NCBI GenBank assembly: GCA_024404495.1
Contig: JAKSPT010000008.1
Span: 1 to 64,000 of the forward strand
DNA length: 64,000 nucleotides
Direction: 5' to 3'
Source of the DNA: Lachnospiraceae bacterium
GTDB lineage: Bacteria; Bacillota; Clostridia; Oscillospirales; CAG-272
A model generated the notes under the pieces. That model was not told the origin of the DNA. It ran no database searches and was given only the letters and a program-made list of their open reading frames with translations. A program made the position numbers and the translations under genes. Position 1 is the stretch's first letter, and the number at the start of each line of letters is the position of its first letter. This document shows, piece after piece, positions 1-64,000 of this stretch.

Positions 1-45
1 CTGTTAATCAGGGGGTCGTTGGTTCAAGTCCAACAAGGGGAGCCA
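1..45 (+). tRNA. tRNA-Asn (GTT), 3' part only
   Basis: The window opens in the anticodon loop CTGTTAA, so the anticodon GTT is at 3-5. The 3' anticodon stem follows at about 8-12. The T arm is complete: stem GTTGG 18-22, loop TTCAAGT 23-29, stem CCAAC 30-34. The 3' acceptor strand is 35-41, the discriminator G is at 42, and CCA is encoded at 43-45. The 5' half lies outside the window. Confidence 0.93.
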
Positions 46-94
46 AAAGAAAACACCGAAGCAATCGCTTCGGTGTTTTCTTTTGGCTCCCCTT
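35..94 (+). terminator. Long perfect inverted repeat / terminator that includes the tRNA 3' end
   Basis: Bases 35-62 and 67-94 form a perfect 28-bp inverted repeat with a 4-nt AATC loop. The outer bases are the tRNA acceptor 3' strand, discriminator and CCA. The inner part (A-rich arm, GAAGC/GCTTC tip, T-rich arm) looks like an ordinary intrinsic terminator. The acceptor end is therefore copied in inverted form downstream of the gene. Confidence 0.75.
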
Positions 95-160
95 TCACTG
101 TACTTGAATTCGGGTTTGCAGGCGCGCTTTCGCTAAAACTTCTCAAACGGCAAACCCGTA

Positions 161-181
161 CGGTTCCGCTCTGCGGAACCG
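161..181. repeat. Short GC-rich hairpin upstream of the ImmA/IrrE-type gene
   Basis: CGGTTCCGC and GCGGAACCG pair around a TCT loop, 9 bp perfect. A weaker pair, CGGGTTTG with CAAACCCG, brackets the preceding 40 bases. Function unknown; it lies just upstream of the promoter at 203-231. Confidence 0.5.
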
Positions 182-202
182 ACAAGTCGGACAGCTTTAT
201 TG

Positions 203-231
203 TTGACTATTTCAAGCCGCTATGTTATTAT
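203..231 (+). promoter_or_regulatory. SigA-type promoter for the ImmA/IrrE-type gene
   Basis: TTGACT at 203-208, a 17-bp spacer, then TATTAT at 226-231, preceded by TGT (extended -10). The distance to the start codon at 272 leaves a short leader carrying the ribosome binding site GAGGTG. Confidence 0.7.
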
Positions 232-271
232 ATAAAAAATACTTTTCTGAATGATTGGTATGAGGTGAAAA

Positions 272-1291
272 ATGTTTCCTTCCGGCTTTATGAATTGTAT
301 AATTAACGGTGTGAAAATTGAGCAAATCGTTGTCGAAAGAGTGTTTTGTGACTTAGATAATAAAACCGATCTTCAGACTATGAATGAATGGGTTTATCAT
401 ATAGGTGTTTGTGTCAGCAAAGGCAAATACTATCTGTGTCTGGAAGGAAACGATCAAAATTTATTGTTTTCAATAATTATTGATGAAAAAGAATATGAGT
501 TTGATAATATCAAAGAGTTATCATTTGATGAAGCAAATGAAATAATAGATTATCTCCAATTATTGGGTGCAGAAAAAAAGGGTGAACTTGTACCGCAGTT
601 TTCAAAAATGATGCTAATGATTATGAACTCTGTGCCTTTCCATATTTGTTTTGAACCCTGTGATACACATAATGGAATCTATAACAAAAAAACAAATACT
701 ATTATTATTGCCAACAATCAGAGTCAGCTTTCAATGATGTTTGCGCTTCTTCATGAGGTTACACATTGTTTATGTCATTCAAATAGGTGTTCTCCACGTC
801 GAGCGGATCAATATCTTAATGATAAAGAGGAGAATATCTGTAATGCAACTGCGATCATACTTCTTGATTTTATCCTTAATAGTCCACTTGGGATGACTAC
901 CGACCTTTGGGATCAGAATCGAAAAGACATAATAGAAATCCATATAAATGATAATTATGAAAAATATAATAAACATATTGGGAAATACGTCCAAGAAGCG
1001 GGGAAGCTATATGAAAAACTAAAAAAAGGAAATTTATCTGATTATCAAAAAGTTCTATTGAGTGGACTTGAAGCACTGTTGTATTGTAAAAAACACAACT
1101 TAATGACTCGTGTTTTTTATTATGTTCTTCGTATTATGAAACAGATGGCAAAAGTGAAATTGGCAGAACCTGTTCCCGAGATCCCGCAGTCTGAATTGTA
1201 TTGCATTTCGCTCAGTGAGGAACACAAGCAATTTATTCATAAATTGATATTGCCCAAAATGAAAATTGACGAATATGATGAAGGCGAATAA
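272..1291 (+). CDS. ImmA/IrrE-family metallopeptidase-like protein
   Basis: Predicted 339-aa soluble protein. Residues 161-165 are HEVTH, a zincin HExxH motif, followed about 25 residues later by an EENICNATA stretch that resembles the third-ligand ENxxNA region of ImmA/IrrE peptidases. Family members cleave repressors, often of mobile elements or stress regulons; the target here is unknown. The N-terminal 120 residues and the C-terminal part are not recognised. The ATG is preceded by GAGGTG. The gene is visibly AT-rich compared with its neighbours, stands alone beside a tRNA, and has no partner repressor or integrase nearby, which suggests horizontal acquisition (inference). Confidence 0.72.
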   Translation: MFPSGFMNCIINGVKIEQIVVERVFCDLDNKTDLQTMNEWVYHIGVCVSKGKYYLCLEGNDQNLLFSIIIDEKEYEFDNIKELSFDEANEIIDYLQLLGAEKKGELVPQFSKMMLMIMNSVPFHICFEPCDTHNGIYNKKTNTIIIANNQSQLSMMFALLHEVTHCLCHSNRCSPRRADQYLNDKEENICNATAIILLDFILNSPLGMTTDLWDQNRKDIIEIHINDNYEKYNKHIGKYVQEAGKLYEKLKKGNLSDYQKVLLSGLEALLYCKKHNLMTRVFYYVLRIMKQMAKVKLAEPVPEIPQSELYCISLSEEHKQFIHKLILPKMKIDEYDEGE

Positions 1292-1378
1292 AGATTTTTT
1301 CTCTAACCGCCAATTATCGTGAGTTTTTGGGCGTTATCAAGATGAAAAAACGATGAAATAAAGATGAAATAAATATTC

Positions 1379-1434
1379 AAAATGCCTTTTGCGGAATATC
1401 CTCGGGGATGTTGACTGCAAAAGGCATTTTTTCT
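1379..1434 (+). terminator. Intrinsic terminator after the ImmA/IrrE-type gene
   Basis: AATGCCTTTTGC and GCAAAAGGCATT pair around a 24-nt loop, followed by a T run. It separates two convergent genes. Confidence 0.75.
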
Positions 1435-1439
1435 TTCCT

Positions 1440-2222
1440 TTAATGTATTAACTCCTCGTCTTCATAAAGCGCAGGATCAAGCGGCGTTCTGTCTGCCAGT
1501 ACCTCTTTGTCGCCTTTTCTGTCGTTAATCATTTGCAGCACGGCTTTCAGCATTCCTGCGCGGCAGAGCATACTGTCTGCATTGCCGATTTTCCCCTTGA
1601 CCACGGCACGATGATATTCAAACGCAGGCTGAAAGACGGTATAGTTGACTGACACGTCGCCGATGCCTTCGGCCCGGAGCGGCAGAATCTGCTTTTTGCG
1701 CAGGGTGCCGTCTTTGTACCGGACGGAGACGTCGATCATTTCCGATCCCATGCGGTTTTTCACGCCTAATTCTTCTTCAACGGTGTGCAGATAGGTGTTC
1801 TTGTTCTGTCCGACGCCGATCAGCAGAATATAGCCGTCTTCCCGCTCAACCTGCCCCAGGCAGCCGGAGGGATCACACATACTGCGTACGTCTTCGTCGT
1901 GTCTGATGAAATCAAGCGCCTTTTTTTCTTCTCCGAAAACGACAACCGAATGCGTCGGATGCGGAGAACGGTAACCCAAAGGACTTTGTGCGGCGATACG
2001 CGGAAAGGTGCCGATGCAGACGTGATCGGACCCGAGGTCAAGCGTGGGAGTGATATTTCCGAAGAAATTGTCCCAGGTGTGTGCCGGAACGACGAGCAAA
2101 CCGCCCTTTGCGGTGATGTATTCCGATAATCCTTCCAGCAGCCCTTCTGCCCTTCCTTCGATTTCTCCGATCGCTTTCAGGGAGGTGTGTACGACGACCG
2201 GTCGGTTCTGCGGAACGCTCAT
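1440..2222 (-). CDS. AAC(3)-family N-acetyltransferase, 5' end broken by a stop codon
   Basis: The 260-aa frame matches the AAC(3)/YokD fold: VVVHTSLKAIGE at the N-terminus, HTWDN, and RSPHPTHSVV with the active-site His region. The family transfers acetyl from acetyl-CoA to an amino group, classically position 3 of aminoglycosides, but many chromosomal members have no proven drug substrate. This frame lacks about 14 residues at the front. They are present upstream in the same frame, starting at ATG 2261 with ribosome site GGAG at 2269-2272 (MLTRSE, then TAA at 2243-2241, then FRQLSS leading into ATG 2222). The gene is thus a recent nonsense pseudogene, is restarted at 2222, or contains a sequence error. 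Confidence 0.8.
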   Translation of the reverse strand: MSVPQNRPVVVHTSLKAIGEIEGRAEGLLEGLSEYITAKGGLLVVPAHTWDNFFGNITPTLDLGSDHVCIGTFPRIAAQSPLGYRSPHPTHSVVVFGEEKKALDFIRHDEDVRSMCDPSGCLGQVEREDGYILLIGVGQNKNTYLHTVEEELGVKNRMGSEMIDVSVRYKDGTLRKKQILPLRAEGIGDVSVNYTVFQPAFEYHRAVVKGKIGNADSMLCRAGMLKAVLQMINDRKGDKEVLADRTPLDPALYEDEELIH

Positions 2223-2291
2223 GGAAGATAATTGTCTGAATTATTCTGATCTGGTCAACATCATATATCTCCGGAAACTGTATTTTGAAAA

Positions 2292-2320
2292 AGTATATCA
2301 TATCCGACAGGCTTTGTCAA
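2292..2320 (-). promoter_or_regulatory. SigA-type promoter for the AAC(3)-like gene
   Basis: On the minus strand TTGACA (2320-2315), 17-bp spacer, TATACT (2297-2292), with TGA before the -10. It points to the GGAG/ATG pair near 2261, supporting the upstream start as the original one. Confidence 0.75.
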
Positions 2321-2350
2321 ATCGGTTTCTGATAATCTTTGCGGCGAGTC

Positions 2351-2379
2351 TTGAAAAAATGGAGATCATGTGATATGAT
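2351..2379 (+). promoter_or_regulatory. SigA-type promoter for the glycerophosphodiesterase gene
   Basis: TTGAAA at 2351-2356, 17-bp spacer, TATGAT at 2374-2379 with an extended TGA just upstream. About 38 nt separate it from the start codon at 2418. Confidence 0.75.
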
Positions 2380-2417
2380 GGAATCAGCAAACGACGAACC
2401 ACCGGGAGAGTGATGCA

Positions 2418-3170
2418 ATGAAACTGATCGCCCACAGAGGCGCATCCTTGGAAAGACAGGAAAACACCCTTGACAGTCTGCTTCTGGGAGCGGAGCTTGG
2501 CGCCGACGCGGTCGAATGTGACCCGAGGGTGACCGGAGACGGAATCGTCGTGCTGTTTCACGACGATGACCTCAGGCGTATGGCGGGAGACCGCAGAAGG
2601 GTAAATACCGTAACCTACCCGGAAATGAAAGCGGTAATGGAAAACCGGGGACTGAAAGTGACAACATTAGATGATGTTTTTGAGAAGTACGACAAGGATA
2701 CCCCCATCCTGCTGGATCTGACGACCGGCGACGACGGAACGGGTGTGCCGCACCTCGTCTGTGACGACAGATTCTTTGAGAGACTTTCAAAGGTGCCGCT
2801 GAACGTTATCTGCGGGATTCACTTTACGGAAGAAGCGGAAAGCGCGTCAAAATTCTTTCCTTCCGACCGGATCCTTGCGTTTATGCCCGATAAAGGGATG
2901 TATGAGGATTTTTTCAAAGCGGGATCGGGGATCATCCGGCTTTGGGAGCAGTGGCTGGATGAGGTAAAGCCGGCAGACGTGAAAGAAAAATGCCCGGGCG
3001 CTCAGGTTTATATCATGTCGAACCGTCCGGAAACGGGCGCTGACGGAACGCCGGAGTCGGTAAGATACGCCGAGGAGATCGGAGCGGACGGCGTATTGCT
3101 GAATGATATCAGAATGGCGGTATCCGTGATAAAAGAGAAGAGGCGGGATTCCTCCCCGATACACGCATAA
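2418..3170 (+). CDS. Glycerophosphodiester phosphodiesterase family protein
   Basis: 250 aa, cytoplasmic (no signal peptide). It shows the GDPD active-site pattern: HRG at 6-8, ENT at 15-17, E33 and D35 in VECD, and H48 in FHDD. The family hydrolyses glycerophosphodiesters to glycerol 3-phosphate and an alcohol; the exact substrate is not readable from sequence. The start follows GGGAGAGTG. It has its own promoter and is followed after 27 bp by an oxidoreductase that probably shares the transcript. Confidence 0.9.
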   Translation: MKLIAHRGASLERQENTLDSLLLGAELGADAVECDPRVTGDGIVVLFHDDDLRRMAGDRRRVNTVTYPEMKAVMENRGLKVTTLDDVFEKYDKDTPILLDLTTGDDGTGVPHLVCDDRFFERLSKVPLNVICGIHFTEEAESASKFFPSDRILAFMPDKGMYEDFFKAGSGIIRLWEQWLDEVKPADVKEKCPGAQVYIMSNRPETGADGTPESVRYAEEIGADGVLLNDIRMAVSVIKEKRRDSSPIHA

Positions 3171-3197
3171 AACCGGAAATACAGAAAGGATTCAAAA

Positions 3198-4148
3198 ATG
3201 AAAACAGCAATATTGGGTACCTGGCACGTTCATGCCGGCGGTTATGCCGGAACCGCGGCGGAACTCGGAACTCTGACCGGCGTTTGGGAAGAAAACGAGG
3301 CTTGGTGCCGGGAGTTCGCCGAAAGATTCGGCATCCGGCAGTATGCAAGCCGGGAAGAGCTTCTGGCAGACGATATTGACGGCGTCATCATCTGCTCCGC
3401 GACGAACCGTCATAAGGAAGACGTCATCGCGGCGGCGAGGGCGGGAAAAGCGATCTTTATCGAAAAAGTGCTGGCGCTGACCGAGGCGGACTGTACGGAG
3501 ATCAGACAGGTGCTGAAAGAGACCGGGGTCCCGTTCGTGATTTCCTTCCCGTGGAAGTTCAACGGCGCGGTTCTGACGGTTCGCAGTCTCGTCGAGTCGG
3601 GAGACGTGGGGCGGGTCAACTATATCCGTTTCCGCAACGCGCACACCGGCTCCTCCGGGGACTGGCTCCCGCCGCATTTCTATAACGCGGCTCAATGCGG
3701 CGGCGGGGCGATGATCGACCTCGGCGCGCACGGAATGTATCTGATCGATATGCTCAAGGGGCTTCCGGAAAGCTATTCCTCCGCGTTCGGGCTGTTCTGC
3801 GGCAAGCCCTCCGTGCTCGAAAAGAACGTCGACCGCGTCGAGGATAACGCCGTGACCGCTATGACCTATGCAGACGGCTGCGTTGCGGTCAATGAAACGG
3901 GGTTCAATACCTCCGGCTGCCCCACGATCCTTGAGGTCGGCGGCGAAGAAGGCTATATCACGATGACCGGCGATACCGTCGTTCATAACAGTCCCGCAAC
4001 GGAACATAAGACCGTACCTGCCGCGCTGCTGCCCGGGCAGCCCGCGCCGATCGTTCAGTTTATGAACGGAAAGGTGCCGGAAGGCTGCGGCATCGAAGAG
4101 GCGATTCGCCTGACGGTTATGATGGAGGGCGCTTACCGACGCCGATAA
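3198..4148 (+). CDS. Gfo/Idh/MocA-family oxidoreductase
   Basis: 316 aa. The N-terminal Rossmann half begins with a nucleotide-binding loop (LGTWHVHAGGYAG) and contains an IEKVLALT segment in place of the usual EKP motif. The C-terminal half follows the family fold (GGGAMIDLGAHGMYLIDML, with the conserved D and H). Members are NAD(P)-dependent dehydrogenases of sugars or inositols; the substrate is unknown. The ATG has AGAAAGGA upstream. The replaced Pro in EKP is a small oddity. Confidence 0.88.
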   Translation: MKTAILGTWHVHAGGYAGTAAELGTLTGVWEENEAWCREFAERFGIRQYASREELLADDIDGVIICSATNRHKEDVIAAARAGKAIFIEKVLALTEADCTEIRQVLKETGVPFVISFPWKFNGAVLTVRSLVESGDVGRVNYIRFRNAHTGSSGDWLPPHFYNAAQCGGGAMIDLGAHGMYLIDMLKGLPESYSSAFGLFCGKPSVLEKNVDRVEDNAVTAMTYADGCVAVNETGFNTSGCPTILEVGGEEGYITMTGDTVVHNSPATEHKTVPAALLPGQPAPIVQFMNGKVPEGCGIEEAIRLTVMMEGAYRRR

Positions 4149-4171
4149 AGAAACGGAAAAGGGCTCCCCGA

Positions 4172-4380
4172 CGCGGAGTGTTCTGAAGGACACTCCGCGA
4201 ACGATGTGTTCCACTGCGTGGAACATGATGTGCCTGACGGCGTGATGTTCGGCTTCGCCGAGTGATGTGCGCCTCGACGGCGCGTGAGTGGAACACATCA
4301 CATCACTTTGCGGCAGCGCCGCAAAACATCACTATGCCGATAGGCATAACATCACTTGCCCGACAGGGCAAACATCACTT
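4172..4380. repeat. Array of eight small hairpins separated by GTGATGT / ACATCAC spacers
   Basis: Eight short perfect or near-perfect stems follow one another: 4172-4199 (10-bp stem), 4207-4225, GCC/GGC near 4232, TCGGC/GCCGA near 4249, GCGCC/GGCGC near 4270, TTGCGGC/GCCGCAA near 4308, ATGCC/GGCAT near 4334, and TTGCCC/GGGCAA near 4357. Spacers in the first half read GTGATGT, those in the second half ACATCAC, so the array is also a dyad on the large scale. No coding frame is convincing here. It fills most of the 495-bp gap between 4148 and 4644. Confidence 0.8.
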
Positions 4381-4427
4381 TTTTCGGAAATTATATAATT
4401 TCCCTGCTTGATACCGCATGAGACGAA

Positions 4428-4480
4428 AATATACCTGCCGATCGAGATTTTTCTCTTTTCGGCAGGTATATTCTTTATTA
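4428..4480 (+). terminator. Intrinsic terminator-like hairpin
   Basis: AATATACCTGCCGA (4428-4441) pairs perfectly with TCGGCAGGTATATT (4459-4472), followed by a T-rich stretch. A palindrome GGAAATTATATAATTTCC lies just upstream. It isolates the acyltransferase gene from upstream transcription. Confidence 0.6.
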
Positions 4481-4559
4481 ACCTTAATACTGTCCTTTAG
4501 AGTACCGCTCTGAAGGAGTCCTTTTCTTTCTTTTCGGGATCCCTTTCGGAAAATCGCTC

Positions 4560-4588
4560 TTGACGGATTTCCGAAAGAATGATACAAT
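4560..4588 (+). promoter_or_regulatory. SigA-type promoter for the acyltransferase operon
   Basis: TTGACG at 4560-4565, 17-bp spacer, TACAAT at 4583-4588. It lies 55 bp before the ATG at 4644. Confidence 0.78.
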
Positions 4589-4643
4589 AAAATAACGAAA
4601 TCCAACAAAATCCGCCCGTTCCGGGCGTAAAACGGAGTACCGT

Positions 4644-5921
4644 ATGCCGGAATTCAAACGATTCGATTTCACCGAGAACCCGAGGCGCTTCCGCCCGTAT
4701 TTAAGACCGGTCGCGGACCTGATCTGCGCGCCCTATCTGAGAAAATACAAGCCGAGGATCGAGTACCGGGGCGGCGCCGAAAACGTCGAGGGTCCGTTTC
4801 TTCTGCTCTGCAATCATAACGCGTTTATGGATTTCAGCGTCGCCTACAAGCTGCTGAAGGGGAAAAATCCGAATTTCATCGTCGCGATCGACGGTTTTAT
4901 CGGCAGGGAACAGCTTCTCCGCAATATCGGCTGTATCTGCAAGCGGAAATTCACGAACGATCCGATCCTCGTCCGCAAGATCAAGAAGGTGCTTGACCGC
5001 GGCGATATCCCGGTCATCTATCCCGAGGCGCGCTATTCGCTCTGCGGGACGACGGCGGTATTGCCCGAATCGCTCGGACAGATGGCAAAGCTCTTCCGCG
5101 TGCCCGTCCTGATCCTGATCTGTCACGGGCATCATATCAATTCCCCCTTCTGGGATACCTCCCACGAGCGCGGCATCCCCTACGACGAGGCGGAGTTCAC
5201 GCTTCTCTTCACGAAGGAGGAGCTGAAGGAACTTCCGGTCGACGAGATCAACCGTCGGCTCGTCGAGGCGTTCCAATACGACGAGTTCGCCTGGCAGAAG
5301 GAAAAAGGGATCGTTATCAACGATCCGAAGCGTGCCGACGGATTGGACAAGGTCCTCTATCAGTGCCCGCACTGCGGGAAGGAATACGGGATGACCTCGG
5401 AGGGGACGCGGCTGAAATGCTCGTTCTGCGGCAAATCGTGGGAGATGACCGAGCTCGGTGAGCTGAAAGCCGACGAGGGCGAGACCGAATTTTCCCACAT
5501 CCCCGACTGGTACGAGTGGGAACGCGCGAACGTGCGCAAAGAAGTGGAAGAGGGCAGATATTCGACCGGGGTCATGCCCGTGACCGTGAAATCCCTCCCC
5601 AACGCGAAAAAATTCATCGACGTCGGGAGCGGAACAATGGTCCACGATATGGAGGGCTTCCGCGTGAAGCTCGACGATCCCTCGAAGAGCGACACGACCG
5701 AGATCAATCTGAAGGCGGCGGACACCTATTCGGTCCACATCGAGTACCGCTATCTGTTCAAAAACGGGGACTGCGTGGATCTGAACACCCGCGACGACAC
5801 CTGGTACGTCTATCCGCACGACTGCGATTTTGCGGTGACCAAGATGGCGCTCGCGACCGAGGAGCTGTATTTCGCCGAAAAGCGGAAAAAGGGAAAGGAA
5901 GTCAAGCCCGGTCTTGCCTGA
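4644..5921 (+). CDS. PlsC-type lysophospholipid acyltransferase with a zinc-ribbon C-terminal region
   Basis: 425 aa. Residues 57-63 carry the acyltransferase motif NHxxxxD (NHNAFMD), and near residue 128 the second motif PEARYS lies before a Gly. The family acylates lysophosphatidic acid or a related acceptor at the inner membrane face. The C-terminal half has a CPHCG...CSFCG zinc ribbon (about 241-262) and a further unrecognised domain, making it longer than a plain PlsC (about 200-250 aa). Own promoter at 4560-4588. The first gene of a short run with msrA. Confidence 0.82.
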   Translation: MPEFKRFDFTENPRRFRPYLRPVADLICAPYLRKYKPRIEYRGGAENVEGPFLLLCNHNAFMDFSVAYKLLKGKNPNFIVAIDGFIGREQLLRNIGCICKRKFTNDPILVRKIKKVLDRGDIPVIYPEARYSLCGTTAVLPESLGQMAKLFRVPVLILICHGHHINSPFWDTSHERGIPYDEAEFTLLFTKEELKELPVDEINRRLVEAFQYDEFAWQKEKGIVINDPKRADGLDKVLYQCPHCGKEYGMTSEGTRLKCSFCGKSWEMTELGELKADEGETEFSHIPDWYEWERANVRKEVEEGRYSTGVMPVTVKSLPNAKKFIDVGSGTMVHDMEGFRVKLDDPSKSDTTEINLKAADTYSVHIEYRYLFKNGDCVDLNTRDDTWYVYPHDCDFAVTKMALATEELYFAEKRKKGKEVKPGLA

Positions 5922-5937
5922 CTTGTCTTACGGAACG

Positions 5938-6453
5938 ATGGAAGAAGCGTATTTTGCCGGCGGCTGTTTCTGGTGTATGGAGAAGCCCTATCATCTGATC
6001 GAAGGGGTGATTTCCGCCGAGAGCGGCTATTCCGGCGGGAAAGAAACGGCGCCGACCTACGAGGCGGTCAAGCGTCAGGAGACCGGGCACCGGGAAACGG
6101 TGAAGATCGTTTTCGACCCCGGAGTGATCTCCTTTGACGAACTGCTCCGCGTCTATTTTGAAAGCATCGATCCGTTTGACGGCGGCGGACAGTTCATCGA
6201 CCGCGGACACTCCTATACCTGCGCCGTTTACTGCACCGGAGCCGGACAGCGGAAAACGGTCGAAGAGGCGATAAAAAAGATCGAGGCGGACTACCGGAAA
6301 AAGGTGTGCGTTTCGGTCGAGGATTTTGCCTTCTTCGTCCGCGCCGAGGAATATCATCAGAACTACGCCGCAAAAAACGAAGAAGCCTACCGGACCGAAT
6401 ACGAGGTCTCGGGCAGGGCGGCGGTCAGCGAAAACGACCGCGTGAAATACTGA
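5938..6453 (+). CDS. msrA: Peptide-methionine (S)-S-oxide reductase MsrA
   Basis: 172 aa from ATG 5938. The catalytic motif GGCFWC (Cys10) is at the N-terminus, and SGYSGG, GHRETVKIVFDP and EEYHQNY follow as in MsrA. It reduces methionine-S-sulfoxide in proteins, using thioredoxin. A TTG at 5914 would extend it into the previous gene; ATG 5938 gives the normal MsrA N-terminus and is preferred. No MsrB domain is fused. It follows the acyltransferase by 16 bp. Confidence 0.93.
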   Translation: MEEAYFAGGCFWCMEKPYHLIEGVISAESGYSGGKETAPTYEAVKRQETGHRETVKIVFDPGVISFDELLRVYFESIDPFDGGGQFIDRGHSYTCAVYCTGAGQRKTVEEAIKKIEADYRKKVCVSVEDFAFFVRAEEYHQNYAAKNEEAYRTEYEVSGRAAVSENDRVKY

Positions 6454-6469
6454 ACGGAGGTTGACGAAT

Positions 6470-7231
6470 ATGGAAGAATCCTATCATATCAAGCTGCAGG
6501 CGGGGCACGGCGCGCGCTACGCGATCCTTCCCGGCGATCCCGGGCGGGTGGAGCCGATCGCACGGCACCTTGAAAACCCGGAATTTCTCTGCCAGAACCG
6601 GGAATATACGATCTGGCGCGGTTACGTTTCGGGCGAAGCGGTGATCGTGATGTCCACCGGAATGGGCGGACCCTCGACCGCGATCGGCGTGGAGGAGCTT
6701 TACCGCACCGGCGTTGACACCTTCCTCCGTCTCGGTACCTGCGGCGGCATGGCGACCGAGGTGATCGGCGGCGACCTGATCGTTGCGACCGGGGCGATCC
6801 GTATGGAGGGTACGACGAAGGAATACGTTCCGATCGAATTTCCCGCGGTCGCCGATCTTTCGGTGGCAAACGCGCTTGTCGGCGCGGCGGAAAATCTCTG
6901 CTACCGCTATCACGCGGGGGTCGTTCAGTGCAAGGACTCCTTTTACGGTCAGCACGACCCCGACCGGATGCCGGTCGGCTATGAATTGAAGGAAAAGTGG
7001 AACGCTTGGATCGGCGCGGGCTGTCTCGCCTCCGAAATGGAGAGCGCGGCGCTCTTCATCGTTTCCTCCGTCCTCCGTGCCCGCGCGGGCGCGATCTTCA
7101 CGGCGGTGTGGAATCAGGAGCGCGCGAAGCTCGGCCTTGACAATCCCGAGGTCCACGACAACGAAAAGGCGATCGAAACGGTCGTGGAAGCGCTGAAAAT
7201 CCTGATCGAACGGGACAAAAAGAAGAAATAA
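6470..7231 (+). CDS. Nucleoside phosphorylase, uridine phosphorylase type
   Basis: 253 aa. GDPGRVEPIA near the N-terminus binds phosphate, STGMGGPSTAI and RLGTCGG are family signatures, and the late ASEMESAALF segment holds the ribose-binding Glu-Met-Glu. The family cleaves a nucleoside with phosphate to base and ribose 1-phosphate (salvage). Uridine is the most likely substrate. Perfect GGAGG at 6456-6460 lies 9 nt before ATG 6470; the in-frame TTG at 6461 would abut it and is rejected. Confidence 0.88.
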   Translation: MEESYHIKLQAGHGARYAILPGDPGRVEPIARHLENPEFLCQNREYTIWRGYVSGEAVIVMSTGMGGPSTAIGVEELYRTGVDTFLRLGTCGGMATEVIGGDLIVATGAIRMEGTTKEYVPIEFPAVADLSVANALVGAAENLCYRYHAGVVQCKDSFYGQHDPDRMPVGYELKEKWNAWIGAGCLASEMESAALFIVSSVLRARAGAIFTAVWNQERAKLGLDNPEVHDNEKAIETVVEALKILIERDKKKK

Positions 7232-7349
7232 GACAGAAAAGTCCTCTCGCAATACGGCGGGAGGACAGGAAAGCTTACGGTGTCGGTTCTGTGTTCCGAC
7301 GTCATTCAGGCAGAAAACGTTTTATTACGATAAAAAACAGGAGGTCTCT

Positions 7350-7937
7350 ATGCTGAAACGGATCATTTTCAAATCAGTAATCATTCCGGCAGTCGTCATT
7401 TGTTTGCTTCTTGCAGCCGCGTGCGGAAGCGGTTCCGCAAAGAACAACAATGAGCAAACTTCATCCCGGACCGGAGACGTGACGGAAACCGATCGGTCCG
7501 ACCCTGCCTCTTCCGGGTACGAAACGCAACCGGAACCGTCCGAAACCTCATCCGGAATCCCGGAGAACGGGATCATCAAAATCAACGGAGGCGCTGACGA
7601 GGTCGGTATTTATTCGATCGTTGTCAGGCTGACCGATCAGGCGGCAGACAAAGGTGTGATCGAGATGGTTTACTATGGGGCAAAGGGTTCCCCTCAGGAG
7701 AATTCCGTTGTAAATACGTTCCGCATCGAGTATTACAAGGAGGACGCCGGAACCTATGAGATCCGGACGTTCTATGACGGAGAGGTGTATCAGAACCAGC
7801 ACCACAAGAACGAGGTGAAGGTGGTCAACACGTTTGACGCGAAGCTCCGCGCCGGAAGCGTGATCATTTCCTATACGCCTGACGGCGGGGACACGCGGGA
7901 GGTATTCAGAGCGGACGCCGCATATTTCGCGGGCTGA
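7350..7937 (+). CDS. Predicted lipoprotein, function unknown
   Basis: 195 aa. A hydrophobic signal segment ends in a lipobox (LLLAAAC, Cys about residue 25), followed by a Ser/Thr/Glu-rich linker to about residue 75 and a small globular region with no recognised motif. It should be anchored to the outer face of the membrane. AGGAGG lies 7 nt upstream of the ATG. The 118-bp gap before it holds a GTCCTC/GAGGAC hairpin near 7241-7266. Confidence 0.75.
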   Translation: MLKRIIFKSVIIPAVVICLLLAAACGSGSAKNNNEQTSSRTGDVTETDRSDPASSGYETQPEPSETSSGIPENGIIKINGGADEVGIYSIVVRLTDQAADKGVIEMVYYGAKGSPQENSVVNTFRIEYYKEDAGTYEIRTFYDGEVYQNQHHKNEVKVVNTFDAKLRAGSVIISYTPDGGDTREVFRADAAYFAG

Positions 7938-7980
7938 CAAATCGGGGCGGCGGCGTTCCCGGGCAGTTTGCAGTACGAAA

Positions 7981-8028
7981 AGACCGCCTGCCTGAAAAGA
8001 GAACTTGCTCTTTTCGGGCAGGCGGTCT
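7981..8028. terminator. Bidirectional terminator between convergent genes
   Basis: A 21-bp stem (7981-8001 with 8008-8028, one G-U type mismatch) with a 6-nt loop. On the minus strand it is followed by TTTTCG. It separates the lipoprotein gene from the PstS-like gene. Confidence 0.75.
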
Positions 8029-8064
8029 GTCTGTTACCGTATCAAAACGGTGAAAACTGCGTTG

Positions 8065-9060
8065 TCAATCCGCGCCGATGCGGCAATATCCGCTTTTTTC
8101 AATCAGTTCCTGCCCTTCTTCGGACAGAATGAAATCGAGAAGCGTCTGAATATTCCCGTTTTCGTTATCAGTCCGGTACATCGCGTAGAATTTTGTTGAA
8201 AGAGGATAGGTCCCGTCCGAGACCGTATCGGGGTCGGGATAAACGCCGTCGACCGACAGGATCTTGACGCCCCCCTCCTTCACGACCTCGGTCGTGTACC
8301 AGCGGAAGGAATAGCCGATCGAGGCGCCCATAAAGCCGAGGGGATTCGTGTACACCTTTTCCCCGCCGAGAAACGCTTCCAGCGTGCTCTGACTTCCCGA
8401 TCCGGCGATCCGCTTGATCGGATGAACGGGGCGGTCCGCGCCGCCGACCTGCTTCCAGTTCGTGATTTTTCCGGTGAACAGCCCGCGCAGCTCTTCCTGC
8501 GTCAGCGAATCCACGGGATTTTTTTCGTTGACGAGGAATACGAAGGCTTCTTTTCCGATCGGCACGAAGCGGATCGTGACGCCCGCCTTCCGGGCGCTTT
8601 CAAGCTGCTCCTCCGAGGGATACGCGGAGAAGAAGACGTCGACCGATCCGTCAAGCAGGGCGTTGAAGCCGCGGACGGTATTGTGAAACTGCAAAGCGGA
8701 CGCGGGATCGAAATCACCGCTTTTTTCGTCGTAAACGACGCTTTCCTCGGGATAGATCGCCTCGGTGAACGCGCTGTACAGCGGGAACAGCGCGGCGGCG
8801 CCGTCAAGGACAGGAAGGTCGCCTTCGAGAATTGTTTCCGCCCGATAACGGACGATATGAGAGCTTTCGTCAAACGGCAGATTCCGCGAAACGTCGATCA
8901 TTTTGCTCTTCATTTCGTCGCTCGCGTCGGACACGCACCGCGAGGTGACGAATATCCATATCACCGACCAGAGAAGCGCGAAGATCAGCACGGCGGCGGC
9001 AAGAACGAGGAGCTGACCGGCGAGAACCGATCCGGTTTTTCCGTTTTTCTTTCCCTTCAT
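8065..9060 (-). CDS. PstS-like substrate-binding protein with an N-terminal membrane anchor
   Basis: 331 aa. A transmembrane segment (about 13-38) precedes a periplasmic-binding-protein type II domain with the phosphate-binding-like pattern DGAAALFPLYSAF, then SVDVFFSAYPS, LFTGKITNWKQVGG and AGSGSQSTLEAF. This resembles phosphate-binding proteins, but ligand identity is inferred. It uses an uncleaved-looking anchor, not a lipobox. GGTGA lies just before the ATG. It is the last gene of a three-gene operon with two tiny membrane proteins; no Pst permease or ATPase is nearby. Confidence 0.83.
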   Translation of the reverse strand: MKGKKNGKTGSVLAGQLLVLAAAVLIFALLWSVIWIFVTSRCVSDASDEMKSKMIDVSRNLPFDESSHIVRYRAETILEGDLPVLDGAAALFPLYSAFTEAIYPEESVVYDEKSGDFDPASALQFHNTVRGFNALLDGSVDVFFSAYPSEEQLESARKAGVTIRFVPIGKEAFVFLVNEKNPVDSLTQEELRGLFTGKITNWKQVGGADRPVHPIKRIAGSGSQSTLEAFLGGEKVYTNPLGFMGASIGYSFRWYTTEVVKEGGVKILSVDGVYPDPDTVSDGTYPLSTKFYAMYRTDNENGNIQTLLDFILSEEGQELIEKSGYCRIGAD

Positions 9061-9064
9061 TTTT

Positions 9065-9205
9065 TCACCATGGTTCCTTCGCGATAAAATGAATGATCGA
9101 GACGTAATGATACTGGATCACGGTGTAAACGATCAGCGCTGCCGTGATCAGAACGCAGAGGATCAGGAGGGTGAAGAGAATAATGTTGAAGGTTTTTTCG
9201 CTCAT
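9065..9205 (-). CDS. Small single-span membrane protein (46 aa)
   Basis: ATG at 9205-9203 to TGA at 9067-9065 gives 46 aa: MSEKTFNIILFTLLILCVLI then TAALIVYTVIQYHY and a short polar end. One transmembrane helix fills most of it. GGTGA lies 5 nt before the ATG, and the stop is 4 nt before the next start, so it is tightly packed in the operon. No family recognised. Confidence 0.65.
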   Translation of the reverse strand: MSEKTFNIILFTLLILCVLITAALIVYTVIQYHYVSIIHFIAKEPW

Positions 9206-9220
9206 TTCGTCACCGCCGTG

Positions 9221-9448
9221 TCACATATTGCGGATCGCGAGCGAGAGCAGGATCAGGATCCCCGCGTAAGCCGCCGCGACCGTACCGAAGATGACGGAGG
9301 AAACGATAACAAGCGTTTTTCGCTTCCGGCGTACCTCCGGCATAGCCGCTTTGCGGTAACGGACGAGGGCGAAAACGAAGAGGGCAGCCGCGAGGATCGC
9401 GGGGAGGAAAATGATAACGTAGGTGACAATCTCTTGAAGGATATCCAT
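9221..9448 (-). CDS. Small two-span membrane protein (75 aa)
   Basis: 75 aa with two hydrophobic helices (about 7-29 and 45-70) joined by a basic loop (RYRKAAMPEVRRKRK). The start has CGGAG upstream. First gene of the operon leading to the PstS-like protein, so it may form a membrane complex with it (inference). No family recognised. The preceding gap on the minus strand contains a CCCGG/CCGGG hairpin near 9472-9490. Confidence 0.65.
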   Translation of the reverse strand: MDILQEIVTYVIIFLPAILAAALFVFALVRYRKAAMPEVRRKRKTLVIVSSVIFGTVAAAYAGILILLSLAIRNM

Positions 9449-9518
9449 AGCAATTCTCCGGTTTTTGTTTTATCCCGGCTTGTTCCGGGCTTTTTTTCGT
9501 TTTTTATCGTTCCGCGGA

Positions 9519-10247
9519 TCACGCCCGCGGCTTGATCCGGATCGAAACGATCTCGGGCGGGTTGAAAATGCGGGGGATGGGGTGCGGATTGCCGAGCCCG
9601 CGGCTGACGATCAGACGGCGCTCGTACGTTCCCGCCGTGTATTTCGGGAAAATCCCCTGACCGGGCGCGAAAAGTCCGCGTCCGAAAAACCGCCATTGAC
9701 CGCCGTGCGCGTGCCCGGAGAGGATCAGGTCGATTTTCAGACCGCGCAGATATGCGGGATAGTATTCCGGGTGATGGCAGAGAAGCAGCTTGTACCCCGG
9801 AAGTGACGCAAAACGCGCGGCGAACGCCGTATCGGGCGGCGGCGTCTTTTTGAAATGCCCCTGCTTATCTCCCGTCGGGAACCCGGAGGAAAGACCGCCG
9901 AGCGTGATCCCGCCGAAGGAAAGAAAACCGTCGTCAAGGAGGACCGCCCCCGTTTTTTCAACGAGAGAAGCGATATCGAGCCCGGATTTGCGCTCGTGAT
10001 TGCCGACCGAGACGAAAACTGGCATTTTTTTCGCCGCTTCGGTCAGAAACGAAACGCCCCGCTCGTATCCGACCCCCGTGTGGAGAAAGTCCCCGCCGAC
10101 AAGGAGGGCATCGGCGGGGAGACCGTTCAGCGCCGAAAGGACCGGCGCGTTATCGCATTCGTGCAGATCGGAAACGAAAACGAAGGAGAGGGGCTTTTCC
10201 ACGGGGGCGCACAGCTCATAGCGCGTGACGCGGGGAGCTGCCTTCAT
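9519..10247 (-). CDS. Calcineurin-like metallophosphoesterase (YaeI/YkuE type)
   Basis: 242 aa with the ordered metal-binding motifs: DLHE, GGDFLH, GNHE, HHPEY and GHAHGGQ. Family members of this size hydrolyse phosphoesters such as lipid-linked phosphates; the substrate is unknown. No clear signal peptide. Its start overlaps the end of the threonine aldolase gene by 4 bp, indicating translational coupling. Confidence 0.85.
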   Translation of the reverse strand: MKAAPRVTRYELCAPVEKPLSFVFVSDLHECDNAPVLSALNGLPADALLVGGDFLHTGVGYERGVSFLTEAAKKMPVFVSVGNHERKSGLDIASLVEKTGAVLLDDGFLSFGGITLGGLSSGFPTGDKQGHFKKTPPPDTAFAARFASLPGYKLLLCHHPEYYPAYLRGLKIDLILSGHAHGGQWRFFGRGLFAPGQGIFPKYTAGTYERRLIVSRGLGNPHPIPRIFNPPEIVSIRIKPRA

Positions 10248-11269
10248 TGAAACGCCTCGAGCGCGTCGAGCATCGCGTCGGTCGTTGCCCAGCTCGTCGC
10301 AAAGCGGACGACGGTGTGGGTCGGATCGGGCTTTTCCCAGAAGCTGACGACGAATTTCTCGCGTACCCGTTTGAGGGTCTCGTCGTCGATCACGACGAAC
10401 TGCTGATTGGTCGGCGAATCGAGGAAGAAGCGCCAGCCCTTTGCCGCGAGGATGGATTTCAGGCGCTTTGCCTTCTCCATCGCGTTCTTCGCGATCTCAA
10501 AATAGAGCCCGTCGGTGAAGAGCGCCTCGAACTGGATGCCGGTCAGACGGCCCTTGGCGAGGAGACCGCCGTGCTGCTTGACGGTCGTGATGAAGTTGAC
10601 CGGCTGATCGCCCTTTGGGAAGACGACCGCCTCGCCGATCAGCGCGCCGACCTTCGTGCCGCCGATATAGAAGACGTCGGCGAAGGAGGCGAGCTCGGAG
10701 AGGGAGACGTCGTTTGCCTCGCTCATCAGTCCGTAGCCGAGGCGCGCGCCGTCAACGAAGAGCTTCATGCCGTACTCGCGGCAGACGGCGGAGATCTCGG
10801 TCAGCTCCTTTTTCGTATAGAGCGTGCCGTATTCGGTCGGGAAGGAGAGATAGACCATCCCCGGGAAGACCATGTGCGTGTGGCTCTCGTCCCCGTAGAA
10901 GGCGGCGAGGTACTTTTTCATATCGTCGGCATCGAGCTTCCCGCAGTACCCGGGCAGGGAAAGGACCTTATGTCCTGTGCATTCGATCGCGCCCGCCTCG
11001 TGGACGCCGATGTGTCCGGTGGAGGGAGCGATGACGCCCTCGTAGTTTTTCAGCAGGGAGGCGATGACGATCAGATTGGTCTGCGTGCCGCCGCCGATGA
11101 AGGTGACGTCGGCTTCCGGCGTGCCGCAGGCGGCGCGGATCAGCTCCTTCGCGTGCGCGGAATAGGGGTCGTTCCCGTAGCCGGGAACCTGCTCGAAGTT
11201 GGTTTCGGTGAGGCGGCGCAGGATCGCGGGATGCGCGCCCTCGGAATAATCGTTTTCAAAGGAAATCAT
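10244..11269 (-). CDS. Low-specificity threonine aldolase / beta-eliminating lyase family
   Basis: 341 aa PLP enzyme of fold type I. It begins with FENDYSEGAHPAI, has the GGGTQTN cofactor loop, FVDGARLGYG (Asp contacting the pyridine nitrogen) and the YIGGTKVGAL segment whose Lys would hold PLP. Likely reaction: threonine or allo-threonine to glycine and acetaldehyde. The start is an ATG after an AAGGTAC stretch. It is the first gene of a pair with the phosphoesterase. Confidence 0.9.
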   Translation of the reverse strand: MISFENDYSEGAHPAILRRLTETNFEQVPGYGNDPYSAHAKELIRAACGTPEADVTFIGGGTQTNLIVIASLLKNYEGVIAPSTGHIGVHEAGAIECTGHKVLSLPGYCGKLDADDMKKYLAAFYGDESHTHMVFPGMVYLSFPTEYGTLYTKKELTEISAVCREYGMKLFVDGARLGYGLMSEANDVSLSELASFADVFYIGGTKVGALIGEAVVFPKGDQPVNFITTVKQHGGLLAKGRLTGIQFEALFTDGLYFEIAKNAMEKAKRLKSILAAKGWRFFLDSPTNQQFVVIDDETLKRVREKFVVSFWEKPDPTHTVVRFATSWATTDAMLDALEAFQ

Positions 11270-11289
11270 GGCATGACCGTACCTTTCAT

Positions 11290-11326
11290 AAGAAATAAGG
11301 GCTGTATCGGACAGCCCTTTCTTTTT
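11290..11326. terminator. Terminator between the Cys-rich gene and threonine aldolase
   Basis: AAGGGCTGT (11297-11305) pairs with ACAGCCCTT (11311-11319). A T-rich tract follows on both strands, clearest downstream on the plus strand and TTATTTCTTA on the minus strand. Confidence 0.6.
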
Positions 11327-11330
11327 GGGA

Positions 11331-11549
11331 TCAGAGAACGAGGGAATCCTCGTCGAGCAGGGGGATCGCGGGCTTCGGCTTCGGGACGTGCTTCAGCGGA
11401 TCGTAGGAAAAGGCGCGGCAGGTATGGTCGCAGGCGACGATCCCTTTTTTGGAGCAGAGCACGGTTTCCCCGTCGGCGAGGAGCGCCGCTTTCTCACAGA
11501 AGACGCAGAGCTTCGGAACGTCGTTATCGTTTTGCTTTTTTCCGAACAT
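11331..11549 (-). CDS. Small cysteine-rich protein, likely zinc-binding (72 aa)
   Basis: 72 aa with CVFC, a CSKKGIVACDHTC cluster and a Pro/Lys-rich tail. The paired cysteines suggest a small zinc ribbon. Function unknown. It has its own promoter (11585-11613) and is followed by a terminator, so it is probably monocistronic. Confidence 0.65.
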   Translation of the reverse strand: MFGKKQNDNDVPKLCVFCEKAALLADGETVLCSKKGIVACDHTCRAFSYDPLKHVPKPKPAIPLLDEDSLVL

Positions 11550-11584
11550 ATCTTTTCCGTCACTTTCTTGGGTTCTTTTTTCTC

Positions 11585-11613
11585 ATTATACACGATTCCT
11601 TTTCGTTTTTCCA
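11585..11613 (-). promoter_or_regulatory. SigA-type promoter for the Cys-rich gene
   Basis: On the minus strand TGGAAA, 17-bp spacer, TATAAT (11590-11585) with TG one base upstream (extended -10). Confidence 0.65.
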
Positions 11614-11628
11614 TAGTTTTATGAAAAA

Positions 11629-12543
11629 TTATCGCGGAAAATGCAGAAAAATCGCGAATATCATCGGCGTGAGGAGCGCGGAAAGGGCTTTTCCGAGGAA
11701 ATACCTTCCCATCGGGACGCCGTTTGCCGAAAAGCCGACCTGCGCCGCGACCGAAAGACCGGAAAACCCGACCGCCGCGGCGGTGAGGAGCAGCCCCGTC
11801 TCCCCGCCGAGCGCCGCGCACGCCGCGCAGCCTCCGGTGAGCTCGGTGAAAGCGGCGAGGAGCGCTTTCCCGGTCGCCGAGGGGAGCGGCAGCCCCGAAA
11901 CGGTGCCGAAAAAGACCACCGCGCCCGAGATGCGGAGCATCGCGAGGGCGGCATCCGTCACCGAGGCGCTGATCGCGGGGAGCAGGCGGAGATCGGGCGG
12001 GGCTTCCGGTCCGCGCGGTGGGTCGTCTCCGCCCGGAGGGGCGGCGGGCGCTTTCTTTTCCGGCTTGCCTCCCGTCAATAGGAGCGCTCCGCCGATAAGA
12101 AACGCGGCGAGCGTATCGGCGAAAAAGAGCTTCCAACCGAGTCCCCGGTTTCCGAGCATCCCTTCCCCGACAGCGAGGACGAGGAACGCCGGGGAGGGGG
12201 TATCGGCGAGGAAGAGCAGGGAGGAAGCCGTCCTTCTTCCGATCGCGCCCGAGCGGTACAGCCCTCCGACGAGCTCCGCGCCGACCGGGGCGCCTGCGAG
12301 CATTCCGACGAGCGGTACCGTGAGGAGCGGCTTTCGGGGCGGCGCGGGCGAGATTCTCCGGTAAAGCGCGGTCAGCACGAGAAAGGGAAACAGCGCCGGG
12401 ATCAGCTTTTCCCCGCAGAGGCGGAGAGAAGTTTGCGCGGCGGCGCGGGTCTCCGACGGAAACAGAAGAAACAGAACGCCGGGAACGGCGACCGTGAGAA
12501 GGACGGTCGTTACGGCACGCTTTCCGGTATGAATCACGATCAC
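11629..12543 (-). CDS. YlbJ-like sporulation membrane protein (nucleoside-recognition/Gate fold)
   Basis: About 304 aa from GTG 12543, with many hydrophobic helices. Motifs such as LIPALFPFLVL, GAPVGAELVGGLYRSG and FLADTPSPAFLV match the YlbJ/Gate family, which in Bacillus is needed for spore envelope formation. An in-frame ATG at 12624 would overlap the divergent yqfC; GTG 12543 or GTG 12537, just after GGGGTG, fits better. A Pro/Gly-rich insertion (about 175-200) is unusual. It lies back to back with yqfC/yqfD, consistent with a sporulation role. Confidence 0.72.
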   Translation of the reverse strand: MIVIHTGKRAVTTVLLTVAVPGVLFLLFPSETRAAAQTSLRLCGEKLIPALFPFLVLTALYRRISPAPPRKPLLTVPLVGMLAGAPVGAELVGGLYRSGAIGRRTASSLLFLADTPSPAFLVLAVGEGMLGNRGLGWKLFFADTLAAFLIGGALLLTGGKPEKKAPAAPPGGDDPPRGPEAPPDLRLLPAISASVTDAALAMLRISGAVVFFGTVSGLPLPSATGKALLAAFTELTGGCAACAALGGETGLLLTAAAVGFSGLSVAAQVGFSANGVPMGRYFLGKALSALLTPMIFAIFLHFPR

Positions 12544-12593
12544 CCCGCATAGAGTATTTGGTGAATTGTATGAGGAAAGGGCGGAATTGATTC

Positions 12594-12899
12594 GTGGCGG
12601 GGATGGGAAAATGGGGCGCGGCACTGCTCGGCTTGCCGGGGGAATTCGGCGGCGGGGGGAGCACGGTGACCTTCGAGGAGGGGTGGTCGGTGACGGTCTG
12701 CCCCTGCGAGGCGCTGCTCGCCTACTCCGGGGAAGAGGTCACGCTCGAAACGAAGCGGGGCGCGCTGACGATCGCGGGGAAGGAGCTGACGCTGAAAAGC
12801 TTTCACGGGGACGTGATGGAGGTGCGGGGCAGGGTGACCGACATGAAATACCGGGAAAAGAACGGGAAAGCGGAAAGAACGGAGGAGGGGAAAAAATGA
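12594..12899 (+). CDS. yqfC: YabP/YqfC-family sporulation protein YqfC
   Basis: About 100 aa. The beta-rich family core is visible: LEGWSVTV-like segment, the AYSGEEVTLETKRGALTIAGKEL region and the SFHGDVMEVRGRV end. Family members are made in sporulating cells, typically under SigE. Start is GTG 12594 or ATG 12603; neither has a strong ribosome site. The stop overlaps the start of yqfD by 4 bp, the classic yqfC-yqfD pair. Confidence 0.8.
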   Translation: MAGMGKWGAALLGLPGEFGGGGSTVTFEEGWSVTVCPCEALLAYSGEEVTLETKRGALTIAGKELTLKSFHGDVMEVRGRVTDMKYREKNGKAERTEEGKK

Positions 12900-14101
12900 G
12901 GCTTTTTTCGCGTTTTCTGCGCTGGATAACGGGATATTACGCGGTTTCGGTCGGCGGAAGGGAGCTGATCGACGCCGTGACCGTGATGATGAAGCGTTCG
13001 GTGGATTACCGGGATCTGAAGCTGACCGGAGGCGGGGGAGGGACGTTCCTTCTTCCGCGGAAGGGGTACCGGGAGCTGACCCGGGCGCTCGGGGAGCGCG
13101 CGGCTTCGGTGAAGATATTACGGGAATACGGTCTGCCGCAGCTTCTCTTCCGGTACCGGAAAAGACCGGGGATCGCGGTCGGCGCGCTGCTTTTCTTTTC
13201 GCTCTGCTTCCTCTCCGAGCGCTTTCTCTGGGATATCGACGTGACCGGGAACGAGACGATCAGCGACGTGGAGGTGATCGAAACGCTTTCCTCCCTCGGC
13301 TGCTCGGTCGGGACGCCGGTATCTTCGGTGGATTTCTTCTCACTCGGGAACGGCTTTCTCTCCGCCGAGCCGCGCGCCTCCTTCGCGGCGGTCAACCGGG
13401 AGGGAACGACCGTTCACGTCGTGCTGCGTGAAAAGAAGCTGCCGTCCGGGGGCGCGCCGGACGCGGGAGCGCCCTCCAATCTCGTTTCGGCGGTGAACGG
13501 CAGGATCGTATCGTCCGAGGTCTCCTCCGGAAAGCTGCTCGTCAGGGCGGGGGACGTCGTGACCGAGGGACAGCTTCTCGTCTCGGGCGTTGTGACGAAG
13601 CGGGGGGACGAAAGCGGCGTCTTCCGGCTGGAGCGTTCGGTCGGACGGGTATTTGCCGAGTGGGAGACCGGGGTCAGCGTTTCGATCCCGTTTTCCCGCA
13701 CCGTCACGGTCGAAAAAAGCCGCCGCGAGGTCGGAAAAACAGTAATATTATTCGGAAAACCGATAAAAATTTTTGAAAAGTATAGCAATCCGGGGGCAAT
13801 GTATGATATAATAGAAAAAAGAGAACGGGTCATCCTGTTCGGCTTTCTGCGGCTCCCGCTCTATACCGTGACGGAATACGAGATCGGGCGCGGGGAAACC
13901 GAGGTCACGCTGACGCCGGCCGAAGCGGAAGCGGAGGCGGAGCGGGCGCTGGCACGGGCGATCCTCGCCGCGGTCGGAGACGGAGAACTGACCGAAAAGG
14001 AGATTACCGCCGAACGGAACGAAGAAGGCGTGGCCCTCCGGGCAAGGCTGACCGTCGTGACCGACGTCGCCGAGGAGGTGCCCATCACCGTTCTCCCGTG
14101 A
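12896..14101 (+). CDS. yqfD: Sporulation protein YqfD
   Basis: 401 aa from ATG 12896, which follows a strong GGAGGAGGGG. One transmembrane helix lies near 95-115, followed by an extracytoplasmic domain starting with ITVTGN-like WDIDVTGNETIS and the SSLGCSVG pattern of the YqfD/SpoIV-like family. Made during sporulation and membrane anchored. An in-frame extension upstream to 12566 overlaps yqfC and is rejected. Followed after 12 bp by phoH, the conserved Bacillota order yqfC-yqfD-phoH-ybeY-era. Confidence 0.87.
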   Translation: MRLFSRFLRWITGYYAVSVGGRELIDAVTVMMKRSVDYRDLKLTGGGGGTFLLPRKGYRELTRALGERAASVKILREYGLPQLLFRYRKRPGIAVGALLFFSLCFLSERFLWDIDVTGNETISDVEVIETLSSLGCSVGTPVSSVDFFSLGNGFLSAEPRASFAAVNREGTTVHVVLREKKLPSGGAPDAGAPSNLVSAVNGRIVSSEVSSGKLLVRAGDVVTEGQLLVSGVVTKRGDESGVFRLERSVGRVFAEWETGVSVSIPFSRTVTVEKSRREVGKTVILFGKPIKIFEKYSNPGAMYDIIEKRERVILFGFLRLPLYTVTEYEIGRGETEVTLTPAEAEAEAERALARAILAAVGDGELTEKEITAERNEEGVALRARLTVVTDVAEEVPITVLP

Positions 14102-14113
14102 AAGGAAAAACGA

Positions 14114-15097
<984 letters not shown>

Positions 15098-15116
15098 TTT
15101 CCGCCGGAGGAAGAAT

Positions 15117-15587
15117 ATGAAAAAAACGCATCGGGTGACGATCGTCAACCGTCAGAAAAAAGAAGCCGTAACGCCCGAGCTGCGGGCGCTCATCAAAAAA
15201 GCGGTCCGTGACGCGCTTGCCTTCGAGGAATTTGAGGAGCTCGCCGAGGTCTCGGTGACGCTGACCGACAACGAAAACATCCACGCGCTCAACCTCGAAT
15301 ACCGGGACGTGGACAGGCCCACCGACGTCCTCTCCTTCCCGACCTTCGACGACGAGCCCGACGGAGAGGGCTATATCCCGCTCGGAGATATCGTGATCTC
15401 GCTCGAACGTGCCAGAGAGCAGGCGGAGGAATTCGGGCATTCCTTTGAACGGGAGACGGCATTCCTCTGCGTCCACTCGGTTCTGCATCTTCTCGGCTAC
15501 GACCACGAGCTTTCGCCCGAGGACGAAAAAGAGATGTTCGGAAAGCAGGAAGAGATCCTGAAAATAATGGGACTGACCCGTGAATAA
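15117..15587 (+). CDS. ybeY: Endoribonuclease YbeY
   Basis: 156 aa from ATG 15117, which follows GGAGG by 7 nt; a longer in-frame reading to 15051 overlaps phoH and is rejected. The zinc motif [12 protein letters not shown] is at about 120-131. YbeY is a metal-dependent RNase for 16S rRNA 3' maturation and ribosome quality control. The [10 protein letters not shown] segment is also diagnostic. Confidence 0.95.
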
Positions 15588-15603
15588 TATCGGAGAAAAA
15601 AGA

Positions 15604-16494
15604 ATGAGAACAGCATTTTACGCAATCGTCGGAAGACCGAACGTGGGCAAGAGCTGCCTTACGAACGCGATGACCGGAGAAAAGGTCGCGATCGTCTCCT
15701 CCAAACCGCAGACGACGCGGAACCGCGTGACCGGCATCCTGACCGAAGGGGAGGATCAGTTCGTCTTCCTCGATACGCCCGGTCTGCACAAGGCGAAGAA
15801 CCGCCTCGGCGACTATATGATGAAAACGATCTCCACGACGATGGCGGAGGTCGACGCGGCGATCCTCGTGATCGAGCCGCTTTCCAAGGTCGGACCCGCG
15901 GAAAAGGAAATCATGCGGCGGCTGAAGGATCTGGAGCTGCCCGCGATCCTCGCGATCAACAAGATCGACCGCTATAACGCCAATCAGATCGGCGATACCA
16001 TCCTCGCGTACAGCGCGGAATTCGATTTCGCGGCGGTCGTTCCCGTCTCGGCACAGACCGGCAAGAACGTGAAGGAGCTGATCGAAGAAGCGAGACAGTT
16101 CATGCACGAGGGCGAATGGGGCTTCGACGCCGACGATTTCACCGATCAGCCCGAGAGACAGCTTGCCTCCGAAATGATCCGCGAAAAGATCCTCCGCTGC
16201 TGCAGCGAGGAGATCCCTCACGGCGTTGCCGTCGTGATCGAGGATTTCACCGAGGAAGAAAACAAGCTGAACATCCGCGCGGTCATCCACTGCGAAAAGG
16301 AATCGCACAAGAGCATCCTGATCGGCAAGAACGGCGAGATGCTGAAAAAGATCGGCACCTACGCCCGCGAGGATATGGAAAAGCTCTTCGGCTGCCACGT
16401 CTACCTCGACCTCTGGGTCAAGGTGAAGGAAAACTGGAGAGACAGCGTCACGGTGCTCAATTCCTTCGGCTATAACCCGAAGGATCTCGAATGA
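15604..16494 (+). CDS. era: GTPase Era
   Basis: 296 aa from ATG 15604, placed 8 nt after GGAG; an in-frame GTG at 15580 inside ybeY is less likely. The GTPase domain shows VGRPNVGKS (G1), DTPGLH (G3) and NKIDR (G4). The C-terminal KH domain has LIGKNGEMLKKIG. Era binds 16S rRNA and supports 30S assembly. Overlaps recO by 4 bp. Confidence 0.97.
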   Translation: MRTAFYAIVGRPNVGKSCLTNAMTGEKVAIVSSKPQTTRNRVTGILTEGEDQFVFLDTPGLHKAKNRLGDYMMKTISTTMAEVDAAILVIEPLSKVGPAEKEIMRRLKDLELPAILAINKIDRYNANQIGDTILAYSAEFDFAAVVPVSAQTGKNVKELIEEARQFMHEGEWGFDADDFTDQPERQLASEMIREKILRCCSEEIPHGVAVVIEDFTEEENKLNIRAVIHCEKESHKSILIGKNGEMLKKIGTYAREDMEKLFGCHVYLDLWVKVKENWRDSVTVLNSFGYNPKDLE

Positions 16495-17285
16495 AAACGG
16501 CGAAGCCGACCGTCAGAGAAACGATCCGCGCGCTCGTGATCCGGGAAACGCCCTACGGGGAAAACGCGAAAATGCTGACCCTGCTTACCGAAAACGGGCT
16601 GAAAAAGGCGTCCGCGCACGGGGCGAGGGGGATCAAGGGAAAATCGCTTTCCGGCGTCGGGCTGTTCACCTTCAGCGAGTTCATTCTCGATACGCGGGAC
16701 GAGCAGTCGGTCGTTTCCGAGGCTTCCCCGATCGAGACCTTTTACGGCATCCGCGAGGATTACGACAAGATCACGGTCGCCTCGTTTCTGACCGAGGTCG
16801 TCGAGGCGCTTTCGGTCGAAGGGCAGGGGGACGGCGCGCTGCTTTCGCTCACGCTGAACACGCTCTATCTGCTCGCCGGAAAGAGCCCCGATATCCCGAA
16901 GCTGAAGGCTGCGTTCACCTTCCGCGCACTCTCGGTCTCCGGCTTCTGCCCCGATCTTTCGGGCTGCGCCGTCTGCGGCGCGGAAAATGCAAAAACCATG
17001 TATCTCGATACCGCGAACGGCACGCTCACCTGTGAAAAATGCTTCGGCGAGGAGCCGGAGGTGAAAACGGGCGAGGAATACACCGGCGTCATCAAGGCGC
17101 TCTCCCCCGACGTGCTCGCCGCGATGCGCTATATCGTCAGCGCCCCCGCAAAACGCGTCTTCCTCTTCTCACTCGAAAAGGAGGAGACCTTCGCGCTCGA
17201 CAGGGTCTCCGAGACCTATCTGACCGAACAGCTCGGCAGACGCTTCGGCACCCTTCGCTTTTACCGCGGCGGGAGTATCGGCTGA
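16491..17285 (+). CDS. recO: DNA repair protein RecO
   Basis: 264 aa. N-terminal OB fold (ALVIRETPYGENAKMLTLLT, then ASAHGARG) and a helical part with a four-Cys zinc site (CAVCG near 161 and CEKC near 182). RecO loads RecA with RecF/RecR in recombination repair. ATGA overlap with era suggests coupled translation. Confidence 0.93.
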   Translation: MKTAKPTVRETIRALVIRETPYGENAKMLTLLTENGLKKASAHGARGIKGKSLSGVGLFTFSEFILDTRDEQSVVSEASPIETFYGIREDYDKITVASFLTEVVEALSVEGQGDGALLSLTLNTLYLLAGKSPDIPKLKAAFTFRALSVSGFCPDLSGCAVCGAENAKTMYLDTANGTLTCEKCFGEEPEVKTGEEYTGVIKALSPDVLAAMRYIVSAPAKRVFLFSLEKEETFALDRVSETYLTEQLGRRFGTLRFYRGGSIG

Positions 17286-17312
17286 CCTACTCTTTTACGA
17301 AAGGAATCATCA

Positions 17313-19712
17313 ATGAAGCAGGGATGCTTTGACAAAGCGATACGTTCGCTTGAATTTGACAAGATTACCGCGCTCCTTGCCGACTGCGCGCAGACGGAGG
17401 GCGGCAAAGGGCTTGCGCTCACCCTCCTCCCGGATACCGACCTCGTCCGCATCCGGAAAAAGCTCGGGCAGACCTCCGACGCGAAGGCGCTTTCGACCCT
17501 CAAGGGTCCGCCCTCCTTCGGCGGGGTAAAGGACGTCTCGGGCTCGCTCGAACGGGCGGAAAAGGGCGCGCCGCTGAACAACCGGGAGCTGCTTGACGTT
17601 GCCCTCGTGCTCCGCACGGCGAGACGGCTGATCTCCTATTTCAACGAGGGACACCGCGATCCCGCGATCGGAAAGACCCTTTCCGAAACCTTTTCCCGTC
17701 TCGAGCCCGAACGGGGGCTGGAGGAAAAGATCACGCGGATCATCCTCGCGGAGGATCTGATCGCCGACGAGGCGAGCCCCGCGCTTTCGGATATCCGCCG
17801 GAAGATCCGCGCGGCGAATAACAAGATCAAGGACGTGCTGCAGAAGTACGTGAACGGCTCGCACTCGAAGGTACTGCAGGAAAACATCATCACGATGCGC
17901 GGCGGGCGCTACGTCATTCCGGTCAAGGCGGAATACAAGAACGAGATCAAGGGTCTCGTTCACGACACCTCCGCCTCGGGCGCGACTCTTTTCATCGAGC
18001 CGATGGCGGTGGTCGACGCCAACAACGAGCTCCGCACCCTCGAATCGGAGGAGAAGCACGAGATCGAGCGTATCCTCGCCGAGCTTTCCGCCGAGTGCGC
18101 CGCGTCCTCCTATAACATTCTGAACGACTATCACGCCGAGGTGGAGCTTGACTTCATCTTCGCGAAGGCGGCGCTCTCCGACCGGATGGCGGGGATGGAG
18201 CCGACGCTGAACGAAAAGAAGCTGATCCGCCTCCACGCCGCGCGGCATCCGCTGATCGACAAGGACAAGATCGTTCCGATCAGCCCGATCCTCGGCGGCG
18301 CCTACGATACGATGGTCATCACCGGTCCGAACACCGGCGGCAAGACGGTCACGCTGAAAACGCTCGGTCTGCTTTCGCTGATGGCGCAGGCGGGGCTCCA
18401 TATCCCCTGCGACGGCGACACGACCCTCTGCGTTTTCGACGGGATCATGGCGGATATCGGGGACGAGCAGTCGATCGAGCAGTCCCTTTCCACCTTCTCG
18501 GCGCACATGACCAACATCGTGAAGATCCTCGACCAGACCGGGGAAAACAGCCTCGTCCTCTTCGACGAGCTCTGCTCGGGCACCGACCCCACGGAGGGCG
18601 CGGCGCTCGCGATCTCGATCATCGAAAGGATAAGGGAAAAGGGAGCGCTCTGCTGCGCGACCACCCACTACGCCGAGATCAAGGCGTACGCGCTCGAACA
18701 CGACGGCGTCGTGAACGCGTCGTGCGAGTTCGACGTGGAAACGCTCAAGCCGACCTACCGCCTTATCGTCGGAACGCCCGGCAAATCCAACGCCTTCGCC
18801 ATTTCCGAAAAGCTCGGGCTTGACCCCGCGATCGTGGAGGCGGCAAGGACGCGGATCAGCGCAGACGACAAGCGCTTTGAAACCGTGATCGAGCAGCTTG
18901 AAAAGAGCCGCGTCGAGATGGAAAAGGAACGCGACGAGGCGGCAAGGCTGAGAAAAGAATACGAAACCTTCAAAAAGACGGCGGAGGACAACCTCCGTTC
19001 CCGTCTCGCCTCCGCCGAAAAGGACCTCGAAAAGACGCAGGCAAAGGCGACGCAGATGATGGAATCCGCGCGGATCACCTCGGAATTCGTCCTCGAAGAA
19101 CTGGAAAAGGTGAAGAAGCAGAAGGAATCCGAACGGTTTGCCGCCGAGCTGGAGGAAGCGAGAGGCAAGATCCGGAAGCGTCTGAAGGAGACCGGCGATA
19201 TCGTCAATCCGGTCGAGGAGGGCACCGACGAGGATTACGTCCTCCCGCGTCCGCTGAAGGCGGGCGACGAGGTGCAGCTCATCAACGTCGGGACGAAGGG
19301 CATCGTCGATACCGCGCCCGACAAGCAGGGCAACGTCACGGTGCGCACCGGGATGATAAAGACCCGCACGAACGTGAAGAACCTGAAACTTCTGACCGAC
19401 GCCGTGACCGTGACGGCGGAAAAGCAGAAAAAGAGCGCGAACGCCTACCGGGCGCTGGTCAGCCGGGAGTTTTCCCCCTCGCTCGACCTGCGCGGACAGA
19501 CCGGGGACGACGCGTGGTTCATGACCGACAAATACCTCGACGAGGCAAAGGTTGCGGGCGTGCTTTCGGTCACGATCATTCACGGCAAGGGGACCGGCGC
19601 CCTCCGGACGGCGATCCAGACGCGGCTCAAGCACGATCCGCGCGTCAAGGGCTTCCGCAACGGTATGTACGGCGAGGGCGACGCGGGCGTGACGATCGTG
19701 GAGCTCAAATAA
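17313..19712 (+). CDS. mutS2: Endonuclease MutS2
   Basis: 799 aa, normal size. Walker A GPNTGGKT near residue 338, Walker B LVLFDELCSGTDP near 412, then TTHYAEIK. A long charged coiled coil (about 510-630) and a C-terminal Smr nuclease domain with LDLRG and HGKGTG. MutS2 suppresses recombination, and in Bacillus it also acts in ribosome rescue by splitting collided ribosomes. GAAAGGA precedes the start. Confidence 0.96.
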   Translation: MKQGCFDKAIRSLEFDKITALLADCAQTEGGKGLALTLLPDTDLVRIRKKLGQTSDAKALSTLKGPPSFGGVKDVSGSLERAEKGAPLNNRELLDVALVLRTARRLISYFNEGHRDPAIGKTLSETFSRLEPERGLEEKITRIILAEDLIADEASPALSDIRRKIRAANNKIKDVLQKYVNGSHSKVLQENIITMRGGRYVIPVKAEYKNEIKGLVHDTSASGATLFIEPMAVVDANNELRTLESEEKHEIERILAELSAECAASSYNILNDYHAEVELDFIFAKAALSDRMAGMEPTLNEKKLIRLHAARHPLIDKDKIVPISPILGGAYDTMVITGPNTGGKTVTLKTLGLLSLMAQAGLHIPCDGDTTLCVFDGIMADIGDEQSIEQSLSTFSAHMTNIVKILDQTGENSLVLFDELCSGTDPTEGAALAISIIERIREKGALCCATTHYAEIKAYALEHDGVVNASCEFDVETLKPTYRLIVGTPGKSNAFAISEKLGLDPAIVEAARTRISADDKRFETVIEQLEKSRVEMEKERDEAARLRKEYETFKKTAEDNLRSRLASAEKDLEKTQAKATQMMESARITSEFVLEELEKVKKQKESERFAAELEEARGKIRKRLKETGDIVNPVEEGTDEDYVLPRPLKAGDEVQLINVGTKGIVDTAPDKQGNVTVRTGMIKTRTNVKNLKLLTDAVTVTAEKQKKSANAYRALVSREFSPSLDLRGQTGDDAWFMTDKYLDEAKVAGVLSVTIIHGKGTGALRTAIQTRLKHDPRVKGFRNGMYGEGDAGVTIVELK

Positions 19713-19754
19713 AACGGTAAAAAACGCCTTCGGGCGAAAAGAAGGAGATACATC

Positions 19755-20525
19755 ATGGATAAAATCATTCTCGGCGCACAGCTTTACACCGTGCGCGACC
19801 ATATTCAGACCGACGAGGACTTCGAGCGCACGATGGCGCAGCTCGCCGAAATGGGCGTGAAATACATCCACGCCTCCGGCATCGGCGGCAAGGTCACGAA
19901 GGAAGCGATCCGCCGCGGCACGAAGGACAACGGCATCGAGATCGTTCTGACCCACTACAATCCGACCGCTCTGCTCGAAAACTACGAAAAGGCGATCGAG
20001 TACCACGATTACATCGGCACCCGCGCGATCGGCATCGGCGGCATCCCCTACGACCGCAACTACGAGGGCTATATGCGCTTCTGCGAAAACTTCGCGCCCG
20101 TTTTTGAAAAGCTGAAGGCATCGGGACGCCTCTTCCTCTACCACAACCACCACCTCGAGTTCGAGAAGTTCAACGGCAAGACCGCGATGGACTGGATGCT
20201 GGAGAACACCGATCCCGAGGGGATGAAGCTCACCTTCGACGCCTACTGGGCACATTACGCCGGCATCGACCCGATCGACTTCGTGGAGAAGCACGGCGAG
20301 CGCATCTTCTGCACGCACACCAAGGATATGACCGTCCTGAACGGCAGCCCCACAATGACCGAAATGCTGACCGGCAACATCAACTACGACGGCTTCTTTG
20401 AAAAGTGCCGTGAAAAGAACGTGAAATATCACTTCATCGAGCAGGATATCTGCCGGATGGATTCGATGGAGAGCATGAAGATCAGCTTCAACAACCTGAT
20501 GAACCGCTACGATTTCTGGGGCTGA
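19755..20525 (+). CDS. Sugar phosphate isomerase/epimerase-like TIM-barrel protein
   Basis: 256 aa xylose-isomerase-like TIM barrel: GAQLYTVRDHI at the start, YHNHHLEFEKF with probable metal-binding His/Glu, LTFDAYWAHYAG, and FIEQD with a metal-ligand Glu near the end. Members isomerise or epimerise sugars or related compounds; the substrate is unknown. AAGGAG lies 8 nt before the ATG. Stop and next start overlap as TGATG. Confidence 0.87.
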   Translation: MDKIILGAQLYTVRDHIQTDEDFERTMAQLAEMGVKYIHASGIGGKVTKEAIRRGTKDNGIEIVLTHYNPTALLENYEKAIEYHDYIGTRAIGIGGIPYDRNYEGYMRFCENFAPVFEKLKASGRLFLYHNHHLEFEKFNGKTAMDWMLENTDPEGMKLTFDAYWAHYAGIDPIDFVEKHGERIFCTHTKDMTVLNGSPTMTEMLTGNINYDGFFEKCREKNVKYHFIEQDICRMDSMESMKISFNNLMNRYDFWG

Positions 20526-20860
20526 TGGAAACCGCCCGCTTTACGAAAAACGATTCGGGCTTCGTCTGCAAGAACTGCGGGAGAGAGGTCGCGCCGCTCG
20601 GCTCCTCCTCCCGCAACCACTGTCCCTTCTGCCTCGCCTCTCTCCACGTGGACGTGAATCCCGGGGACCGCGCCGAGACCTGCGGGGGGATCATGGACGC
20701 GATCGCGGCAAAGCCCGACCCGAAGCACGGATTTCTGATCCTGCATAAATGCCGCAAATGCGGGGCGCTCCGGAAAAACCGCGCCGCCTACGGCGTGAAG
20801 ATCCAACCGGACGACGCGTCGCTTCTCATCGCGCTGACCGCGAAGCCCTTTGAGGAATAA
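20525..20860 (+). CDS. RNHCP-domain zinc-ribbon protein
   Basis: 111 aa. CKNCG, then the family signature SRNHCPFCLAS followed by HVDVNPGDRAETCGG, and CRKCG, giving two likely zinc sites. The RNHCP family is small and uncharacterised, related to translation-type zinc ribbons. Translationally coupled to the upstream TIM-barrel gene by the TGATG overlap. Last gene of the long run. Confidence 0.82.
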   Translation: METARFTKNDSGFVCKNCGREVAPLGSSSRNHCPFCLASLHVDVNPGDRAETCGGIMDAIAAKPDPKHGFLILHKCRKCGALRKNRAAYGVKIQPDDASLLIALTAKPFEE

Positions 20861-20861
20861 T

Positions 20862-20903
20862 AAAAAAACTTTTCAAATGCGTTTGCGTTTGAAAAGTTTT
20901 TTT
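20862..20903 (+). terminator. Intrinsic terminator closing the yqfC-to-RNHCP run
   Basis: A-rich arm 20862-20880 pairs with 20885-20903 (19 bp, one G-U type mismatch, GTTT loop), ending in seven T. A TGCGCGG/CCGCGCA hairpin lies further on at 20987-21003. Confidence 0.85.
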
Positions 20904-21039
20904 ATATGCGGGATCGTCAACGCTCGTCCGGCTTTGGTATCAGAAATTTCCGTTCATTGATTTTTTCTCTCCGGTCATACTAATTCTGCGCGGAAACCGC
21001 GCAAATAATGAAAAACAGACCGAAAAGGACGGAATATCA

Positions 21040-21552
21040 ATGAGAAAAGCAAAAACCGCGTCGCCCGCGGTCGTCTGCACGCTGCTTCTGCTGGCGGCGG
21101 CGGTCGTCACTTATTTCGGGGTGACGGTGTCTGCTATGTGGGACGGCGGGCTGACCGACGGGAACGAGGAGAGCACGCCGCTGCCCTTTCCGCGCGGCAA
21201 TACTGACGAAAGCGGGGCGCTCCTGCCCGACGGCGGGACGGCGGCGGGAGAAGAAACACTGCCGGACGGCGAAGTCGGGACCGAGCGGAACGATCCGACC
21301 GGAACCGAGCCGATGACGGATCGGGAGACCGATCTGCCGGACACCGACGGGATGACCGAACGGGAGACCGATCGCGTCACCGACCGGGTGACCGAAGCCG
21401 CGCAGGACACGGGCACACCGGAAACCGGAACGACCGAAACCGAAAAGAAGGCGGGGCTTTCCTTCTGGGCGGTCCTCGGTGCCGCCGGCTGTGCCGCCGC
21501 CGTCGCGGGGATCGTTCTCGCGGTGACGAACAGAGCGGAAAAGAAGCACTGA
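21040..21552 (+). CDS. Membrane protein with Thr/Glu/Asp-rich linker, function unknown
   Basis: 170 aa. An N-terminal hydrophobic segment (about 8-32) and a C-terminal one (about 141-163) flank an extracytoplasmic linker rich in Thr, Glu, Asp and Gly with repeated TDRET-like steps. The end is RAEKKH. This build resembles the anchors of other stalked proteins in this window (55222-56742 and 62904 onward). No enzymatic domain. Confidence 0.65.
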   Translation: MRKAKTASPAVVCTLLLLAAAVVTYFGVTVSAMWDGGLTDGNEESTPLPFPRGNTDESGALLPDGGTAAGEETLPDGEVGTERNDPTGTEPMTDRETDLPDTDGMTERETDRVTDRVTEAAQDTGTPETGTTETEKKAGLSFWAVLGAAGCAAAVAGIVLAVTNRAEKKH

Positions 21553-21558
21553 CCGCAA

Positions 21559-21598
21559 AGAAAACGAGGGTATCCCGGACGGAAAACCCTCGTTTTCT
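21559..21598. terminator. Bidirectional terminator between convergent genes
   Basis: AGAAAACGAGGGT (21559-21571) pairs perfectly with ACCCTCGTTTTCT (21586-21598), giving T-rich 3' arms on both strands. Confidence 0.85.
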
Positions 21599-21607
21599 GT
21601 GTTTTCT

Positions 21608-22930
21608 TTATTTCACGAACTCGGCGTAGATCGCGCGCATCGCGGCGCTGAGGTCTTCCTCGTGGACGCCGATGATGATGTTCAGCTCGGAGGAGCCCTG
21701 ATCGATCAGACGGATGTTGATGTCGGCGCGGGCGACGGCGGAAAGTGCCTTCGCGGAGGTGCCCTTCGCGTTGACCATGTTTCTGCCGACGACGGCGAGG
21801 AGGGCGATGCCGTCCTCGATCTGAATGGATTCGGGCTCACAGATCGCACAGATCTCGTTCAGGATCGCGTCGCGCTTGTTCTTAATGGCGTCGGTCGCGA
21901 CGACGACGCTCATCGTGTCGATGCCGGAGGGCAGATGCTCAAAGGAGATCCCCTGCTTTTCGAGGACTTCGAGAACCTTTCTGCCGAAGCCGAGCTCGGC
22001 GTTCATCATATCCTTCTCGATCGAGATGACCGAAAGACCCTTTTTGCCCGCGATGCCGGTGATCGCGCCCGAACCGGTGCGGGTCGTGCTCGAAACGATC
22101 ATCGTGCCGGGGTCCTCGGGGGAGTTGGTGTTGCGGATGTTGATCGGAATCCCCGCGAAGCGCACCGGGAAGATCGCGTCCTCGTGCAGGACGGTCGCGC
22201 CCATATAGGAAAGCTCACGCAGCTCGCGGTAGGTGATGACCTCGATGACCTTGGGGTTTTCAACGATGCGGGGGTCCGCCATGAGGAAGCCGGAAACGTC
22301 GGTCCAGTTTTCGTAGAGGTCGGCTTCCGCCGCGCGTGCGACGATCGAGCCGGTGATGTCCGAGCCGCCGCGCGAGAAGGTGCGGATCGTGTCGTTCGGC
22401 ATCGAGCCGTAGAAGCCGGGGATGACGGCGTGCGGATGCTTTTTGAGAGCGTCGCCGAGCACGGTGTTCGTCTTTTCGCTGTCGAAGGTGCCGTCCTCAC
22501 GGAAGAAGATGACGTCGGCGGCGTCGATAAAATCATACCCGAGGTACGCGGCGAGAATTTTGCCGTTGAGGTATTCGCCTCTCGAAGCGGCAAAGTCTCT
22601 GCCGGCGCGGTGCTGGATTGCCGAACGGATCGCGGCGAATTCTGCTTCCGGAGAGAAATCAAGTCCGAGGTCGTTGACGATATCGCGGTAGCGGCTTTCG
22701 ATCTTTCCGAAGGATTCGGTGATGTCCTTCCCCTGTGAAGCCTCTTCGTAGCACTTGTAGAGCATATCGGTGACCTTGTCGTCCGAAGAGAAGCGCTTGC
22801 CGGGGGCGGAGGGAACGACGTAGCGTCTGCACGCCTCTGCGCGGACGATCGCCGCCGCCTTGCGGAACTGATCGGCGCCCGCGAGGGAGCTGCCGCCGAA
22901 TTTGACGACCTTGACTTTGTAATCCTGCAT
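21608..22930 (-). CDS. Aspartate kinase
   Basis: 440 aa from ATG 22930, 9 nt after AAGGAG. An N-terminal amino-acid-kinase domain begins VVKFGGSSLA and contains FSRGGSDITGS and ENWTDVSG. Two C-terminal ACT domains (about 300-440) suggest feedback by lysine or threonine. First step of lysine, methionine and threonine synthesis: aspartate to aspartyl phosphate. Upstream in-frame ATGs at 22948 and 22999 lack ribosome sites; 22999 lies in the promoter. Single gene under a consensus promoter. Confidence 0.95.
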   Translation of the reverse strand: MQDYKVKVVKFGGSSLAGADQFRKAAAIVRAEACRRYVVPSAPGKRFSSDDKVTDMLYKCYEEASQGKDITESFGKIESRYRDIVNDLGLDFSPEAEFAAIRSAIQHRAGRDFAASRGEYLNGKILAAYLGYDFIDAADVIFFREDGTFDSEKTNTVLGDALKKHPHAVIPGFYGSMPNDTIRTFSRGGSDITGSIVARAAEADLYENWTDVSGFLMADPRIVENPKVIEVITYRELRELSYMGATVLHEDAIFPVRFAGIPINIRNTNSPEDPGTMIVSSTTRTGSGAITGIAGKKGLSVISIEKDMMNAELGFGRKVLEVLEKQGISFEHLPSGIDTMSVVVATDAIKNKRDAILNEICAICEPESIQIEDGIALLAVVGRNMVNAKGTSAKALSAVARADINIRLIDQGSSELNIIIGVHEEDLSAAMRAIYAEFVK

Positions 22931-22970
22931 AACGGGAATCTCCTTCATGGTGAAAAAACAATTATACTTT

Positions 22971-22999
22971 ATTATATGAGAAGCAAAGCGGTTTGTCAA
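22971..22999 (-). promoter_or_regulatory. Consensus SigA promoter for aspartate kinase
   Basis: On the minus strand TTGACA (22999-22994), 17-bp spacer, TATAAT (22976-22971): an exact consensus match. No riboswitch-size leader follows; only about 35 nt separate it from the start codon. Confidence 0.85.
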
Positions 23000-23066
23000 T
23001 CGGCAAAATGCAGTTTTTACCGGGAAAAACTGCGATTTTTATTTGTGAAAAATAATCGAAAAACGG

Positions 23067-23095
23067 TTGCGCGGTTCACAAATATCTGCTATAAT
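23067..23095 (+). promoter_or_regulatory. SigA-type promoter for the MBOAT/DHHW pair
   Basis: TTGCGC at 23067-23072, 17-bp spacer, TATAAT at 23090-23095. Confidence 0.7.
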
Positions 23096-23132
23096 AGTAT
23101 TATCTGTAAATATGTCCGGGAAAGGGTCGGCT

Positions 23133-24554
23133 ATGGTATTTTCCAGCCTTGAATTTCTGTTTCTGTTTTTACCCATCACGCTGATGCTCTATTACGCGGT
23201 GCCGAAAAAGTACCGCGTGTGGCGCAACGTGGTGCTTCTCGCCATGTCGCTCGTTTTTTACGGCTGGGGCGAGCCGAAGTACGTTCTGCTGATGGTCTTC
23301 ACCATCCTCGCCGATTACGGGGCAGGGCTGCTCATCGGCTGGTTCCGGGACGTGAAGGACAAGCCGAAGGCGGCAAAGGCGGTGCTGATCTCCTCGATCG
23401 TACTGAACCTCCTGATCCTCGGCTTCTTCAAGTATTACGATTTTCTGGTCTCCAATCTCCGGCTGATCCCGGGGCTCGGCGGGCTGAAAACGCTCGGGCT
23501 CGCGCTTCCGGTCGGCATTTCGTTCTATACCTTCCAGGCGCTCTCCTACGTCATCGACGTCTACCGTGACGACGCGCGGGTGCAGAAAAACCCGATCTCC
23601 TTCGGCACCTACGTCACCCTTTACCCGCAGCTCGTCGCCGGACCGATCGTACGGTATCAGGACGTGGACGATATGCTCCGCGACCGTACCGAATCCCGCG
23701 CGCTCTTCGCGAGCGGCGTCCGCACCTTCCTCGCGGGTCTCGGCAAGAAGATGCTCCTCGGCAACGTCGCCGGGATGATGTGGGATACCATTTCCGCCGC
23801 TCCCGGGCGCTCGGTCGTCGGGGCGTGGCTCGGCATCATCTTCTATACCTTCCATATCTATTTCGACTTCTCGGGCTATTCCGATATGGCGATCGGTCTC
23901 GGGAAGATGATCGGCTTCCGCTTCCTCGAAAACTTCAATTATCCCTATATCGCGGAAAGCATCACCGATTTCTGGCGCCGCTGGCACATGTCGCTTTCGA
24001 CGTGGTTCCGCGAATACGTTTATTTCCCGCTCGGCGGCTCCCGCTGCGACAAGAAGTGGAAGAATTACCGCAATATCTTCATCGTGTGGCTGCTGACCGG
24101 CGTCTGGCACGGTGCGAACTGGAACTATATCCTTTGGGGTCTTTACTATTTCGTCCTGCTGATGATCGAAAAGACCTTCCTCAAGAAATATCTTGACAGG
24201 GCGCCCTCGTGGGTGCGCCATGTCTACGCGCTCTTCTTCATCTGCATCGGCTGGCTGATCTTCGCCGAGACCGATCTCGCCGCGGGAACGGTCTATCTCG
24301 GCAACCTCTTCGGCATCGGGGCGAACGGCTTCATCGACAGCGTCGCGCTTTACGATCTTGCGCGGAACCTGCCCTATCTGCTCCTGCTCGGGATCGCCTC
24401 GACGCCCCTGCCGCGCAAGCTTTTCTACCGGTTCTACGAAAAGAAGCCCTCCTTCCGTACCGTCGCGGCGGTCGGCGGGATCCTGCTTCTCGTCGTATGC
24501 ACCGCGTATCTCGTCGCCTCCTCTTACAATCCCTTCATTTATTATATCTTCTGA
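23133..24554 (+). CDS. MBOAT-family O-acyltransferase (AlgI/PatA type)
   Basis: 473 aa, polytopic membrane protein. The family block DFWRRWHMSLSTWFREYVYFPLGGSR is followed by the presumed catalytic His in LTGVWHGANWNYILWG (near residue 325). AlgI-type proteins pass an acyl group, usually acetyl, across the membrane for O-acetylation of exported polysaccharide or cell wall polymer. ATG 23133 follows AAAGGG; ATG 23112 is a weaker alternative. Paired with the DHHW protein 12 bp downstream. Confidence 0.93.
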   Translation: MVFSSLEFLFLFLPITLMLYYAVPKKYRVWRNVVLLAMSLVFYGWGEPKYVLLMVFTILADYGAGLLIGWFRDVKDKPKAAKAVLISSIVLNLLILGFFKYYDFLVSNLRLIPGLGGLKTLGLALPVGISFYTFQALSYVIDVYRDDARVQKNPISFGTYVTLYPQLVAGPIVRYQDVDDMLRDRTESRALFASGVRTFLAGLGKKMLLGNVAGMMWDTISAAPGRSVVGAWLGIIFYTFHIYFDFSGYSDMAIGLGKMIGFRFLENFNYPYIAESITDFWRRWHMSLSTWFREYVYFPLGGSRCDKKWKNYRNIFIVWLLTGVWHGANWNYILWGLYYFVLLMIEKTFLKKYLDRAPSWVRHVYALFFICIGWLIFAETDLAAGTVYLGNLFGIGANGFIDSVALYDLARNLPYLLLLGIASTPLPRKLFYRFYEKKPSFRTVAAVGGILLLVVCTAYLVASSYNPFIYYIF

Positions 24555-24566
24555 CGGGTGTCTATC

Positions 24567-25817
24567 ATGAATCAAAGACCGGAAACCAAAACCGAACAGG
24601 ACAAGCTCCTCGAGCTGCAGTTCCGCGTCGCGGACGAAAAGCCCACGAAGACGGCGGATCTGATCGCGGTCGCAGCCTTCCTTCTGATCGTCTTCGGGTT
24701 CTGCATCGCCGGATGGCTGCTCCCCGACCGGACCTTCTCCCCCGACGAAAACCGGGACCTGACGCAGCTTCCCTCGCTTGAAAAGGACGGCAAGCCCTTC
24801 GGCAATCTGTTCGAGGGCAATTTCACCTCGCAGTTCACCGACTATCTTTCCGATCAGTTCCCCCTCCGCGACTCCTTCGTGGGGCTGAAGGCGGCGGCGG
24901 AGCTGGCGCTCGGCAAGCACGAGAACGAGGACAAGGTGCTCGGCAAAAACGGCAGGATCTACGAGCGCGAGGACTATCCCTCGACCGAAAATCTGAAGAC
25001 CAATCTTTCGCACATCGCCGCCTTCACGGGCTGGGCGTCGGGGCAGGGGATCCCCGTGATCCTCGCGCCGACCGGAAGGGCGCAGGACGTGATCCCGGAG
25101 GACCTGCCCGCGCTCTATCCCGCGTCGCTTTCGGATGAGATCTGGGAAACCTTCGGGGAGGAGGCGGGAAAGATCCCGTCGCTCACCTACATCGATCTCC
25201 GCGCGGCGCTGATCGCCAAAAAGACGGCAGGCGAAAATCTGTACTACCGCACCGACCACCATTGGACGACTCTCGGCGCGTATTACGCTTACGACGCGCT
25301 CGGCAGCGCGCTTTCCTATACGCCGTATCCCGTCACCGATTATTCCGGAGAGGGAATCCCGGACTTCCGTGGGACCTACTGGTCGGGCTCCGGGATGAAA
25401 TGGATCGGGGGAGAGGAAATAGACCGCTTCCGCTATCCGGGCGATACCGATTTCACGACCGTTTCTCCCGCGGAGGGGACCTTCTCCGGGTTCTACGTTG
25501 AAAAATACTTCGGGGAAAAGGACAAATACGCCGGGTTCTTCGGCTCCAATACCGGGCTCGTTACGGTGAGAAAGAACGGGGAAGAGGATCGCCCGTGCAT
25601 TCTCGTCGTCAAGGATTCCTTCGCGCATTCGCTCGCGCCCTTCCTTGCCCGCCATTTTGATCTCGATCTTCTCGACCTCCGCTATTACAGCCAGTCGACC
25701 GTGAAGGCGCTGTGCGAGAAAAACGGCTACGATGCCGTTCTGATCCTCGGCAATCTCGATCTCTTTACCGACGACCCCGCCACCACCCGTTTCGCGCTGC
25801 TTTCCGCCGGATGCTGA
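24567..25817 (+). CDS. DHHW (AlgJ/AlgX-like, SGNH-fold) protein
   Basis: 416 aa. Cytoplasmic N-terminus, one transmembrane helix (about 33-52), then an extracellular SGNH-like domain with the DHHW motif at about 230-233 (YYRTDHHWTTLGAYYAY) and a late VKDSFAHSL segment holding the nucleophile-type Ser. Proteins of this type complete acetyl transfer begun by an MBOAT partner. Start at ATG 24567 after GGGTG; a GTG three codons upstream is possible. The acceptor polymer is not encoded nearby. Confidence 0.88.
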   Translation: MNQRPETKTEQDKLLELQFRVADEKPTKTADLIAVAAFLLIVFGFCIAGWLLPDRTFSPDENRDLTQLPSLEKDGKPFGNLFEGNFTSQFTDYLSDQFPLRDSFVGLKAAAELALGKHENEDKVLGKNGRIYEREDYPSTENLKTNLSHIAAFTGWASGQGIPVILAPTGRAQDVIPEDLPALYPASLSDEIWETFGEEAGKIPSLTYIDLRAALIAKKTAGENLYYRTDHHWTTLGAYYAYDALGSALSYTPYPVTDYSGEGIPDFRGTYWSGSGMKWIGGEEIDRFRYPGDTDFTTVSPAEGTFSGFYVEKYFGEKDKYAGFFGSNTGLVTVRKNGEEDRPCILVVKDSFAHSLAPFLARHFDLDLLDLRYYSQSTVKALCEKNGYDAVLILGNLDLFTDDPATTRFALLSAGC

Positions 25818-25853
25818 TCCCGGCGACAATCCATATAAGGAAGGAATTTACCG

Positions 25854-26342
25854 ATGGAACGCGTATCCAAGATCAATTACTACCTTGACATTGCCGAAAC
25901 CGTTGCCGAACGGAGCACCTGCCTGCGCAAGAAATACGGCGCCATCATCGTGAAAAACGACATCATCGTGGCGACCGGCTACAACGGCTCGCCGAGAGGC
26001 AGAAAAAACTGCAGCGATCTGCAGTTCTGTATGCGCGAAAAGCTCGGCATCCCGAGAGGCGAGCGTTACGAGCTCTGCCGTTCGGTCCACGCCGAGGCGA
26101 ACGCGATCATTTCCGCCTCCGCCGAGGAATCCCGCGGGGCGACGATCTATATGGCGTGCGTCAACCCGTCCGACGGGACGCTCGTCGGCGGCACCTCCTC
26201 CTGCGCGATGTGCAAGAGGATGATCATCAACGCCGGGATCGAGCGGGTGATCGTCCGCAACGACAAGGAAAACTTTACGATTTTCGACGTGACCGACTGG
26301 ATCGAAAATGACGATTCGCTCACCGGTCAGTTCGGCTATTGA
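25854..26342 (+). CDS. Deoxycytidylate deaminase (ComEB type)
   Basis: 162 aa. Zinc site in SVHAEANAI (His about 79, Glu 81) and SSCAMCKRMI (two Cys near 117-120). YNGSPRG resembles the substrate loop of dCMP deaminases. It converts dCMP to dUMP for dTMP synthesis. AAGGAAGG lies before the ATG. Starts a run leading to tsaD. Confidence 0.9.
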   Translation: MERVSKINYYLDIAETVAERSTCLRKKYGAIIVKNDIIVATGYNGSPRGRKNCSDLQFCMREKLGIPRGERYELCRSVHAEANAIISASAEESRGATIYMACVNPSDGTLVGGTSSCAMCKRMIINAGIERVIVRNDKENFTIFDVTDWIENDDSLTGQFGY

Positions 26343-26358
26343 AAAACAGGGAAGTACC

Positions 26359-27111
26359 ATGGCAGTAAAACTGAAATCCGATCCGAAGAAGAAAGAAAAA
26401 GAAAGAAAAGCGGCAAGAGCGGAAACGCTCAAAAAGGCGGGCGTCTGCGCGCTGGCGCTTCTGCTCGTCGTCGGGATCGGCGTCGGGATGTGGGCGATCT
26501 TCGCGCCGAAGCCGGTGCAGATCGTGTACGATAAGGAAAAGGGCGGCTATTACGACGCTAAGCACGGCGTGCTTTATCATTACGCGCCGGTCAGCTACGA
26601 GCCGGTCAAGGTGCGCATTACCGAAAAGTACGGTACGATCGACGGCGAAACAGTCTACCCGCTGACCGGCGCCGAGCCGACCCGCTGGCTCTCCGAAAAA
26701 TATCAGGGAATGGGCGCGATCTACTACGCCGACGGGATCGGGCTTCCCGCGCTGACCGAATTCGACGCCGATACCGTCTGCATCTGCACCGAATCCGAAA
26801 TGGGCGTGAAGCAGGTGCGCTCGATCGAGGTTCGGGATCAGGTTCTCGCCGTGATCGACAAGCTCGAAAACGGAGAGAGCACGATCATGCCGACCGAGGC
26901 GACGGTCTACCATCTGAAATTCACCTCCGCGACCTATTCGTGGCTGTATTACGATATTCTGTATTACGAGGCGGACGACGGCAACTACCTTTACGACCGC
27001 TCGCGGCAGAAGCTGGTCGACGCGGGCACGCTGCTCCTCGGCTATCTGCCCCGTGCCGCTATGAAGGCGGATGAGAATACGCTGATCATGCCCGTCGAAG
27101 AGACGAAATGA
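26359..27111 (+). CDS. Single-span membrane protein, function unknown
   Basis: 250 aa from ATG 26359. A very basic N-terminus (KSDPKKKEKERKAARAE) is followed by one transmembrane helix (about 27-50) and a large extracytoplasmic domain rich in Tyr with no recognised motif. An in-frame extension to 26308 overlaps the deaminase and is rejected. Stop overlaps rimI start by 4 bp. It occupies the place where tsaB or tsaE sometimes sit but resembles neither. Confidence 0.7.
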   Translation: MAVKLKSDPKKKEKERKAARAETLKKAGVCALALLLVVGIGVGMWAIFAPKPVQIVYDKEKGGYYDAKHGVLYHYAPVSYEPVKVRITEKYGTIDGETVYPLTGAEPTRWLSEKYQGMGAIYYADGIGLPALTEFDADTVCICTESEMGVKQVRSIEVRDQVLAVIDKLENGESTIMPTEATVYHLKFTSATYSWLYYDILYYEADDGNYLYDRSRQKLVDAGTLLLGYLPRAAMKADENTLIMPVEETK

Positions 27112-27557
27112 CGGTCGGAAGAACGGTCCCGGAGGATCTGCCGTTTCTCGCGGAGCTGGAAAAGGACTGCTTTTCCCGCCCGTGGAGCGTCACGGCGCTC
27201 GCCGGAACGATGGGCGGAGACGGCGCGGTCTTCTTTACGGCAAAGGAGGACGGGCTCCCGGTCGGATACGTCGGCTCCTTTCCCGCCGGAAACGAGCGGG
27301 AGATCACGAATATCGCCGTTTCTCCCGCGTACAGACGGCGCGGGATCGCAAAGGCGCTGCTTTCCGAACTGATCGGCGAGGCAAGGGAACGGGGAGAGGA
27401 AAAGATCCTTCTCGAGGTCCGTGCCTCCAATCTGCCCGCGCGTACGCTTTACGGCTCCCTCGGCTTCGTCTGTGACGGCGTCCGGAGACGGTATTACCGT
27501 GACCCGGTCGAGGACGCGGTCCTGATGAGTCTTTCCCTGAAACAAACCGAAGAATAA
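27108..27557 (+). CDS. rimI: Ribosomal-protein-alanine N-acetyltransferase RimI-like (GNAT)
   Basis: 149 aa GNAT fold. EKDCFSRPWS near the start, ITNIAVSPAYRRRGIAKALL binds acetyl-CoA (RRRGIAK loop), then LEVRASNLPARTLYGSLGF, the RimI signature. It acetylates the N-terminus of S18 or related proteins. Neighbour of tsaD as in many bacteria; ATGA overlap with the upstream gene. Confidence 0.9.
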   Translation: MTVGRTVPEDLPFLAELEKDCFSRPWSVTALAGTMGGDGAVFFTAKEDGLPVGYVGSFPAGNEREITNIAVSPAYRRRGIAKALLSELIGEARERGEEKILLEVRASNLPARTLYGSLGFVCDGVRRRYYRDPVEDAVLMSLSLKQTEE

Positions 27558-27572
27558 AAAGGAAACAGAAAA

Positions 27573-28577
27573 ATGCTCGTCCTTGCTTTTGAAAGCTCCT
27601 GCGACGAAACCTCCGCCGCCGTCGTGCGGATGGGGGAGGGCGCGCCGGTCATTCTTTCCAACATCGTGGCGACGCAGATCCCGGTCCACCGTCTGTACGG
27701 CGGCGTCGTTCCCGAGATCGCGAGCCGCGCTCATATCGAAGCCATTTCCGGCATCACCTACGAGGCGCTGGAGAAAGCGGGCGTCACGCTCGACGATATC
27801 GGCTGCATCGGCGTTACGGCGCATCCCGGTCTGATCGGCGCGCTGCTCGTCGGCGTCAACTTTGCCAAATCCCTCGCCGTTTCACGCGGGATCCCGCTCG
27901 TTCCGGTACAGCATATCGAGGGGCATATCGCCGCGAACTATCTTTCCGACCCGACCCTCGTTCCGCCCTATCTCGCGCTCGTCGCGTCGGGCGGACATAC
28001 CTCGCTGATCACGGTGCGTGATTATACCGATTTTGAAACGGTCGGCGGCACGCGCGACGACGCGATGGGAGAGGCGTTCGACAAGGTGGCGCGCGTGATG
28101 GGCATCCCCTACCCGGGCGGTGCCGAGATGGACCGCCTCGCCTCGGTCGGAAACCCCGACGCCATCCGATTCCCGACGGCGGCGCTTCCGGGCGACACGC
28201 TCGACTTTTCGTTCAGCGGGCTGAAAACGGCGGTCATCAATTATCTGCACAATCTGGAGCAGAAGGAGCTCCCCTTCCCGAAGGAGGACGTTGCCGCTTC
28301 GTTCACGAAAACGGTCGTCTCCTCGGCAATGAAAAAGCTCGATCTCGCGATCCTGCGCTATCACCCCACCCGCCTCGTGATGGCGGGCGGCGTCTCGGCG
28401 AATTCCCATTTGCGGAAGGCGGCGGAGGCGCTCGCGAAGAAGCGCGGCATCCCGCTTTCGGTCCCGCCGCTCTCGCTCTGCGGGGACAACGCGGCGATGA
28501 TCGCGGCGCAGGCGTACTATAATTATATGGCGGGGATCCGCGCCGGAGCGGATCTGAACGCCTCTCCGAACGACTGA
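27573..28577 (+). CDS. tsaD: tRNA N6-adenosine threonylcarbamoyltransferase TsaD
   Basis: 334 aa, ASKHA fold. FESSCDETS at the N-terminus and the metal-binding HIEGH (His114 and His118), later VMAGGVSANS and CGDNAAMIA. TsaD attaches threonylcarbamoyl to A37 of ANN-decoding tRNAs, working with TsaB and TsaE, which are not in this window. AAAAGGA precedes the ATG by about 10 nt. Confidence 0.97.
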   Translation: MLVLAFESSCDETSAAVVRMGEGAPVILSNIVATQIPVHRLYGGVVPEIASRAHIEAISGITYEALEKAGVTLDDIGCIGVTAHPGLIGALLVGVNFAKSLAVSRGIPLVPVQHIEGHIAANYLSDPTLVPPYLALVASGGHTSLITVRDYTDFETVGGTRDDAMGEAFDKVARVMGIPYPGGAEMDRLASVGNPDAIRFPTAALPGDTLDFSFSGLKTAVINYLHNLEQKELPFPKEDVAASFTKTVVSSAMKKLDLAILRYHPTRLVMAGGVSANSHLRKAAEALAKKRGIPLSVPPLSLCGDNAAMIAAQAYYNYMAGIRAGADLNASPND

Positions 28578-28906
28578 AAATTTCTCCTTTTTGACGGAAA
28601 AAGTCGGGAAAAAACGGCTGTAAAATCGCGAAAAAACGTCCGTTTTGTGGATTCTGCCCCGATACGGCACAATCTGACGAATTCCGGAATCCCGGAAGAA
28701 ATCAACAGCTTGTTGAAAACCTGTGGAAAACCCGTTGAAAAACCGGTCGAAATCTGCGGATTCGGTGCCGAAAACCTTCCGCAGACCTTGTGCTCTGTGC
28801 AAAACCCTGTTGATTGTGTGGAAAAGTGGACTTTCCGTCTTTTTCACACTTTGTGAAGAACGAACAAAAAAAGCGTATTGACAAATTGACGGAAGAAGGC
28901 TCCCCC
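28578..28906. other. Gap with DnaA-box-like repeats upstream of the Rex-like/DnaD/DnaC operon
   Basis: No gene seen. Three same-orientation near matches to the complement of a DnaA box (TGTGGATAA): TGTGGATTC 28646-28654 (7/9), TGTGGAAAA 28722-28730 (8/9) and TGTGGAAAA 28817-28825 (8/9). Around 28712-28742 three imperfect units of the form (G)TTGAAAACC / TGTGGAAAACC / GTTGAAAAACC follow in tandem. An inverted repeat TTCACA-CTT-TGTGAA is at 28843-28857. Could regulate the operon; no function shown. Confidence 0.4.
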
Positions 28907-29557
28907 TTGAAAGACAAAAGAAAGATACCCGCCGCGCTTGCCGCAAGGCTGCCGCGCTATTTCCGGTGCCTGCGGACGATGCTGCTGGAGGGCAGCTTCC
29001 GGACGAGCTCGGGCGAGCTCGCGGAACGGATGAATACCACCGCGGCACAGGTGCGTTCCGACCTCGGCTACTTCGACAGCCACGGACAGCAGGGCTACGG
29101 TTACAGCGTCAAGCCTCTTTATACCGAGATCAGCCGCGCGCTCGGGACCGCCGAGGGGTACCGCGCCGTTTTTCTCGGCGGGACGCCCGGGGAATCCCTT
29201 GCCGACGAGGCGCTGTTCGGCGGGAGAGGCATCCGGCTCTGCGCCTGCTTCTCCGACGCGCTGTACGAAAGGGAGGCGGTCGGCTCCGTGACGCCGGTTT
29301 ATCCGTTGGAGGAGCTTGAGGGCTATCTCGCGTCGAATCCGACCGAGATCGCCGTCCTGTCACCGCACTATATAATAAAGGAGGATTTTCTTGAACGCAT
29401 GAAGGCGGCGGGAGTACGGGGGATCCTGAATCTCTCCCCGGCCGAGCTGCCGAAGGACCGGGGGGTCGCGGTCATCAATCTGATGATCGGGGACCTTCTG
29501 ATGATGCTCGGGGCGATGGTGCTCGAAAACGGGCGGAAGGAGGAAACGGAAGAATGA
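28907..29557 (+). CDS. Rex-like redox-sensing transcriptional regulator with an altered NAD site
   Basis: About 216 aa from TTG 28907, 7 nt after GGAAGAAGG. The N-terminal winged helix matches Rex (RLPRYFRCLRTM, SSGELAERMNTTAAQVRSDLGYF, GYSVKPLYTEI). The C-terminal Rossmann half aligns in order (ILNLSPAELP, domain-swapped tail) but the glycine loop reads FLGGTPGESL where Rex has GxGNLG, and the usual acidic residue after the second strand is not obvious. It may have lost or changed NADH sensing. ATGA overlap with the dnaD-like gene. Confidence 0.82.
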   Translation: MKDKRKIPAALAARLPRYFRCLRTMLLEGSFRTSSGELAERMNTTAAQVRSDLGYFDSHGQQGYGYSVKPLYTEISRALGTAEGYRAVFLGGTPGESLADEALFGGRGIRLCACFSDALYEREAVGSVTPVYPLEELEGYLASNPTEIAVLSPHYIIKEDFLERMKAAGVRGILNLSPAELPKDRGVAVINLMIGDLLMMLGAMVLENGRKEETEE

Positions 29558-30519
29558 AGCTGCAATACGGGACCGTACCGGTCGTTCTGCCCGGCGAGGC
29601 ACTGACAAAGGCGCGCTCTCTCGACGAGCTGCGCGTTCTTGCGTTCCTTTCGGCAAACCGTGATCTCCTCGGGGGATGTCCCGCGAACGCCGAAGAGATC
29701 GCTTCCGCTTCCGGGATCGCGAAGGAGACCGTCCTTTCGGCGCTGAACTATTTCGAGGGCGCCGGGATCCTGACGCCGGGCGGCGGAGCTTCCGCGAAAA
29801 AGGAAAAGAAACCGGTTCCGCGCGCCGACGACGAGGGGACGGTTTTGCGGGGCAGCGAGATCGCGCAGACCGTTGCCGACGAGCCGCGGCTGAAGGAGCT
29901 GATCGACGTCCTTCAGGCAAGGATCGGAAAGCGCTTCTTCAACGATTCCGAATACAGCAAGCTTGCCGAGCTGGTCTACGACTGGAAACTGGAAAACGAC
30001 TATCTGATTCTCCTGACCGACCACCTGATCAGGCAGGGAAGAGGCTCGATCGGTTACGTCTACCGCGTCGCGGTCGGTTACGCGCAGAACGGCATCGATA
30101 CCTACGACGCGCTGAATCACAAGCTGCTGACCGATGAAAAGACCGCGCCGATCCGGGGAAAGCTCCGCAAGCTGTTCGGATGGGGAGAGCGTTCGCTTAC
30201 CGCTGCCGAAAACGGCTTCATGAAGCTCTGGCTCGAGGATTGGGAGCTTTCCTACGAGCTGATGGAGTACGCCTACGAGCTGACCGTTGACGGGACGGGC
30301 GGAAAATTTCAGATCCGCTATATGGCGCGCATCCTCGCCGCGTGGCACGAGAAGGGGATCACCGATCCCGAGGCGGCGAAGGCAGACCACGAGAACGGGA
30401 AGCCCGTGAAGACCGAAAAGGCAAAGGCAAGCACCTTCGGCAGCTTCGATACCGACGATTTCATCAGCGCCGCGCTGGAAAGAAGCTACGCCGAAATGAA
30501 AAGCGGCGACACGAAATGA
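29554..30519 (+). CDS. DnaD-domain replication initiation protein
   Basis: 321 aa. N-terminal winged-helix region (about 1-80, LDELRVLAFLSANRD, ASGIAKETVLSALNYFEGAGIL), a charged linker, then two DnaD/DnaB_2 type helical repeats (about 125-200 and 205-275, the second with WLEDWELSYELMEYAYE and YMARILAAW). DnaD helps open DNA and load the replicative helicase in Bacillota. Directly followed by the helicase-loader-like gene. Confidence 0.85.
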   Translation: MKLQYGTVPVVLPGEALTKARSLDELRVLAFLSANRDLLGGCPANAEEIASASGIAKETVLSALNYFEGAGILTPGGGASAKKEKKPVPRADDEGTVLRGSEIAQTVADEPRLKELIDVLQARIGKRFFNDSEYSKLAELVYDWKLENDYLILLTDHLIRQGRGSIGYVYRVAVGYAQNGIDTYDALNHKLLTDEKTAPIRGKLRKLFGWGERSLTAAENGFMKLWLEDWELSYELMEYAYELTVDGTGGKFQIRYMARILAAWHEKGITDPEAAKADHENGKPVKTEKAKASTFGSFDTDDFISAALERSYAEMKSGDTK

Positions 30520-30558
30520 ACGCATTCTCCGATCCGATGAAAGGGAAGGTGGAAAACG

Positions 30559-31545
30559 ATGGGATACAATCCCGATAATCTGAAAAAAATCAGGGCTGAA
30601 TACGAGGGCAAGCATCTCCGCGCGCTTTCCGAGGCGGAGGAAAGAAGCCGCGCCGTCCGTGCGGCGATCCCCGGCGTCGGGGAGATCGACGCAAAGCTCG
30701 CGCAGACCGGGCTCGCCGTCTTCCGTGCCTCGCAGACCTGTCACGGGGAAGAGCTCGCGGCAGCGCTTGAGGAACTGAAGAAGGAAAACGACGCCCTGCT
30801 GGCAAGGCGCGAAAAGCTGTTGACCGATAACGGTTATCCCGCCGACTATACCCGTCCGAAGTACGAATGCGCGAAATGCGAGGACACCGGCGCGCTCGGC
30901 TTCAGAATCTGCTCCTGTATGCGCAAAAAGCTGATCCGGATGGGGTACGAGAGCTCCGGGATCGGCAAGCTGATCGAAACCCGCACCTTCGATTCCTTCG
31001 ATCCCGAAATGCAGGGGGACGATCCCCGCGCGAGGGAGATGGCTGCCCGCGCGAAGAACACGCTGAAGGATTTCGCCGAGCGGTTCGGCGAGACCGACGG
31101 CAGGAAGAACCTGCTTCTGATCGGCGGCACCGGGCTCGGCAAGACCCATCTTTCCGCCGCCGTTGCCGGAACGGTGATCGAGCGCGGCTACGACGCCTGC
31201 TGCGTGACCGCCTCCGAGCTGTTCGGCGCCTTTGAGAGCGAGCGCTTCAACCGCTCCTACAATTCGGACGCGCCCTCCTCCACCGAGCGCTTCTTCCGCG
31301 CCGATCTCCTCATCATCGACGACCTCGGCACCGAGCTCTCCAACCAGTTCACCAATTCGGTCCTCTGCAATCTGCTCAACGTTCGCCTGAACAACGAGCT
31401 TTCGACGGTCGTCAATACCAACCTTGACCCGAAGGATCTGAAGGTCCGATACGACGACCGGATCTTCTCCCGTCTGCTCGGGGAATTCATCACCGTTCCG
31501 TTCCTCGGCTCGGACGTGAGACGGAAAAAACTCAGCAATCGCTGA
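30559..31545 (+). CDS. DnaC/DnaI-like helicase loader ATPase
   Basis: 328 aa AAA+ protein. A helical N-terminal part with a zinc-type CAKCEDTGALGFRICSC cluster (about 103-117), Walker A GGTGLGKTH near 190, Walker B LLIIDDLGTE near 251 and an arginine-finger region SRLLGEF. The zinc cluster and order match DnaI-type loaders in place of IstB. GGAAGGTGG precedes the ATG. Forms a replication-initiation pair with the DnaD gene. Confidence 0.88.
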   Translation: MGYNPDNLKKIRAEYEGKHLRALSEAEERSRAVRAAIPGVGEIDAKLAQTGLAVFRASQTCHGEELAAALEELKKENDALLARREKLLTDNGYPADYTRPKYECAKCEDTGALGFRICSCMRKKLIRMGYESSGIGKLIETRTFDSFDPEMQGDDPRAREMAARAKNTLKDFAERFGETDGRKNLLLIGGTGLGKTHLSAAVAGTVIERGYDACCVTASELFGAFESERFNRSYNSDAPSSTERFFRADLLIIDDLGTELSNQFTNSVLCNLLNVRLNNELSTVVNTNLDPKDLKVRYDDRIFSRLLGEFITVPFLGSDVRRKKLSNR

Positions 31546-31560
31546 AAGGGAAAAAGAGAA

Positions 31561-31833
31561 ATGGAAAAAACGTATCGTTATCAGACCCACGGGACCTGCT
31601 CCCGCGAGATCGTCTTCACCATCCGCGACGGAAAGATCACCGACACGCATTTCGTCGGCGGCTGCAACGGAAACCTGCAGGGCGTTTCCCGCCTCGTGGA
31701 GGGAATGAAGCCGGAGGACGCGATCGCAAAGCTCGCGGGCATCCGCTGCGGTTTCAAGCCCACCTCCTGCCCCGATCAGTTTTCCAAGGCGCTGACGCTG
31801 GCGCTGGAAGACAAAGAAACGGAAAATGCGTAA
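31561..31833 (+). CDS. TSCPD-domain protein (TIGR03905-like)
   Basis: 90 aa. It has GTCSREI, GGCNGNLQGVSRLVEG and ends in the name-giving PTSCPDQFSKAL. Similar domains occur in ribonucleotide reductases; the stand-alone protein's role is unknown. AAAGGG before the ATG. Overlaps the lysozyme gene by 8 bp. Confidence 0.87.
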   Translation: MEKTYRYQTHGTCSREIVFTIRDGKITDTHFVGGCNGNLQGVSRLVEGMKPEDAIAKLAGIRCGFKPTSCPDQFSKALTLALEDKETENA

Positions 31834-32545
31834 AACGAGGATCGTCCTGCTTTCCTCGCTTCTGACCGCCGCCGCGGCGGTGCTGCTCGCCGCGCTGTAC
31901 CTGACCGGCGTGCTGCAGTTCAACACCCCCTCAAAGGAACGCTATCCTGTCCGGGGCGTTGACGTTTCCCATTATCAGGGAAAGATCGACTGGGAGACCC
32001 TTTCCGCGCAGGGTATTTCTTTTGCCTATATCAAGGCGACCGAGGGCTCTTCCTCGACCGACGAACGCTTCCCCGAAAACTGGTCGGGCGCGGGCAAAAC
32101 CGGGCTGCGGATCGGCGCCTATCACTTTTTCAGCTTTGAATCGGCGGGAAAGACGCAGGCGGAGAATTTCATTTCTGCCGTGGGAGCCGTTCCCGGGATG
32201 CTGCCTCCCGCGGTCGACGTGGAACCCTACGGCGATTTTGACGAAATGACGCCGGAGGTGCTGAACGAGCTTTCGGTCTGGCTTGCCGACGTCGGGGCGC
32301 ATTACGGGATGAAGCCGGTCATCTATACGACGGCGGGGTATTACGGCACGCTCCGGGAAGCCTTTCCGGAGCACGATATCTGGCTCCGCTCGGTGTACGG
32401 AAAGCCGTCCGGCAAAACGGCGTGGACCTTCTGGCAGTATTCCTGCCGCATGAAGCTGAACGGGTACGACGGGGACGAAAAGTTCATTGATATGAACGTC
32501 TTTGCCGGGACCGAAGCGGAATTCAAGGCGTACGGCGCATCCTGA
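31826..32545 (+). CDS. Glycoside hydrolase family 25 lysozyme, membrane anchored
   Basis: 239 aa. An N-terminal hydrophobic segment (about 7-30) acts as signal or anchor. The GH25 domain starts with RGVDVSHYQGKIDW, then FAYIKATEGSS, the catalytic-acid region PAVDVEPYGDFD and WTFWQYS. It cuts peptidoglycan between MurNAc and GlcNAc. Last gene of the Rex-like operon; a role in wall remodelling is inferred. Confidence 0.92.
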   Translation: MRKTRIVLLSSLLTAAAAVLLAALYLTGVLQFNTPSKERYPVRGVDVSHYQGKIDWETLSAQGISFAYIKATEGSSSTDERFPENWSGAGKTGLRIGAYHFFSFESAGKTQAENFISAVGAVPGMLPPAVDVEPYGDFDEMTPEVLNELSVWLADVGAHYGMKPVIYTTAGYYGTLREAFPEHDIWLRSVYGKPSGKTAWTFWQYSCRMKLNGYDGDEKFIDMNVFAGTEAEFKAYGAS

Positions 32546-32554
32546 AACGAAAAC

Positions 32555-32594
32555 AAAACGGATCACGGAGACTTCCGGGGTCCGTTTTCTTTTG
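32555..32594 (+). terminator. Intrinsic terminator after the lysozyme gene
   Basis: AAAACGGA (32555-32562) pairs with TCCGTTTT (32581-32588), with an inner CGGA/TCCG pair, followed by CTTTTGG. Confidence 0.7.
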
Positions 32595-32634
32595 GTTCTT
32601 CCTGCTTTTTGGCGGGTGACGGTTTATTGTCTTC

Positions 32635-32672
32635 TTTCCCGTCTGCCGACCGAGCTGTCAGCGGACGGGAAA
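32635..32672. repeat. Inverted repeat directly before the short mobile element
   Basis: TTTCCCGTCTGC (32635-32646) pairs with GCGGACGGGAAA (32661-32672), 11 of 12 positions matching. Ends 5 bp before the element at 32678. Confidence 0.6.
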
Positions 32673-32677
32673 GAGGC

Positions 32678-32876
32678 ACAATCCCTCAGTCAGCCTCCGG
32701 CTGACAGTTCCCTTTACACAAGGGAGCCTTGGGCTCGCCGGAACCGCTCACACGGATCAATGGGCGACGGTTTCGTCGAGTCTTTGCATTTTCCGAGAAG
32801 CGACGTTACATCAGGCTCCCTTGGTTTCGGATCCTTCGGATCTGCGGGAGCTCCCGCGCAGCGGGTGAGGGATTGT
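32678..32876. mobile_element. Putative non-autonomous mobile element (MITE-like, 199 bp)
   Basis: Terminal inverted repeats ACAATCCCTCA (32678-32688) and TGAGGGATTGT (32866-32876), perfect over 11 bp. Nested inside are AAGGGAGCCTTGG near 32719 and AGGCTCCCTTGG near 32813 in inverted orientation, plus two GC-rich hairpins. No coding capacity and no transposase. A clear target duplication was not found. Confidence 0.65.
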
Positions 32877-32935
32877 ACCCCGAGCGCGTAACCGTAGCCT
32901 TTGTCCGGAGAGGCTTTGTTCTTTCTTCTATTGGA

Positions 32936-32968
32936 CACCTCATCCACCGCTCAGCGGCGGATGAGGTG
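32936..32968. repeat. GC-rich hairpin CACCTCATCC...GGATGAGGTG
   Basis: 15-bp stem with one mismatch (32936-32950 with 32954-32968) and a TCA loop. With the preceding repeats it fills the gap between the lysozyme gene and the ribosomal promoter. Nothing else recognised in 32969-33100. Confidence 0.6.
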
Positions 32969-33100
32969 CCGGTTACCGAAACGCAAAAGAAAACAGTCTT
33001 CTCCGGTGGGGAAACCTTTCTTTTTATCGGAAAAGCACGTCGGAACGGCAAAAAATATTGTGAACAAATTGTAAATTATGATTTTTTATGGAAAAAACTC

Positions 33101-33129
33101 TTGCAAAAATGACAATGAATCATTATAAT
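33101..33129 (+). promoter_or_regulatory. SigA promoter of the S10-spc-alpha ribosomal cluster
   Basis: TTGCAA at 33101-33106, 17-bp spacer, TATAAT at 33124-33129, with AT-rich sequence upstream (33050-33100) that could act as an UP element. It is the only strong promoter seen before rpsJ. Confidence 0.82.
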
Positions 33130-33136
33130 GGAAGAG

Positions 33137-33435
33137 CTTGATATGCGTTGAAGCGAGAGGTTGCCCGAAAAAACGGCTCATGCAACGGGTTTTCGGGGGA
33201 ATTTTCGCGGAGTATGTCCGAGCTGCGGGCAGGGGACGACCCTGTTCAGCAGAAAAACCGGGCGACAGGAGTTCATGGACTTGTCGGGGATCCCGGACTT
33301 TGTCATCTTTTTGAAATCACCTGAAATTTCAAAAAGGTCACAAAATTCCGGATTTCTTTTCGGAAGGGTGATGAAACACCCGGAAGAGTGTTCAGGATTC
33401 CGCCCCATTTAAGTGTATTAAAGGAGGCAAAACAA
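33137..33435 (+). promoter_or_regulatory. Structured 5' leader of the S10 operon
   Basis: About 300 nt without a convincing gene. Near the 5' end GTTGC (33160-33164) can pair with GCAAC (33182-33186), while the adjoining CCGAAAA (33165-33171) can pair with TTTTCGG (33190-33196), an arrangement that crosses and so could be a pseudoknot or a switch. Further on, 33290-33317 and 33326-33353 form a long imperfect stem of about 25 bp. GGGTG/CACCC near 33366-33380 makes a small hairpin. The rpsJ ribosome site AAGGAGG is at 33421-33427. S10 operons are autoregulated by L4 in enterobacteria; the regulator here is unknown. Confidence 0.6.
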
Positions 33436-33747
33436 GTGGCAGTTAAGGAAAAAATCAAGGTCAGACTCAAGAGCTACGACCACGTCCTGATCGATCAGGC
33501 AGCAGAGAAGATCGTCGAAACCGCAAAGCGCAACGGCGCCGCCGTTTCCGGTCCGATTCCGCTTCCGACCGATAAGGAGATCATCACGATCCTCCGTGCA
33601 GTCCATAAATATAAGGATGCGCGCGAGCAGTTCGAGCAGAGAACCCACAAGAGACTGATCGAGATCATCAAGCCGTCCCAGAAGACGGTCGAGGCTCTGA
33701 TGTCCATCGTTCTTCCCGCCGGCGTCGATATCGACATCAAGCTGTAA
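33436..33747 (+). CDS. rpsJ: 30S ribosomal protein S10
   Basis: 103 aa. GTG start 9 nt after AAGGAGG. Family features: [10 protein letters not shown] at the N-terminus, [11 protein letters not shown], and [11 protein letters not shown]. It sits in the 30S head and, as NusE, links ribosome and RNA polymerase through NusB/NusG. First gene of the cluster. The 108-bp gap to rplC holds a CGTCA/TGACG hairpin near 33801. Confidence 0.97.
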
Positions 33748-33855
33748 GAGCGAACGAATCCCCAAGGCAAACCCCGACTATTCAGGAAGTCAAGGTTTTA
33801 CGTCATGTTGACGCACGAAGCGCCAACCAATAACTAAAACAGGAGGAAATCCAAA

Positions 33856-34488
33856 ATGAAAAAAGGTATTATCGGAAAGAAAATCGGTATGACCCAGATC
33901 TTCGACGAGATGGGCAACGTGATTCCGGTAACGGTCATTGAAGCGGGTCCCTGCGTCGTCGCGCAGAAGAAGACCGTCGAAACCGACGGCTACGACGCCA
34001 TCCAGCTCGGCTTCCTCGATATGACCGAAAAGCAGACCACCAAACCGCTCGCAGGCCATTTCAAGAAGGCAGGCACCACCGCAAAGAAGCACCTCAAGGA
34101 GTTCCGTCTCGAGGACGTATCCGGTTATAATACGGGCGATACCGTCACCGCCGACATTTTTGCGGCAGGTGAAAAGGTCGACGTGACCGGCATCACCAAG
34201 GGCCGCGGCTACACCGGTGCGATCAAGAGATGGAACCACACCATTCTGAGAATGACCCACGGTACCGGTCCTATCCACCGTGAAGTCGGTTCCATGGGCC
34301 CCAACTCTGACCCGTCCCGCGTCTTCAAGAACAAGAAGATGGCAGGACAGTACGGCAACGAGCAGGTCACGGTTCTGAACCTCACCGTTGCAAAGATCGA
34401 CGCAGAGAAGAACATCATCGCCGTCAAGGGCGCCGTTCCCGGTGCGCGCGGCGGTATCGTGTTCATCCGCAACGCCGTTAAGGCCTGA
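33856..34488 (+). CDS. rplC: 50S ribosomal protein L3
   Basis: 210 aa, normal length. [15 protein letters not shown] at the N-terminus and [13 protein letters not shown] with a long central extension reaching the peptidyl-transferase centre, then [11 protein letters not shown], the site of Gln methylation in some bacteria. Starts with ATG after AGGAGG. An early-assembly 23S rRNA binder. Confidence 0.97.
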
Positions 34489-34508
34489 TCGGAAGGAGGA
34501 TATAAACG

Positions 34509-35132
34509 ATGCCAAACGTAAAGGTTTTCGATATGGCCGGCAAAGAGGTCAGCGAACTGACTCTCTCCGACGCGATTTTCGGCGCTGAGGTGAACGAAGC
34601 CGTCCTTCATACCTACGTCAGAGCTTTTCTGATGAACCAGAGACAGGGCACTCAGTCCGCACTCACCCGTACCGAGGTTTCCGGCGGCGGCAAGAAGCCG
34701 TGGAAGCAGAAGGGTACCGGCCGTGCAAGACAGGGCTCTACCCGCGCTCCGCAGTGGACTCACGGCGGCGTGGTGTTCGCTCCCAAGCCCAGATGCTACC
34801 GCGTCACGATCAACAAGAAGCTGAAGAGAATCGCGCTGATCAGCGCTCTCTCCGATAAAGTCGCTTCCGGCAAGCTGATCGTCGTCGACACCATCGCGGC
34901 TGAGGAATACAAGACCAAGACCATGGTCAATATGCTGAATGCGCTCGGCGCGGAGAAGAAATCTCTCGTCGTGCTCGCAGACAACGATCCCAAGACCGTC
35001 GCGTCCTTCGCAAACATTGCGGGCGTCAAGACTGCCGGCGTCAACACGCTGAACGCTTACGACGTCCTCAACGCAGACACCTTCGTGGTTGCCAAGGCAG
35101 CGGTCGAAAAGATCGAGGAGGTGTTCGCATGA
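34509..35132 (+). CDS. rplD: 50S ribosomal protein L4
   Basis: 207 aa. The exit-tunnel loop [19 protein letters not shown] and [12 protein letters not shown] are typical. L4 binds 23S rRNA domain I and in enterobacteria represses the S10 operon; whether it acts on the leader seen here is open. Overlaps rplW by 4 bp. Confidence 0.97.
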
Positions 35133-35431
35133 AACTTGCACAGGACATCATTATCAAGCCGATCATCACCGAAGCTTCGATGACCCGTATCGCTGATAAG
35201 AAGTACACTTTCAAGGTTGCCAAGGACGCAACCAAGTCGGAGATCAAGGCCGCTGTGGAAGAGATCTTCAAGAAGGACGGTATCAAGGTCGAGACCGTCA
35301 ACACGCTTAACATGAAAAAGAAACCCAAGAGACTCGGTGTTCACATGGGATATTCCGGTGAATGGAAAAAGGCGATCGTCACTCTGACTGCCGATTCCAA
35401 GACCATTGAGTTCTTCGACGGTATGATGTGA
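35129..35431 (+). CDS. rplW: 50S ribosomal protein L23
   Basis: 100 aa. [12 protein letters not shown] at the start and [19 protein letters not shown], then the GxKVxxVNT-type strand. L23 lies at the tunnel exit and docks trigger factor and SRP. Start codon overlaps the end of rplD, so translation is coupled. Confidence 0.97.
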
Positions 35432-35447
35432 TAGGAGGGCGAAAACA

Positions 35448-36281
35448 ATGGCAACGATCAAGTATAAGCCTACTACCCCGTCGAGAAGAAATATGTCGGT
35501 CCCGTCTTTCGAGGAGATCACCAAGTTCTCTCCCGAAAAGAGCCTGCTCGTCATCAAGAAGAAGCACGCGGGCCGCAACAGCTACGGTAAGATCACCGTT
35601 CGTCATCAGGGCGGCGGCAACAAGGTCAAGTACCGTATCATCGACTTCAAGAGACAGACGCTGAACGCTCCGGCGACCGTCCTCGGCATCGAGTACGACC
35701 CGAACCGTACCGCGTATATCGCACTCCTCGGCTACGAGGACGGCACCAAGTCCTATATCATCGCTCCCGAAGGTCTGAAGACCGGCGACGTCATCTACTC
35801 CGGCGCCGATTCCGATATCAAGGTCGGCAACACCCTGCCCCTTGAGAACATCCCCGTCGGTACGATGATCCACAACGTTGAGGTCAACCCCGGCAAGGGC
35901 GCACAGCTCGTCCGTGCCGCAGGCGCAGCCGCTCAGCTCCTCGCGAAGGAGAACGGCATGGCGACCCTGCGTATGCCTTCCGGCGAATACCGCCTCATCC
36001 GTCTGAACTGCACCGCGACCATCGGCGTCGTCGGCAACATCGAGCATAACACCGTTAAGCTCGGTAAAGCAGGTAAGACCCGCCACCTCGGCATCCGCCC
36101 CACGGTCCGCGGTTCGGTCATGAACCCCTGCGACCATCCTCACGGCGGTGGTGAAGGTAAGTCCCCTGTCGGTCATCCCGGACCGGTTACCCCCTGGGGT
36201 AAGCCCGCTCTCGGTTACAAGACCCGCAACAAGAAGGCGAGAACCAACAAGTTCATCGTCAAACGCAGAAACGGTAAATAA
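35448..36281 (+). CDS. rplB: 50S ribosomal protein L2
   Basis: 277 aa. [12 protein letters not shown] at the N-terminus and [17 protein letters not shown] near 223-240, the conserved loop close to the peptidyl-transferase centre with the essential His. Ribosome site AGGAGG. L2 joins the subunits through bridge B7b. Confidence 0.98.
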
Positions 36282-36296
36282 GGAGGTTTCAAGATT

Positions 36297-36581
36297 ATGA
36301 GCAGAAGCCTGAAAAAAGGTCCCTTCGTCGAAGCGAAGCTGTTCAATCGCATCGAAGCGATGAACGCGAAGGGCGAAAAGAAGGTTCTTAAGACTTGGTC
36401 GAGAGCCTCCACCATTTTCCCTGAGTTTGTCGGTCACACCATTGCCGTTCACGACGGCAGAAAGCACGTTCCGGTGTACGTCACCGAGGACATGGTCGGC
36501 CACAAGCTCGGTGAGTTCGCACTTACCAGAACGTTCCGCGGTCACTCCGGATCGAAGACGTCCAATACCGATAAGAAGTAA
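36297..36581 (+). CDS. rpsS: 30S ribosomal protein S19
   Basis: 94 aa. [11 protein letters not shown] at the N-terminus, [22 protein letters not shown] and the C-terminal FRGHSG. S19 sits with S13 in the 30S head. AGGAGG precedes it. Confidence 0.97.
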
Positions 36582-36603
36582 GCAGGGAGGATAACAGGAA
36601 ATC

Positions 36604-36939
36604 ATGGAAGCAAAAGCTACATTGAAATATGCCAGAATCTCTCCCCGCAAGGTCAAGATCGTGCTGGATCTGATCCGCAACAAGCCCGCAGGCGAGGCAA
36701 TGGCGATTCTGAAGAACACCCCGAAGGCTGCGAGCCCCCTGCTCGTCAAGCTCCTCGGCAGCGCGGTCGCGAACGCTGAGCACAACTTCAGCATGGACAC
36801 CGCAAAGCTTTTCGTCTCCGAGTGCTACGTCTGCCCCGGTCCCACTCTCAAGCGCATGATGCCGAGAGCGCAGGGACGCGGCGACCGTATCCTCAAGAGA
36901 ACGAGCCACATCACGCTGGTCGTCAGCGAAAAACAGTAA
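36604..36939 (+). CDS. rplV: 50S ribosomal protein L22
   Basis: 111 aa. [18 protein letters not shown] and the beta hairpin ending in [20 protein letters not shown] that lines the exit tunnel, a macrolide-resistance site in other species. Ordinary length. Confidence 0.97.
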
Positions 36940-36954
36940 AGGAGAAAGAGTGTA

Positions 36955-37848
36955 ATGGGCCAGAAAGTTAATCCGCACGGCTTCCGTGTCGGTGTTATCA
37001 GAAACTGGGATTCAAGATGGTACGCAAAAGACGAAGTTTTCGGCGACACTCTTGTTTCCGACCATAAAGTCAGAACTTACCTGAAGAACAAGCTCGAAAA
37101 GGCCGGCGTTCCGAAGGTTGAGATCGAGCGCGACTCCGCTGACAGCGTCAGAGTCTTCATCCACTGCGCAAAGCCGGGTATGATCATCGGCAGAGGCGGT
37201 GCTGAGATCGACAAGCTCAAGCTCGAGATCGAAAAGATGATCGGCAAGACCGTTTCGGTCAACGTCGTCGAGATCAAGACCCCCGACCTCAACGCTCAGC
37301 TCGTTGCGGAGAACATCGCAGCACAGCTCGAGCAGCGTGTCGGCTTCCGCCGTGCCATGAAGCTCTGCATCAGCAGAACCATGAGAGCCGGTGCGAAGGG
37401 TATCAAGGTCAACGCGGGCGGCCGTCTCGGCGGCGCCGAGATCGCCCGTTCCGAGCACTACCACGAGGGCACCATCCCGCTGCAGACCCTCAGAGCCGAC
37501 ATCGACTACGGCTTCGCGGAAGCGAAGACCACCTACGGCCGCATCGGTATCAAGGTCTGGATCTACAAGGGCGAGGTCCTTGCGGAGAGCGGCAACAAGC
37601 GTCACTTCGTTGACGAGCTGAAGGCAGCCGCACAGAAGCCCGCGAACGACCGCCGCGATTTCAAGCGCGGTGACCGCAGAAACGGCGATCGCCGTGACAA
37701 CCGTCAGGGCGGCAGCCGTCAGGGCGGCTTCAACGGCAACCGTCAGGGCAATTTCAACAACAACAACCGCCAGGGCGGGTTCAACAACCGTCCCCAGGGC
37801 GCACGTCCGGCAAATACCCAGAAACCCAAAGAAGGGGGCGATAAGTAA
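36955..37848 (+). CDS. rpsC: 30S ribosomal protein S3 with a long RGG/QN-rich tail
   Basis: 297 aa against about 210-230 for most bacteria. N-terminal [12 protein letters not shown], a KH domain with [15 protein letters not shown], and the C-domain with [11 protein letters not shown]-type [13 protein letters not shown], lie in the first 220 residues. The extra 75 residues are almost all Arg, Gly, Gln, Asn and Asp, with repeats such as RQGGFN and RQGNFN. S3 forms the mRNA entry helicase; the tail should be disordered and RNA-binding (inference). The stop overlaps rplP by one base. Confidence 0.96.
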
Positions 37849-38282
37849 TGTTAATGCCGAAGAGAGTCAAGTACAGACGCGTTCAGCGCGGCCGTATGAA
37901 AGGTAAGGCATCCCGCGGCAACACGCTGACGAGCGGCAGCTACGGACTTGTCGCACTCGAGCCCGCATGGATCACCAGCAACCAGATCGAAGCAGCCCGT
38001 ATCGCCATGACGCGTTACACCAAGCGTGGCGGTCAGGTCTGGATCAAGATCTTCCCCGATAAGCCCGTCACCGAAAAGCCCGCCGAGACCCGTATGGGTT
38101 CCGGTAAAGGTTCTCCCGAATACTGGGTCTCCGTGGTCAAGCCCGGCAGAATCATGTTCGAGATGGAAGGCGTTACCGAGGAAACCGCCCGCGAGGCTAT
38201 GCGTCTTGCGTCTCACAAGCTGCCGATCAAGTGTAAGTTTGTGAAGAAGGAAGAAGCTCCCGCTGAAGCGGCAGCAGAATAA
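37848..38282 (+). CDS. rplP: 50S ribosomal protein L16
   Basis: 144 aa. [16 protein letters not shown] at the start, [16 protein letters not shown] and [17 protein letters not shown], all family signatures. Near the A site of the 50S. Its start overlaps the rpsC stop (TAATG), giving coupled translation. Confidence 0.97.
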
Positions 38283-38300
38283 TAAAGGAGGATAACAGCG

Positions 38301-38489
38301 ATGAAAGCAAAAGAACTGAAAGAAATGACGGCTGAACAGCTTCAGGAAAAGCTGAAGGAACTGAAAAGCCAGCTGTGCACCCTCCGTTTCCAGCATGCGA
38401 TCAATCAGCTTGAGAACCCGCACACGATCGACGCGGTCAAGAAGGATATCGCACGCGTTATGACCGTTCTTCGTCAGAAGAATGCCTGA
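38301..38489 (+). CDS. rpmC: 50S ribosomal protein L29
   Basis: 62 aa helical hairpin: KAKELKEMTAEQLQEKLKEL then LCTLRFQHAINQLENPHTI and IARVMTVLRQK. Near the tunnel exit. AGGAGG upstream. Confidence 0.96.
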   Translation: MKAKELKEMTAEQLQEKLKELKSQLCTLRFQHAINQLENPHTIDAVKKDIARVMTVLRQKNA

Positions 38490-38511
38490 GTAAGCGAGAG
38501 GAGAAATCAGA

Positions 38512-38778
38512 ATGGAAAACACTGAAGCACGCGCACTCAGAAAGACCCGTGTGGGCATCGTCGTCAGCGACAAGATGGATAAGACGATCGTTGTCGCGAT
38601 CCGCGATAACGTCAAGCATCCGAAGTACGGCAAGGTCATCAAGCGTACCGTGAAGATCCACGCGCACGACGAGAAGAACGAGTGCGGCGTCGGCGACACC
38701 GTTGAAGTCATGGAAACCCGTCCGCTTTCCAAGACCAAGAGATGGCGCCTCGTCAACATCATTGAGAAAGCGAAATAA
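38512..38778 (+). CDS. rpsQ: 30S ribosomal protein S17
   Basis: 88 aa OB fold: [31 protein letters not shown] and [18 protein letters not shown]. Early 16S binder. Followed by a 97-bp gap with several hairpins before rplN. Confidence 0.97.
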
Positions 38779-38782
38779 TTAA

Positions 38783-38841
38783 GAGACGTCTCATAAATGA
38801 GATTTATGCACCGGGGAGGGAAATCCTTTCCCGAATCGGTG
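38783..38841 (+). promoter_or_regulatory. Overlapping hairpins between rpsQ and rplN
   Basis: Three mutually exclusive small stems at 38783-38806 (GAGACGTCTC, CTCAT-AA-ATGAG, ATAAAT-GAG-ATTTAT) are followed by a larger one: CACCG 38809-38813 with CGGTG 38837-38841, and inside it GGGAAA 38818-38823 with TTTCCC 38827-38832. This is the S10/spc operon border in enterobacteria. No T run follows, so a protein target or processing site is more likely than a terminator (inference). Confidence 0.5.
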
Positions 38842-38875
38842 GTAAGGCGTCATCAAAACAGGAGGATAACGCACA

Positions 38876-39244
38876 ATGATTCAGAAACAGACACTGATGA
38901 AGGTCGCAGATAACACCGGCGCGAAAGAGCTGATGTGCATCGGCGTCCTCGGCGGAACCGGCAGACGTTACGGAAATATCGGTGACGTTGTCGTATGCTC
39001 CGTCAAAAAGGCCGCCGCAGGCGGTCAGGTCAAGCGCGGTGAGGTCGTCAAGGCCGTCATCGTCCGCTCCGTCAAGGGCGTCAAGCGCGCCGACGGTTCC
39101 TATATCCGCTTCGACGAGAACGCAGCCGTTATCGTCAAGGAAGACAACACGCCCCGCGGCACCCGTATCTTCGGGCCGGTGGCAAGAGAGCTCCGTGAGA
39201 AGAACTTCCTGAAGATCCTCTCCCTCGCTCCCGAAGTACTTTGA
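38876..39244 (+). CDS. rplN: 50S ribosomal protein L14
   Basis: 122 aa, exact family length. [34 protein letters not shown] and [13 protein letters not shown]. It contacts the 30S and is the docking site of RsfS. AGGAGG precedes the ATG. Confidence 0.98.
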
Positions 39245-39259
39245 TCGGAGGAAGAAACA

Positions 39260-39577
39260 ATGATTAAGAAAGTTCACGTTAAGAAGAACGATACCGTAAT
39301 CGTTATTTCCGGCGACGACAAGGGTCTGAAGGGCAAGGTCCTCGAGGTCTCTCCCAAAGAGGGCAAGGTCATCGTTGAGGGTGTCAACATCGTTACCCGT
39401 CACGTCAAGCCCCGCAGAGAAGGTCAGGAAGGCGGAATCGTCAAGGTCGAAGGCGCTATGTACGCCGACAAGGTTCAGCTCTTCTGCTCCAAGTGCGGCA
39501 AGGGCGTCCGTGCGAAGTACAAGCTCGACGGCGACAAGAAAGTAAGAGTTTGCGCCAAGTGCGGCGCAGAGCTCTGA
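39260..39577 (+). CDS. rplX: 50S ribosomal protein L24 with zinc knuckle
   Basis: 105 aa. KOW motif VIVISGDDKGLKGKVLEV and VNIVTRHVKPRREGQEGGI. The C-terminal part has CSKCG (about 75-79) and CAKCG (about 99-103), so it likely binds zinc; many L24 proteins lack these cysteines. 23S domain I binder that starts 50S assembly. Confidence 0.96.
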   Translation: MIKKVHVKKNDTVIVISGDDKGLKGKVLEVSPKEGKVIVEGVNIVTRHVKPRREGQEGGIVKVEGAMYADKVQLFCSKCGKGVRAKYKLDGDKKVRVCAKCGAEL

Positions 39578-39592
39578 TAGGAGGGGAACAAC

Positions 39593-40132
39593 ATGGCCAG
39601 ACTGAAAGATTTATACAAGGCGGAAGTTGCGCCCGCTCTTATGAAGAAGTTCGAGTACTCCAGCGTTATGCAGATCCCGAAGTTCGACAAGATCGTCGTT
39701 AACGTCGGCTGCGGCGACGCGAAGGAGAACGCGAAGGTCATCGACACCGTGATCGACGAGATCACCACCATCACCGGTCAGAAGGCAGTCGCTACCACCG
39801 CAAAGAAGTCGGTCGCGAACTTCAAGATCAGACAGGGTCAGAAAATCGGCGTGAAGGTCACCCTTCGCGGCGAAAGAATGTACGAGTTCATGGACAGACT
39901 GTTCAACCTCGCACTTCCCCGTGTCCGTGACTTCAAGGGTATCAGCCCGAACGGCTTTGACGGCAGAGGCAACTATGCGCTCGGTCTCAAAGAGCAGCTG
40001 ATCTTCCCGGAAATCGAGTACGATAAGGTCGAAAAGATCCGCGGTATGGATATCGCATTCGTTACGACCGCAAGAACCGACGAAGAAGCGAGAGAGCTCC
40101 TCAAGCTGATGGGCGCTCCCTTCGAGAAATAA
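39593..40132 (+). CDS. rplE: 50S ribosomal protein L5
   Basis: 179 aa. [21 protein letters not shown], then [23 protein letters not shown] and [15 protein letters not shown]. Binds 5S rRNA with L18 and L25-type proteins and the P-site tRNA elbow. GGAGG before the ATG. Confidence 0.98.
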
Positions 40133-40146
40133 GGAGGAACGGCAAA

Positions 40147-40332
40147 ATGGCAAAGAAATCTATGGTTCTGAAGCAGCAGAAGACGCAGAAGTATTCCACC
40201 CGTGAGTACAACAGATGCAAGATCTGCGGCCGTCCTCATGCTTATCTTCGTAAGTACGGTATCTGCCGTATCTGCTTCCGTGACCTTGCCTACAAGGGCG
40301 AGATCCCCGGAGTCAGAAAGGCTTCTTGGTAA
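40147..40332 (+). CDS. rpsN: 30S ribosomal protein S14, zinc type (Z)
   Basis: 61 aa, the short zinc-binding form. CKICG (about 24-28) and CRICF (about 40-44) hold zinc; the end [12 protein letters not shown] is typical. The zinc-free form is usually a separate gene; none here. Confidence 0.97.
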
Positions 40333-40381
40333 GCCGCGCACAAGGTGCGAACGTTACCATTGAATTAGGAGGAAAACAGAA

Positions 40382-40777
40382 ATGCAAATGTCAGATGTTA
40401 TCGCGGATATGCTGACCCGTATCAGAAACGCCAGCAACGCAAAGCATGAGACCGTTGATATTCCCGCTTCCAACATGAAGAAGGCAATCGCCGATATCCT
40501 CGTCGAGGAAGGTTACGTGAAGGGCTACACCGTCGTTGAGGACGGCAAGCAGGGCATCATTCGCGTTGCGCTGAAGTACAACGGCAAAGAGAAGGTCATC
40601 AAGGGCATTCGCCGTGTGTCGAAGCCCGGTCTTCGCGTCTACACCAACTGCGAGGATATGCCTCGCGTTATGAGCGGCATGGGTATCGCCATCATCTCCA
40701 CTTCCAAGGGGATCATGACCGATAAGAATGCACGGAAACAGAACGTCGGCGGCGAAGTGCTCGCCTTCGTGTGGTAA
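40382..40777 (+). CDS. rpsH: 30S ribosomal protein S8
   Basis: 131 aa. [19 protein letters not shown], then the C-terminal [26 protein letters not shown] end. S8 binds 16S helix 21 and in Escherichia coli represses the spc operon through an mRNA mimic. Whether the hairpins at 38783-38841 serve this is not known. Confidence 0.97.
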
Positions 40778-40792
40778 TAGGAGGAGAACGAG

Positions 40793-41332
40793 ATGTCAAG
40801 AATCGGAAGAGCTCCCATTACCGTCCCCGCGGGCGTTACCGTTACGCTCGGCGAGAACAACCTTGTTACCGTCAAGGGCAAACTCGGCACCCTGACCCAG
40901 CAGCTCCACAACAGAATGATCCTGAAGCAGGACGCGGGCGTCCTGACTGTTGAGCGTCCCTCGGACGATCTGCAGGACAAGGCGCTTCACGGTCTGACCC
41001 GTTCTCTTCTCGCCAACATGATCGAGGGTGTGACCAACGGTTACTCCAAGAAGCTCGAGATCGTCGGCGTCGGCTACAGAGCCCTCAAGAGCGGCAAGAC
41101 CCTGACCCTGAACATCGGTTATTCTCACCCGGTCATCTTCGAGGAAAAAGATGGTATCACCTTTGAGGTTCCGGATGCCAACACGATCATCGTCAAGGGC
41201 ATCGACAACCAGAAGGTCGGTCAGATCGCGGCGCAGATCCGCGAGAAGAGACCCCCCGAACCCTACCTGGGCAAGGGCATCAAGTATTCCGACGAACATA
41301 TCCGCCGCAAGGCCGGTAAGACCGGTAAATAA
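40793..41332 (+). CDS. rplF: 50S ribosomal protein L6
   Basis: 179 aa with two similar domains: SRIGRAPITVPAGV, GVTNGYSKKLEIVGVGYRA and the C-terminal PPEPYLGKGIKYSDEHIRRKAGKTG. Close to the factor-binding site. AGGAGG upstream. Confidence 0.98.
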   Translation: MSRIGRAPITVPAGVTVTLGENNLVTVKGKLGTLTQQLHNRMILKQDAGVLTVERPSDDLQDKALHGLTRSLLANMIEGVTNGYSKKLEIVGVGYRALKSGKTLTLNIGYSHPVIFEEKDGITFEVPDANTIIVKGIDNQKVGQIAAQIREKRPPEPYLGKGIKYSDEHIRRKAGKTGK

Positions 41333-41350
41333 TGAAAGGAGCGGACTGAA

Positions 41351-41710
41351 ATGGTTAGCAGAAAAGATTCCAACGCGCAGCGCAAGAAGAGACACGTCCG
41401 TGTCAGAGCGAAGATCTCCGGCACCGGTGCTACTCCCCGTCTGTGTGTTTACCGCTCTCTGAAGAACATTCAGGCACAGATCATCGACGACGAACAGGGC
41501 ATCACCCTCGTTTCCGCCAGCACGATGGAAAAGGACTTTGAAGGTCTCGGCTCCAACAAGGAAGCTGCCCGCAAGGTCGGCAAGCTGATCGCCGAGAGAG
41601 CACTCGCAAAGAACATTGAAACGGTCGTCTTCGACCGCGGCGGCTACCTCTATCACGGCCGCGTGCTTGAACTCGCTGAGGGTGCCCGTGAGGGCGGCCT
41701 CAAATTCTGA
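41351..41710 (+). CDS. rplR: 50S ribosomal protein L18
   Basis: 119 aa. [21 protein letters not shown], the [16 protein letters not shown] strand, and [14 protein letters not shown] at the end. Carries 5S rRNA to the 50S with L5. Confidence 0.97.
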
Positions 41711-41730
41711 GAGATACGGGAGGATAGAAC

Positions 41731-42243
41731 ATGGCTGAAAGAATTAACCCTGAAACCCTCGATCTTCAGGAAAAGCTTGTTGTCGTCAATCGCGTTTCCA
41801 AAACCGTCAAGGGCGGTCGTATCGCAAGATTTGCCGCTCTGATGATCGTCGGCGATGGCCAGGGCCACGTCGGATACGGTCTCGGCAAGGCTGCCGAGGT
41901 TCCGGAAGCAATCCGCAAGGGCATTGAGGACGCGAAGAAGAATATGATCACCGTTTCGCTGAAGGGCACCACGATCCCGCACGAGATCATCGGTGAGTTC
42001 GGCGCAGGCCGCGTGCTTCTGAAGCCCGCGTCCGAAGGTACCGGCCTTATCGCAGGCGGCACCGCACGTAAGGTCCTTGAGATGGCAGGCATCCGCGATA
42101 TCCGCGCAAAGTGCCTCCGTTCCAACAACCCCGTGAACGTGGTCAAGGCTACCTTTGAAGGTCTGAAGAACCTTCGCACCGCGGAAGAAGTCGCCAAGGT
42201 TCGTGGTCTGAACGTTCCTGCCGCTGACGCCGCAAACGATTGA
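41731..42243 (+). CDS. rpsE: 30S ribosomal protein S5
   Basis: 170 aa. [19 protein letters not shown] and [20 protein letters not shown], then [15 protein letters not shown] and [11 protein letters not shown]. Needed for accuracy and the mRNA entry channel. Confidence 0.98.
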
Positions 42244-42259
42244 TCGGAGGCTTTCAACA

Positions 42260-42442
42260 ATGGAAAAGGTTAAAATCACGCTCGTCAAGAGCACCATCGG
42301 CTCCAAGCCGAACACCAAGGCAAACGCCGAATCCCTCGGTCTGCGCAAGATCGGTGATTCCATCGTCATTGCCAACGACGCTGCCACCGCCGGCAAGATC
42401 AAGCTGCTGGCGCACCTCGTCAAAGTCGAGGCTGCGGACTGA
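42260..42442 (+). CDS. rpmD: 50S ribosomal protein L30
   Basis: 60 aa. KITLVKSTIGSKPNTKANAE followed by LGLRKIGDSIV. Small 50S protein near 5S rRNA, ordinary length. Confidence 0.96.
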   Translation: MEKVKITLVKSTIGSKPNTKANAESLGLRKIGDSIVIANDAATAGKIKLLAHLVKVEAAD

Positions 42443-42487
42443 GCCCTTTGGATCAGCCCATATCACATTATAAAAGGAGGAAATCCA

Positions 42488-42928
42488 ATGAAGCTCAATG
42501 AACTTTCTCCGGTTGCCGGCTCCGTTACTCCCGCATGGCGTAAGGGCAGAGGCACCGGCTCCGGCAACGGTAAGACCGCCGGCAAGGGTCATAAAGGTCA
42601 GAATGCTCGTTCCGGCGGCGGCGTCCGTCCCGGTTTCGAGGGCGGTCAGATCCCGCTTTACAGAAAACTCCCGAAGAGAGGGTTCCACAACATCTTCGCG
42701 AAGGACATCGACGCGATCAACGTTTCGGAACTGAACCGCTTCGATGACGAAACTGTCGTTGATCTTGAACTGCTCGTCGCTAACGGCCTCGCCCGTGAAG
42801 CAAAAGACGGTCTCAAGGTTCTCGGCAACGGAGAGATCACCAAGAAGCTCACCGTCCGCGCAGCATCCTTCTCCGCTTCCGCGAAGGAGAAAATTGAAGC
42901 CGCTGGCGGAAAGTGTGAGGTGATCTAA
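42488..42928 (+). CDS. rplO: 50S ribosomal protein L15
   Basis: 146 aa. N-terminal Gly-rich extension ([20 protein letters not shown]) and the globular C-terminus ending AGGKCEVI. Placed next to secY as in most bacteria; stop is followed immediately by the secY GTG. Confidence 0.97.
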
Positions 42929-44227
42929 GTGCTGAAGACCATCAGAAACGCATTCAAGATCCCCGAACTCCGCTCGAAGCTTGTTTACGTCATCATCATT
43001 CTCGTTCTGTACCGTCTCGGCTCTCAGATCCCGGTTCCCTTTATCAGCGCCGATATCCTGAAGGCGTATTTTGATTCGGCAGCTGCCGGTACGCTCTTCT
43101 CCTACCTGAATATGCTGTCCGGTGAGTCGTTCTCCCGCGCGACGCTGTTTGCGCTGTCCGTCTCTCCGTATATCACGGCTTCCATCGTGATGCAGCTCCT
43201 CACGATCGCGATCCCCTACTTCGAAAAGCTCCAGAAGGACGGCGAAGAGGGACGCAAGAAGATCAATACGATCACCCGTTTCGTCACGGTCGCCCTCGGT
43301 CTTGTGACTGCCATCGGCTATTACAAGTACATGAAGGATACCGTCGGTGCGGTCAACGAGTTCGGCTCCAGCATCTGGGGCGGATTCGTCATCGTCGCCT
43401 GCTACGGCGCCGGTGCAGCGCTGATCATGTGGCTCGCTGAAAAGATCGAGGAAAACGGTATCGGCAACGGTATCTCCCTGATCCTGTTTGCAAACATCCT
43501 TTCGACCGGATGGACCACCGCTTACACCCTGATCTCTCAGTTCAAGGCAGGCGGCTGGAACATCCTGTTCGCGATCCTTTCCATCATCATCGGTCTCGCG
43601 ATCATTACCTTCGTGGTCTTCATCACGAACTCCGAGAGAAGGATCCCCGTTCAGTACGCAAAGCGCGTCGTCGGAAGAAAGATGTACGGCGGTCAGAGCT
43701 CCAATCTGCCCCTGAAGCTGAATATGTCCGGCGTTATGCCGATCATCTTCGCTTCTTCCATCGTCTCCCTGCCGCAGACGATCGCACTGATCTTCGGTTC
43801 TCCGAAGGAAGGTACCTTCTGGTATAAGTTCGTCGCGGCATTCTCCCCCACTTCCTGGATCTACGTCGTTCTGTTCGGCATCCTGATCCTCGCCTTCTCC
43901 TACTTCTACATCACGATTTCGTTCGATCCCGTCGAGGTCTCGAACAATCTGAAGAAGAACGGCGGCTTCGTGCCCGGTATCCGTCCCGGCAAACCCACCG
44001 CGGACTATATCAAGAAGGCGCTGAACCGGATCACGCTGATCGGCGCGATCTTCCTCGTATTCATCGCGCTCTTCCCGATGATCGTCAACATCTGCCTGAG
44101 AAACCAGCTCGGCGCTCTTACGATGGGCGGTTCCTCTCTCCTGATTCTCGTCGGTGTCGCTCTTGAAACCGCACACGAGATCGAAGCACAGATGACGATG
44201 CGTCATTACAAGGGCTTCCTTGAATAA
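42929..44227 (+). CDS. secY: Protein translocase subunit SecY
   Basis: 432 aa, ten transmembrane helices. Starts at GTG 42929, one base after the rplO stop. YRLGSQIPVPFI in the first helix, PYITASIVMQLL as plug-adjacent signature, and GIRPGKPTADYI in the late cytoplasmic loop. Core of the SecYEG channel. SecE and SecG are not in the window. Confidence 0.98.
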   Translation: MLKTIRNAFKIPELRSKLVYVIIILVLYRLGSQIPVPFISADILKAYFDSAAAGTLFSYLNMLSGESFSRATLFALSVSPYITASIVMQLLTIAIPYFEKLQKDGEEGRKKINTITRFVTVALGLVTAIGYYKYMKDTVGAVNEFGSSIWGGFVIVACYGAGAALIMWLAEKIEENGIGNGISLILFANILSTGWTTAYTLISQFKAGGWNILFAILSIIIGLAIITFVVFITNSERRIPVQYAKRVVGRKMYGGQSSNLPLKLNMSGVMPIIFASSIVSLPQTIALIFGSPKEGTFWYKFVAAFSPTSWIYVVLFGILILAFSYFYITISFDPVEVSNNLKKNGGFVPGIRPGKPTADYIKKALNRITLIGAIFLVFIALFPMIVNICLRNQLGALTMGGSSLLILVGVALETAHEIEAQMTMRHYKGFLE

Positions 44228-44242
44228 AGAAAGAGGTATTGC

Positions 44243-44881
44243 ATGAATATCATTTTTCTGGGCGCTCCCGGTGCGGGCAAAGGTACGCAGGCGGAAAACG
44301 TTTCCAACAAGTACAATATCCCGGCGATTTCTACCGGAGCGATTATCAGAGAATCCATCAAGAACGGGACCGAAATGGGTCTGGCTGCCAAGTCCTTTAC
44401 CGAGGCGGGCAAGCTGGTTCCCGACGAGGTCGTGATCGGGATCATCAAGGAACGCCTTGCCAAGGACGACTGCAAGGGCGGCTTCATCCTTGACGGTTTC
44501 CCGAGAACCGTTCCGCAGGCGGAAGCGCTTGACCGTATGGGCGTCGCCATCGACATGGTGATCTCCATCGAGGTCGCCGACGAAGCGATCGTCGAGCGTA
44601 TGAGCGGCCGCCGCGTGTGCCCGGACTGCGGCGCATCCTACCACCTCAGCTACAAGCCCGCGGGGGACGGGATCCACTGTGATTCCTGCGGCGCGGCGCT
44701 CGTCACCCGTAAGGATGACCTGCCCGAGGTCGTTCTCGACAGACTCCACGTCTATCATGAACAGACCGAGCCCCTGAAGGACTACTACGCCGGTACCGGC
44801 AAGCTCAAGACGGTCATCGGTCAGATCGAAGTGGCTGACACCACGCGTCTTACCTTCGAGGCAATCGAAGGCGGCAGATAA
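44243..44881 (+). CDS. adk: Adenylate kinase, zinc-LID type
   Basis: 212 aa. P-loop GAPGAGKGT at 7-15, DGFPRTVPQAEAL, and a LID domain with CPDCG (about 129) and CDSCG (about 149), a Gram-positive zinc site. The usual STGDMLR reads STGAIIRE here, still keeping the Arg that contacts AMP. Converts AMP and ATP to two ADP. Confidence 0.96.
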   Translation: MNIIFLGAPGAGKGTQAENVSNKYNIPAISTGAIIRESIKNGTEMGLAAKSFTEAGKLVPDEVVIGIIKERLAKDDCKGGFILDGFPRTVPQAEALDRMGVAIDMVISIEVADEAIVERMSGRRVCPDCGASYHLSYKPAGDGIHCDSCGAALVTRKDDLPEVVLDRLHVYHEQTEPLKDYYAGTGKLKTVIGQIEVADTTRLTFEAIEGGR

Positions 44882-44882
44882 C

Positions 44883-45644
44883 ATGATCCATCTCAAGAAC
44901 AAAGAACAAATCAGCTTGATGCGGGAAGCCGGACGTATCACCGGCGAGGCGCTGCTCGTCGCGAGGGAACTCGTGAAGGAGGGCGTCTCCACGAAGCAGA
45001 TCGACACCGCCATCCGCTCCTATATCGAACGGTGCGGCGCGAAGCCGACCTTCCTCGGATACGGCGGTTTCCCCGCGTCCGCCTGCATTTCGGTCAACGA
45101 CGAGGTGATCCACGGGATCCCCTCCGCCGACCGGATCCTGCAGGAGGGGGATCTTGTCAAGATCGACACCGGCGCGACCTTCAAGGGCTTCGTCGGCGAC
45201 AGCGCAAACACGTTCCCGGTCGGAAAGGTGAACGAGACGGCTGAAAAGCTGATGCTCGCCGCCAAAGAAGGCTTTTACCGCGGCGTCAGTCAGGTAAAGG
45301 AAGGAAACCGGATCGGTGACGTCGGCGCGGCGATCGAGGGCAAGGTCAGCGAATACGGATTCACCGTGCTCCGCAGATACGTGGGACACGGAGTGGGCAG
45401 GGATATGCACGAGGACCCGGACGTGCCGAACTACGGAACTCCCGGAAGAGGCGCGAGACTGGTAAACGGCATGACCATTGCCATTGAGCCCATGGTGAGC
45501 GCGGGCGCTCCCGACGTGTACGAGATGCCGAACGGCTGGACCGTACGCACGAAGGACGGCAGCCTCGCGTCGCACTACGAGCACACGATAGCACTGACGG
45601 AGGAAGGCGTGATCCTTCTGACGAAGGTGGAAGATGATTTGTGA
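44883..45644 (+). CDS. map: Methionine aminopeptidase, type I
   Basis: 253 aa, the core length without a zinc-finger N-terminus. Metal ligands lie in KIDTGATFKGFVGDSANTF (two Asp), GHGVGRDMHEDP (His), IAIEPMVS (Glu) and YEHTIALTE (Glu). Removes initiator methionine. Starts one base after the adk stop. Confidence 0.97.
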   Translation: MIHLKNKEQISLMREAGRITGEALLVARELVKEGVSTKQIDTAIRSYIERCGAKPTFLGYGGFPASACISVNDEVIHGIPSADRILQEGDLVKIDTGATFKGFVGDSANTFPVGKVNETAEKLMLAAKEGFYRGVSQVKEGNRIGDVGAAIEGKVSEYGFTVLRRYVGHGVGRDMHEDPDVPNYGTPGRGARLVNGMTIAIEPMVSAGAPDVYEMPNGWTVRTKDGSLASHYEHTIALTEEGVILLTKVEDDL

Positions 45645-45668
45645 TGAAACCTGAATGGAGGGATTCTT

Positions 45669-45887
45669 CTGTCTAAAGATGACGTGATCGAATTTGAGGG
45701 TGTGGTCCTTGAAGCACTGCCGAATACGCAGTTCAAGGTGCAGCTCCCCAACGGACATACCGTGATTGCCCATATTTCGGGCAAGCTTAGAATGAACTAT
45801 ATCTGGATCCTGCCCGGTGATAAGGTTACCGTCGAGGTCTCGGTTTACGACCTGACGAAGGGCCGCATTACCTGGCGCGCCAAATAA
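45669..45887 (+). CDS. infA: Translation initiation factor IF-1, probable CTG start
   Basis: 72 aa if it begins at CTG 45669, which gives the standard start (M)[16 protein letters not shown] at 45657-45662 sits 6 nt before it. The first conventional in-frame start is GTG 45684, which would remove SKDD and lie 21 nt from the ribosome site; an in-frame ATT at 45663 adjoins the site and is too close. OB fold with [15 protein letters not shown]-type strand and [20 protein letters not shown]-1 blocks the A site during initiation. Confidence 0.9.
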
Positions 45888-45905
45888 GAAAGGAATGGTA
45901 ATAAA

Positions 45906-46019
45906 ATGAAAGTTAAGCCATCCGTTAAGAAAATTTGTGAAAAGTGCAAGATCATCAAGCGCAAGGGCGTTGTCATGGTGATCTGCGAAAATCCCAAGCA
46001 CAAGCAGAGACAGGGCTAA
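45906..46019 (+). CDS. rpmJ: 50S ribosomal protein L36, zinc form
   Basis: 37 aa: [20 protein letters not shown] then [17 protein letters not shown]. The C-x2-C, later C and H pattern binds one zinc ion. AAAGGAATGG precedes the ATG. Smallest gene in the cluster. Confidence 0.97.
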
Positions 46020-46040
46020 TCAGAGAGAGGTGAATAAAGA

Positions 46041-46409
46041 ATGGCTCGTATTGCAGGCGTTGATATTCCGAACCAGAAGCGCGTTGAGATCGCTTTGACC
46101 TATATCTACGGCATCGGCCTGAAAAGCTCCCAGGCGATCCTCGCCGCTACCGGTATCAATCCCGATACCCGCGCGAAGGACCTGACCGAGGACGATATCG
46201 CCAAGCTCCGTGAGGAAATTGAAAACAATTACCACGTGGAAGGCGACCTCCGCAGAGACGTCGGTCTTGACATCAAGAGAATGGTTGAGATCAACTGCTA
46301 TCGCGGAACCAGACACCGTAAGGGTCTGCCCGTCAGAGGACAGAGAACCAAAACCAACGCGAGAACCAGAAAGGGTCCCGCTAAGACCATCGCGAATAAG
46401 AAGAAGTAA
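46041..46409 (+). CDS. rpsM: 30S ribosomal protein S13
   Basis: 122 aa. [34 protein letters not shown], and the basic tail with [19 protein letters not shown]-type sequence. Head protein contacting P-site tRNA. Begins the alpha-type part of the cluster. Confidence 0.98.
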
Positions 46410-46425
46410 GGGGTGACGGAATAAA

Positions 46426-46836
<411 letters not shown>

Positions 46837-46853
46837 TCAGGAGGGAATGTAAC

Positions 46854-47480
46854 ATGGCAAGATATACCGGTCCCGCGTGCAAGCTTTGCCGCAGAGAGGG
46901 AACCAAGCTTTTCCTGAAGGGCGACCGCTGCCTTTCCGGCAAGTGCGCTCTTGACAGACGTCCCAATGTTCCCGGTCCTCACACCGCGAACAGAAAGGCT
47001 CCGAAAGAATACGGTATGCAGCTTCGTGAGAAGCAGAAGGCAAGAAGATACTACGGCGTCCTTGAAAAGCAGTTCAAGGGCTACTACGAGAAGGCCGAGA
47101 AGATGGAAGGCATCACCGGTGAAAACCTGCTGATCCTCCTGGAGCGCCGTCTTGACAACGTAGTTTACAGAATGGGCATGGCAGACAGCCGCAGAGAAGC
47201 CCGTCAGCTCGTGATCCACGGTCACTTCCGTCTCAACGGTCAGAAGGTCAACGTTCCTTCCATGATCGTCCGTGCCGGTGACGTCGTCACTCTGAGAGAG
47301 GCGAGCCGTTCCAGCGAGAAGTTCAAGACCCTGATCGAAGGGCTGAACACCAGAGTGATCCCGAAATGGATCGACCTTGACAAGGATCAGGTCATCGCGA
47401 AGATCAACGCGCTTCCCACAAGAGAAGACGTCGACTTCCCGTTCGAGGAGCATCTCATTGTCGAGCTTTACTCCAAATAA
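46854..47480 (+). CDS. rpsD: 30S ribosomal protein S4, zinc form
   Basis: 208 aa from ATG 46854 (GGAGGG before it; a longer frame to 46806 overlaps rpsK). N-terminal CKLCRREG and CLSGKC likely hold zinc. The S4 RNA-binding domain has [18 protein letters not shown]4 starts 16S assembly and autoregulates its operon in some bacteria. In Bacillus subtilis rpsD lies elsewhere, here it is in the cluster. Confidence 0.97.
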
Positions 47481-47567
47481 TCCGCACCCGAACGCTGCTG
47501 AACGGGTCACCGGACGGCAGCAACTGGTTTGTTTAGCCGTAAACAATGAAACAGGAGGGTATTTTTC

Positions 47568-48518
47568 ATGATAGAAATAGAGAAGCCTAATATTACCACC
47601 GTCAATCTCAGCGAAGACGGGAGACAGGGCAAGTTCGTGATCGAGCCTCTCGAAAGAGGTTACGCGACGACGCTCGGCAACTCCCTCAGACGTGTGCTCC
47701 TCAGCTCGCTCCCCGGCGTTGCGGTCATGAGCATCAAGATCGACGGTGTGCTTCACGAAATCTCTACCATACCCGGAGTTAAGGAAGACGTTTGCGAGAT
47801 CGTTCTGAATGTGAAAGGAATCATCGCGAAGCTGCACTCCGACGGTCCCAAGACCGTTATGATTGATATGACCGGTCCGTGCAACGTGACGGCGGGCGAT
47901 ATCAAGCAGGACAGCGATATTGAGATTCTGAACCCTGACCTTCACATCGCAACCGTGGAAGAGAGCACCAGATTCTACATGGAGCTCACCTTCGCTCACG
48001 GAAGAGGATATGTTACCCAGGAGAAGAACAAGCAGAATAACCCTGCCGCGATCGGCGTGATCTACACCGATTCGATCTATTCTCCCGTGTATAACGTAAG
48101 CTATACTGCGGAAAACACCCGTGTCGGAAGCAATACGGACTATGACAAGCTGACGCTTGAGGTCCTTACCAACGGCACGATCTCCGCCAAGGAATCCATA
48201 TCTCTCGCAGCCAAGATTCTCAACGAGCATCTCAACTTGTTCGTGAATTTGTCGGACGAGGCAATTACCGCGGAAATCATGGTGGAACGCGAAGAGACCA
48301 TCAAAGAAAAGGTCCTTGAGATGACCATTGAGGAACTTGACATGTCCGTTCGCAGCTTCAACTGTCTGAAGAGAGCGGGCATTGACACCGTCGAGGATCT
48401 GACCAACAAGACCGAAGAGGAAATGATCCGTGTCAGAAACCTCGGCAAAAAATCCTTGGAAGAGGTTATCCAGAAGCTCCATTCGCTGGGTCTGGAACTC
48501 AAAAAGGAAGAAGAATAA
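47568..48518 (+). CDS. rpoA: DNA-directed RNA polymerase subunit alpha
   Basis: 316 aa. N-terminal dimer domain with [22 protein letters not shown] and GVKEDV, and C-terminal domain (about 245-316) with [20 protein letters not shown] and LGKKSLEEV, the part that contacts UP elements. AGGAGG upstream. An 87-bp gap separates it from rpsD. Confidence 0.98.
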
Positions 48519-48582
48519 TGATAGCGGCACGCTTACGGTCGGAACCGTGAGCGGCGCCGTACACTAAAGGAGGTATTTCACA

Positions 48583-49014
48583 ATGCCAGGAACCAGAAAG
48601 CTCGGCCGCACCACCGCGCACCGTATGTCCATGCTCCGCGGTCTCGTTACCTATCTGCTTGACCACGGTCAGATCGAGACGACGGTCACCCGCGCGAAGG
48701 AAGTTCGCAGCCTCGCTGAAAAAATGATCACCCTCGGAAAAGAGAACACCCTCGCTTCCCGCCGTCAGGCACTTGCGTTCATCACCGACGAAACCGTCGT
48801 GAAGAAGCTCTTTACCGAGATCGCTCCCGCTTACGCGGAGAGAAACGGCGGTTATACCGCCATCTACAAGATCGGTCCCCGTCTCGGCGACGCCGCTGAA
48901 ATGGCGATCATCAAGCTCGTCGGCTTCGAGCCCGCCAAGGACGATAAGAAGGCCGACAAGAAGAAGGCAGAAGCTCCGAAGGAAGAAGCTCCCGCCGCTG
49001 AGGAAAACAAGTAA
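48583..49014 (+). CDS. rplQ: 50S ribosomal protein L17
   Basis: 143 aa. [20 protein letters not shown] and the [14 protein letters not shown]-like [18 protein letters not shown], then [15 protein letters not shown]. The last 25 residues are a Lys/Ala/Glu-rich tail ([16 protein letters not shown]) found in some Clostridia. Last gene of the cluster. An ABC ECF transporter, common next, is absent. Confidence 0.97.
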
Positions 49015-49028
49015 TTTTCCCGATAACG

Positions 49029-49066
49029 ACCGCCGTACCCCGAAAGGGTGCGGCGGTTTTTCTTCT
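49029..49066 (+). terminator. Terminator of the ribosomal cluster
   Basis: ACCGCCGTACCC (49029-49040) pairs with GGGTGCGGCGGT (49046-49057), followed by TTTTTCTTC. Confidence 0.9.
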
Positions 49067-49120
49067 TTTTCCGACAGCGGGGGAGCCGGGTCGGCACGGT
49101 CCCGGCGGCGATTTTGCCCC

Positions 49121-49149
49121 TTTACAAAAGAGAAAAGATGGTATATAAT
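49121..49149 (+). promoter_or_regulatory. SigA-type promoter next to the 49.15-kb element
   Basis: TTTACA at 49121-49126, 17-bp spacer, TATAAT at 49144-49149. The element's left end begins 3 bp after the -10, so the start point would fall inside the element. Confidence 0.65.
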
Positions 49150-49151
49150 AA

Positions 49152-49315
49152 AGGGGACCTCTGAAAATTCATCGCGCACCGAATCGACGGAATCTTTTCC
49201 GTCATTCGTCACAAAAATTCTTCGCAGAGATTGCCATTATGCGTGCGAATTTTTGTTTAGACTGACGAAAAATCTTCTCGCCGCTCGGCACACGCTGAAT
49301 ATTCAGAGGTCCCCT
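49152..49315. mobile_element. Putative non-autonomous mobile element (MITE-like, 164 bp)
   Basis: Terminal inverted repeats of 20 bp (49152-49171 and 49296-49315) match at 19 positions, beginning AGGGGACCTCTGAA. Inside, ACAAAAATTC and GAATTTTTGT form a second inverted pair around 49211-49256. No coding frame. It fills most of the 320-bp gap between rplQ and the SLOG gene. Confidence 0.75.
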
Positions 49316-49334
49316 AAAAAAGGCAGGTGACGGC

Positions 49335-49892
49335 ATGAACGTGGATTATATCGCGCAGGCGGGCAGAGAACGCTGCTGCGCTTTTACGGGGCACCGTGTC
49401 ATTGCGCGGGACCGTTACCCTGCTCTTGCCGGAAGGGTCTCGGAAACCGTCCGGTGGCTGTATTACGAAAAGGACGTCCGGGTCTTTCTGACCGGCGCCG
49501 CGCTCGGCTTCGATACCGTCGCCGCGATCGCCGTTCTGAATCTGAAGCGCGAGCTGGAGGGACTGCGACTCGCCGCCGTCATCCCCTGCCCGGAGCAGGG
49601 GCAGGGCTGGAGCGAGGCACAGCTCGGGCAGTATCGCTCGGTGCTGGCGGGCGCGGATCAGGTGATCGAGACCGCGAACCGGTACTATACGGGCTGTATG
49701 CTCGAAAGAAACCGGTATCTCGTCGATCACGCGGCGTATCTCGTATCGTACTACGACGGGAACGGGAAGGGCGGCACGGCTTATACCGTGAACTACGCCG
49801 CGAAAAAGGAGATCACGATCCTGCCGCTTTTTGAAGGAACGTGCGGCGCGGCGGGAAAAACGGAAATAACGCTTTTTGACGAGCCGGAATAA
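49335..49892 (+). CDS. SLOG-family protein (DUF1273/YpsA-like)
   Basis: 185 aa. CAFTGHR near the start and FLTGAALGFDTVAAIAV with LAAVIPCPEQGQGW match the YpsA/DUF1273 branch of the SLOG nucleotide-binding superfamily. Relatives are proposed to bind nucleotide-type ligands; the ligand here is unknown. AGGTGA is upstream of the ATG. Promoter may be that at 49121-49149 read through the short element. Confidence 0.83.
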   Translation: MNVDYIAQAGRERCCAFTGHRVIARDRYPALAGRVSETVRWLYYEKDVRVFLTGAALGFDTVAAIAVLNLKRELEGLRLAAVIPCPEQGQGWSEAQLGQYRSVLAGADQVIETANRYYTGCMLERNRYLVDHAAYLVSYYDGNGKGGTAYTVNYAAKKEITILPLFEGTCGAAGKTEITLFDEPE

Positions 49893-49907
49893 CGGAGGAA
49901 AAAGAGA

Positions 49908-50549
49908 ATGATGAAAAAACGGTTCGCGGCGCTGCTTGCGGCGCTGCTGACGGTCGTAACGGTGCTCTGCGCCGGATCCTGCCGGAAGGAGCCCGAGATC
50001 CCGGGTCTGACCGACGGGGAAGCAAAGGAAATACTCGGGGAGTTGCTGCCGACCGCGAGGGAGATCATGCGCGCCGCGTACGGCGAGGGGCTGCTCCCCG
50101 TGGAGGGCTCCGAGGCAAAATCGGCGGGACCGGGCGCGTTTTTCCCGGTCAGGGAAGGCGAGGCGTTCGGCTCGGTCGAGGCGATGAAGCAGGCGGCGGG
50201 CAGCGTCTTTTCCGCCTCTTATCTCCGCGACACGCTGTACGTTCTGCTCTTTGAGGGGTATTACCGCTCCGAAGAGGAGACCGGCGAGGAGGACGAAACG
50301 GTAGTGACCGGCAATATCACGCCGCGCTACGTCGAGGAAAACGGCGTATTGATGGTCGATCTGAACTACGAGAATCACGGCGCGATCGCCGAGCCGATCC
50401 CCACGACGGCAAGGGTCGTTTCGGGAAACGGCTCCGCGGTCAAGGTCGAGATCGCCTACCTGCTGAACGGCACGCAGGCGGAAAAGCCGATGCGGATCGG
50501 TCTCGTGCTCGAAAACGGGAAATGGGTCCTTGACGGACCGGTATTCTGA
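49908..50549 (+). CDS. Predicted lipoprotein, function unknown
   Basis: 213 aa. Signal segment of about 20 residues ending in LCAGSC (lipobox, Cys about 25), then a mixed globular region with a Glu-rich loop ([14 protein letters not shown]) and an immunoglobulin-like or DUF-type end ([15 protein letters not shown]). The end resembles small secreted NTF2-like domains, but this is weak. GGAGG precedes the ATG. Confidence 0.7.
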
Positions 50550-50596
50550 AGCTCCGGAACGTGCGGGAGCAATCAACGAAAGGGCGTGACGCCGGA

Positions 50597-51106
50597 ATGA
50601 GAACCGTGGAATTATATACCGACGGCGCGTGCAGCGGCAATCCCGGTCCGGGCGGCTGGGGCGCGATCCTCGTCTATACCGACCGGATGGGTGTCCGGCA
50701 CGAAAAAGAGCTTTCGGGCGGGGAAGAGAGCACGACCAACAACCGGATGGAGCTGATGGCGGCGATCTCGGGTCTGGAGGCGCTGAAGGAGCCCTGCGAG
50801 GTGCTCCTGACCTCCGATTCCCGCTACGTGATCGACGGGCTGACCAAGGGATGGGCAAGGAGCTGGCGGGCGCACGGCTGGATCAAAGCCGACAAAAAGC
50901 CCGCGCTGAACGCCGATCTCTGGGAGCGTCTGCTCGACTTGACAGAAACGCACCGGGTGCGGTACGAGTGGGTCAAGGGACACGAGGGGCATCCCTATAA
51001 CGAAAGATGCGACCGCCTCGCGGTCGGACAGTATCGGAAAACGGACGAAGAAGGCGTCGGAGCGTCCGAAGGAGAAGCCGACGCGGCAGGAAGTGAAATG
51101 AAATGA
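50597..51106 (+). CDS. rnhA: Ribonuclease HI
   Basis: 169 aa from ATG 50597. Catalytic set: D9 in [11 protein letters not shown], Glu in NRMELMA, Asp in TSDSRYV, and late Asp in NERCDRLA. It cleaves RNA in RNA-DNA hybrids. The C-terminus has about 20 extra Glu/Gly/Ala residues. Overlaps the next start by 4 bp. Confidence 0.95.
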
Positions 51107-53130
51107 CGACGATTCTGAACGCGGAGCTGTGGCTGCTGCCGATTTTGATCCTGATCCCTTTTCTCATCGTTTTCTGCGTTTTGGGCGCGAAGCGCGGTCC
51201 CGCGCGGGCGCTGATCTCGGTCGGGGCAACGCTGCTTTCGACCGCCGCGGCGTATTTTCTCGCGAAACTGCTTTCCCGTGCCGCCGCCTCCCGGATCGGA
51301 CCGGTTTTGGGGTCTGCCGCGGATATCGGGAAAGTGCTTTCGGTTGATCCCGGATTCTTTTCCGCGGAAAGCCTGACCGGGGTTCTGGAATCGGTCGCGT
51401 CGGCGCTGATGAAGCCGGTTTTCTTCGTGCCGGTGCTTCTGATCACGGCGCTGATCGTCAAGGTGACGGTTTCGGTTTTGTGCAGGAAAATGGAAAAGCC
51501 GGAGAGCGGCGGTCAGCGTTTTGCCGGCGTTCTGATCTCGGCGTGCGACGCGGTGCTTCTTCTGCTGCTTCTGAACCTCCCGCTGTACGGGACGCTGAAT
51601 CTGATCGGCAGGGTGTCGGAGCCCGTCCTCCGTTACGCGGAGGCGGAAAACACGGTCCCGGAGGACGCCGCGCGATTCGCCGACCTGATCAGGAAAAACG
51701 GAATGGTCCGGCTGTACGGCAGCCCGGTGTGCGAAAAAGCCTTCGACCTTCTGACCTCCTTCCGTTACGACGGCAGGATGAATTCTCTCGGCAGATTTGC
51801 GAAAGACGGCAGCACGGCAGCCGTCCGGTTTTCCGGTCTGAACGCCGACAGCTCTCCCGACGAGATCGCCGCGGCGCTGGCGGAGGGGAAGCTGCTTGTG
51901 GAAAAGCATCCCTTCGTTTCCGACTATGCCCTCGACCTGCTCGCGTCGGTACCGGATGATCCGGAAATGCCCTATCTGAAACCGTTCCGATCGTTTGCCG
52001 AAGAGACGAGGAACTCCGGAAACCGGCAGGAAAACGTCGGCGCGCTCCTTTCCGCCGTGATGCGGGTGATCGGGACCGGAAACGAAATGAACGATTTCCG
52101 CGCGATCGCCGAAAACGACGCGCTGATCGACGGGATCGTGTCGGATATCAACTCGACGAAAGAACTTTCGACGCTGAAAAACGATCTGATCGCCCTTTTC
52201 CTCGAACAGACGCTCGGAGAGAATATGCCGGAGGCAATGAAAAGCCTGACCGACGGCTTTCGCCCGCTGACGGGGGACGAGATCGAAAAAGAAGCGCGTT
52301 CTTTCCGGCTGATCCTTTCCGCCGCTGCTTCCGCGTCGGAAGGAAAAGAGAAAATCGGAGCGGACGCGGCGGCAGACCTGATCGAAGGGCTTGCCCGTCA
52401 TCCGCTGATCGGACCGGAAAAGACGGTAGACGTGATCACCGATCTGATCCGCTCGCAGGGCGGCACGATGGAGATCATTTCCGGCAGCAGTGCGATGGAC
52501 GGCGTCAGAGAGGCGCTGACCGATACCGTGACCTCCGGGATCGAGGGAGGCTTCCGGTCTTATCTGGATTCGGTCTCGAACGCGGCGGAGGCAATGTCTG
52601 CGGTCGGAGACGGGGAAGCGGACAGCGAAGCGATGGAAAAACTGCTCGGTTCGGATCCCGTCGTGCTGAGAACGCTGAAAAAAAGCGTGACGCCCGATCT
52701 TCTGACCGCGGTCGGCGTGCCGGAGGAGCTTTCGGCGAAGCTCGGCGGACTGTTTGAGGTGCTGTTTGACGAGATGGCGGCGGCGTCCGAACGGGGCGCC
52801 GATACCGGAAAGGAAGCGGAAGCCATCACGGACGTGATGAGCGTGCTTGTCAACGCCGATGCCGCGGGTGCGAAGACCCTGACCGACGTGATCCCGGCTC
52901 CGGAAAGGCTTTTTGATCGGGTACTCGGCTCCGGGGTCCTGACGGCAACGCTGAACCGGTTGGTGCGGGACGAAAACGGTGCTTTCGTAAGCGACCCGCT
53001 CGGGTGCTTCGGCACGATGTCCGGAGAAGCGAAAAACGAGCTGAAGGAACGGCTTGAAAAGTACGGTATCGACAAGCCCGGTGCTTCCGAAGGCATCAAA
53101 GAACTGAAATACTTCTTCGGGATCGCGTGA
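51103..53130 (+). CDS. Large membrane protein with CvpA-like N-terminus, function unknown
   Basis: 675 aa. Four hydrophobic segments in the first 170 residues (about 7-30, 33-57, 105-127, 145-165) with a [17 protein letters not shown] stretch like CvpA family proteins. The remaining 500 residues are a largely helical, Asp/Glu/Ala-rich extracytoplasmic or cytoplasmic domain without a recognised motif. Possibly fused to rnhA translation by ATGA overlap. Ends before a terminator. Confidence 0.7.
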
Positions 53131-53141
53131 AAACGCAAAAG

Positions 53142-53175
53142 AGGCTGCCGCATGTCAGTGCGGCAGCCTTTTTTA
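53142..53175. terminator. Terminator between convergent genes
   Basis: AGGCTGCCGCA (53142-53152) pairs with TGCGGCAGCCT (53159-53169), followed by six T on the plus strand. Confidence 0.88.
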
Positions 53176-53206
53176 CGTTATGCGGGCATTCGGAACGGGA
53201 TCCGGT

Positions 53207-53980
53207 TCAGTACAGAGCCGTGCCCTCCCAGTCCTCGGGCTTGGGGAAGCCCATGATCTTCGCGACGGTGGGCGCGATATCCATGATGGAGGCGGGATGC
53301 GGAAACGCGGAGCCGGGTGCGAAATCCTTGCCGAGAGCGATGAGCGGGATGGTCATATCCTCGGGGATATCGGCGCCGTGGCCTCTGCCGTGACCGCCGT
53401 GGTCGGCGGTGATGAAGACCGAGTAGGAGGCGGGCAGGGAAGCGACGATGTCGTCGATGCACGCGGAGGCGTTTTTCACCGTTTCGAGATATTCGGGGCT
53501 CATCCAGCCGTATTTGTGACCCTTTTCATCGGTTTCACCGAGATAGAGGAAAACGAAATCGGGTTCCGCTTTCGCGATATACGCCTTCGCGGCGTCGGTG
53601 AGAAGGCGGTCGGAATCCTCGTTCGCGTGGAGATTGATGTAGAGCGAATAAGCGCAGTTCCCGGGGCTGCCGAGGTCGCGGAGCTGCTCCCAGTTATAGA
53701 ACATGGCGTTTTTGGAGCCTGCCCACGCCGACGCCTGCAGGATGCCGGGCAGCGGGCGGACCATCGAGTGCCAGGTGTTGTCGAAGATGCCGTGGCGGTC
53801 GGAGGGGACCGAGTAGAAGAGGGAGGTGTGGCAGGGGAGGGTGATCGAGGGCATGATCGTATGCGCGGCGAAGTCGGAGGCACCCTTTTTCGCAAGGTCG
53901 GGCAGCGCGGTCGAGCCGCAGCTCATCACGCCGTCGGGACGCATACCGTCAACGAGGATCAGAAGAACTTTGTTTTCCAT
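53207..53980 (-). CDS. Type I phosphodiesterase / nucleotide pyrophosphatase family protein
   Basis: 257 aa alkaline-phosphatase superfamily. LILVDGMRPDG with metal Asp near the start, PSITLPCHTSLF holds the nucleophile-type Thr, GETDEKGHKYG and ITADHGGHGRGH give the later metal ligands. No signal peptide, so cytoplasmic. Substrate unknown. Stands alone, diverging from efp. Confidence 0.9.
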   Translation of the reverse strand: MENKVLLILVDGMRPDGVMSCGSTALPDLAKKGASDFAAHTIMPSITLPCHTSLFYSVPSDRHGIFDNTWHSMVRPLPGILQASAWAGSKNAMFYNWEQLRDLGSPGNCAYSLYINLHANEDSDRLLTDAAKAYIAKAEPDFVFLYLGETDEKGHKYGWMSPEYLETVKNASACIDDIVASLPASYSVFITADHGGHGRGHGADIPEDMTIPLIALGKDFAPGSAFPHPASIMDIAPTVAKIMGFPKPEDWEGTALY

Positions 53981-54124
53981 AATGTCTATCCTTTCCGTTC
54001 GGAAATATCCGCTTTCAGTATAGCACGGAACCGCCGAAAAAGCAAGGGCTTCCCGCAGAACACGGAAAAAACCGCGTTTTGCGAAAAAAACCTTGATTTT
54101 TCAAAAGAAAATCGAAAAAAGGTC

Positions 54125-54169
54125 TTGCAAAATATTGAAAGTTGCGGTAAAATAAACTGTAACTATAAT
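54125..54169 (+). promoter_or_regulatory. Overlapping SigA-type promoters for efp
   Basis: First: TTGCAA 54125-54130, 17-bp spacer, TAAAAT 54148-54153. Second: TTGCGG 54142-54147, 16-bp spacer, TATAAT 54164-54169. A third TATAAT lies at about 54171. GGAGGA follows before the efp ATG. Confidence 0.7.
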
Positions 54170-54208
54170 GTATAATGTAGTAATATCTTTTTTGGAGGAA
54201 TCAATATT

Positions 54209-54766
54209 ATGGTAGTAGCCGGCGATTTCAAGAACGGCCTTACGTTTGAAATGGAAGGTCAGGTCATGCAGGTCATCGAGTTCCAGCACGTGAAACCGGG
54301 CAAGGGCGCGGCGTTCGTCCGCACCAAGCTCAAGAACGTCATTTCCGGAGCCGTGATCGAAAAGACCTTCAGCCCGACCGACAAATTCGAGAACGCTTAC
54401 GTTGAGCGTAAAGAGATGCAGTATCTCTACAACGACGGCGATCTGTGGTATTTCATGGATATGGAATCCTACGAGCAGATCCCCGTTTCGTCCGACCTCC
54501 TCGGCGACAACTTCAAGTTCGTCAAGGAAGAAATGATGTGCAAGCTGATGTCCTACAAGGGCAAGGTCTTTGCCGTTGAGCCCCCCATGTTCGTTGAACT
54601 GGTCGTCACCGACACCGAGCCCGGCTTCAAGGGCGATACCGCTACCGGTACCACCAAGCCCGCTACCCTCGAGACCGGTGCGCAGATCAAGGTCCCGCTC
54701 TTCATTGATATCGGCACCAAGATCCGCATCGACACCCGTACCGGAGAGTATCTGGAACGTGCCTGA
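54209..54766 (+). CDS. efp: Elongation factor P
   Basis: 185 aa, normal length. [31 protein letters not shown] puts the tip Lys at residue 32; the C-terminal [22 protein letters not shown]-type end is diagnostic. It rescues ribosomes stalled at polyproline. No EpmA-like or EarP-like modifying gene is seen nearby, so the modification is not known. Confidence 0.97.
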
Positions 54767-54793
54767 GCCCCAACCGGGAGAAGGAGAACAGAG

Positions 54794-55153
54794 ATGGACG
54801 TCTCGAAAAAGGTTGCTTATCTGAAGGGTCTTCTCGACGGTCTGCAGCTCGACGAGAGCAAGCCGGAATCCAAGGTCTTCCGCGCCATCGCGGACGTTCT
54901 GGAATCCTGCGCGGATGAGATCGAAGCGCTGAACGTGGAAGCGGAACGCGTTGACGATTATCTGGACGAGCTGGATCACGACCTCGGCGATATCGAATCC
55001 GTCGTTTTCGATATGGACGACGACGATGATGACGATGACGAGGATTACGAGTACGACTTCGAGGACGAAGACGATTCCGAGGATGACGACGAGCTTTGCG
55101 GCGGCGATTGCGACGACTGCAATATGTGCGGCGGCACCGAGGAAAACGAGTGA
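54794..55153 (+). CDS. CD1247-type protein with acidic linker and Cys-rich tail
   Basis: 119 aa. N-terminal helical domain (KVAYLKGLLDGLQLDESKPESKV, then AIADVLESCADEIEALN) matches the CD1247 N-terminal domain family found next to efp in Clostridia. It continues into an almost pure Asp/Glu stretch (about 75-105) and a short CGGDCDDCNMCGG cluster that could hold metal. Function unknown. 27 bp after efp, so co-transcribed. Confidence 0.8.
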   Translation: MDVSKKVAYLKGLLDGLQLDESKPESKVFRAIADVLESCADEIEALNVEAERVDDYLDELDHDLGDIESVVFDMDDDDDDDDEDYEYDFEDEDDSEDDDELCGGDCDDCNMCGGTEENE

Positions 55154-55169
55154 TTCTTTGAATCAAACG

Positions 55170-55205
55170 AGCGGCGGCAGGAATCTGCCGCCGCTTTTCG
55201 GTTTA
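55170..55205 (+). terminator. Terminator after the efp pair
   Basis: AGCGGCGGCAG (55170-55180) pairs with CTGCCGCCGCT (55185-55195), then TTTTCGGTTTATT. Confidence 0.88.
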
Positions 55206-55221
55206 TTGTGAAAGGATTTCT

Positions 55222-56742
55222 ATGAAAAAGAAACTTTGGGCGCTTGCCGTAACGGCGGCGTTCGTTCTGATCGCCGGGTGCCTCCTCGCGGGCGCCTCGG
55301 GAATGCGGATCTACGCCGCCGAGGCGAAGGACCTGACCGCGTCGGCGACGATCGCCCCCTCCGACTGGAACTGGGTGATCCGCAACGGGCAGGAAAACGG
55401 CGCGGCGAATCTCCCCGCCGGGACGGTACTGACCGTTTCCTCCCCCGAGCCGGTCGGCGGGCTGTATCTCGTTTTCGATACCGCCGTTTCGTGGACGCTC
55501 GGCACCCCTGCCGGAAGCGAGCAGCGCGGGCAGGACGGCTTTCTGCACGAATACGTTCCCGTAAACGGGGCAAAGGAGCTGACGCTTTCTTTCCCGGAGG
55601 GGGCGGAGCTCTGCGAGATCACCGTGCTTTCCGAGGGGACGCTTCCCGACCGCATTCAGGTCTGGAAGAAGAACGATTCGGTCTGCGATCTGCTTCTGAT
55701 CTCGACCCACGCGGACGACGAGCAGCTCTTTTTCGCGGGCGTGCTTCCGTGGTATGCCGGGGAATGCGGCTACGAGGTGCAGGTCGCGTATTTCACCAAC
55801 CACCGCGGGTGGGAAAAGTACCGTCAGCACGAGCAGCTCAACGGGCTGTGGACGGTCGGGGTGACCCGTTATCCGGTCTTCGGCGATCTGCCCGACTATT
55901 GGGACGGAACGACGAAAACGCTTCAGTTCGGCTACGACACCTCGGCGTGGAACGGCTTTTCCAAAGAAAAACTGGTCGGCTTTCAGACCGGGCTGCTCCG
56001 GCGCTTTCAGCCGCTCGTCGTAGTCGGGCAGGACGTGAACGGGGAATACGGTCACCCGCAGCATCAGGTGAACGTCGATACCCTCCGTCAGGCGCTTGAG
56101 ATCTCGGCGGACGCTTCCAAATACCCCGAGAGCGCCGAAAAGTACGGGACGTGGGACGTTCCGAAGGCGTATCTGCACCTTTGGAGTGAACATCAGATCA
56201 CGATGGATTGGGACCGCCCGATCGCGAAATTCGGCGGGAAAACGGCGTATGAAATGACGAAGCTCGGCTACGCCTGCCACCTTTCGCAGCAGTACACGTG
56301 GTTTACCCGCTGGCTGAACGGGGACGACGGCTCGTTCACCTCGGCAAAGCAGATCGGGGATTATTCCCCCTGTCTGTGGGGACTTTACCGCACGACGGTC
56401 GGGTACGACGAGGTCGGCGGGGATTTCTTCGAGCATCTGTACGCGCGCGGCTTTGAGCCGGTCGAAACCGAGCCGGAGACCGAGCCCGCGACAGAACCCG
56501 AAACCGTCCCCGAAACCGTTCCCGTGACCGAACCGGCGACGGAACCCGTGACCGCGCCCGAAACGGCGCCCGGCACCGCTCCCGTGAGCGGGGAAGAGAC
56601 GCTCCCCGGCACGGAGAGCACGAAGGAGCCGGAAACCGAACCTCAAAACGCGGGCTCGCGCGGCACGGCGCTGATCCTCTTTCTCCTCTCGGCGATCCTC
56701 GTCTTCGGCGGGATCCTGCTCTACGTGAACCGGAGAAGATAA
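55222..56742 (+). CDS. PIG-L family deacetylase on a membrane-anchored stalk
   Basis: 506 aa. Signal peptide (about 1-28), an unrecognised beta-rich region, then the LmbE/PIG-L core: THADDEQ near 162-168 and HPQHQ near 278-282 as zinc ligands. The family removes N-acetyl groups from sugars such as GlcNAc derivatives. A Pro/Thr/Glu repeat stalk (about 410-475, e.g. TEPETEPATEPET) leads to one transmembrane helix and NRRR, so the enzyme faces outward. AAAGGA upstream. The anchor end is partly copied downstream (57241-57396). Confidence 0.87.
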   Translation: MKKKLWALAVTAAFVLIAGCLLAGASGMRIYAAEAKDLTASATIAPSDWNWVIRNGQENGAANLPAGTVLTVSSPEPVGGLYLVFDTAVSWTLGTPAGSEQRGQDGFLHEYVPVNGAKELTLSFPEGAELCEITVLSEGTLPDRIQVWKKNDSVCDLLLISTHADDEQLFFAGVLPWYAGECGYEVQVAYFTNHRGWEKYRQHEQLNGLWTVGVTRYPVFGDLPDYWDGTTKTLQFGYDTSAWNGFSKEKLVGFQTGLLRRFQPLVVVGQDVNGEYGHPQHQVNVDTLRQALEISADASKYPESAEKYGTWDVPKAYLHLWSEHQITMDWDRPIAKFGGKTAYEMTKLGYACHLSQQYTWFTRWLNGDDGSFTSAKQIGDYSPCLWGLYRTTVGYDEVGGDFFEHLYARGFEPVETEPETEPATEPETVPETVPVTEPATEPVTAPETAPGTAPVSGEETLPGTESTKEPETEPQNAGSRGTALILFLLSAILVFGGILLYVNRRR

Positions 56743-56748
56743 AACGGT

Positions 56749-57240
56749 ATGAAAAGAACCGAAATCTTCGGAGAGAATGATTCCGGGGAATGGACGGACA
56801 GCCGGACGGGGTGCAGAGCGGCCATCCTCAAAGACGGCAAAATTCTGCTTTCCTGTGAATCAAAAACGGGAATCCGGACGCTCCCGGGCGACGGTCTCGA
56901 AGCGAACGAAAGCGCGGAAGACTGCTGTATCAGAGAGATCGCCGAGGAGACCGGGGTATTGGTAAGACCGACCGATTGCTTTCTTGAAATTGACGAGTAT
57001 TACGGGGACCGGAAATGGATCAGCTTCTATTTCCTCTGCGAGATCGTCGGGGAAACGTCCATGCGTCTGACGGCGGCGGAGCAGGCACGCGGTATGGAGC
57101 CGAAATGGGTGGACCTGAAGGAAGCAGAAGCGGTCTTTGCCGCGTATTCTTCTTACGCCGGAACCGACGAAGATCGCAGAGGAATGTATCTGCGGGAGCA
57201 TACGGCGCTCCTCACGCTGAAAGAATTTTTGCAAAAATGA
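56749..57240 (+). CDS. NUDIX hydrolase
   Basis: 163 aa. NUDIX box near 45-70: DGLEANESAEDCCIREIAEETGV fits Gx5Ex7REUxEExGU except that Asp stands where the first Gly is expected. It hydrolyses nucleoside-diphosphate-linked compounds; substrate unknown. Starts 6 bp after the deacetylase stop, with a weak ribosome site (AAAACGG). Confidence 0.88.
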   Translation: MKRTEIFGENDSGEWTDSRTGCRAAILKDGKILLSCESKTGIRTLPGDGLEANESAEDCCIREIAEETGVLVRPTDCFLEIDEYYGDRKWISFYFLCEIVGETSMRLTAAEQARGMEPKWVDLKEAEAVFAAYSSYAGTDEDRRGMYLREHTALLTLKEFLQK

Positions 57241-57396
57241 GACGGCTTCAGTTTACCGAAAAGCGACAGAACTCGCGACGGATGCCATAACGGAGACGGT
57301 GACCGAAAACGAAAAGGCGCTGATCCTTTTCCCTCATTCAGCGATTCCCGCCTTCGGGGAAATATTGCTTTAAGTGAACCGCGAAGATATAAAACA
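57241..57396 (+). pseudogene. Decayed copy of the stalk and anchor of the upstream deacetylase
   Basis: Reading frame at 57255-57396 gives a stalk-like ATELATDAITETVTENEK then ALILFPHSAIPAFGEILL, a TAA stop, and VNRED. The real deacetylase end reads ALILFLLSAILVFGGILLYV NRRR. DNA is about three quarters identical over 80 bases, including GGCGCTGATCCT and GTGAACCG. The catalytic part of the copy is missing. Transposition, duplication or recombination produced it; it no longer codes. Confidence 0.72.
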
Positions 57397-57422
57397 AGCT
57401 GGACAGTCACGATCCAAAACAA

Positions 57423-57454
57423 ACCGCCCGCCGAAACTTTCGGCGGGCGGTTTT
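57423..57454. terminator. Terminator between convergent genes
   Basis: ACCGCCCGCCGAAA (57423-57436) pairs with TTTCGGCGGGCGGT (57438-57451), then TTTCC; works on both strands. Confidence 0.85.
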
Positions 57455-57516
57455 CCGCTCGTGGTAATTATTTCACACCCAGAATGAGGAGGCGTCTGCT
57501 CCGGTATGACAATCAA

Positions 57517-58545
57517 TTATTCTATTCGTTTTGCTGAAAGTTGAATAAGTACGGCTCTCCCTGTTTCTGTAAGAACATATTTACTTGAGTTAGAACAATC
57601 AAATTCATTATTGTGCATCGGATGGCGGACTTCAATATAATTCAATGCTATAAACTGAACGAGTATTTCACCAATAGAAGCTTCCGAAATTTCCATAAAC
57701 TGGTTTTTCTTGAAGTTGTTTATTCTCTCATCATTTTCCAAATGGCTGATATATTCGTCTCTTCCACTTATAAGCAATGCTTTTTCAATGGAATACCTGA
57801 TGGTTTCCTCAATCAATGGTGGACCGATTAGTTTCAATATATCATTCCACGACATTGGGACAGAGAGACTATCAACGCTGTACGTTGCTCCTCGATTATA
57901 GACATCATATTTAACATTTGTTATAGCTTCTCCTGAGGCTAACCTATAATTTAATTCTGCAGAGTCTTTTTTTTCATTTATGGTTCTTAATTCACGGTTC
58001 TCTTCATACAACTCTGTTATTTTTAACAGCGATTTTTCTGAGGGTATCGTATCAGCGCGAACCCATCCAATGGCGGGATGACGTTTAATGAGTTGAATCA
58101 TGCTCCGAGATACTAAACCAGCCAACTGTTCTTTACTGTTCCAGAATTTACACAGCTTGTTTTTAGCCAAGCTGTGAAAACCAAGTAATTTTGAAATAAT
58201 CTGATCATCGTGTTCGCGTTTTTCGTCGGGAAGCTTGAAAATATCCTCACGAATAAATGATATTACCGGAATATTTTTTTCTGTTGCATATTTGAATTCC
58301 AATTCCGTATAGCTCAGTCCACTTTTGCTAATACTTCCGTATCTTCCGGCTAAAATCAAAACATAATAGTCGCATTCATCAATCACGCTTTTTATAAATT
58401 CAAACTGTTCATCGTCTGCAGCAGGGAACAGTTCCATTCCACATGGAATACAATCCATTTCTAACAGCGCTTGCATTACTTCTTTACGTTCTTCCTTCAA
58501 ATCCTGATAAGTCGAACTCACAAAAACGGTATACTTTTTCTCCAT
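57517..58545 (-). CDS. DUF4062-domain protein with C-terminal winged-helix-like region
   Basis: 342 aa. Residues 3-110 carry a DUF4062 domain (VFVSSTYQDLKEERKEVMQ, MELFPAADD, YVLILAGRYGS, SYTELEFKYA), a TIR/SLOG-like flavodoxin fold often found at the front of STAND and other defence proteins. A middle coiled region follows, then a second domain with ATYSVDSLSVPMSWNDILKLIG, and an end (ALNYIEVRHP, KYVLTETGRAVLIQL) like a winged helix. GGGAGGAG lies 7 nt before the ATG. Strikingly AT-rich against its neighbours, so probably acquired. Could be a single-gene abortive defence; activity unproven. Confidence 0.8.
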   Translation of the reverse strand: MEKKYTVFVSSTYQDLKEERKEVMQALLEMDCIPCGMELFPAADDEQFEFIKSVIDECDYYVLILAGRYGSISKSGLSYTELEFKYATEKNIPVISFIREDIFKLPDEKREHDDQIISKLLGFHSLAKNKLCKFWNSKEQLAGLVSRSMIQLIKRHPAIGWVRADTIPSEKSLLKITELYEENRELRTINEKKDSAELNYRLASGEAITNVKYDVYNRGATYSVDSLSVPMSWNDILKLIGPPLIEETIRYSIEKALLISGRDEYISHLENDERINNFKKNQFMEISEASIGEILVQFIALNYIEVRHPMHNNEFDCSNSSKYVLTETGRAVLIQLSAKRIE

Positions 58546-58629
58546 TGATAAACTCCTCCCAAATGAATCAAAAACGCGATAGTAAATTGACCGTAATAAT
58601 GATTATCCGCACATACTCTCTCTGCGGAA

Positions 58630-59028
58630 TCAGTTCTTTTCTGCTTCTTCTGCCGGCTCCGTCTCCTCCGGCTTATCGACGAGGTCGGCGGCGACCGATT
58701 TCAGCAGCTCGTTGATGTGCGCGCCGTGACGGATCGAGTCGTCCTCGACGAAGGTCAGCTCGGGCGTGATGCGCAGGTTCATCGTCTGTGCGAGGCGGGA
58801 GCGGATCAGCCCCGCGGCGCTCTTCAGCCCGGCGGCGACGTCCTTCCCGTCATACTTCTGCGAAAAATAGGAATAGAAGACCTTTGCGAATTTCAGATCC
58901 GCCGTGCAGTCCACGGCGACGATGCTGACGAGCGAATTCGCGACGCGCGGGTCCTTGACCGTCCGGAGAATTCCGGAGAGGGTGCGCGCCATTTCCTCGT
59001 CGATTTTGCCTTTTCTGTAGCTTGCCAT
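58630..59028 (-). CDS. rbfA: Ribosome-binding factor A
   Basis: 132 aa from ATG 59028, 8 nt after GGAG; a 12-codon extension to 59064 has no site. KH-like fold: ARTLSGILRTVKDPRV, ADLKFAKVFYSYF, LRITPELTFVEDDSIRHG. It matures the 30S subunit. Usually next to infB and truB; here it stands alone. Confidence 0.93.
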   Translation of the reverse strand: MASYRKGKIDEEMARTLSGILRTVKDPRVANSLVSIVAVDCTADLKFAKVFYSYFSQKYDGKDVAAGLKSAAGLIRSRLAQTMNLRITPELTFVEDDSIRHGAHINELLKSVAADLVDKPEETEPAEEAEKN

Positions 59029-59123
59029 TGTTTTTTCTCCGTTCTGCCGCTTGGATTCCCGCAAAAACGTGCGGCGCGGCGATGTAATAATATTGTTTGC
59101 GTTTCCCGGAAAAGAGGGAAGCG

Positions 59124-59906
59124 TCAGGTTTCCTTATCCACGATCGGGTAAAGCTGGATCATATTGCCGCCGTCGATCGCGAGCTCGGCGCCGGTCGTGA
59201 AGGGCGCGTGCGCGGCGAAATACCAGACGCCCTCTGCGATATCCGAGAAGTCGGCGGCGTCGCCGAGCGGCGGATAGCAGGAAAGCGCGTGGCGGCAGTC
59301 GTTGTAGTTGTTCTGCCAGCGGTCGGTCTTGATCATGCCGGGCAGGACGGCGTTGACCCGGATGTTGTATTTGCCGAGGTCGAGCGCGAGCGCGCGCATC
59401 ATGCCGAGCTGCGCGGATTTCGAGGTGGAATAGGCGATGCGGTCGGGGATGGCGCGGTAGGCGGTGTTCGAGTTGATGAAAACGACCGAACCGCGCTTCT
59501 TTTCGACCATCCGCTTCGCCGCCTCCTGAATAATGGCGTAGTCGGCGACGACGTTGGTGTTGATGACGTTGATGAAATCCGAAAGCGGGTTTTTGAAGAT
59601 CTGCTGCCGGATGCCGAGATTGGCGGCGTTCAGCACGACGCAGTCGACGAAGACGTTCCTTCGGTCGAGATCGGCAAAGATCTCCGCGATGCGGCTTTCG
59701 TTCACCGTGTTGTCTTCGAGGACGAGGTCGAACTGATAGCCGCTGACGTTGATCCCCGGATATTCCGCCCGGAGGTCGATCGCCGCCTTTTCGACCTTTT
59801 CGCGCGAACGGCTCGTGATGACGACGTCCCAACCCTCCGAGGCGAATTTTCTTGCCACGCCGAAGCCCGTATTGGTGACGGCGCCCGTGATAAATACCGT
59901 GCTCAT
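59124..59906 (-). CDS. Short-chain dehydrogenase/reductase (SDR) family protein
   Basis: 260 aa from ATG 59906 (AGGGAG before it). Rossmann start FITGAVTNTGFGVARKFA, catalytic-type YSTSKSAQL (Tyr and Lys), and LPGMIKTDRW, typical of classical SDRs. NAD(P)-linked reductase or dehydrogenase, substrate unknown. An in-frame ATG at 59963 behind AGAGGAAA is an alternative start that would add an odd 19-residue front. An extended -10 TGGTATAAT on the minus strand lies at about 59976-59984. Confidence 0.9.
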   Translation of the reverse strand: MSTVFITGAVTNTGFGVARKFASEGWDVVITSRSREKVEKAAIDLRAEYPGINVSGYQFDLVLEDNTVNESRIAEIFADLDRRNVFVDCVVLNAANLGIRQQIFKNPLSDFINVINTNVVADYAIIQEAAKRMVEKKRGSVVFINSNTAYRAIPDRIAYSTSKSAQLGMMRALALDLGKYNIRVNAVLPGMIKTDRWQNNYNDCRHALSCYPPLGDAADFSDIAEGVWYFAAHAPFTTGAELAIDGGNMIQLYPIVDKET

Positions 59907-60021
59907 GGTGCTCTCCCTGCCGTTTTCGGCGCCGGAACCGGTGCGGAAGACGGCTTTTTTCATATTCTTTCCTCTATTATACCACAAATTTTGAAATAAT
60001 AAAGAACAATTATCAAAACTG

Positions 60022-60050
60022 TTGAAAAAAACAAAAGATTATAGTATAAT
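60022..60050 (+). promoter_or_regulatory. SigA-type promoter for the nuclease-like operon
   Basis: TTGAAA at 60022-60027, 17-bp spacer, TATAAT at 60045-60050. Confidence 0.78.
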
Positions 60051-60124
60051 ACAAAGGGGAATCGGCAGCGGCACCCGGAAACACGGCTCCGGGGGGCACG
60101 AATCCCGAAAAGGACGGTACCGAT

Positions 60125-61252
60125 ATGAAATTTCTTCACGCCGCGGATCTGCATCTGGATTCGCCGTTTTCCGGCACCTCGCTCGAAAAGGCGGAGGTCA
60201 GGCGCAGCGAGCTGCGGGGCGCTTTCACCTCGCTGATGCTTTACGCCGGAACCGAGGCGGAGCTCGTGCTCCTGCCCGGCGATCTTTTCGATTCCGAGCA
60301 CGTGACGAAGGATACCGCCGATCTGATGAAAAAAGAATTTGCCGCGCTGCCCGACGTGAAATTCGTCATCGCGCCCGGCAATCACGATCCCTTTTCCGAC
60401 GGGAGCGTGTGGGGAAGAACGAAATTCTCCGACAACGTGTATATTTTCGACCCGAAGGGTCCGGGCGTCTTCCGCTTTGACGATCTGAACTGCGACGTCT
60501 ACGGCTTCGGCTACCGGGAAAAATCGGCGTCGTTTCCGTTTCCGGAAGATTTTGCACCCGACGATCCGTCGCGTATCAATATCCTCTGCGCCCATCTCGA
60601 CCTGACGCCGTCCTCGCCCTACGCGGGAACGACGCCGGAGCGCCTTGCCGCCTGCGGCTTCGATTACTGCGCGCTCGGTCACGTCCATAACGGCACGGGC
60701 ATTCTGAAAACGGGGAACACCTTCTACGGCTATCCCGGCTGCCTTGAGGGCAGGGATTACGGCGAGACCGGACCGAAGGGCGTGATCGCCGGAGAAATGA
60801 AAAAGACCGGGGGCGTTTTCCGGCTCGACTGGAAGGGCATCCGGTTCTCCAAACGGAGATACGAGGTCGCGTCGCTGAACGTGACCGGCACCGAAAACGA
60901 GACCGCACTCGCGGAGGCGGTCCGCGCCGCCGTCGTTTCGGGAAAATACGGTTCCGATACCCTGCTCCGGCTGACGCTGGAGGGAGAGGTGAGACCGGAG
61001 CTCCGCGTTTCGGAGCAGGCGCTCCGCGACGCCGCCGGGGACCTCGTTTTTCAGCTCGATATCGCCGATAAGACCCTTCCGATCTTCGATACCGACGCTC
61101 TGAAACAGGATTTTTCCATCCGCGGCGCGTTCTTCCGCCGTCTCGAGCCGATGCTCCGGTCGGAGGACGAAAAAGAAAGAAAGATCGCCGTAATGGCGCT
61201 GCGTGCGGGACTTGCCGCGATCGACAACGGGGAGATCGGCTTCGGGCTCTGA
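60125..61252 (+). CDS. SbcD/YhaO-like metallophosphoesterase
   Basis: 375 aa. KFLHAADLHLDSPFSG at the N-terminus, LLPGDLFDSE, APGNHDPFSDGS, ILCAHLD, and GHVHNGTG are the Mre11-type metal motifs in order. Length and HAADLHLDSPF fit the YhaO (SbcD) branch that partners an SbcC/YhaN-like ATPase in DNA end repair. No ATPase partner follows. The ATG is preceded by AAAAGGA. Confidence 0.9.
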   Translation: MKFLHAADLHLDSPFSGTSLEKAEVRRSELRGAFTSLMLYAGTEAELVLLPGDLFDSEHVTKDTADLMKKEFAALPDVKFVIAPGNHDPFSDGSVWGRTKFSDNVYIFDPKGPGVFRFDDLNCDVYGFGYREKSASFPFPEDFAPDDPSRINILCAHLDLTPSSPYAGTTPERLAACGFDYCALGHVHNGTGILKTGNTFYGYPGCLEGRDYGETGPKGVIAGEMKKTGGVFRLDWKGIRFSKRRYEVASLNVTGTENETALAEAVRAAVVSGKYGSDTLLRLTLEGEVRPELRVSEQALRDAAGDLVFQLDIADKTLPIFDTDALKQDFSIRGAFFRRLEPMLRSEDEKERKIAVMALRAGLAAIDNGEIGFGL

Positions 61253-61267
61253 TCCGGGCGGCTTGTT

Positions 61268-61678
61268 ATGAAGAAGAAAAAGAAAAAGACCAAGGACCTT
61301 CCGGCGCCTGCCGTGAAGGAAAAGAAGACCTTCAATTTCAAAAAGGCGGGCGTTCTGCTTCTGTGGATCGTCGGCGCGATCGCCGTTTACCAGCTCTGCA
61401 ATTCGCAGGAATGGACCTTCCACCTTTACGCCTATCCGATCCTCGTCGGGATCCTCGGCGGCGCCTTCGTCCTGCTCAACGGCGGCTTTTCGAGAGAGCT
61501 GCCCGCAAGGGAGGATCTGCCCGCGGATATGACGGAGGAAGAGAAAGACGCGCTCCTCGAAAAACTCGGGAAGCGGAAGAAAATCGCGAAGAAGCTTCTC
61601 TATCCGCTGATCGCGCTGCTGTTCGCGGTGTTCGCGGACCTCGTCGTGCTTGAGATCGGAGATATGGGATGGCTTTAA
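61268..61678 (+). CDS. Small membrane protein with lysine-rich N-terminus, function unknown
   Basis: 136 aa. MKKKKKKTKD start, three hydrophobic segments (about 27-47, 53-72, 112-132) and a charged middle (EEEKDALLEKLGKRKK). Topology with both basic ends inside is likely. No family recognised. Ends by overlapping the next gene. Confidence 0.68.
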   Translation: MKKKKKKTKDLPAPAVKEKKTFNFKKAGVLLLWIVGAIAVYQLCNSQEWTFHLYAYPILVGILGGAFVLLNGGFSRELPAREDLPADMTEEEKDALLEKLGKRKKIAKKLLYPLIALLFAVFADLVVLEIGDMGWL

Positions 61679-62442
61679 GCGTGATCAGCCTGTTTTCCGG
61701 CTCCACCGGGAACTGCACTTACGTAACGGCGGGAAACGGAGAGGGGATCCTGATCGACGCCGGCGTTTCCGCCTCGGCGGTCGAAAGGGGACTTGCCTCG
61801 GTCGGCGCAGACATCCGTTCGATCCGCGCGATCTTCGTGACGCACGAGCACTGCGACCACGTCAAGGGACTGGCGGTCCTCTCCAAAAAGCACCGCATTC
61901 CGATCCATATCACGGCGCTTTCGGCGGAAAACTGCCGCTTTACCCCCGAAACGGAGGCCTGCGCGGCGGTCCATCCGACGCTGTACCGGGAAAGCGCGGC
62001 GGGGATCACGGTCGAATCCTTCGAGGTCCCGCACGACAGCCGCTGCTGCGTCGGTTACCGCGTGACCGAGGACGCGACCGGGGACAGCGCCGCGATCGCG
62101 ACCGACATCGGCGCGCTGAACCGCGATATCCTCGGACATTTTCTCGGCTGCAGGGGCGTGATGCTCGAATGCAATCACGATATCCCGATGCTGCTTTCCA
62201 ACCCGACCTACCCGGAGACGCTGAAGGAACGCATCCTTTCCGAGCACGGGCATCTCTCCAACGAGCTGTGCGGGAAATGCGTCAGATGGCTTTCGGAGCA
62301 GGGGGTCTCCCGCTTCCTGCTTGCCCACGTGAGCAGGGACAACAACACGCCCGAGCTTGCGAAAAAAGCGGTCGCGGCGATCGCGGGGGAGGGCGTTGAG
62401 ATCGCAGTAGCCCTGCCCGATACGCCCGTGAAGCTGATGTAA
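61669..62442 (+). CDS. MBL-fold metallo-hydrolase (WalJ/YycJ-like)
   Basis: 257 aa. SLFSGSTGNCTYV at the front and the zinc motif THEHCDH (His59, His61, Asp63, His64), plus LECNHD and LLAHVSRDNN, match the YycJ/WalJ branch, a proposed 5'-3' exonuclease that in Bacillus is linked to the WalRK operon. No WalRK genes here. Overlaps the membrane-protein gene by 10 bp. Confidence 0.87.
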   Translation: MALSVISLFSGSTGNCTYVTAGNGEGILIDAGVSASAVERGLASVGADIRSIRAIFVTHEHCDHVKGLAVLSKKHRIPIHITALSAENCRFTPETEACAAVHPTLYRESAAGITVESFEVPHDSRCCVGYRVTEDATGDSAAIATDIGALNRDILGHFLGCRGVMLECNHDIPMLLSNPTYPETLKERILSEHGHLSNELCGKCVRWLSEQGVSRFLLAHVSRDNNTPELAKKAVAAIAGEGVEIAVALPDTPVKLM

Positions 62443-62465
62443 AACGCAAAAAGGAACGCTGACCG

Positions 62466-62888
62466 ATGCTGACTGTTACGGTTTTATGCGTCGGCACCCT
62501 GAAGGAGGCCTACCTCCGGGACGCCGTCGCCGAATACGCAAAAAGACTTTCCGCTTACTGTAAATTTCAGGTGTGGGAGCGCAAAAACGAACAGCTCCTT
62601 TCCTGTCTGAATCCCCGCGCCTTTAAGATCGCGCTCTGCGTGGAAGGAAAAATGCTCTCCTCCGAGGAGCTTGCCGCCGAGATGGAGGCACTCCCGACGA
62701 AGGGCGTGTCCGAGGTCATCTTCGTGATCGGCGACTCGGACGGTATGGACGAAAGCGTGAAAAAAGCCTGCGACCTTCGTCTTTCCTTCTCCAGAATGAC
62801 CTTCCCGCATCAGCTGATGCGCGTGGTCCTCTGCGAGCAGATCTACCGGGCTTTTACCATCATTCACAACGGAAAGTACCACAAATAA
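62466..62888 (+). CDS. rlmH: 23S rRNA (pseudouridine1915-N3)-methyltransferase RlmH
   Basis: 140 aa, SPOUT fold. TVLCVGTLKEAYLRDAVAEYAKRL, VIFVIGDSDGMDESVKKACD (SAM knot) and MTFPHQLMRVVLCEQIYRAF. About 20 residues shorter than the usual 159, missing part of the middle. Follows the WalJ-like gene as in many Bacillota. Confidence 0.95.
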   Translation: MLTVTVLCVGTLKEAYLRDAVAEYAKRLSAYCKFQVWERKNEQLLSCLNPRAFKIALCVEGKMLSSEELAAEMEALPTKGVSEVIFVIGDSDGMDESVKKACDLRLSFSRMTFPHQLMRVVLCEQIYRAFTIIHNGKYHK

Positions 62889-62903
62889 GAAGGTTTTACG
62901 AAC

Positions 62904-64000
62904 ATGACCGCAAAAAGAACGATCCTGCAGCGAATCGCCGCTCTGACGCTGATGCTTTTCATCCTCGCGGCAGCGCTGCTTTGGAAGTCCGGCGCGTACG
63001 AGATTTCATTTCTCCCGCGCAAAGAAGGGGAGTCAGATTCCGGCACGGTAACTGGCAGAGAAACCGTGTGGGAATCGGATAACCCTGCGGCGACCGGCCC
63101 CGGGGATACTGAACCGGGGTCCGGCCCCGCCTCGCCCGAAACGGGAAAACAGACGGAGACCGGAACCTCCGATCCGCCGATCCCGCCGAACGGCATCACG
63201 TTTCCTTCCGCCGCGGCGCTCCGTGAAAACGGGAGCGCGCTCTGGCTGAAGGCTTACGACGGCGGACAGGCGCTGATCGCCGAGGTGAATCTTTCCGACG
63301 CCGTCAGAACGTCGCCGTTTACCGGCGGCGGCAGAACGGTGAAAAACACCTCGATCGTTGACGCGGGGAGCATGGGCTTCCGCGTCGTGACCGAAGACAA
63401 AGAGGAACCCGTTCCGTGTCTGGAACCCTATATGGGCTTCGTCGTCTTTGACGACGGCATATCAAGAATGCTTTTTGACGCGGAGGGAACGCTGCTGAAC
63501 GATTCTCTTCCCGCGTTCACCCGCCTTTTCGTGCGTGACGGCGAAGGAAACCCGATGATCCGGATCGGGACCGACGACTACCGCGTGATCCTTCCCGACG
63601 GCACGCTGGAGGAGACCGAAGAGCGTCCGGACGACTGGGCGCTGACCTATGACAAGCCGGTCTACGCGGAACAGGGGATCGACGGATCGCTTGAGATCTT
63701 CTCGGTCACGAAACGCGTTTTCCATAAGATCAAAGACAACGGGCTGATCACCTCGTCGATGCAGGTCTTCACCGCCGCGCAGAAAGCGGCGATCGAGGAC
63801 GGAATGTCGGTCGAGGAGGCGCTGAGAACGATCACCGACCGCTATCCGCTGAAGCCCGAGGAACCGGAGGCACCCGAAGAACCGGAAGCACCCGAGGAAA
63901 CCGAAGGACCCGAGGCACCGGAAGGACCCGAAGAGACCGGGGAACCCGGGGAATCCGAAGAGCCGGAGGAGCCCGAAGAAACGGAAGAAACGGAAGAAAA
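62904..64000 (+). CDS. Stalked membrane protein, truncated by the window end
   Basis: At least 365 aa, open at the right edge. ATG 62904. N-terminal signal/anchor segment (about 10-32), a Thr/Gly/Pro-rich linker, then a region with beta-type strands without a known fold, and from about 318 on an ever more repetitive Glu/Pro/Thr tail (EEPEAPEEPEAPEETEGPEA). Resembles the other P/E/T-stalked proteins here. Function unknown. Confidence 0.68.
   Translation, partial: MTAKRTILQRIAALTLMLFILAAALLWKSGAYEISFLPRKEGESDSGTVTGRETVWESDNPAATGPGDTEPGSGPASPETGKQTETGTSDPPIPPNGITFPSAAALRENGSALWLKAYDGGQALIAEVNLSDAVRTSPFTGGGRTVKNTSIVDAGSMGFRVVTEDKEEPVPCLEPYMGFVVFDDGISRMLFDAEGTLLNDSLPAFTRLFVRDGEGNPMIRIGTDDYRVILPDGTLEETEERPDDWALTYDKPVYAEQGIDGSLEIFSVTKRVFHKIKDNGLITSSMQVFTAAQKAAIEDGMSVEEALRTITDRYPLKPEEPEAPEEPEAPEETEGPEAPEGPEETGEPGESEEPEEPEETEETEE

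Follow-up and report, generated by a model that had tools for sequence, protein, structure and literature searches.

Several described systems resemble parts of the locus reported here. Integrons carry small accessory genes as stacked cassettes and have a structured attC site, in which the shape of the stem is kept rather than the sequence. The Avd proteins of diversity-generating retroelements (DGR) are four-helix-bundle relatives of the PF05635 proteins discussed below. PF05635 itself is named in a DGR paper. The intervening sequence (IVS) of 23S rRNA is an inverted-repeat structure at a stable-RNA gene, which is linked to a gene of the PF05635 family and for which mobility has been proposed (PMC4990558). 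Finally, a paper of 2010 (PMC2864571) introduced Gut-1 as a noncoding RNA with human gut sequence as its only known source. In the literature searched for Gut-1 and PF05635 in connection with such arrays, the yield was limited to this paper and the IVS and DGR papers, and no description was found of an inverted Gut-1 pair, of a position upstream of PF05635 or of siting after the CCA of a tRNA.

The window, i.e. the whole stretch of 64,000 nucleotides that was analysed, contains an array of small hairpins, which a preliminary description had pointed out. It overlooked that the halves of the array match Gut-1 and that there is a larger unit, which includes a PF05635 gene and is located after tRNA genes. 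Half of the array motif is already known as Gut-1, an orphan motif listed as an RNA without an assigned function. To the reading that we prefer we assign a probability of roughly 0.5: the array would be the upstream module of a small mobile unit, present here as a solo copy that is not autonomous, and its folded DNA a site that serves the mobility of this unit.

Architecture and fold of the array

Eight hairpins (hp0 to hp7) were located at 4172-4378 of the window, seven of them set apart by 7-nt spacers whose orientation switches in the middle of the array, from GTGATGT on the left to ACATCAC on the right (Table 1). All hairpins and the flip of the spacer had been claimed before and were recovered; the spacer common to them, which had also been claimed, applies to hp1 to hp7, but there is no full spacer between hp0 and hp1, and s1 is a variant. 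With 13 occurrences in the window, a number reached by no shuffle, ACATCAC is more frequent than the 3.07 expected, and this approximately 4-fold excess is mostly due to the array.

Table 1. Positions of the array, of its parts and of adjoining features in the window
Feature	Position	Strand	Remarks
Putative host terminator, 5' arm	4156..4167	+	GAAAAGGGCTCC; inverted repeat I15 with 4515-4526, 11/12 complementary
hp0	4170..4199	+	left-end hairpin (4172-4199), GACGCGGAGTGTTCTGAAGGACACTCCGCG; travels with the element, being unchanged in other contexts (C64, C21)
s0	4203..4207	+	left spacer GATGT, truncated
hp1	4208..4224	+	alternative, mutually exclusive pairing of its 5' arm X (with s0) to 4288-4299
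Left half, Gut-1 RNA-like	4223..4295	+	29.7 bits (gathering score 50)
s1	4225..4231	+	left spacer, ATGATGT
hp2	4232..4241	+	
s2	4242..4248	+	left spacer, GTGATGT
hp3	4249..4261	+	
s3	4262..4268	+	left spacer, GTGATGT
hp4	4269..4283	+	
Closing arm X' and s'a	4288..4299	+	GTGGAACACATC, complement of 4203-4214
Right half, Gut-1 RNA-like	4295..4380	-	35.5 bits (gathering score 50), E 1.2e-5
s'1	4300..4306	+	right spacer, ACATCAC
hp5	4307..4325	+	
s'2	4326..4332	+	right spacer, ACATCAC
hp6	4333..4348	+	
s'3	4349..4355	+	right spacer, ACATCAC
hp7	4356..4371	+	
s'4	4372..4378	+	right spacer, ACATCAC
Right part of element	4379..4493	+	hairpin 4428-4472; 95.8% identical in C64 to the end of that contig, 75% in C10
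Putative host terminator, 3' arm	4515..4526	+	GGAGTCCTTTTC; inverted repeat I15

A stretch of approximately 180 bases folds into a fishbone of small hairpins. The z score amounted to -9.6 for the plus strand folded as RNA and to about -10.2 for each strand folded as DNA. The preferred fold is a ladder, in which the left spacers pair with the right spacers and the hairpins protrude on both sides; the large branched dyad suggested in the preliminary description corresponds to this best fold, in RNA as well as in DNA folding. The left loops C(TTC)G, C(TTGC)G and C(TGC)G are the reverse complements of the right loops C(GAA)G, C(GCAA)G and C(GCA)G, so that the two halves look like inverted copies of one design, and across genera the loops belong to the classes C(TNC)G on the left and C(GNA)G or C(GNNA)G on the right. 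Furthermore, 4203-4215 and 4287-4299 form a perfect pair of 13 bp, the pairs of the dyad being real as well, and GATGTGTTCCAC at 4203-4214, i.e. the spacer and the 5' arm of hp1, is complementary to both the 3' arm of hp1 and the closing arm. In many arrays (e.g. L054, L055 and L126, alignment A1), hp5 and hp6 carry tandem G.A/A.G mismatches in the middle of stems that are otherwise perfect, for example TGCGACC..GGGAGCA and TATGAGC..GCGAATA.

Both halves align over the full 77-position Rfam model RF01706 (positions 1-77), which has a three-hairpin consensus, and both fall below its gathering score of 50. Relatives exceed this score, namely L158 with 65.9, both halves of L165 with 63.7 and 54.2, and L129 with 52.5. 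The sole above-threshold Rfam match in the window is an S10-Clostridia ribosomal protein leader at 33139-33239. Apart from the full-length alignment of each half, the likeness to Gut-1 consists of three hairpins with xTGAxxT spacers. However, the Gut-1 model, which stems from human gut samples, describes a single noncoding RNA without gene context, whereas the array consists of two inverted copies that form one dyad, varies in spacers and stems, and is linked to PF05635 and to tRNA ends.

As the preliminary description had stated, the array differs from ordinary terminators, CRISPR arrays and standard MITEs. An intrinsic terminator is a G+C-rich hairpin followed by a T run, but hp1 to hp7 are followed by spacers, and terminator-like character is limited to hp0 in relatives. 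CRISPR arrays consist of identical direct repeats and unique spacers of constant length, whereas here the repeats reverse their orientation and hairpins lie between them. Short, dispersed, gene-free, intergenic copies are also typical of MITEs, BIME/REP and other palindromic repeats; however, copies of the fishbone array have a fixed architecture but unrelated stems, and no terminal inverted repeats with target-site duplications, as in MITEs, were found. Nor is the array located inside an rRNA gene like the 23S IVS, since the window copy lies between protein genes and its relatives after tRNA or tmRNA genes.

The window's own genome (G000; 2.7 Mb in 77 contigs, with the window as contig C76) contains at least 15 array copies. 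BLAST within this genome detected copies on C64 (99% identical), C18 (83%), C45 (79%) and C34 (71%) as well as shorter pieces on C14, C21, C35, C71, C77, C11 and C8, and arrays with other spacers were found on C27 (two), C23, C11 and C10 when 2.29 Mb of the genome were scanned. The copies on C23 and C27 are also distinguished by their tRNA and tmRNA neighbours. Several copies are situated at contig ends, as is expected where repeats break the assembly. The array had been described as 209 bp long; it is present, but the repeated element is longer. The two 99% identical copies on C76 and C64, which occur in different contexts, agree in hp0, in the array and in a right part that contains another hairpin, as far as the end of the C64 contig, which places the element at 4170 to at least 4493. 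Its right end may lie at about 4500-4512. In unrelated loci (C7, C27 and C71 of the same genome; L119, L181, L186 and L191) hp0 has a common inner core similar to TTTGTCTACCGGACAAA, while the outer stems differ.

The window copy is flanked by genes for a Gfo/Idh/MocA oxidoreductase and an acyltransferase, without a PF05635 gene nearby, and is best seen as a solo derivative. GAAAAGGGCTCC begins 8 nt past the stop of the gene at 3198-4148 and, together with GGAGTCCTTTTC, probably represents the arms of the terminator of this host gene, which would have been split by the insertion of the element. Elsewhere in the window, the ORF at 272-1291 contains a HEVTH motif (LLHEVTHCLCH) which is reminiscent of metallopeptidases of the ImmA/IrrE type.

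A family of arrays linked to tRNA genes and to PF05635 genes

A pattern scan of GTDB yielded, among the matches listed, numerous rumen and gut genomes of Oscillospiraceae and Clostridia, and also unrelated tandem repeats. A descriptor composed of word, hairpin and word, followed by reverse complement, hairpin and reverse complement, gave 77 matches in 1.01 Mb of fetched loci, some of which overlap, and none in first-order shuffles. It must be mentioned that a looser descriptor was noisy in coding DNA, and that a strict form also matched 5 of 50 shuffled windows and six places in the shuffled genome. Hence, our conclusions rest on curated arrays and not on raw counts. Spacers of the variants GTGATGT, ATGATGT, GTGAAGT, ATGATAT, GTGAAAT, GTGATAT and GCGATAT were found, always with a complementary right side, which is circular evidence if taken alone, because the descriptor itself demands complementarity; the loci L346, L356 and L359 were reached via the PF05635 gene and not via the descriptor. 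Architecture and hairpin number are constant across many genera. Carriage by phages or plasmids was considered and rejected, with one weak phage match and no plasmid match being found; the bare pattern matches 25 viral contigs, but the descriptor retained just two of these, and the words in both were different ones. In Saprospiraceae (L056:1768-2774, L067, L102), several arrays of ACATCAC-spaced hairpins with one-sided orientation are situated away from PF05635, for which shared ancestry and convergence are both possible.

In relatives, the unit has the order hp0, array, promoter-like TTTACA..TATAAT sequence and PF05635 gene, often followed by a second promoter-like sequence and a cargo gene. 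Among the cargo are SdpI, GNAT, histidine phosphatase, MazG and small proteins of no assigned family; a recombinase or nuclease is not encoded in the unit. The array precedes a PF05635/TIGR02436 gene by 0-80 bp in about 18 of roughly 50 loci, usually with TTTACA-17-TATAAT in between, and also in G000, where such a gene lies directly downstream of an array on C27. This gene encodes the 23S rRNA intervening-sequence protein, a four-helix bundle whose closest solved chain is 2rld and for which we know of no catalytic activity. In the reverse direction, we selected the 30 top-scoring PF05635 genes solely by protein score; upstream of about 12 of them, an array was present at a distance of up to about 350 bp. 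The regions upstream of 56 PF05635 genes showed a median folding z of -3.3 compared to -0.5 for 60 controls (p 2.6e-9). PF05635 is present in 94 of 197 sampled genomes of the order, with up to nine copies each. Many arrays, the window copy included, are without the gene, solo arrays are common and some PF05635 genes are without an array, hence the pairing of both is not obligatory.

In place of an array, some PF05635 genes are preceded by a related dyad with few hairpins, for example (TTCACTA)n/(TAGTGAA)n. At the second PF05635 gene of G000 (C34; L166:1890-2040), a TTCACTA/TAGTGAA dyad without hairpins lies between terminator-like stems, and in L357, L363 and L370 (approximately 1280-1480 in the orientation of the gene) PF05635 units directly adjoin the CCA and have an upstream pyrimidine/purine inverted repeat that has no hairpin branches. 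In L181:854-1429, three tandem array copies of 202 bp precede the PF05635 gene, and the terminator tail is repeated between them.

Of all tRNA and tmRNA genes in the fetched loci, 35 of 108 have an array within 120 nt downstream, comprising 12 tRNA types and tmRNA, and hp0, a near-perfect terminator-like palindrome, fills the space from the CCA to the array. In G000, 5 of the 22 tRNA and tmRNA genes found are occupied by units. We compared six species that belong to a single genus within the family of the window. At one tRNA-Ser gene, in G197, the CCA is followed by hp0, an array with GTGAAAT spacers and the gene (unit A). In G200, the CCA is followed by unit B, which has a different hp0, an array with GTGATGC, a PF05635 pseudogene and a MazG-like cargo, and then by an array orthologous to that of unit A. 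G199 carries a third kind of unit without a fishbone at this site; such units, 92-95% identical, begin in G199 precisely behind the CCA of both tRNA-Arg and tRNA-Ser, and in G144 precisely behind that of tRNA-Leu. Given these differences between sister species and the near-identical units at different tRNAs, the units appear to move between tRNA identities, and hp0 belongs to the unit. This comparison provides the strongest evidence for targeting.

Units are also stacked, as after tRNA-Cys of L148 and L158, where two units with different spacers and cargo follow each other. L177 contains two copies of hp0, array and promoter, one with a gene of the SdpI family and the other with a PF05635 gene. 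In L129 and L177, the promoter abuts sequence that elsewhere follows the PF05635 stop codon, hence the gene is cleanly missing.

A comparison of flanks revealed no target duplication above control for single fishbone units; direct repeats occur only in tandem or stacked units, and tandem copies repeat the terminator tail. Neither an excised unit nor a circular form was encountered. Other small elements of 150-330 bp are found at tRNA 3' ends (L053, L119, L172, L180, L358 and L362, and inside L129 and L148); they have flanking duplications of 19-26 nt, in most cases of about 20-21 nt, which extend from the T loop to the CCA, and contain the T arm of the tRNA once more in inverted orientation. 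Fishbone units may be located within such elements or next to them. The duplications of 20-21 nt at tRNA 3' ends were considered as target duplications of the fishbone units and rejected, as they belong to these other elements. A reverse transcriptase acting in trans was rejected as a general mechanism as well, since PF00078 is present in only two of the eight genomes examined and absent from G000 and five of the seven others, i.e. from most of the element-rich genomes.

Covariation, wobble pairs and alternative explanations

The preliminary description had named missing further copies and stems that do not covary as findings that would speak against it. Copies were found in the host genome and in relatives, and both stems and spacers covary, changing together among the relatives from gut Clostridia. 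In 44 arrays (alignment A1), 93.6% of the cells in spacer helices were paired, with a covariation score of 0.305 compared to 0.144 in shuffled data, and at most 62% were paired when the helices were slid out of register, although the register of individual spacers is not resolvable because the spacers within one array are all alike. For the hairpins, 78.3% were paired, a fraction lowered by misalignment of hp2 and hp5, and the score was 0.484 compared to 0.153 in shuffled data. The alternative helix of s0 and X with the closing arm was paired to 97.8%, with both sides changed at 11 of 12 pairs, and hp1, which uses the same X arm, to 94.1%. The 5' arm of hp1 thus covaries with two mutually exclusive partners, i.e. 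it shows three-way covariation.

Stems that fold as RNA and are under selection normally drift through G.U pairs. The hairpin stems contain 6 G.U (G.T) among about 1067 pairs (0.6%), a count that depends on the stem delimitation chosen, compared to 91 in 1116 pairs (8.2%) in the acceptor and T stems of tRNAs at the same loci (p 1e-20, with non-independent pairs). Such stems, nearly free of G.U, indicate a constraint at the DNA level or a replication that restores palindromes, and their near absence of G.U favours the former. Selection on structure, which had been suggested previously, is likely, but the wobble count points to DNA, with homogenisation by template switching as a less probable cause. 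Helix B is an exception with 11 G.T and 1 A.C, a bias that would fit one strand folding as RNA or as DNA. Assigning the folding strand by G.T versus A.C was abandoned, as the hairpin wobbles are too few to decide.

We regard it as unlikely that the array acts at the RNA level, either as a noncoding RNA (a single or double Gut-1) or as a 5' leader regulating the PF05635 gene, with its stems under selection as RNA. The cataloguing of Gut-1 as noncoding RNA, the relatives above its gathering score and the covarying stems and spacers would be consistent with this, as would L137 and L160, in which the array ends 10-20 nt ahead of the ribosome-binding site of the gene. However, most loci place the array between an intrinsic terminator and a promoter-like sequence, hence neither flanking transcript should include it, and the low fraction of G.U is unlike that in tRNAs. 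Moreover, both halves match one RNA model on opposite strands, so that a single transcript cannot carry both in the modelled sense.

Even more doubtful appears an origin of the hairpins as a by-product of replication, in which template switching at imperfect palindromes perfects the stems of a passive repeat whose fold is functionless. The almost perfect Watson-Crick stems with few wobbles, the tandem copies in L181 and the common solo arrays would fit such a process. But copying of arms should homogenise spacers and hairpins alike, whereas within an array the spacers are alike or complementary and the neighbouring hairpins dissimilar; furthermore, architecture, hairpin number and loop classes are constant over many genera, and the associations with PF05635 and tRNA genes are left unexplained. 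That the array acts as a strong transcription insulator or back-up terminator behind tRNA operons and other genes is highly improbable: hp0 is an intrinsic terminator in most loci with the array directly next to it, but the other hairpins are without a directly adjoining T run, the unit is missing or replaced at the same tRNA in sister species, and array-free terminators are common in the same genome.

Proposed role of the folded site

Our preferred reading is a folded DNA site that serves the mobility of the unit. The single-stranded array would fold into a fishbone, in which the spacers form the central stem and two hairpins extend from each four-way junction. This folded DNA may be the recognition site for excision and insertion of the unit, similar to integron attC sites. 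The four-helix-bundle protein, which belongs to a basic, ring-forming family, could bind the fold and act together with a strand-transfer enzyme of the host or of a phage, and the pairing of the 5' arm of hp1 with the closing arm, which competes with hp1, could switch the site between two folds. Mobility via a folded single-stranded site aided by this protein is what we infer for the units; the window copy would have lost its gene or never had one and would sit within the terminator of a protein gene. More tentatively, and with somewhat less than even confidence, we suggest a so far undescribed class of small mobile gene cassettes. Fishbone DNA and the four-helix-bundle IVP protein would together place units immediately behind the CCA of any tRNA or tmRNA gene, where they would stack with cargo genes, and the unit itself would carry no conventional transposase or integrase.

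Such units would have counterparts among the systems introduced above. With the 23S rRNA IVS they have in common the protein family and an inverted-repeat structure at a stable-RNA gene, but the IVS lies inside 23S rRNA, carries its gene in the loop of one long stem and is cut by RNase III, whereas the fishbone units follow the CCA of tRNA genes and have the gene downstream of a branched dyad. Like integron cassettes, they stack small accessory genes and have a site that conserves structure; in contrast to these, they have their own promoters, sites of seven or eight hairpins and any tRNA 3' end as anchor, and neither an integron integrase nor, in the aligned arrays, an attC core was noticed. 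From DGR they differ by the lack of reverse transcriptase in most of the genomes mentioned.

Both the Gut-1 RNA and the free-standing 23S rRNA IVP proteins have long been orphans, and the findings supply a genomic context for them. The findings also provide concrete objects for testing, namely 44 aligned natural variants, insertions that differ between sister species and a protein small enough to be purified. If the mobility reading is true, dominant gut bacteria would possess a cassette system whose units target any tRNA 3' end in a new way.
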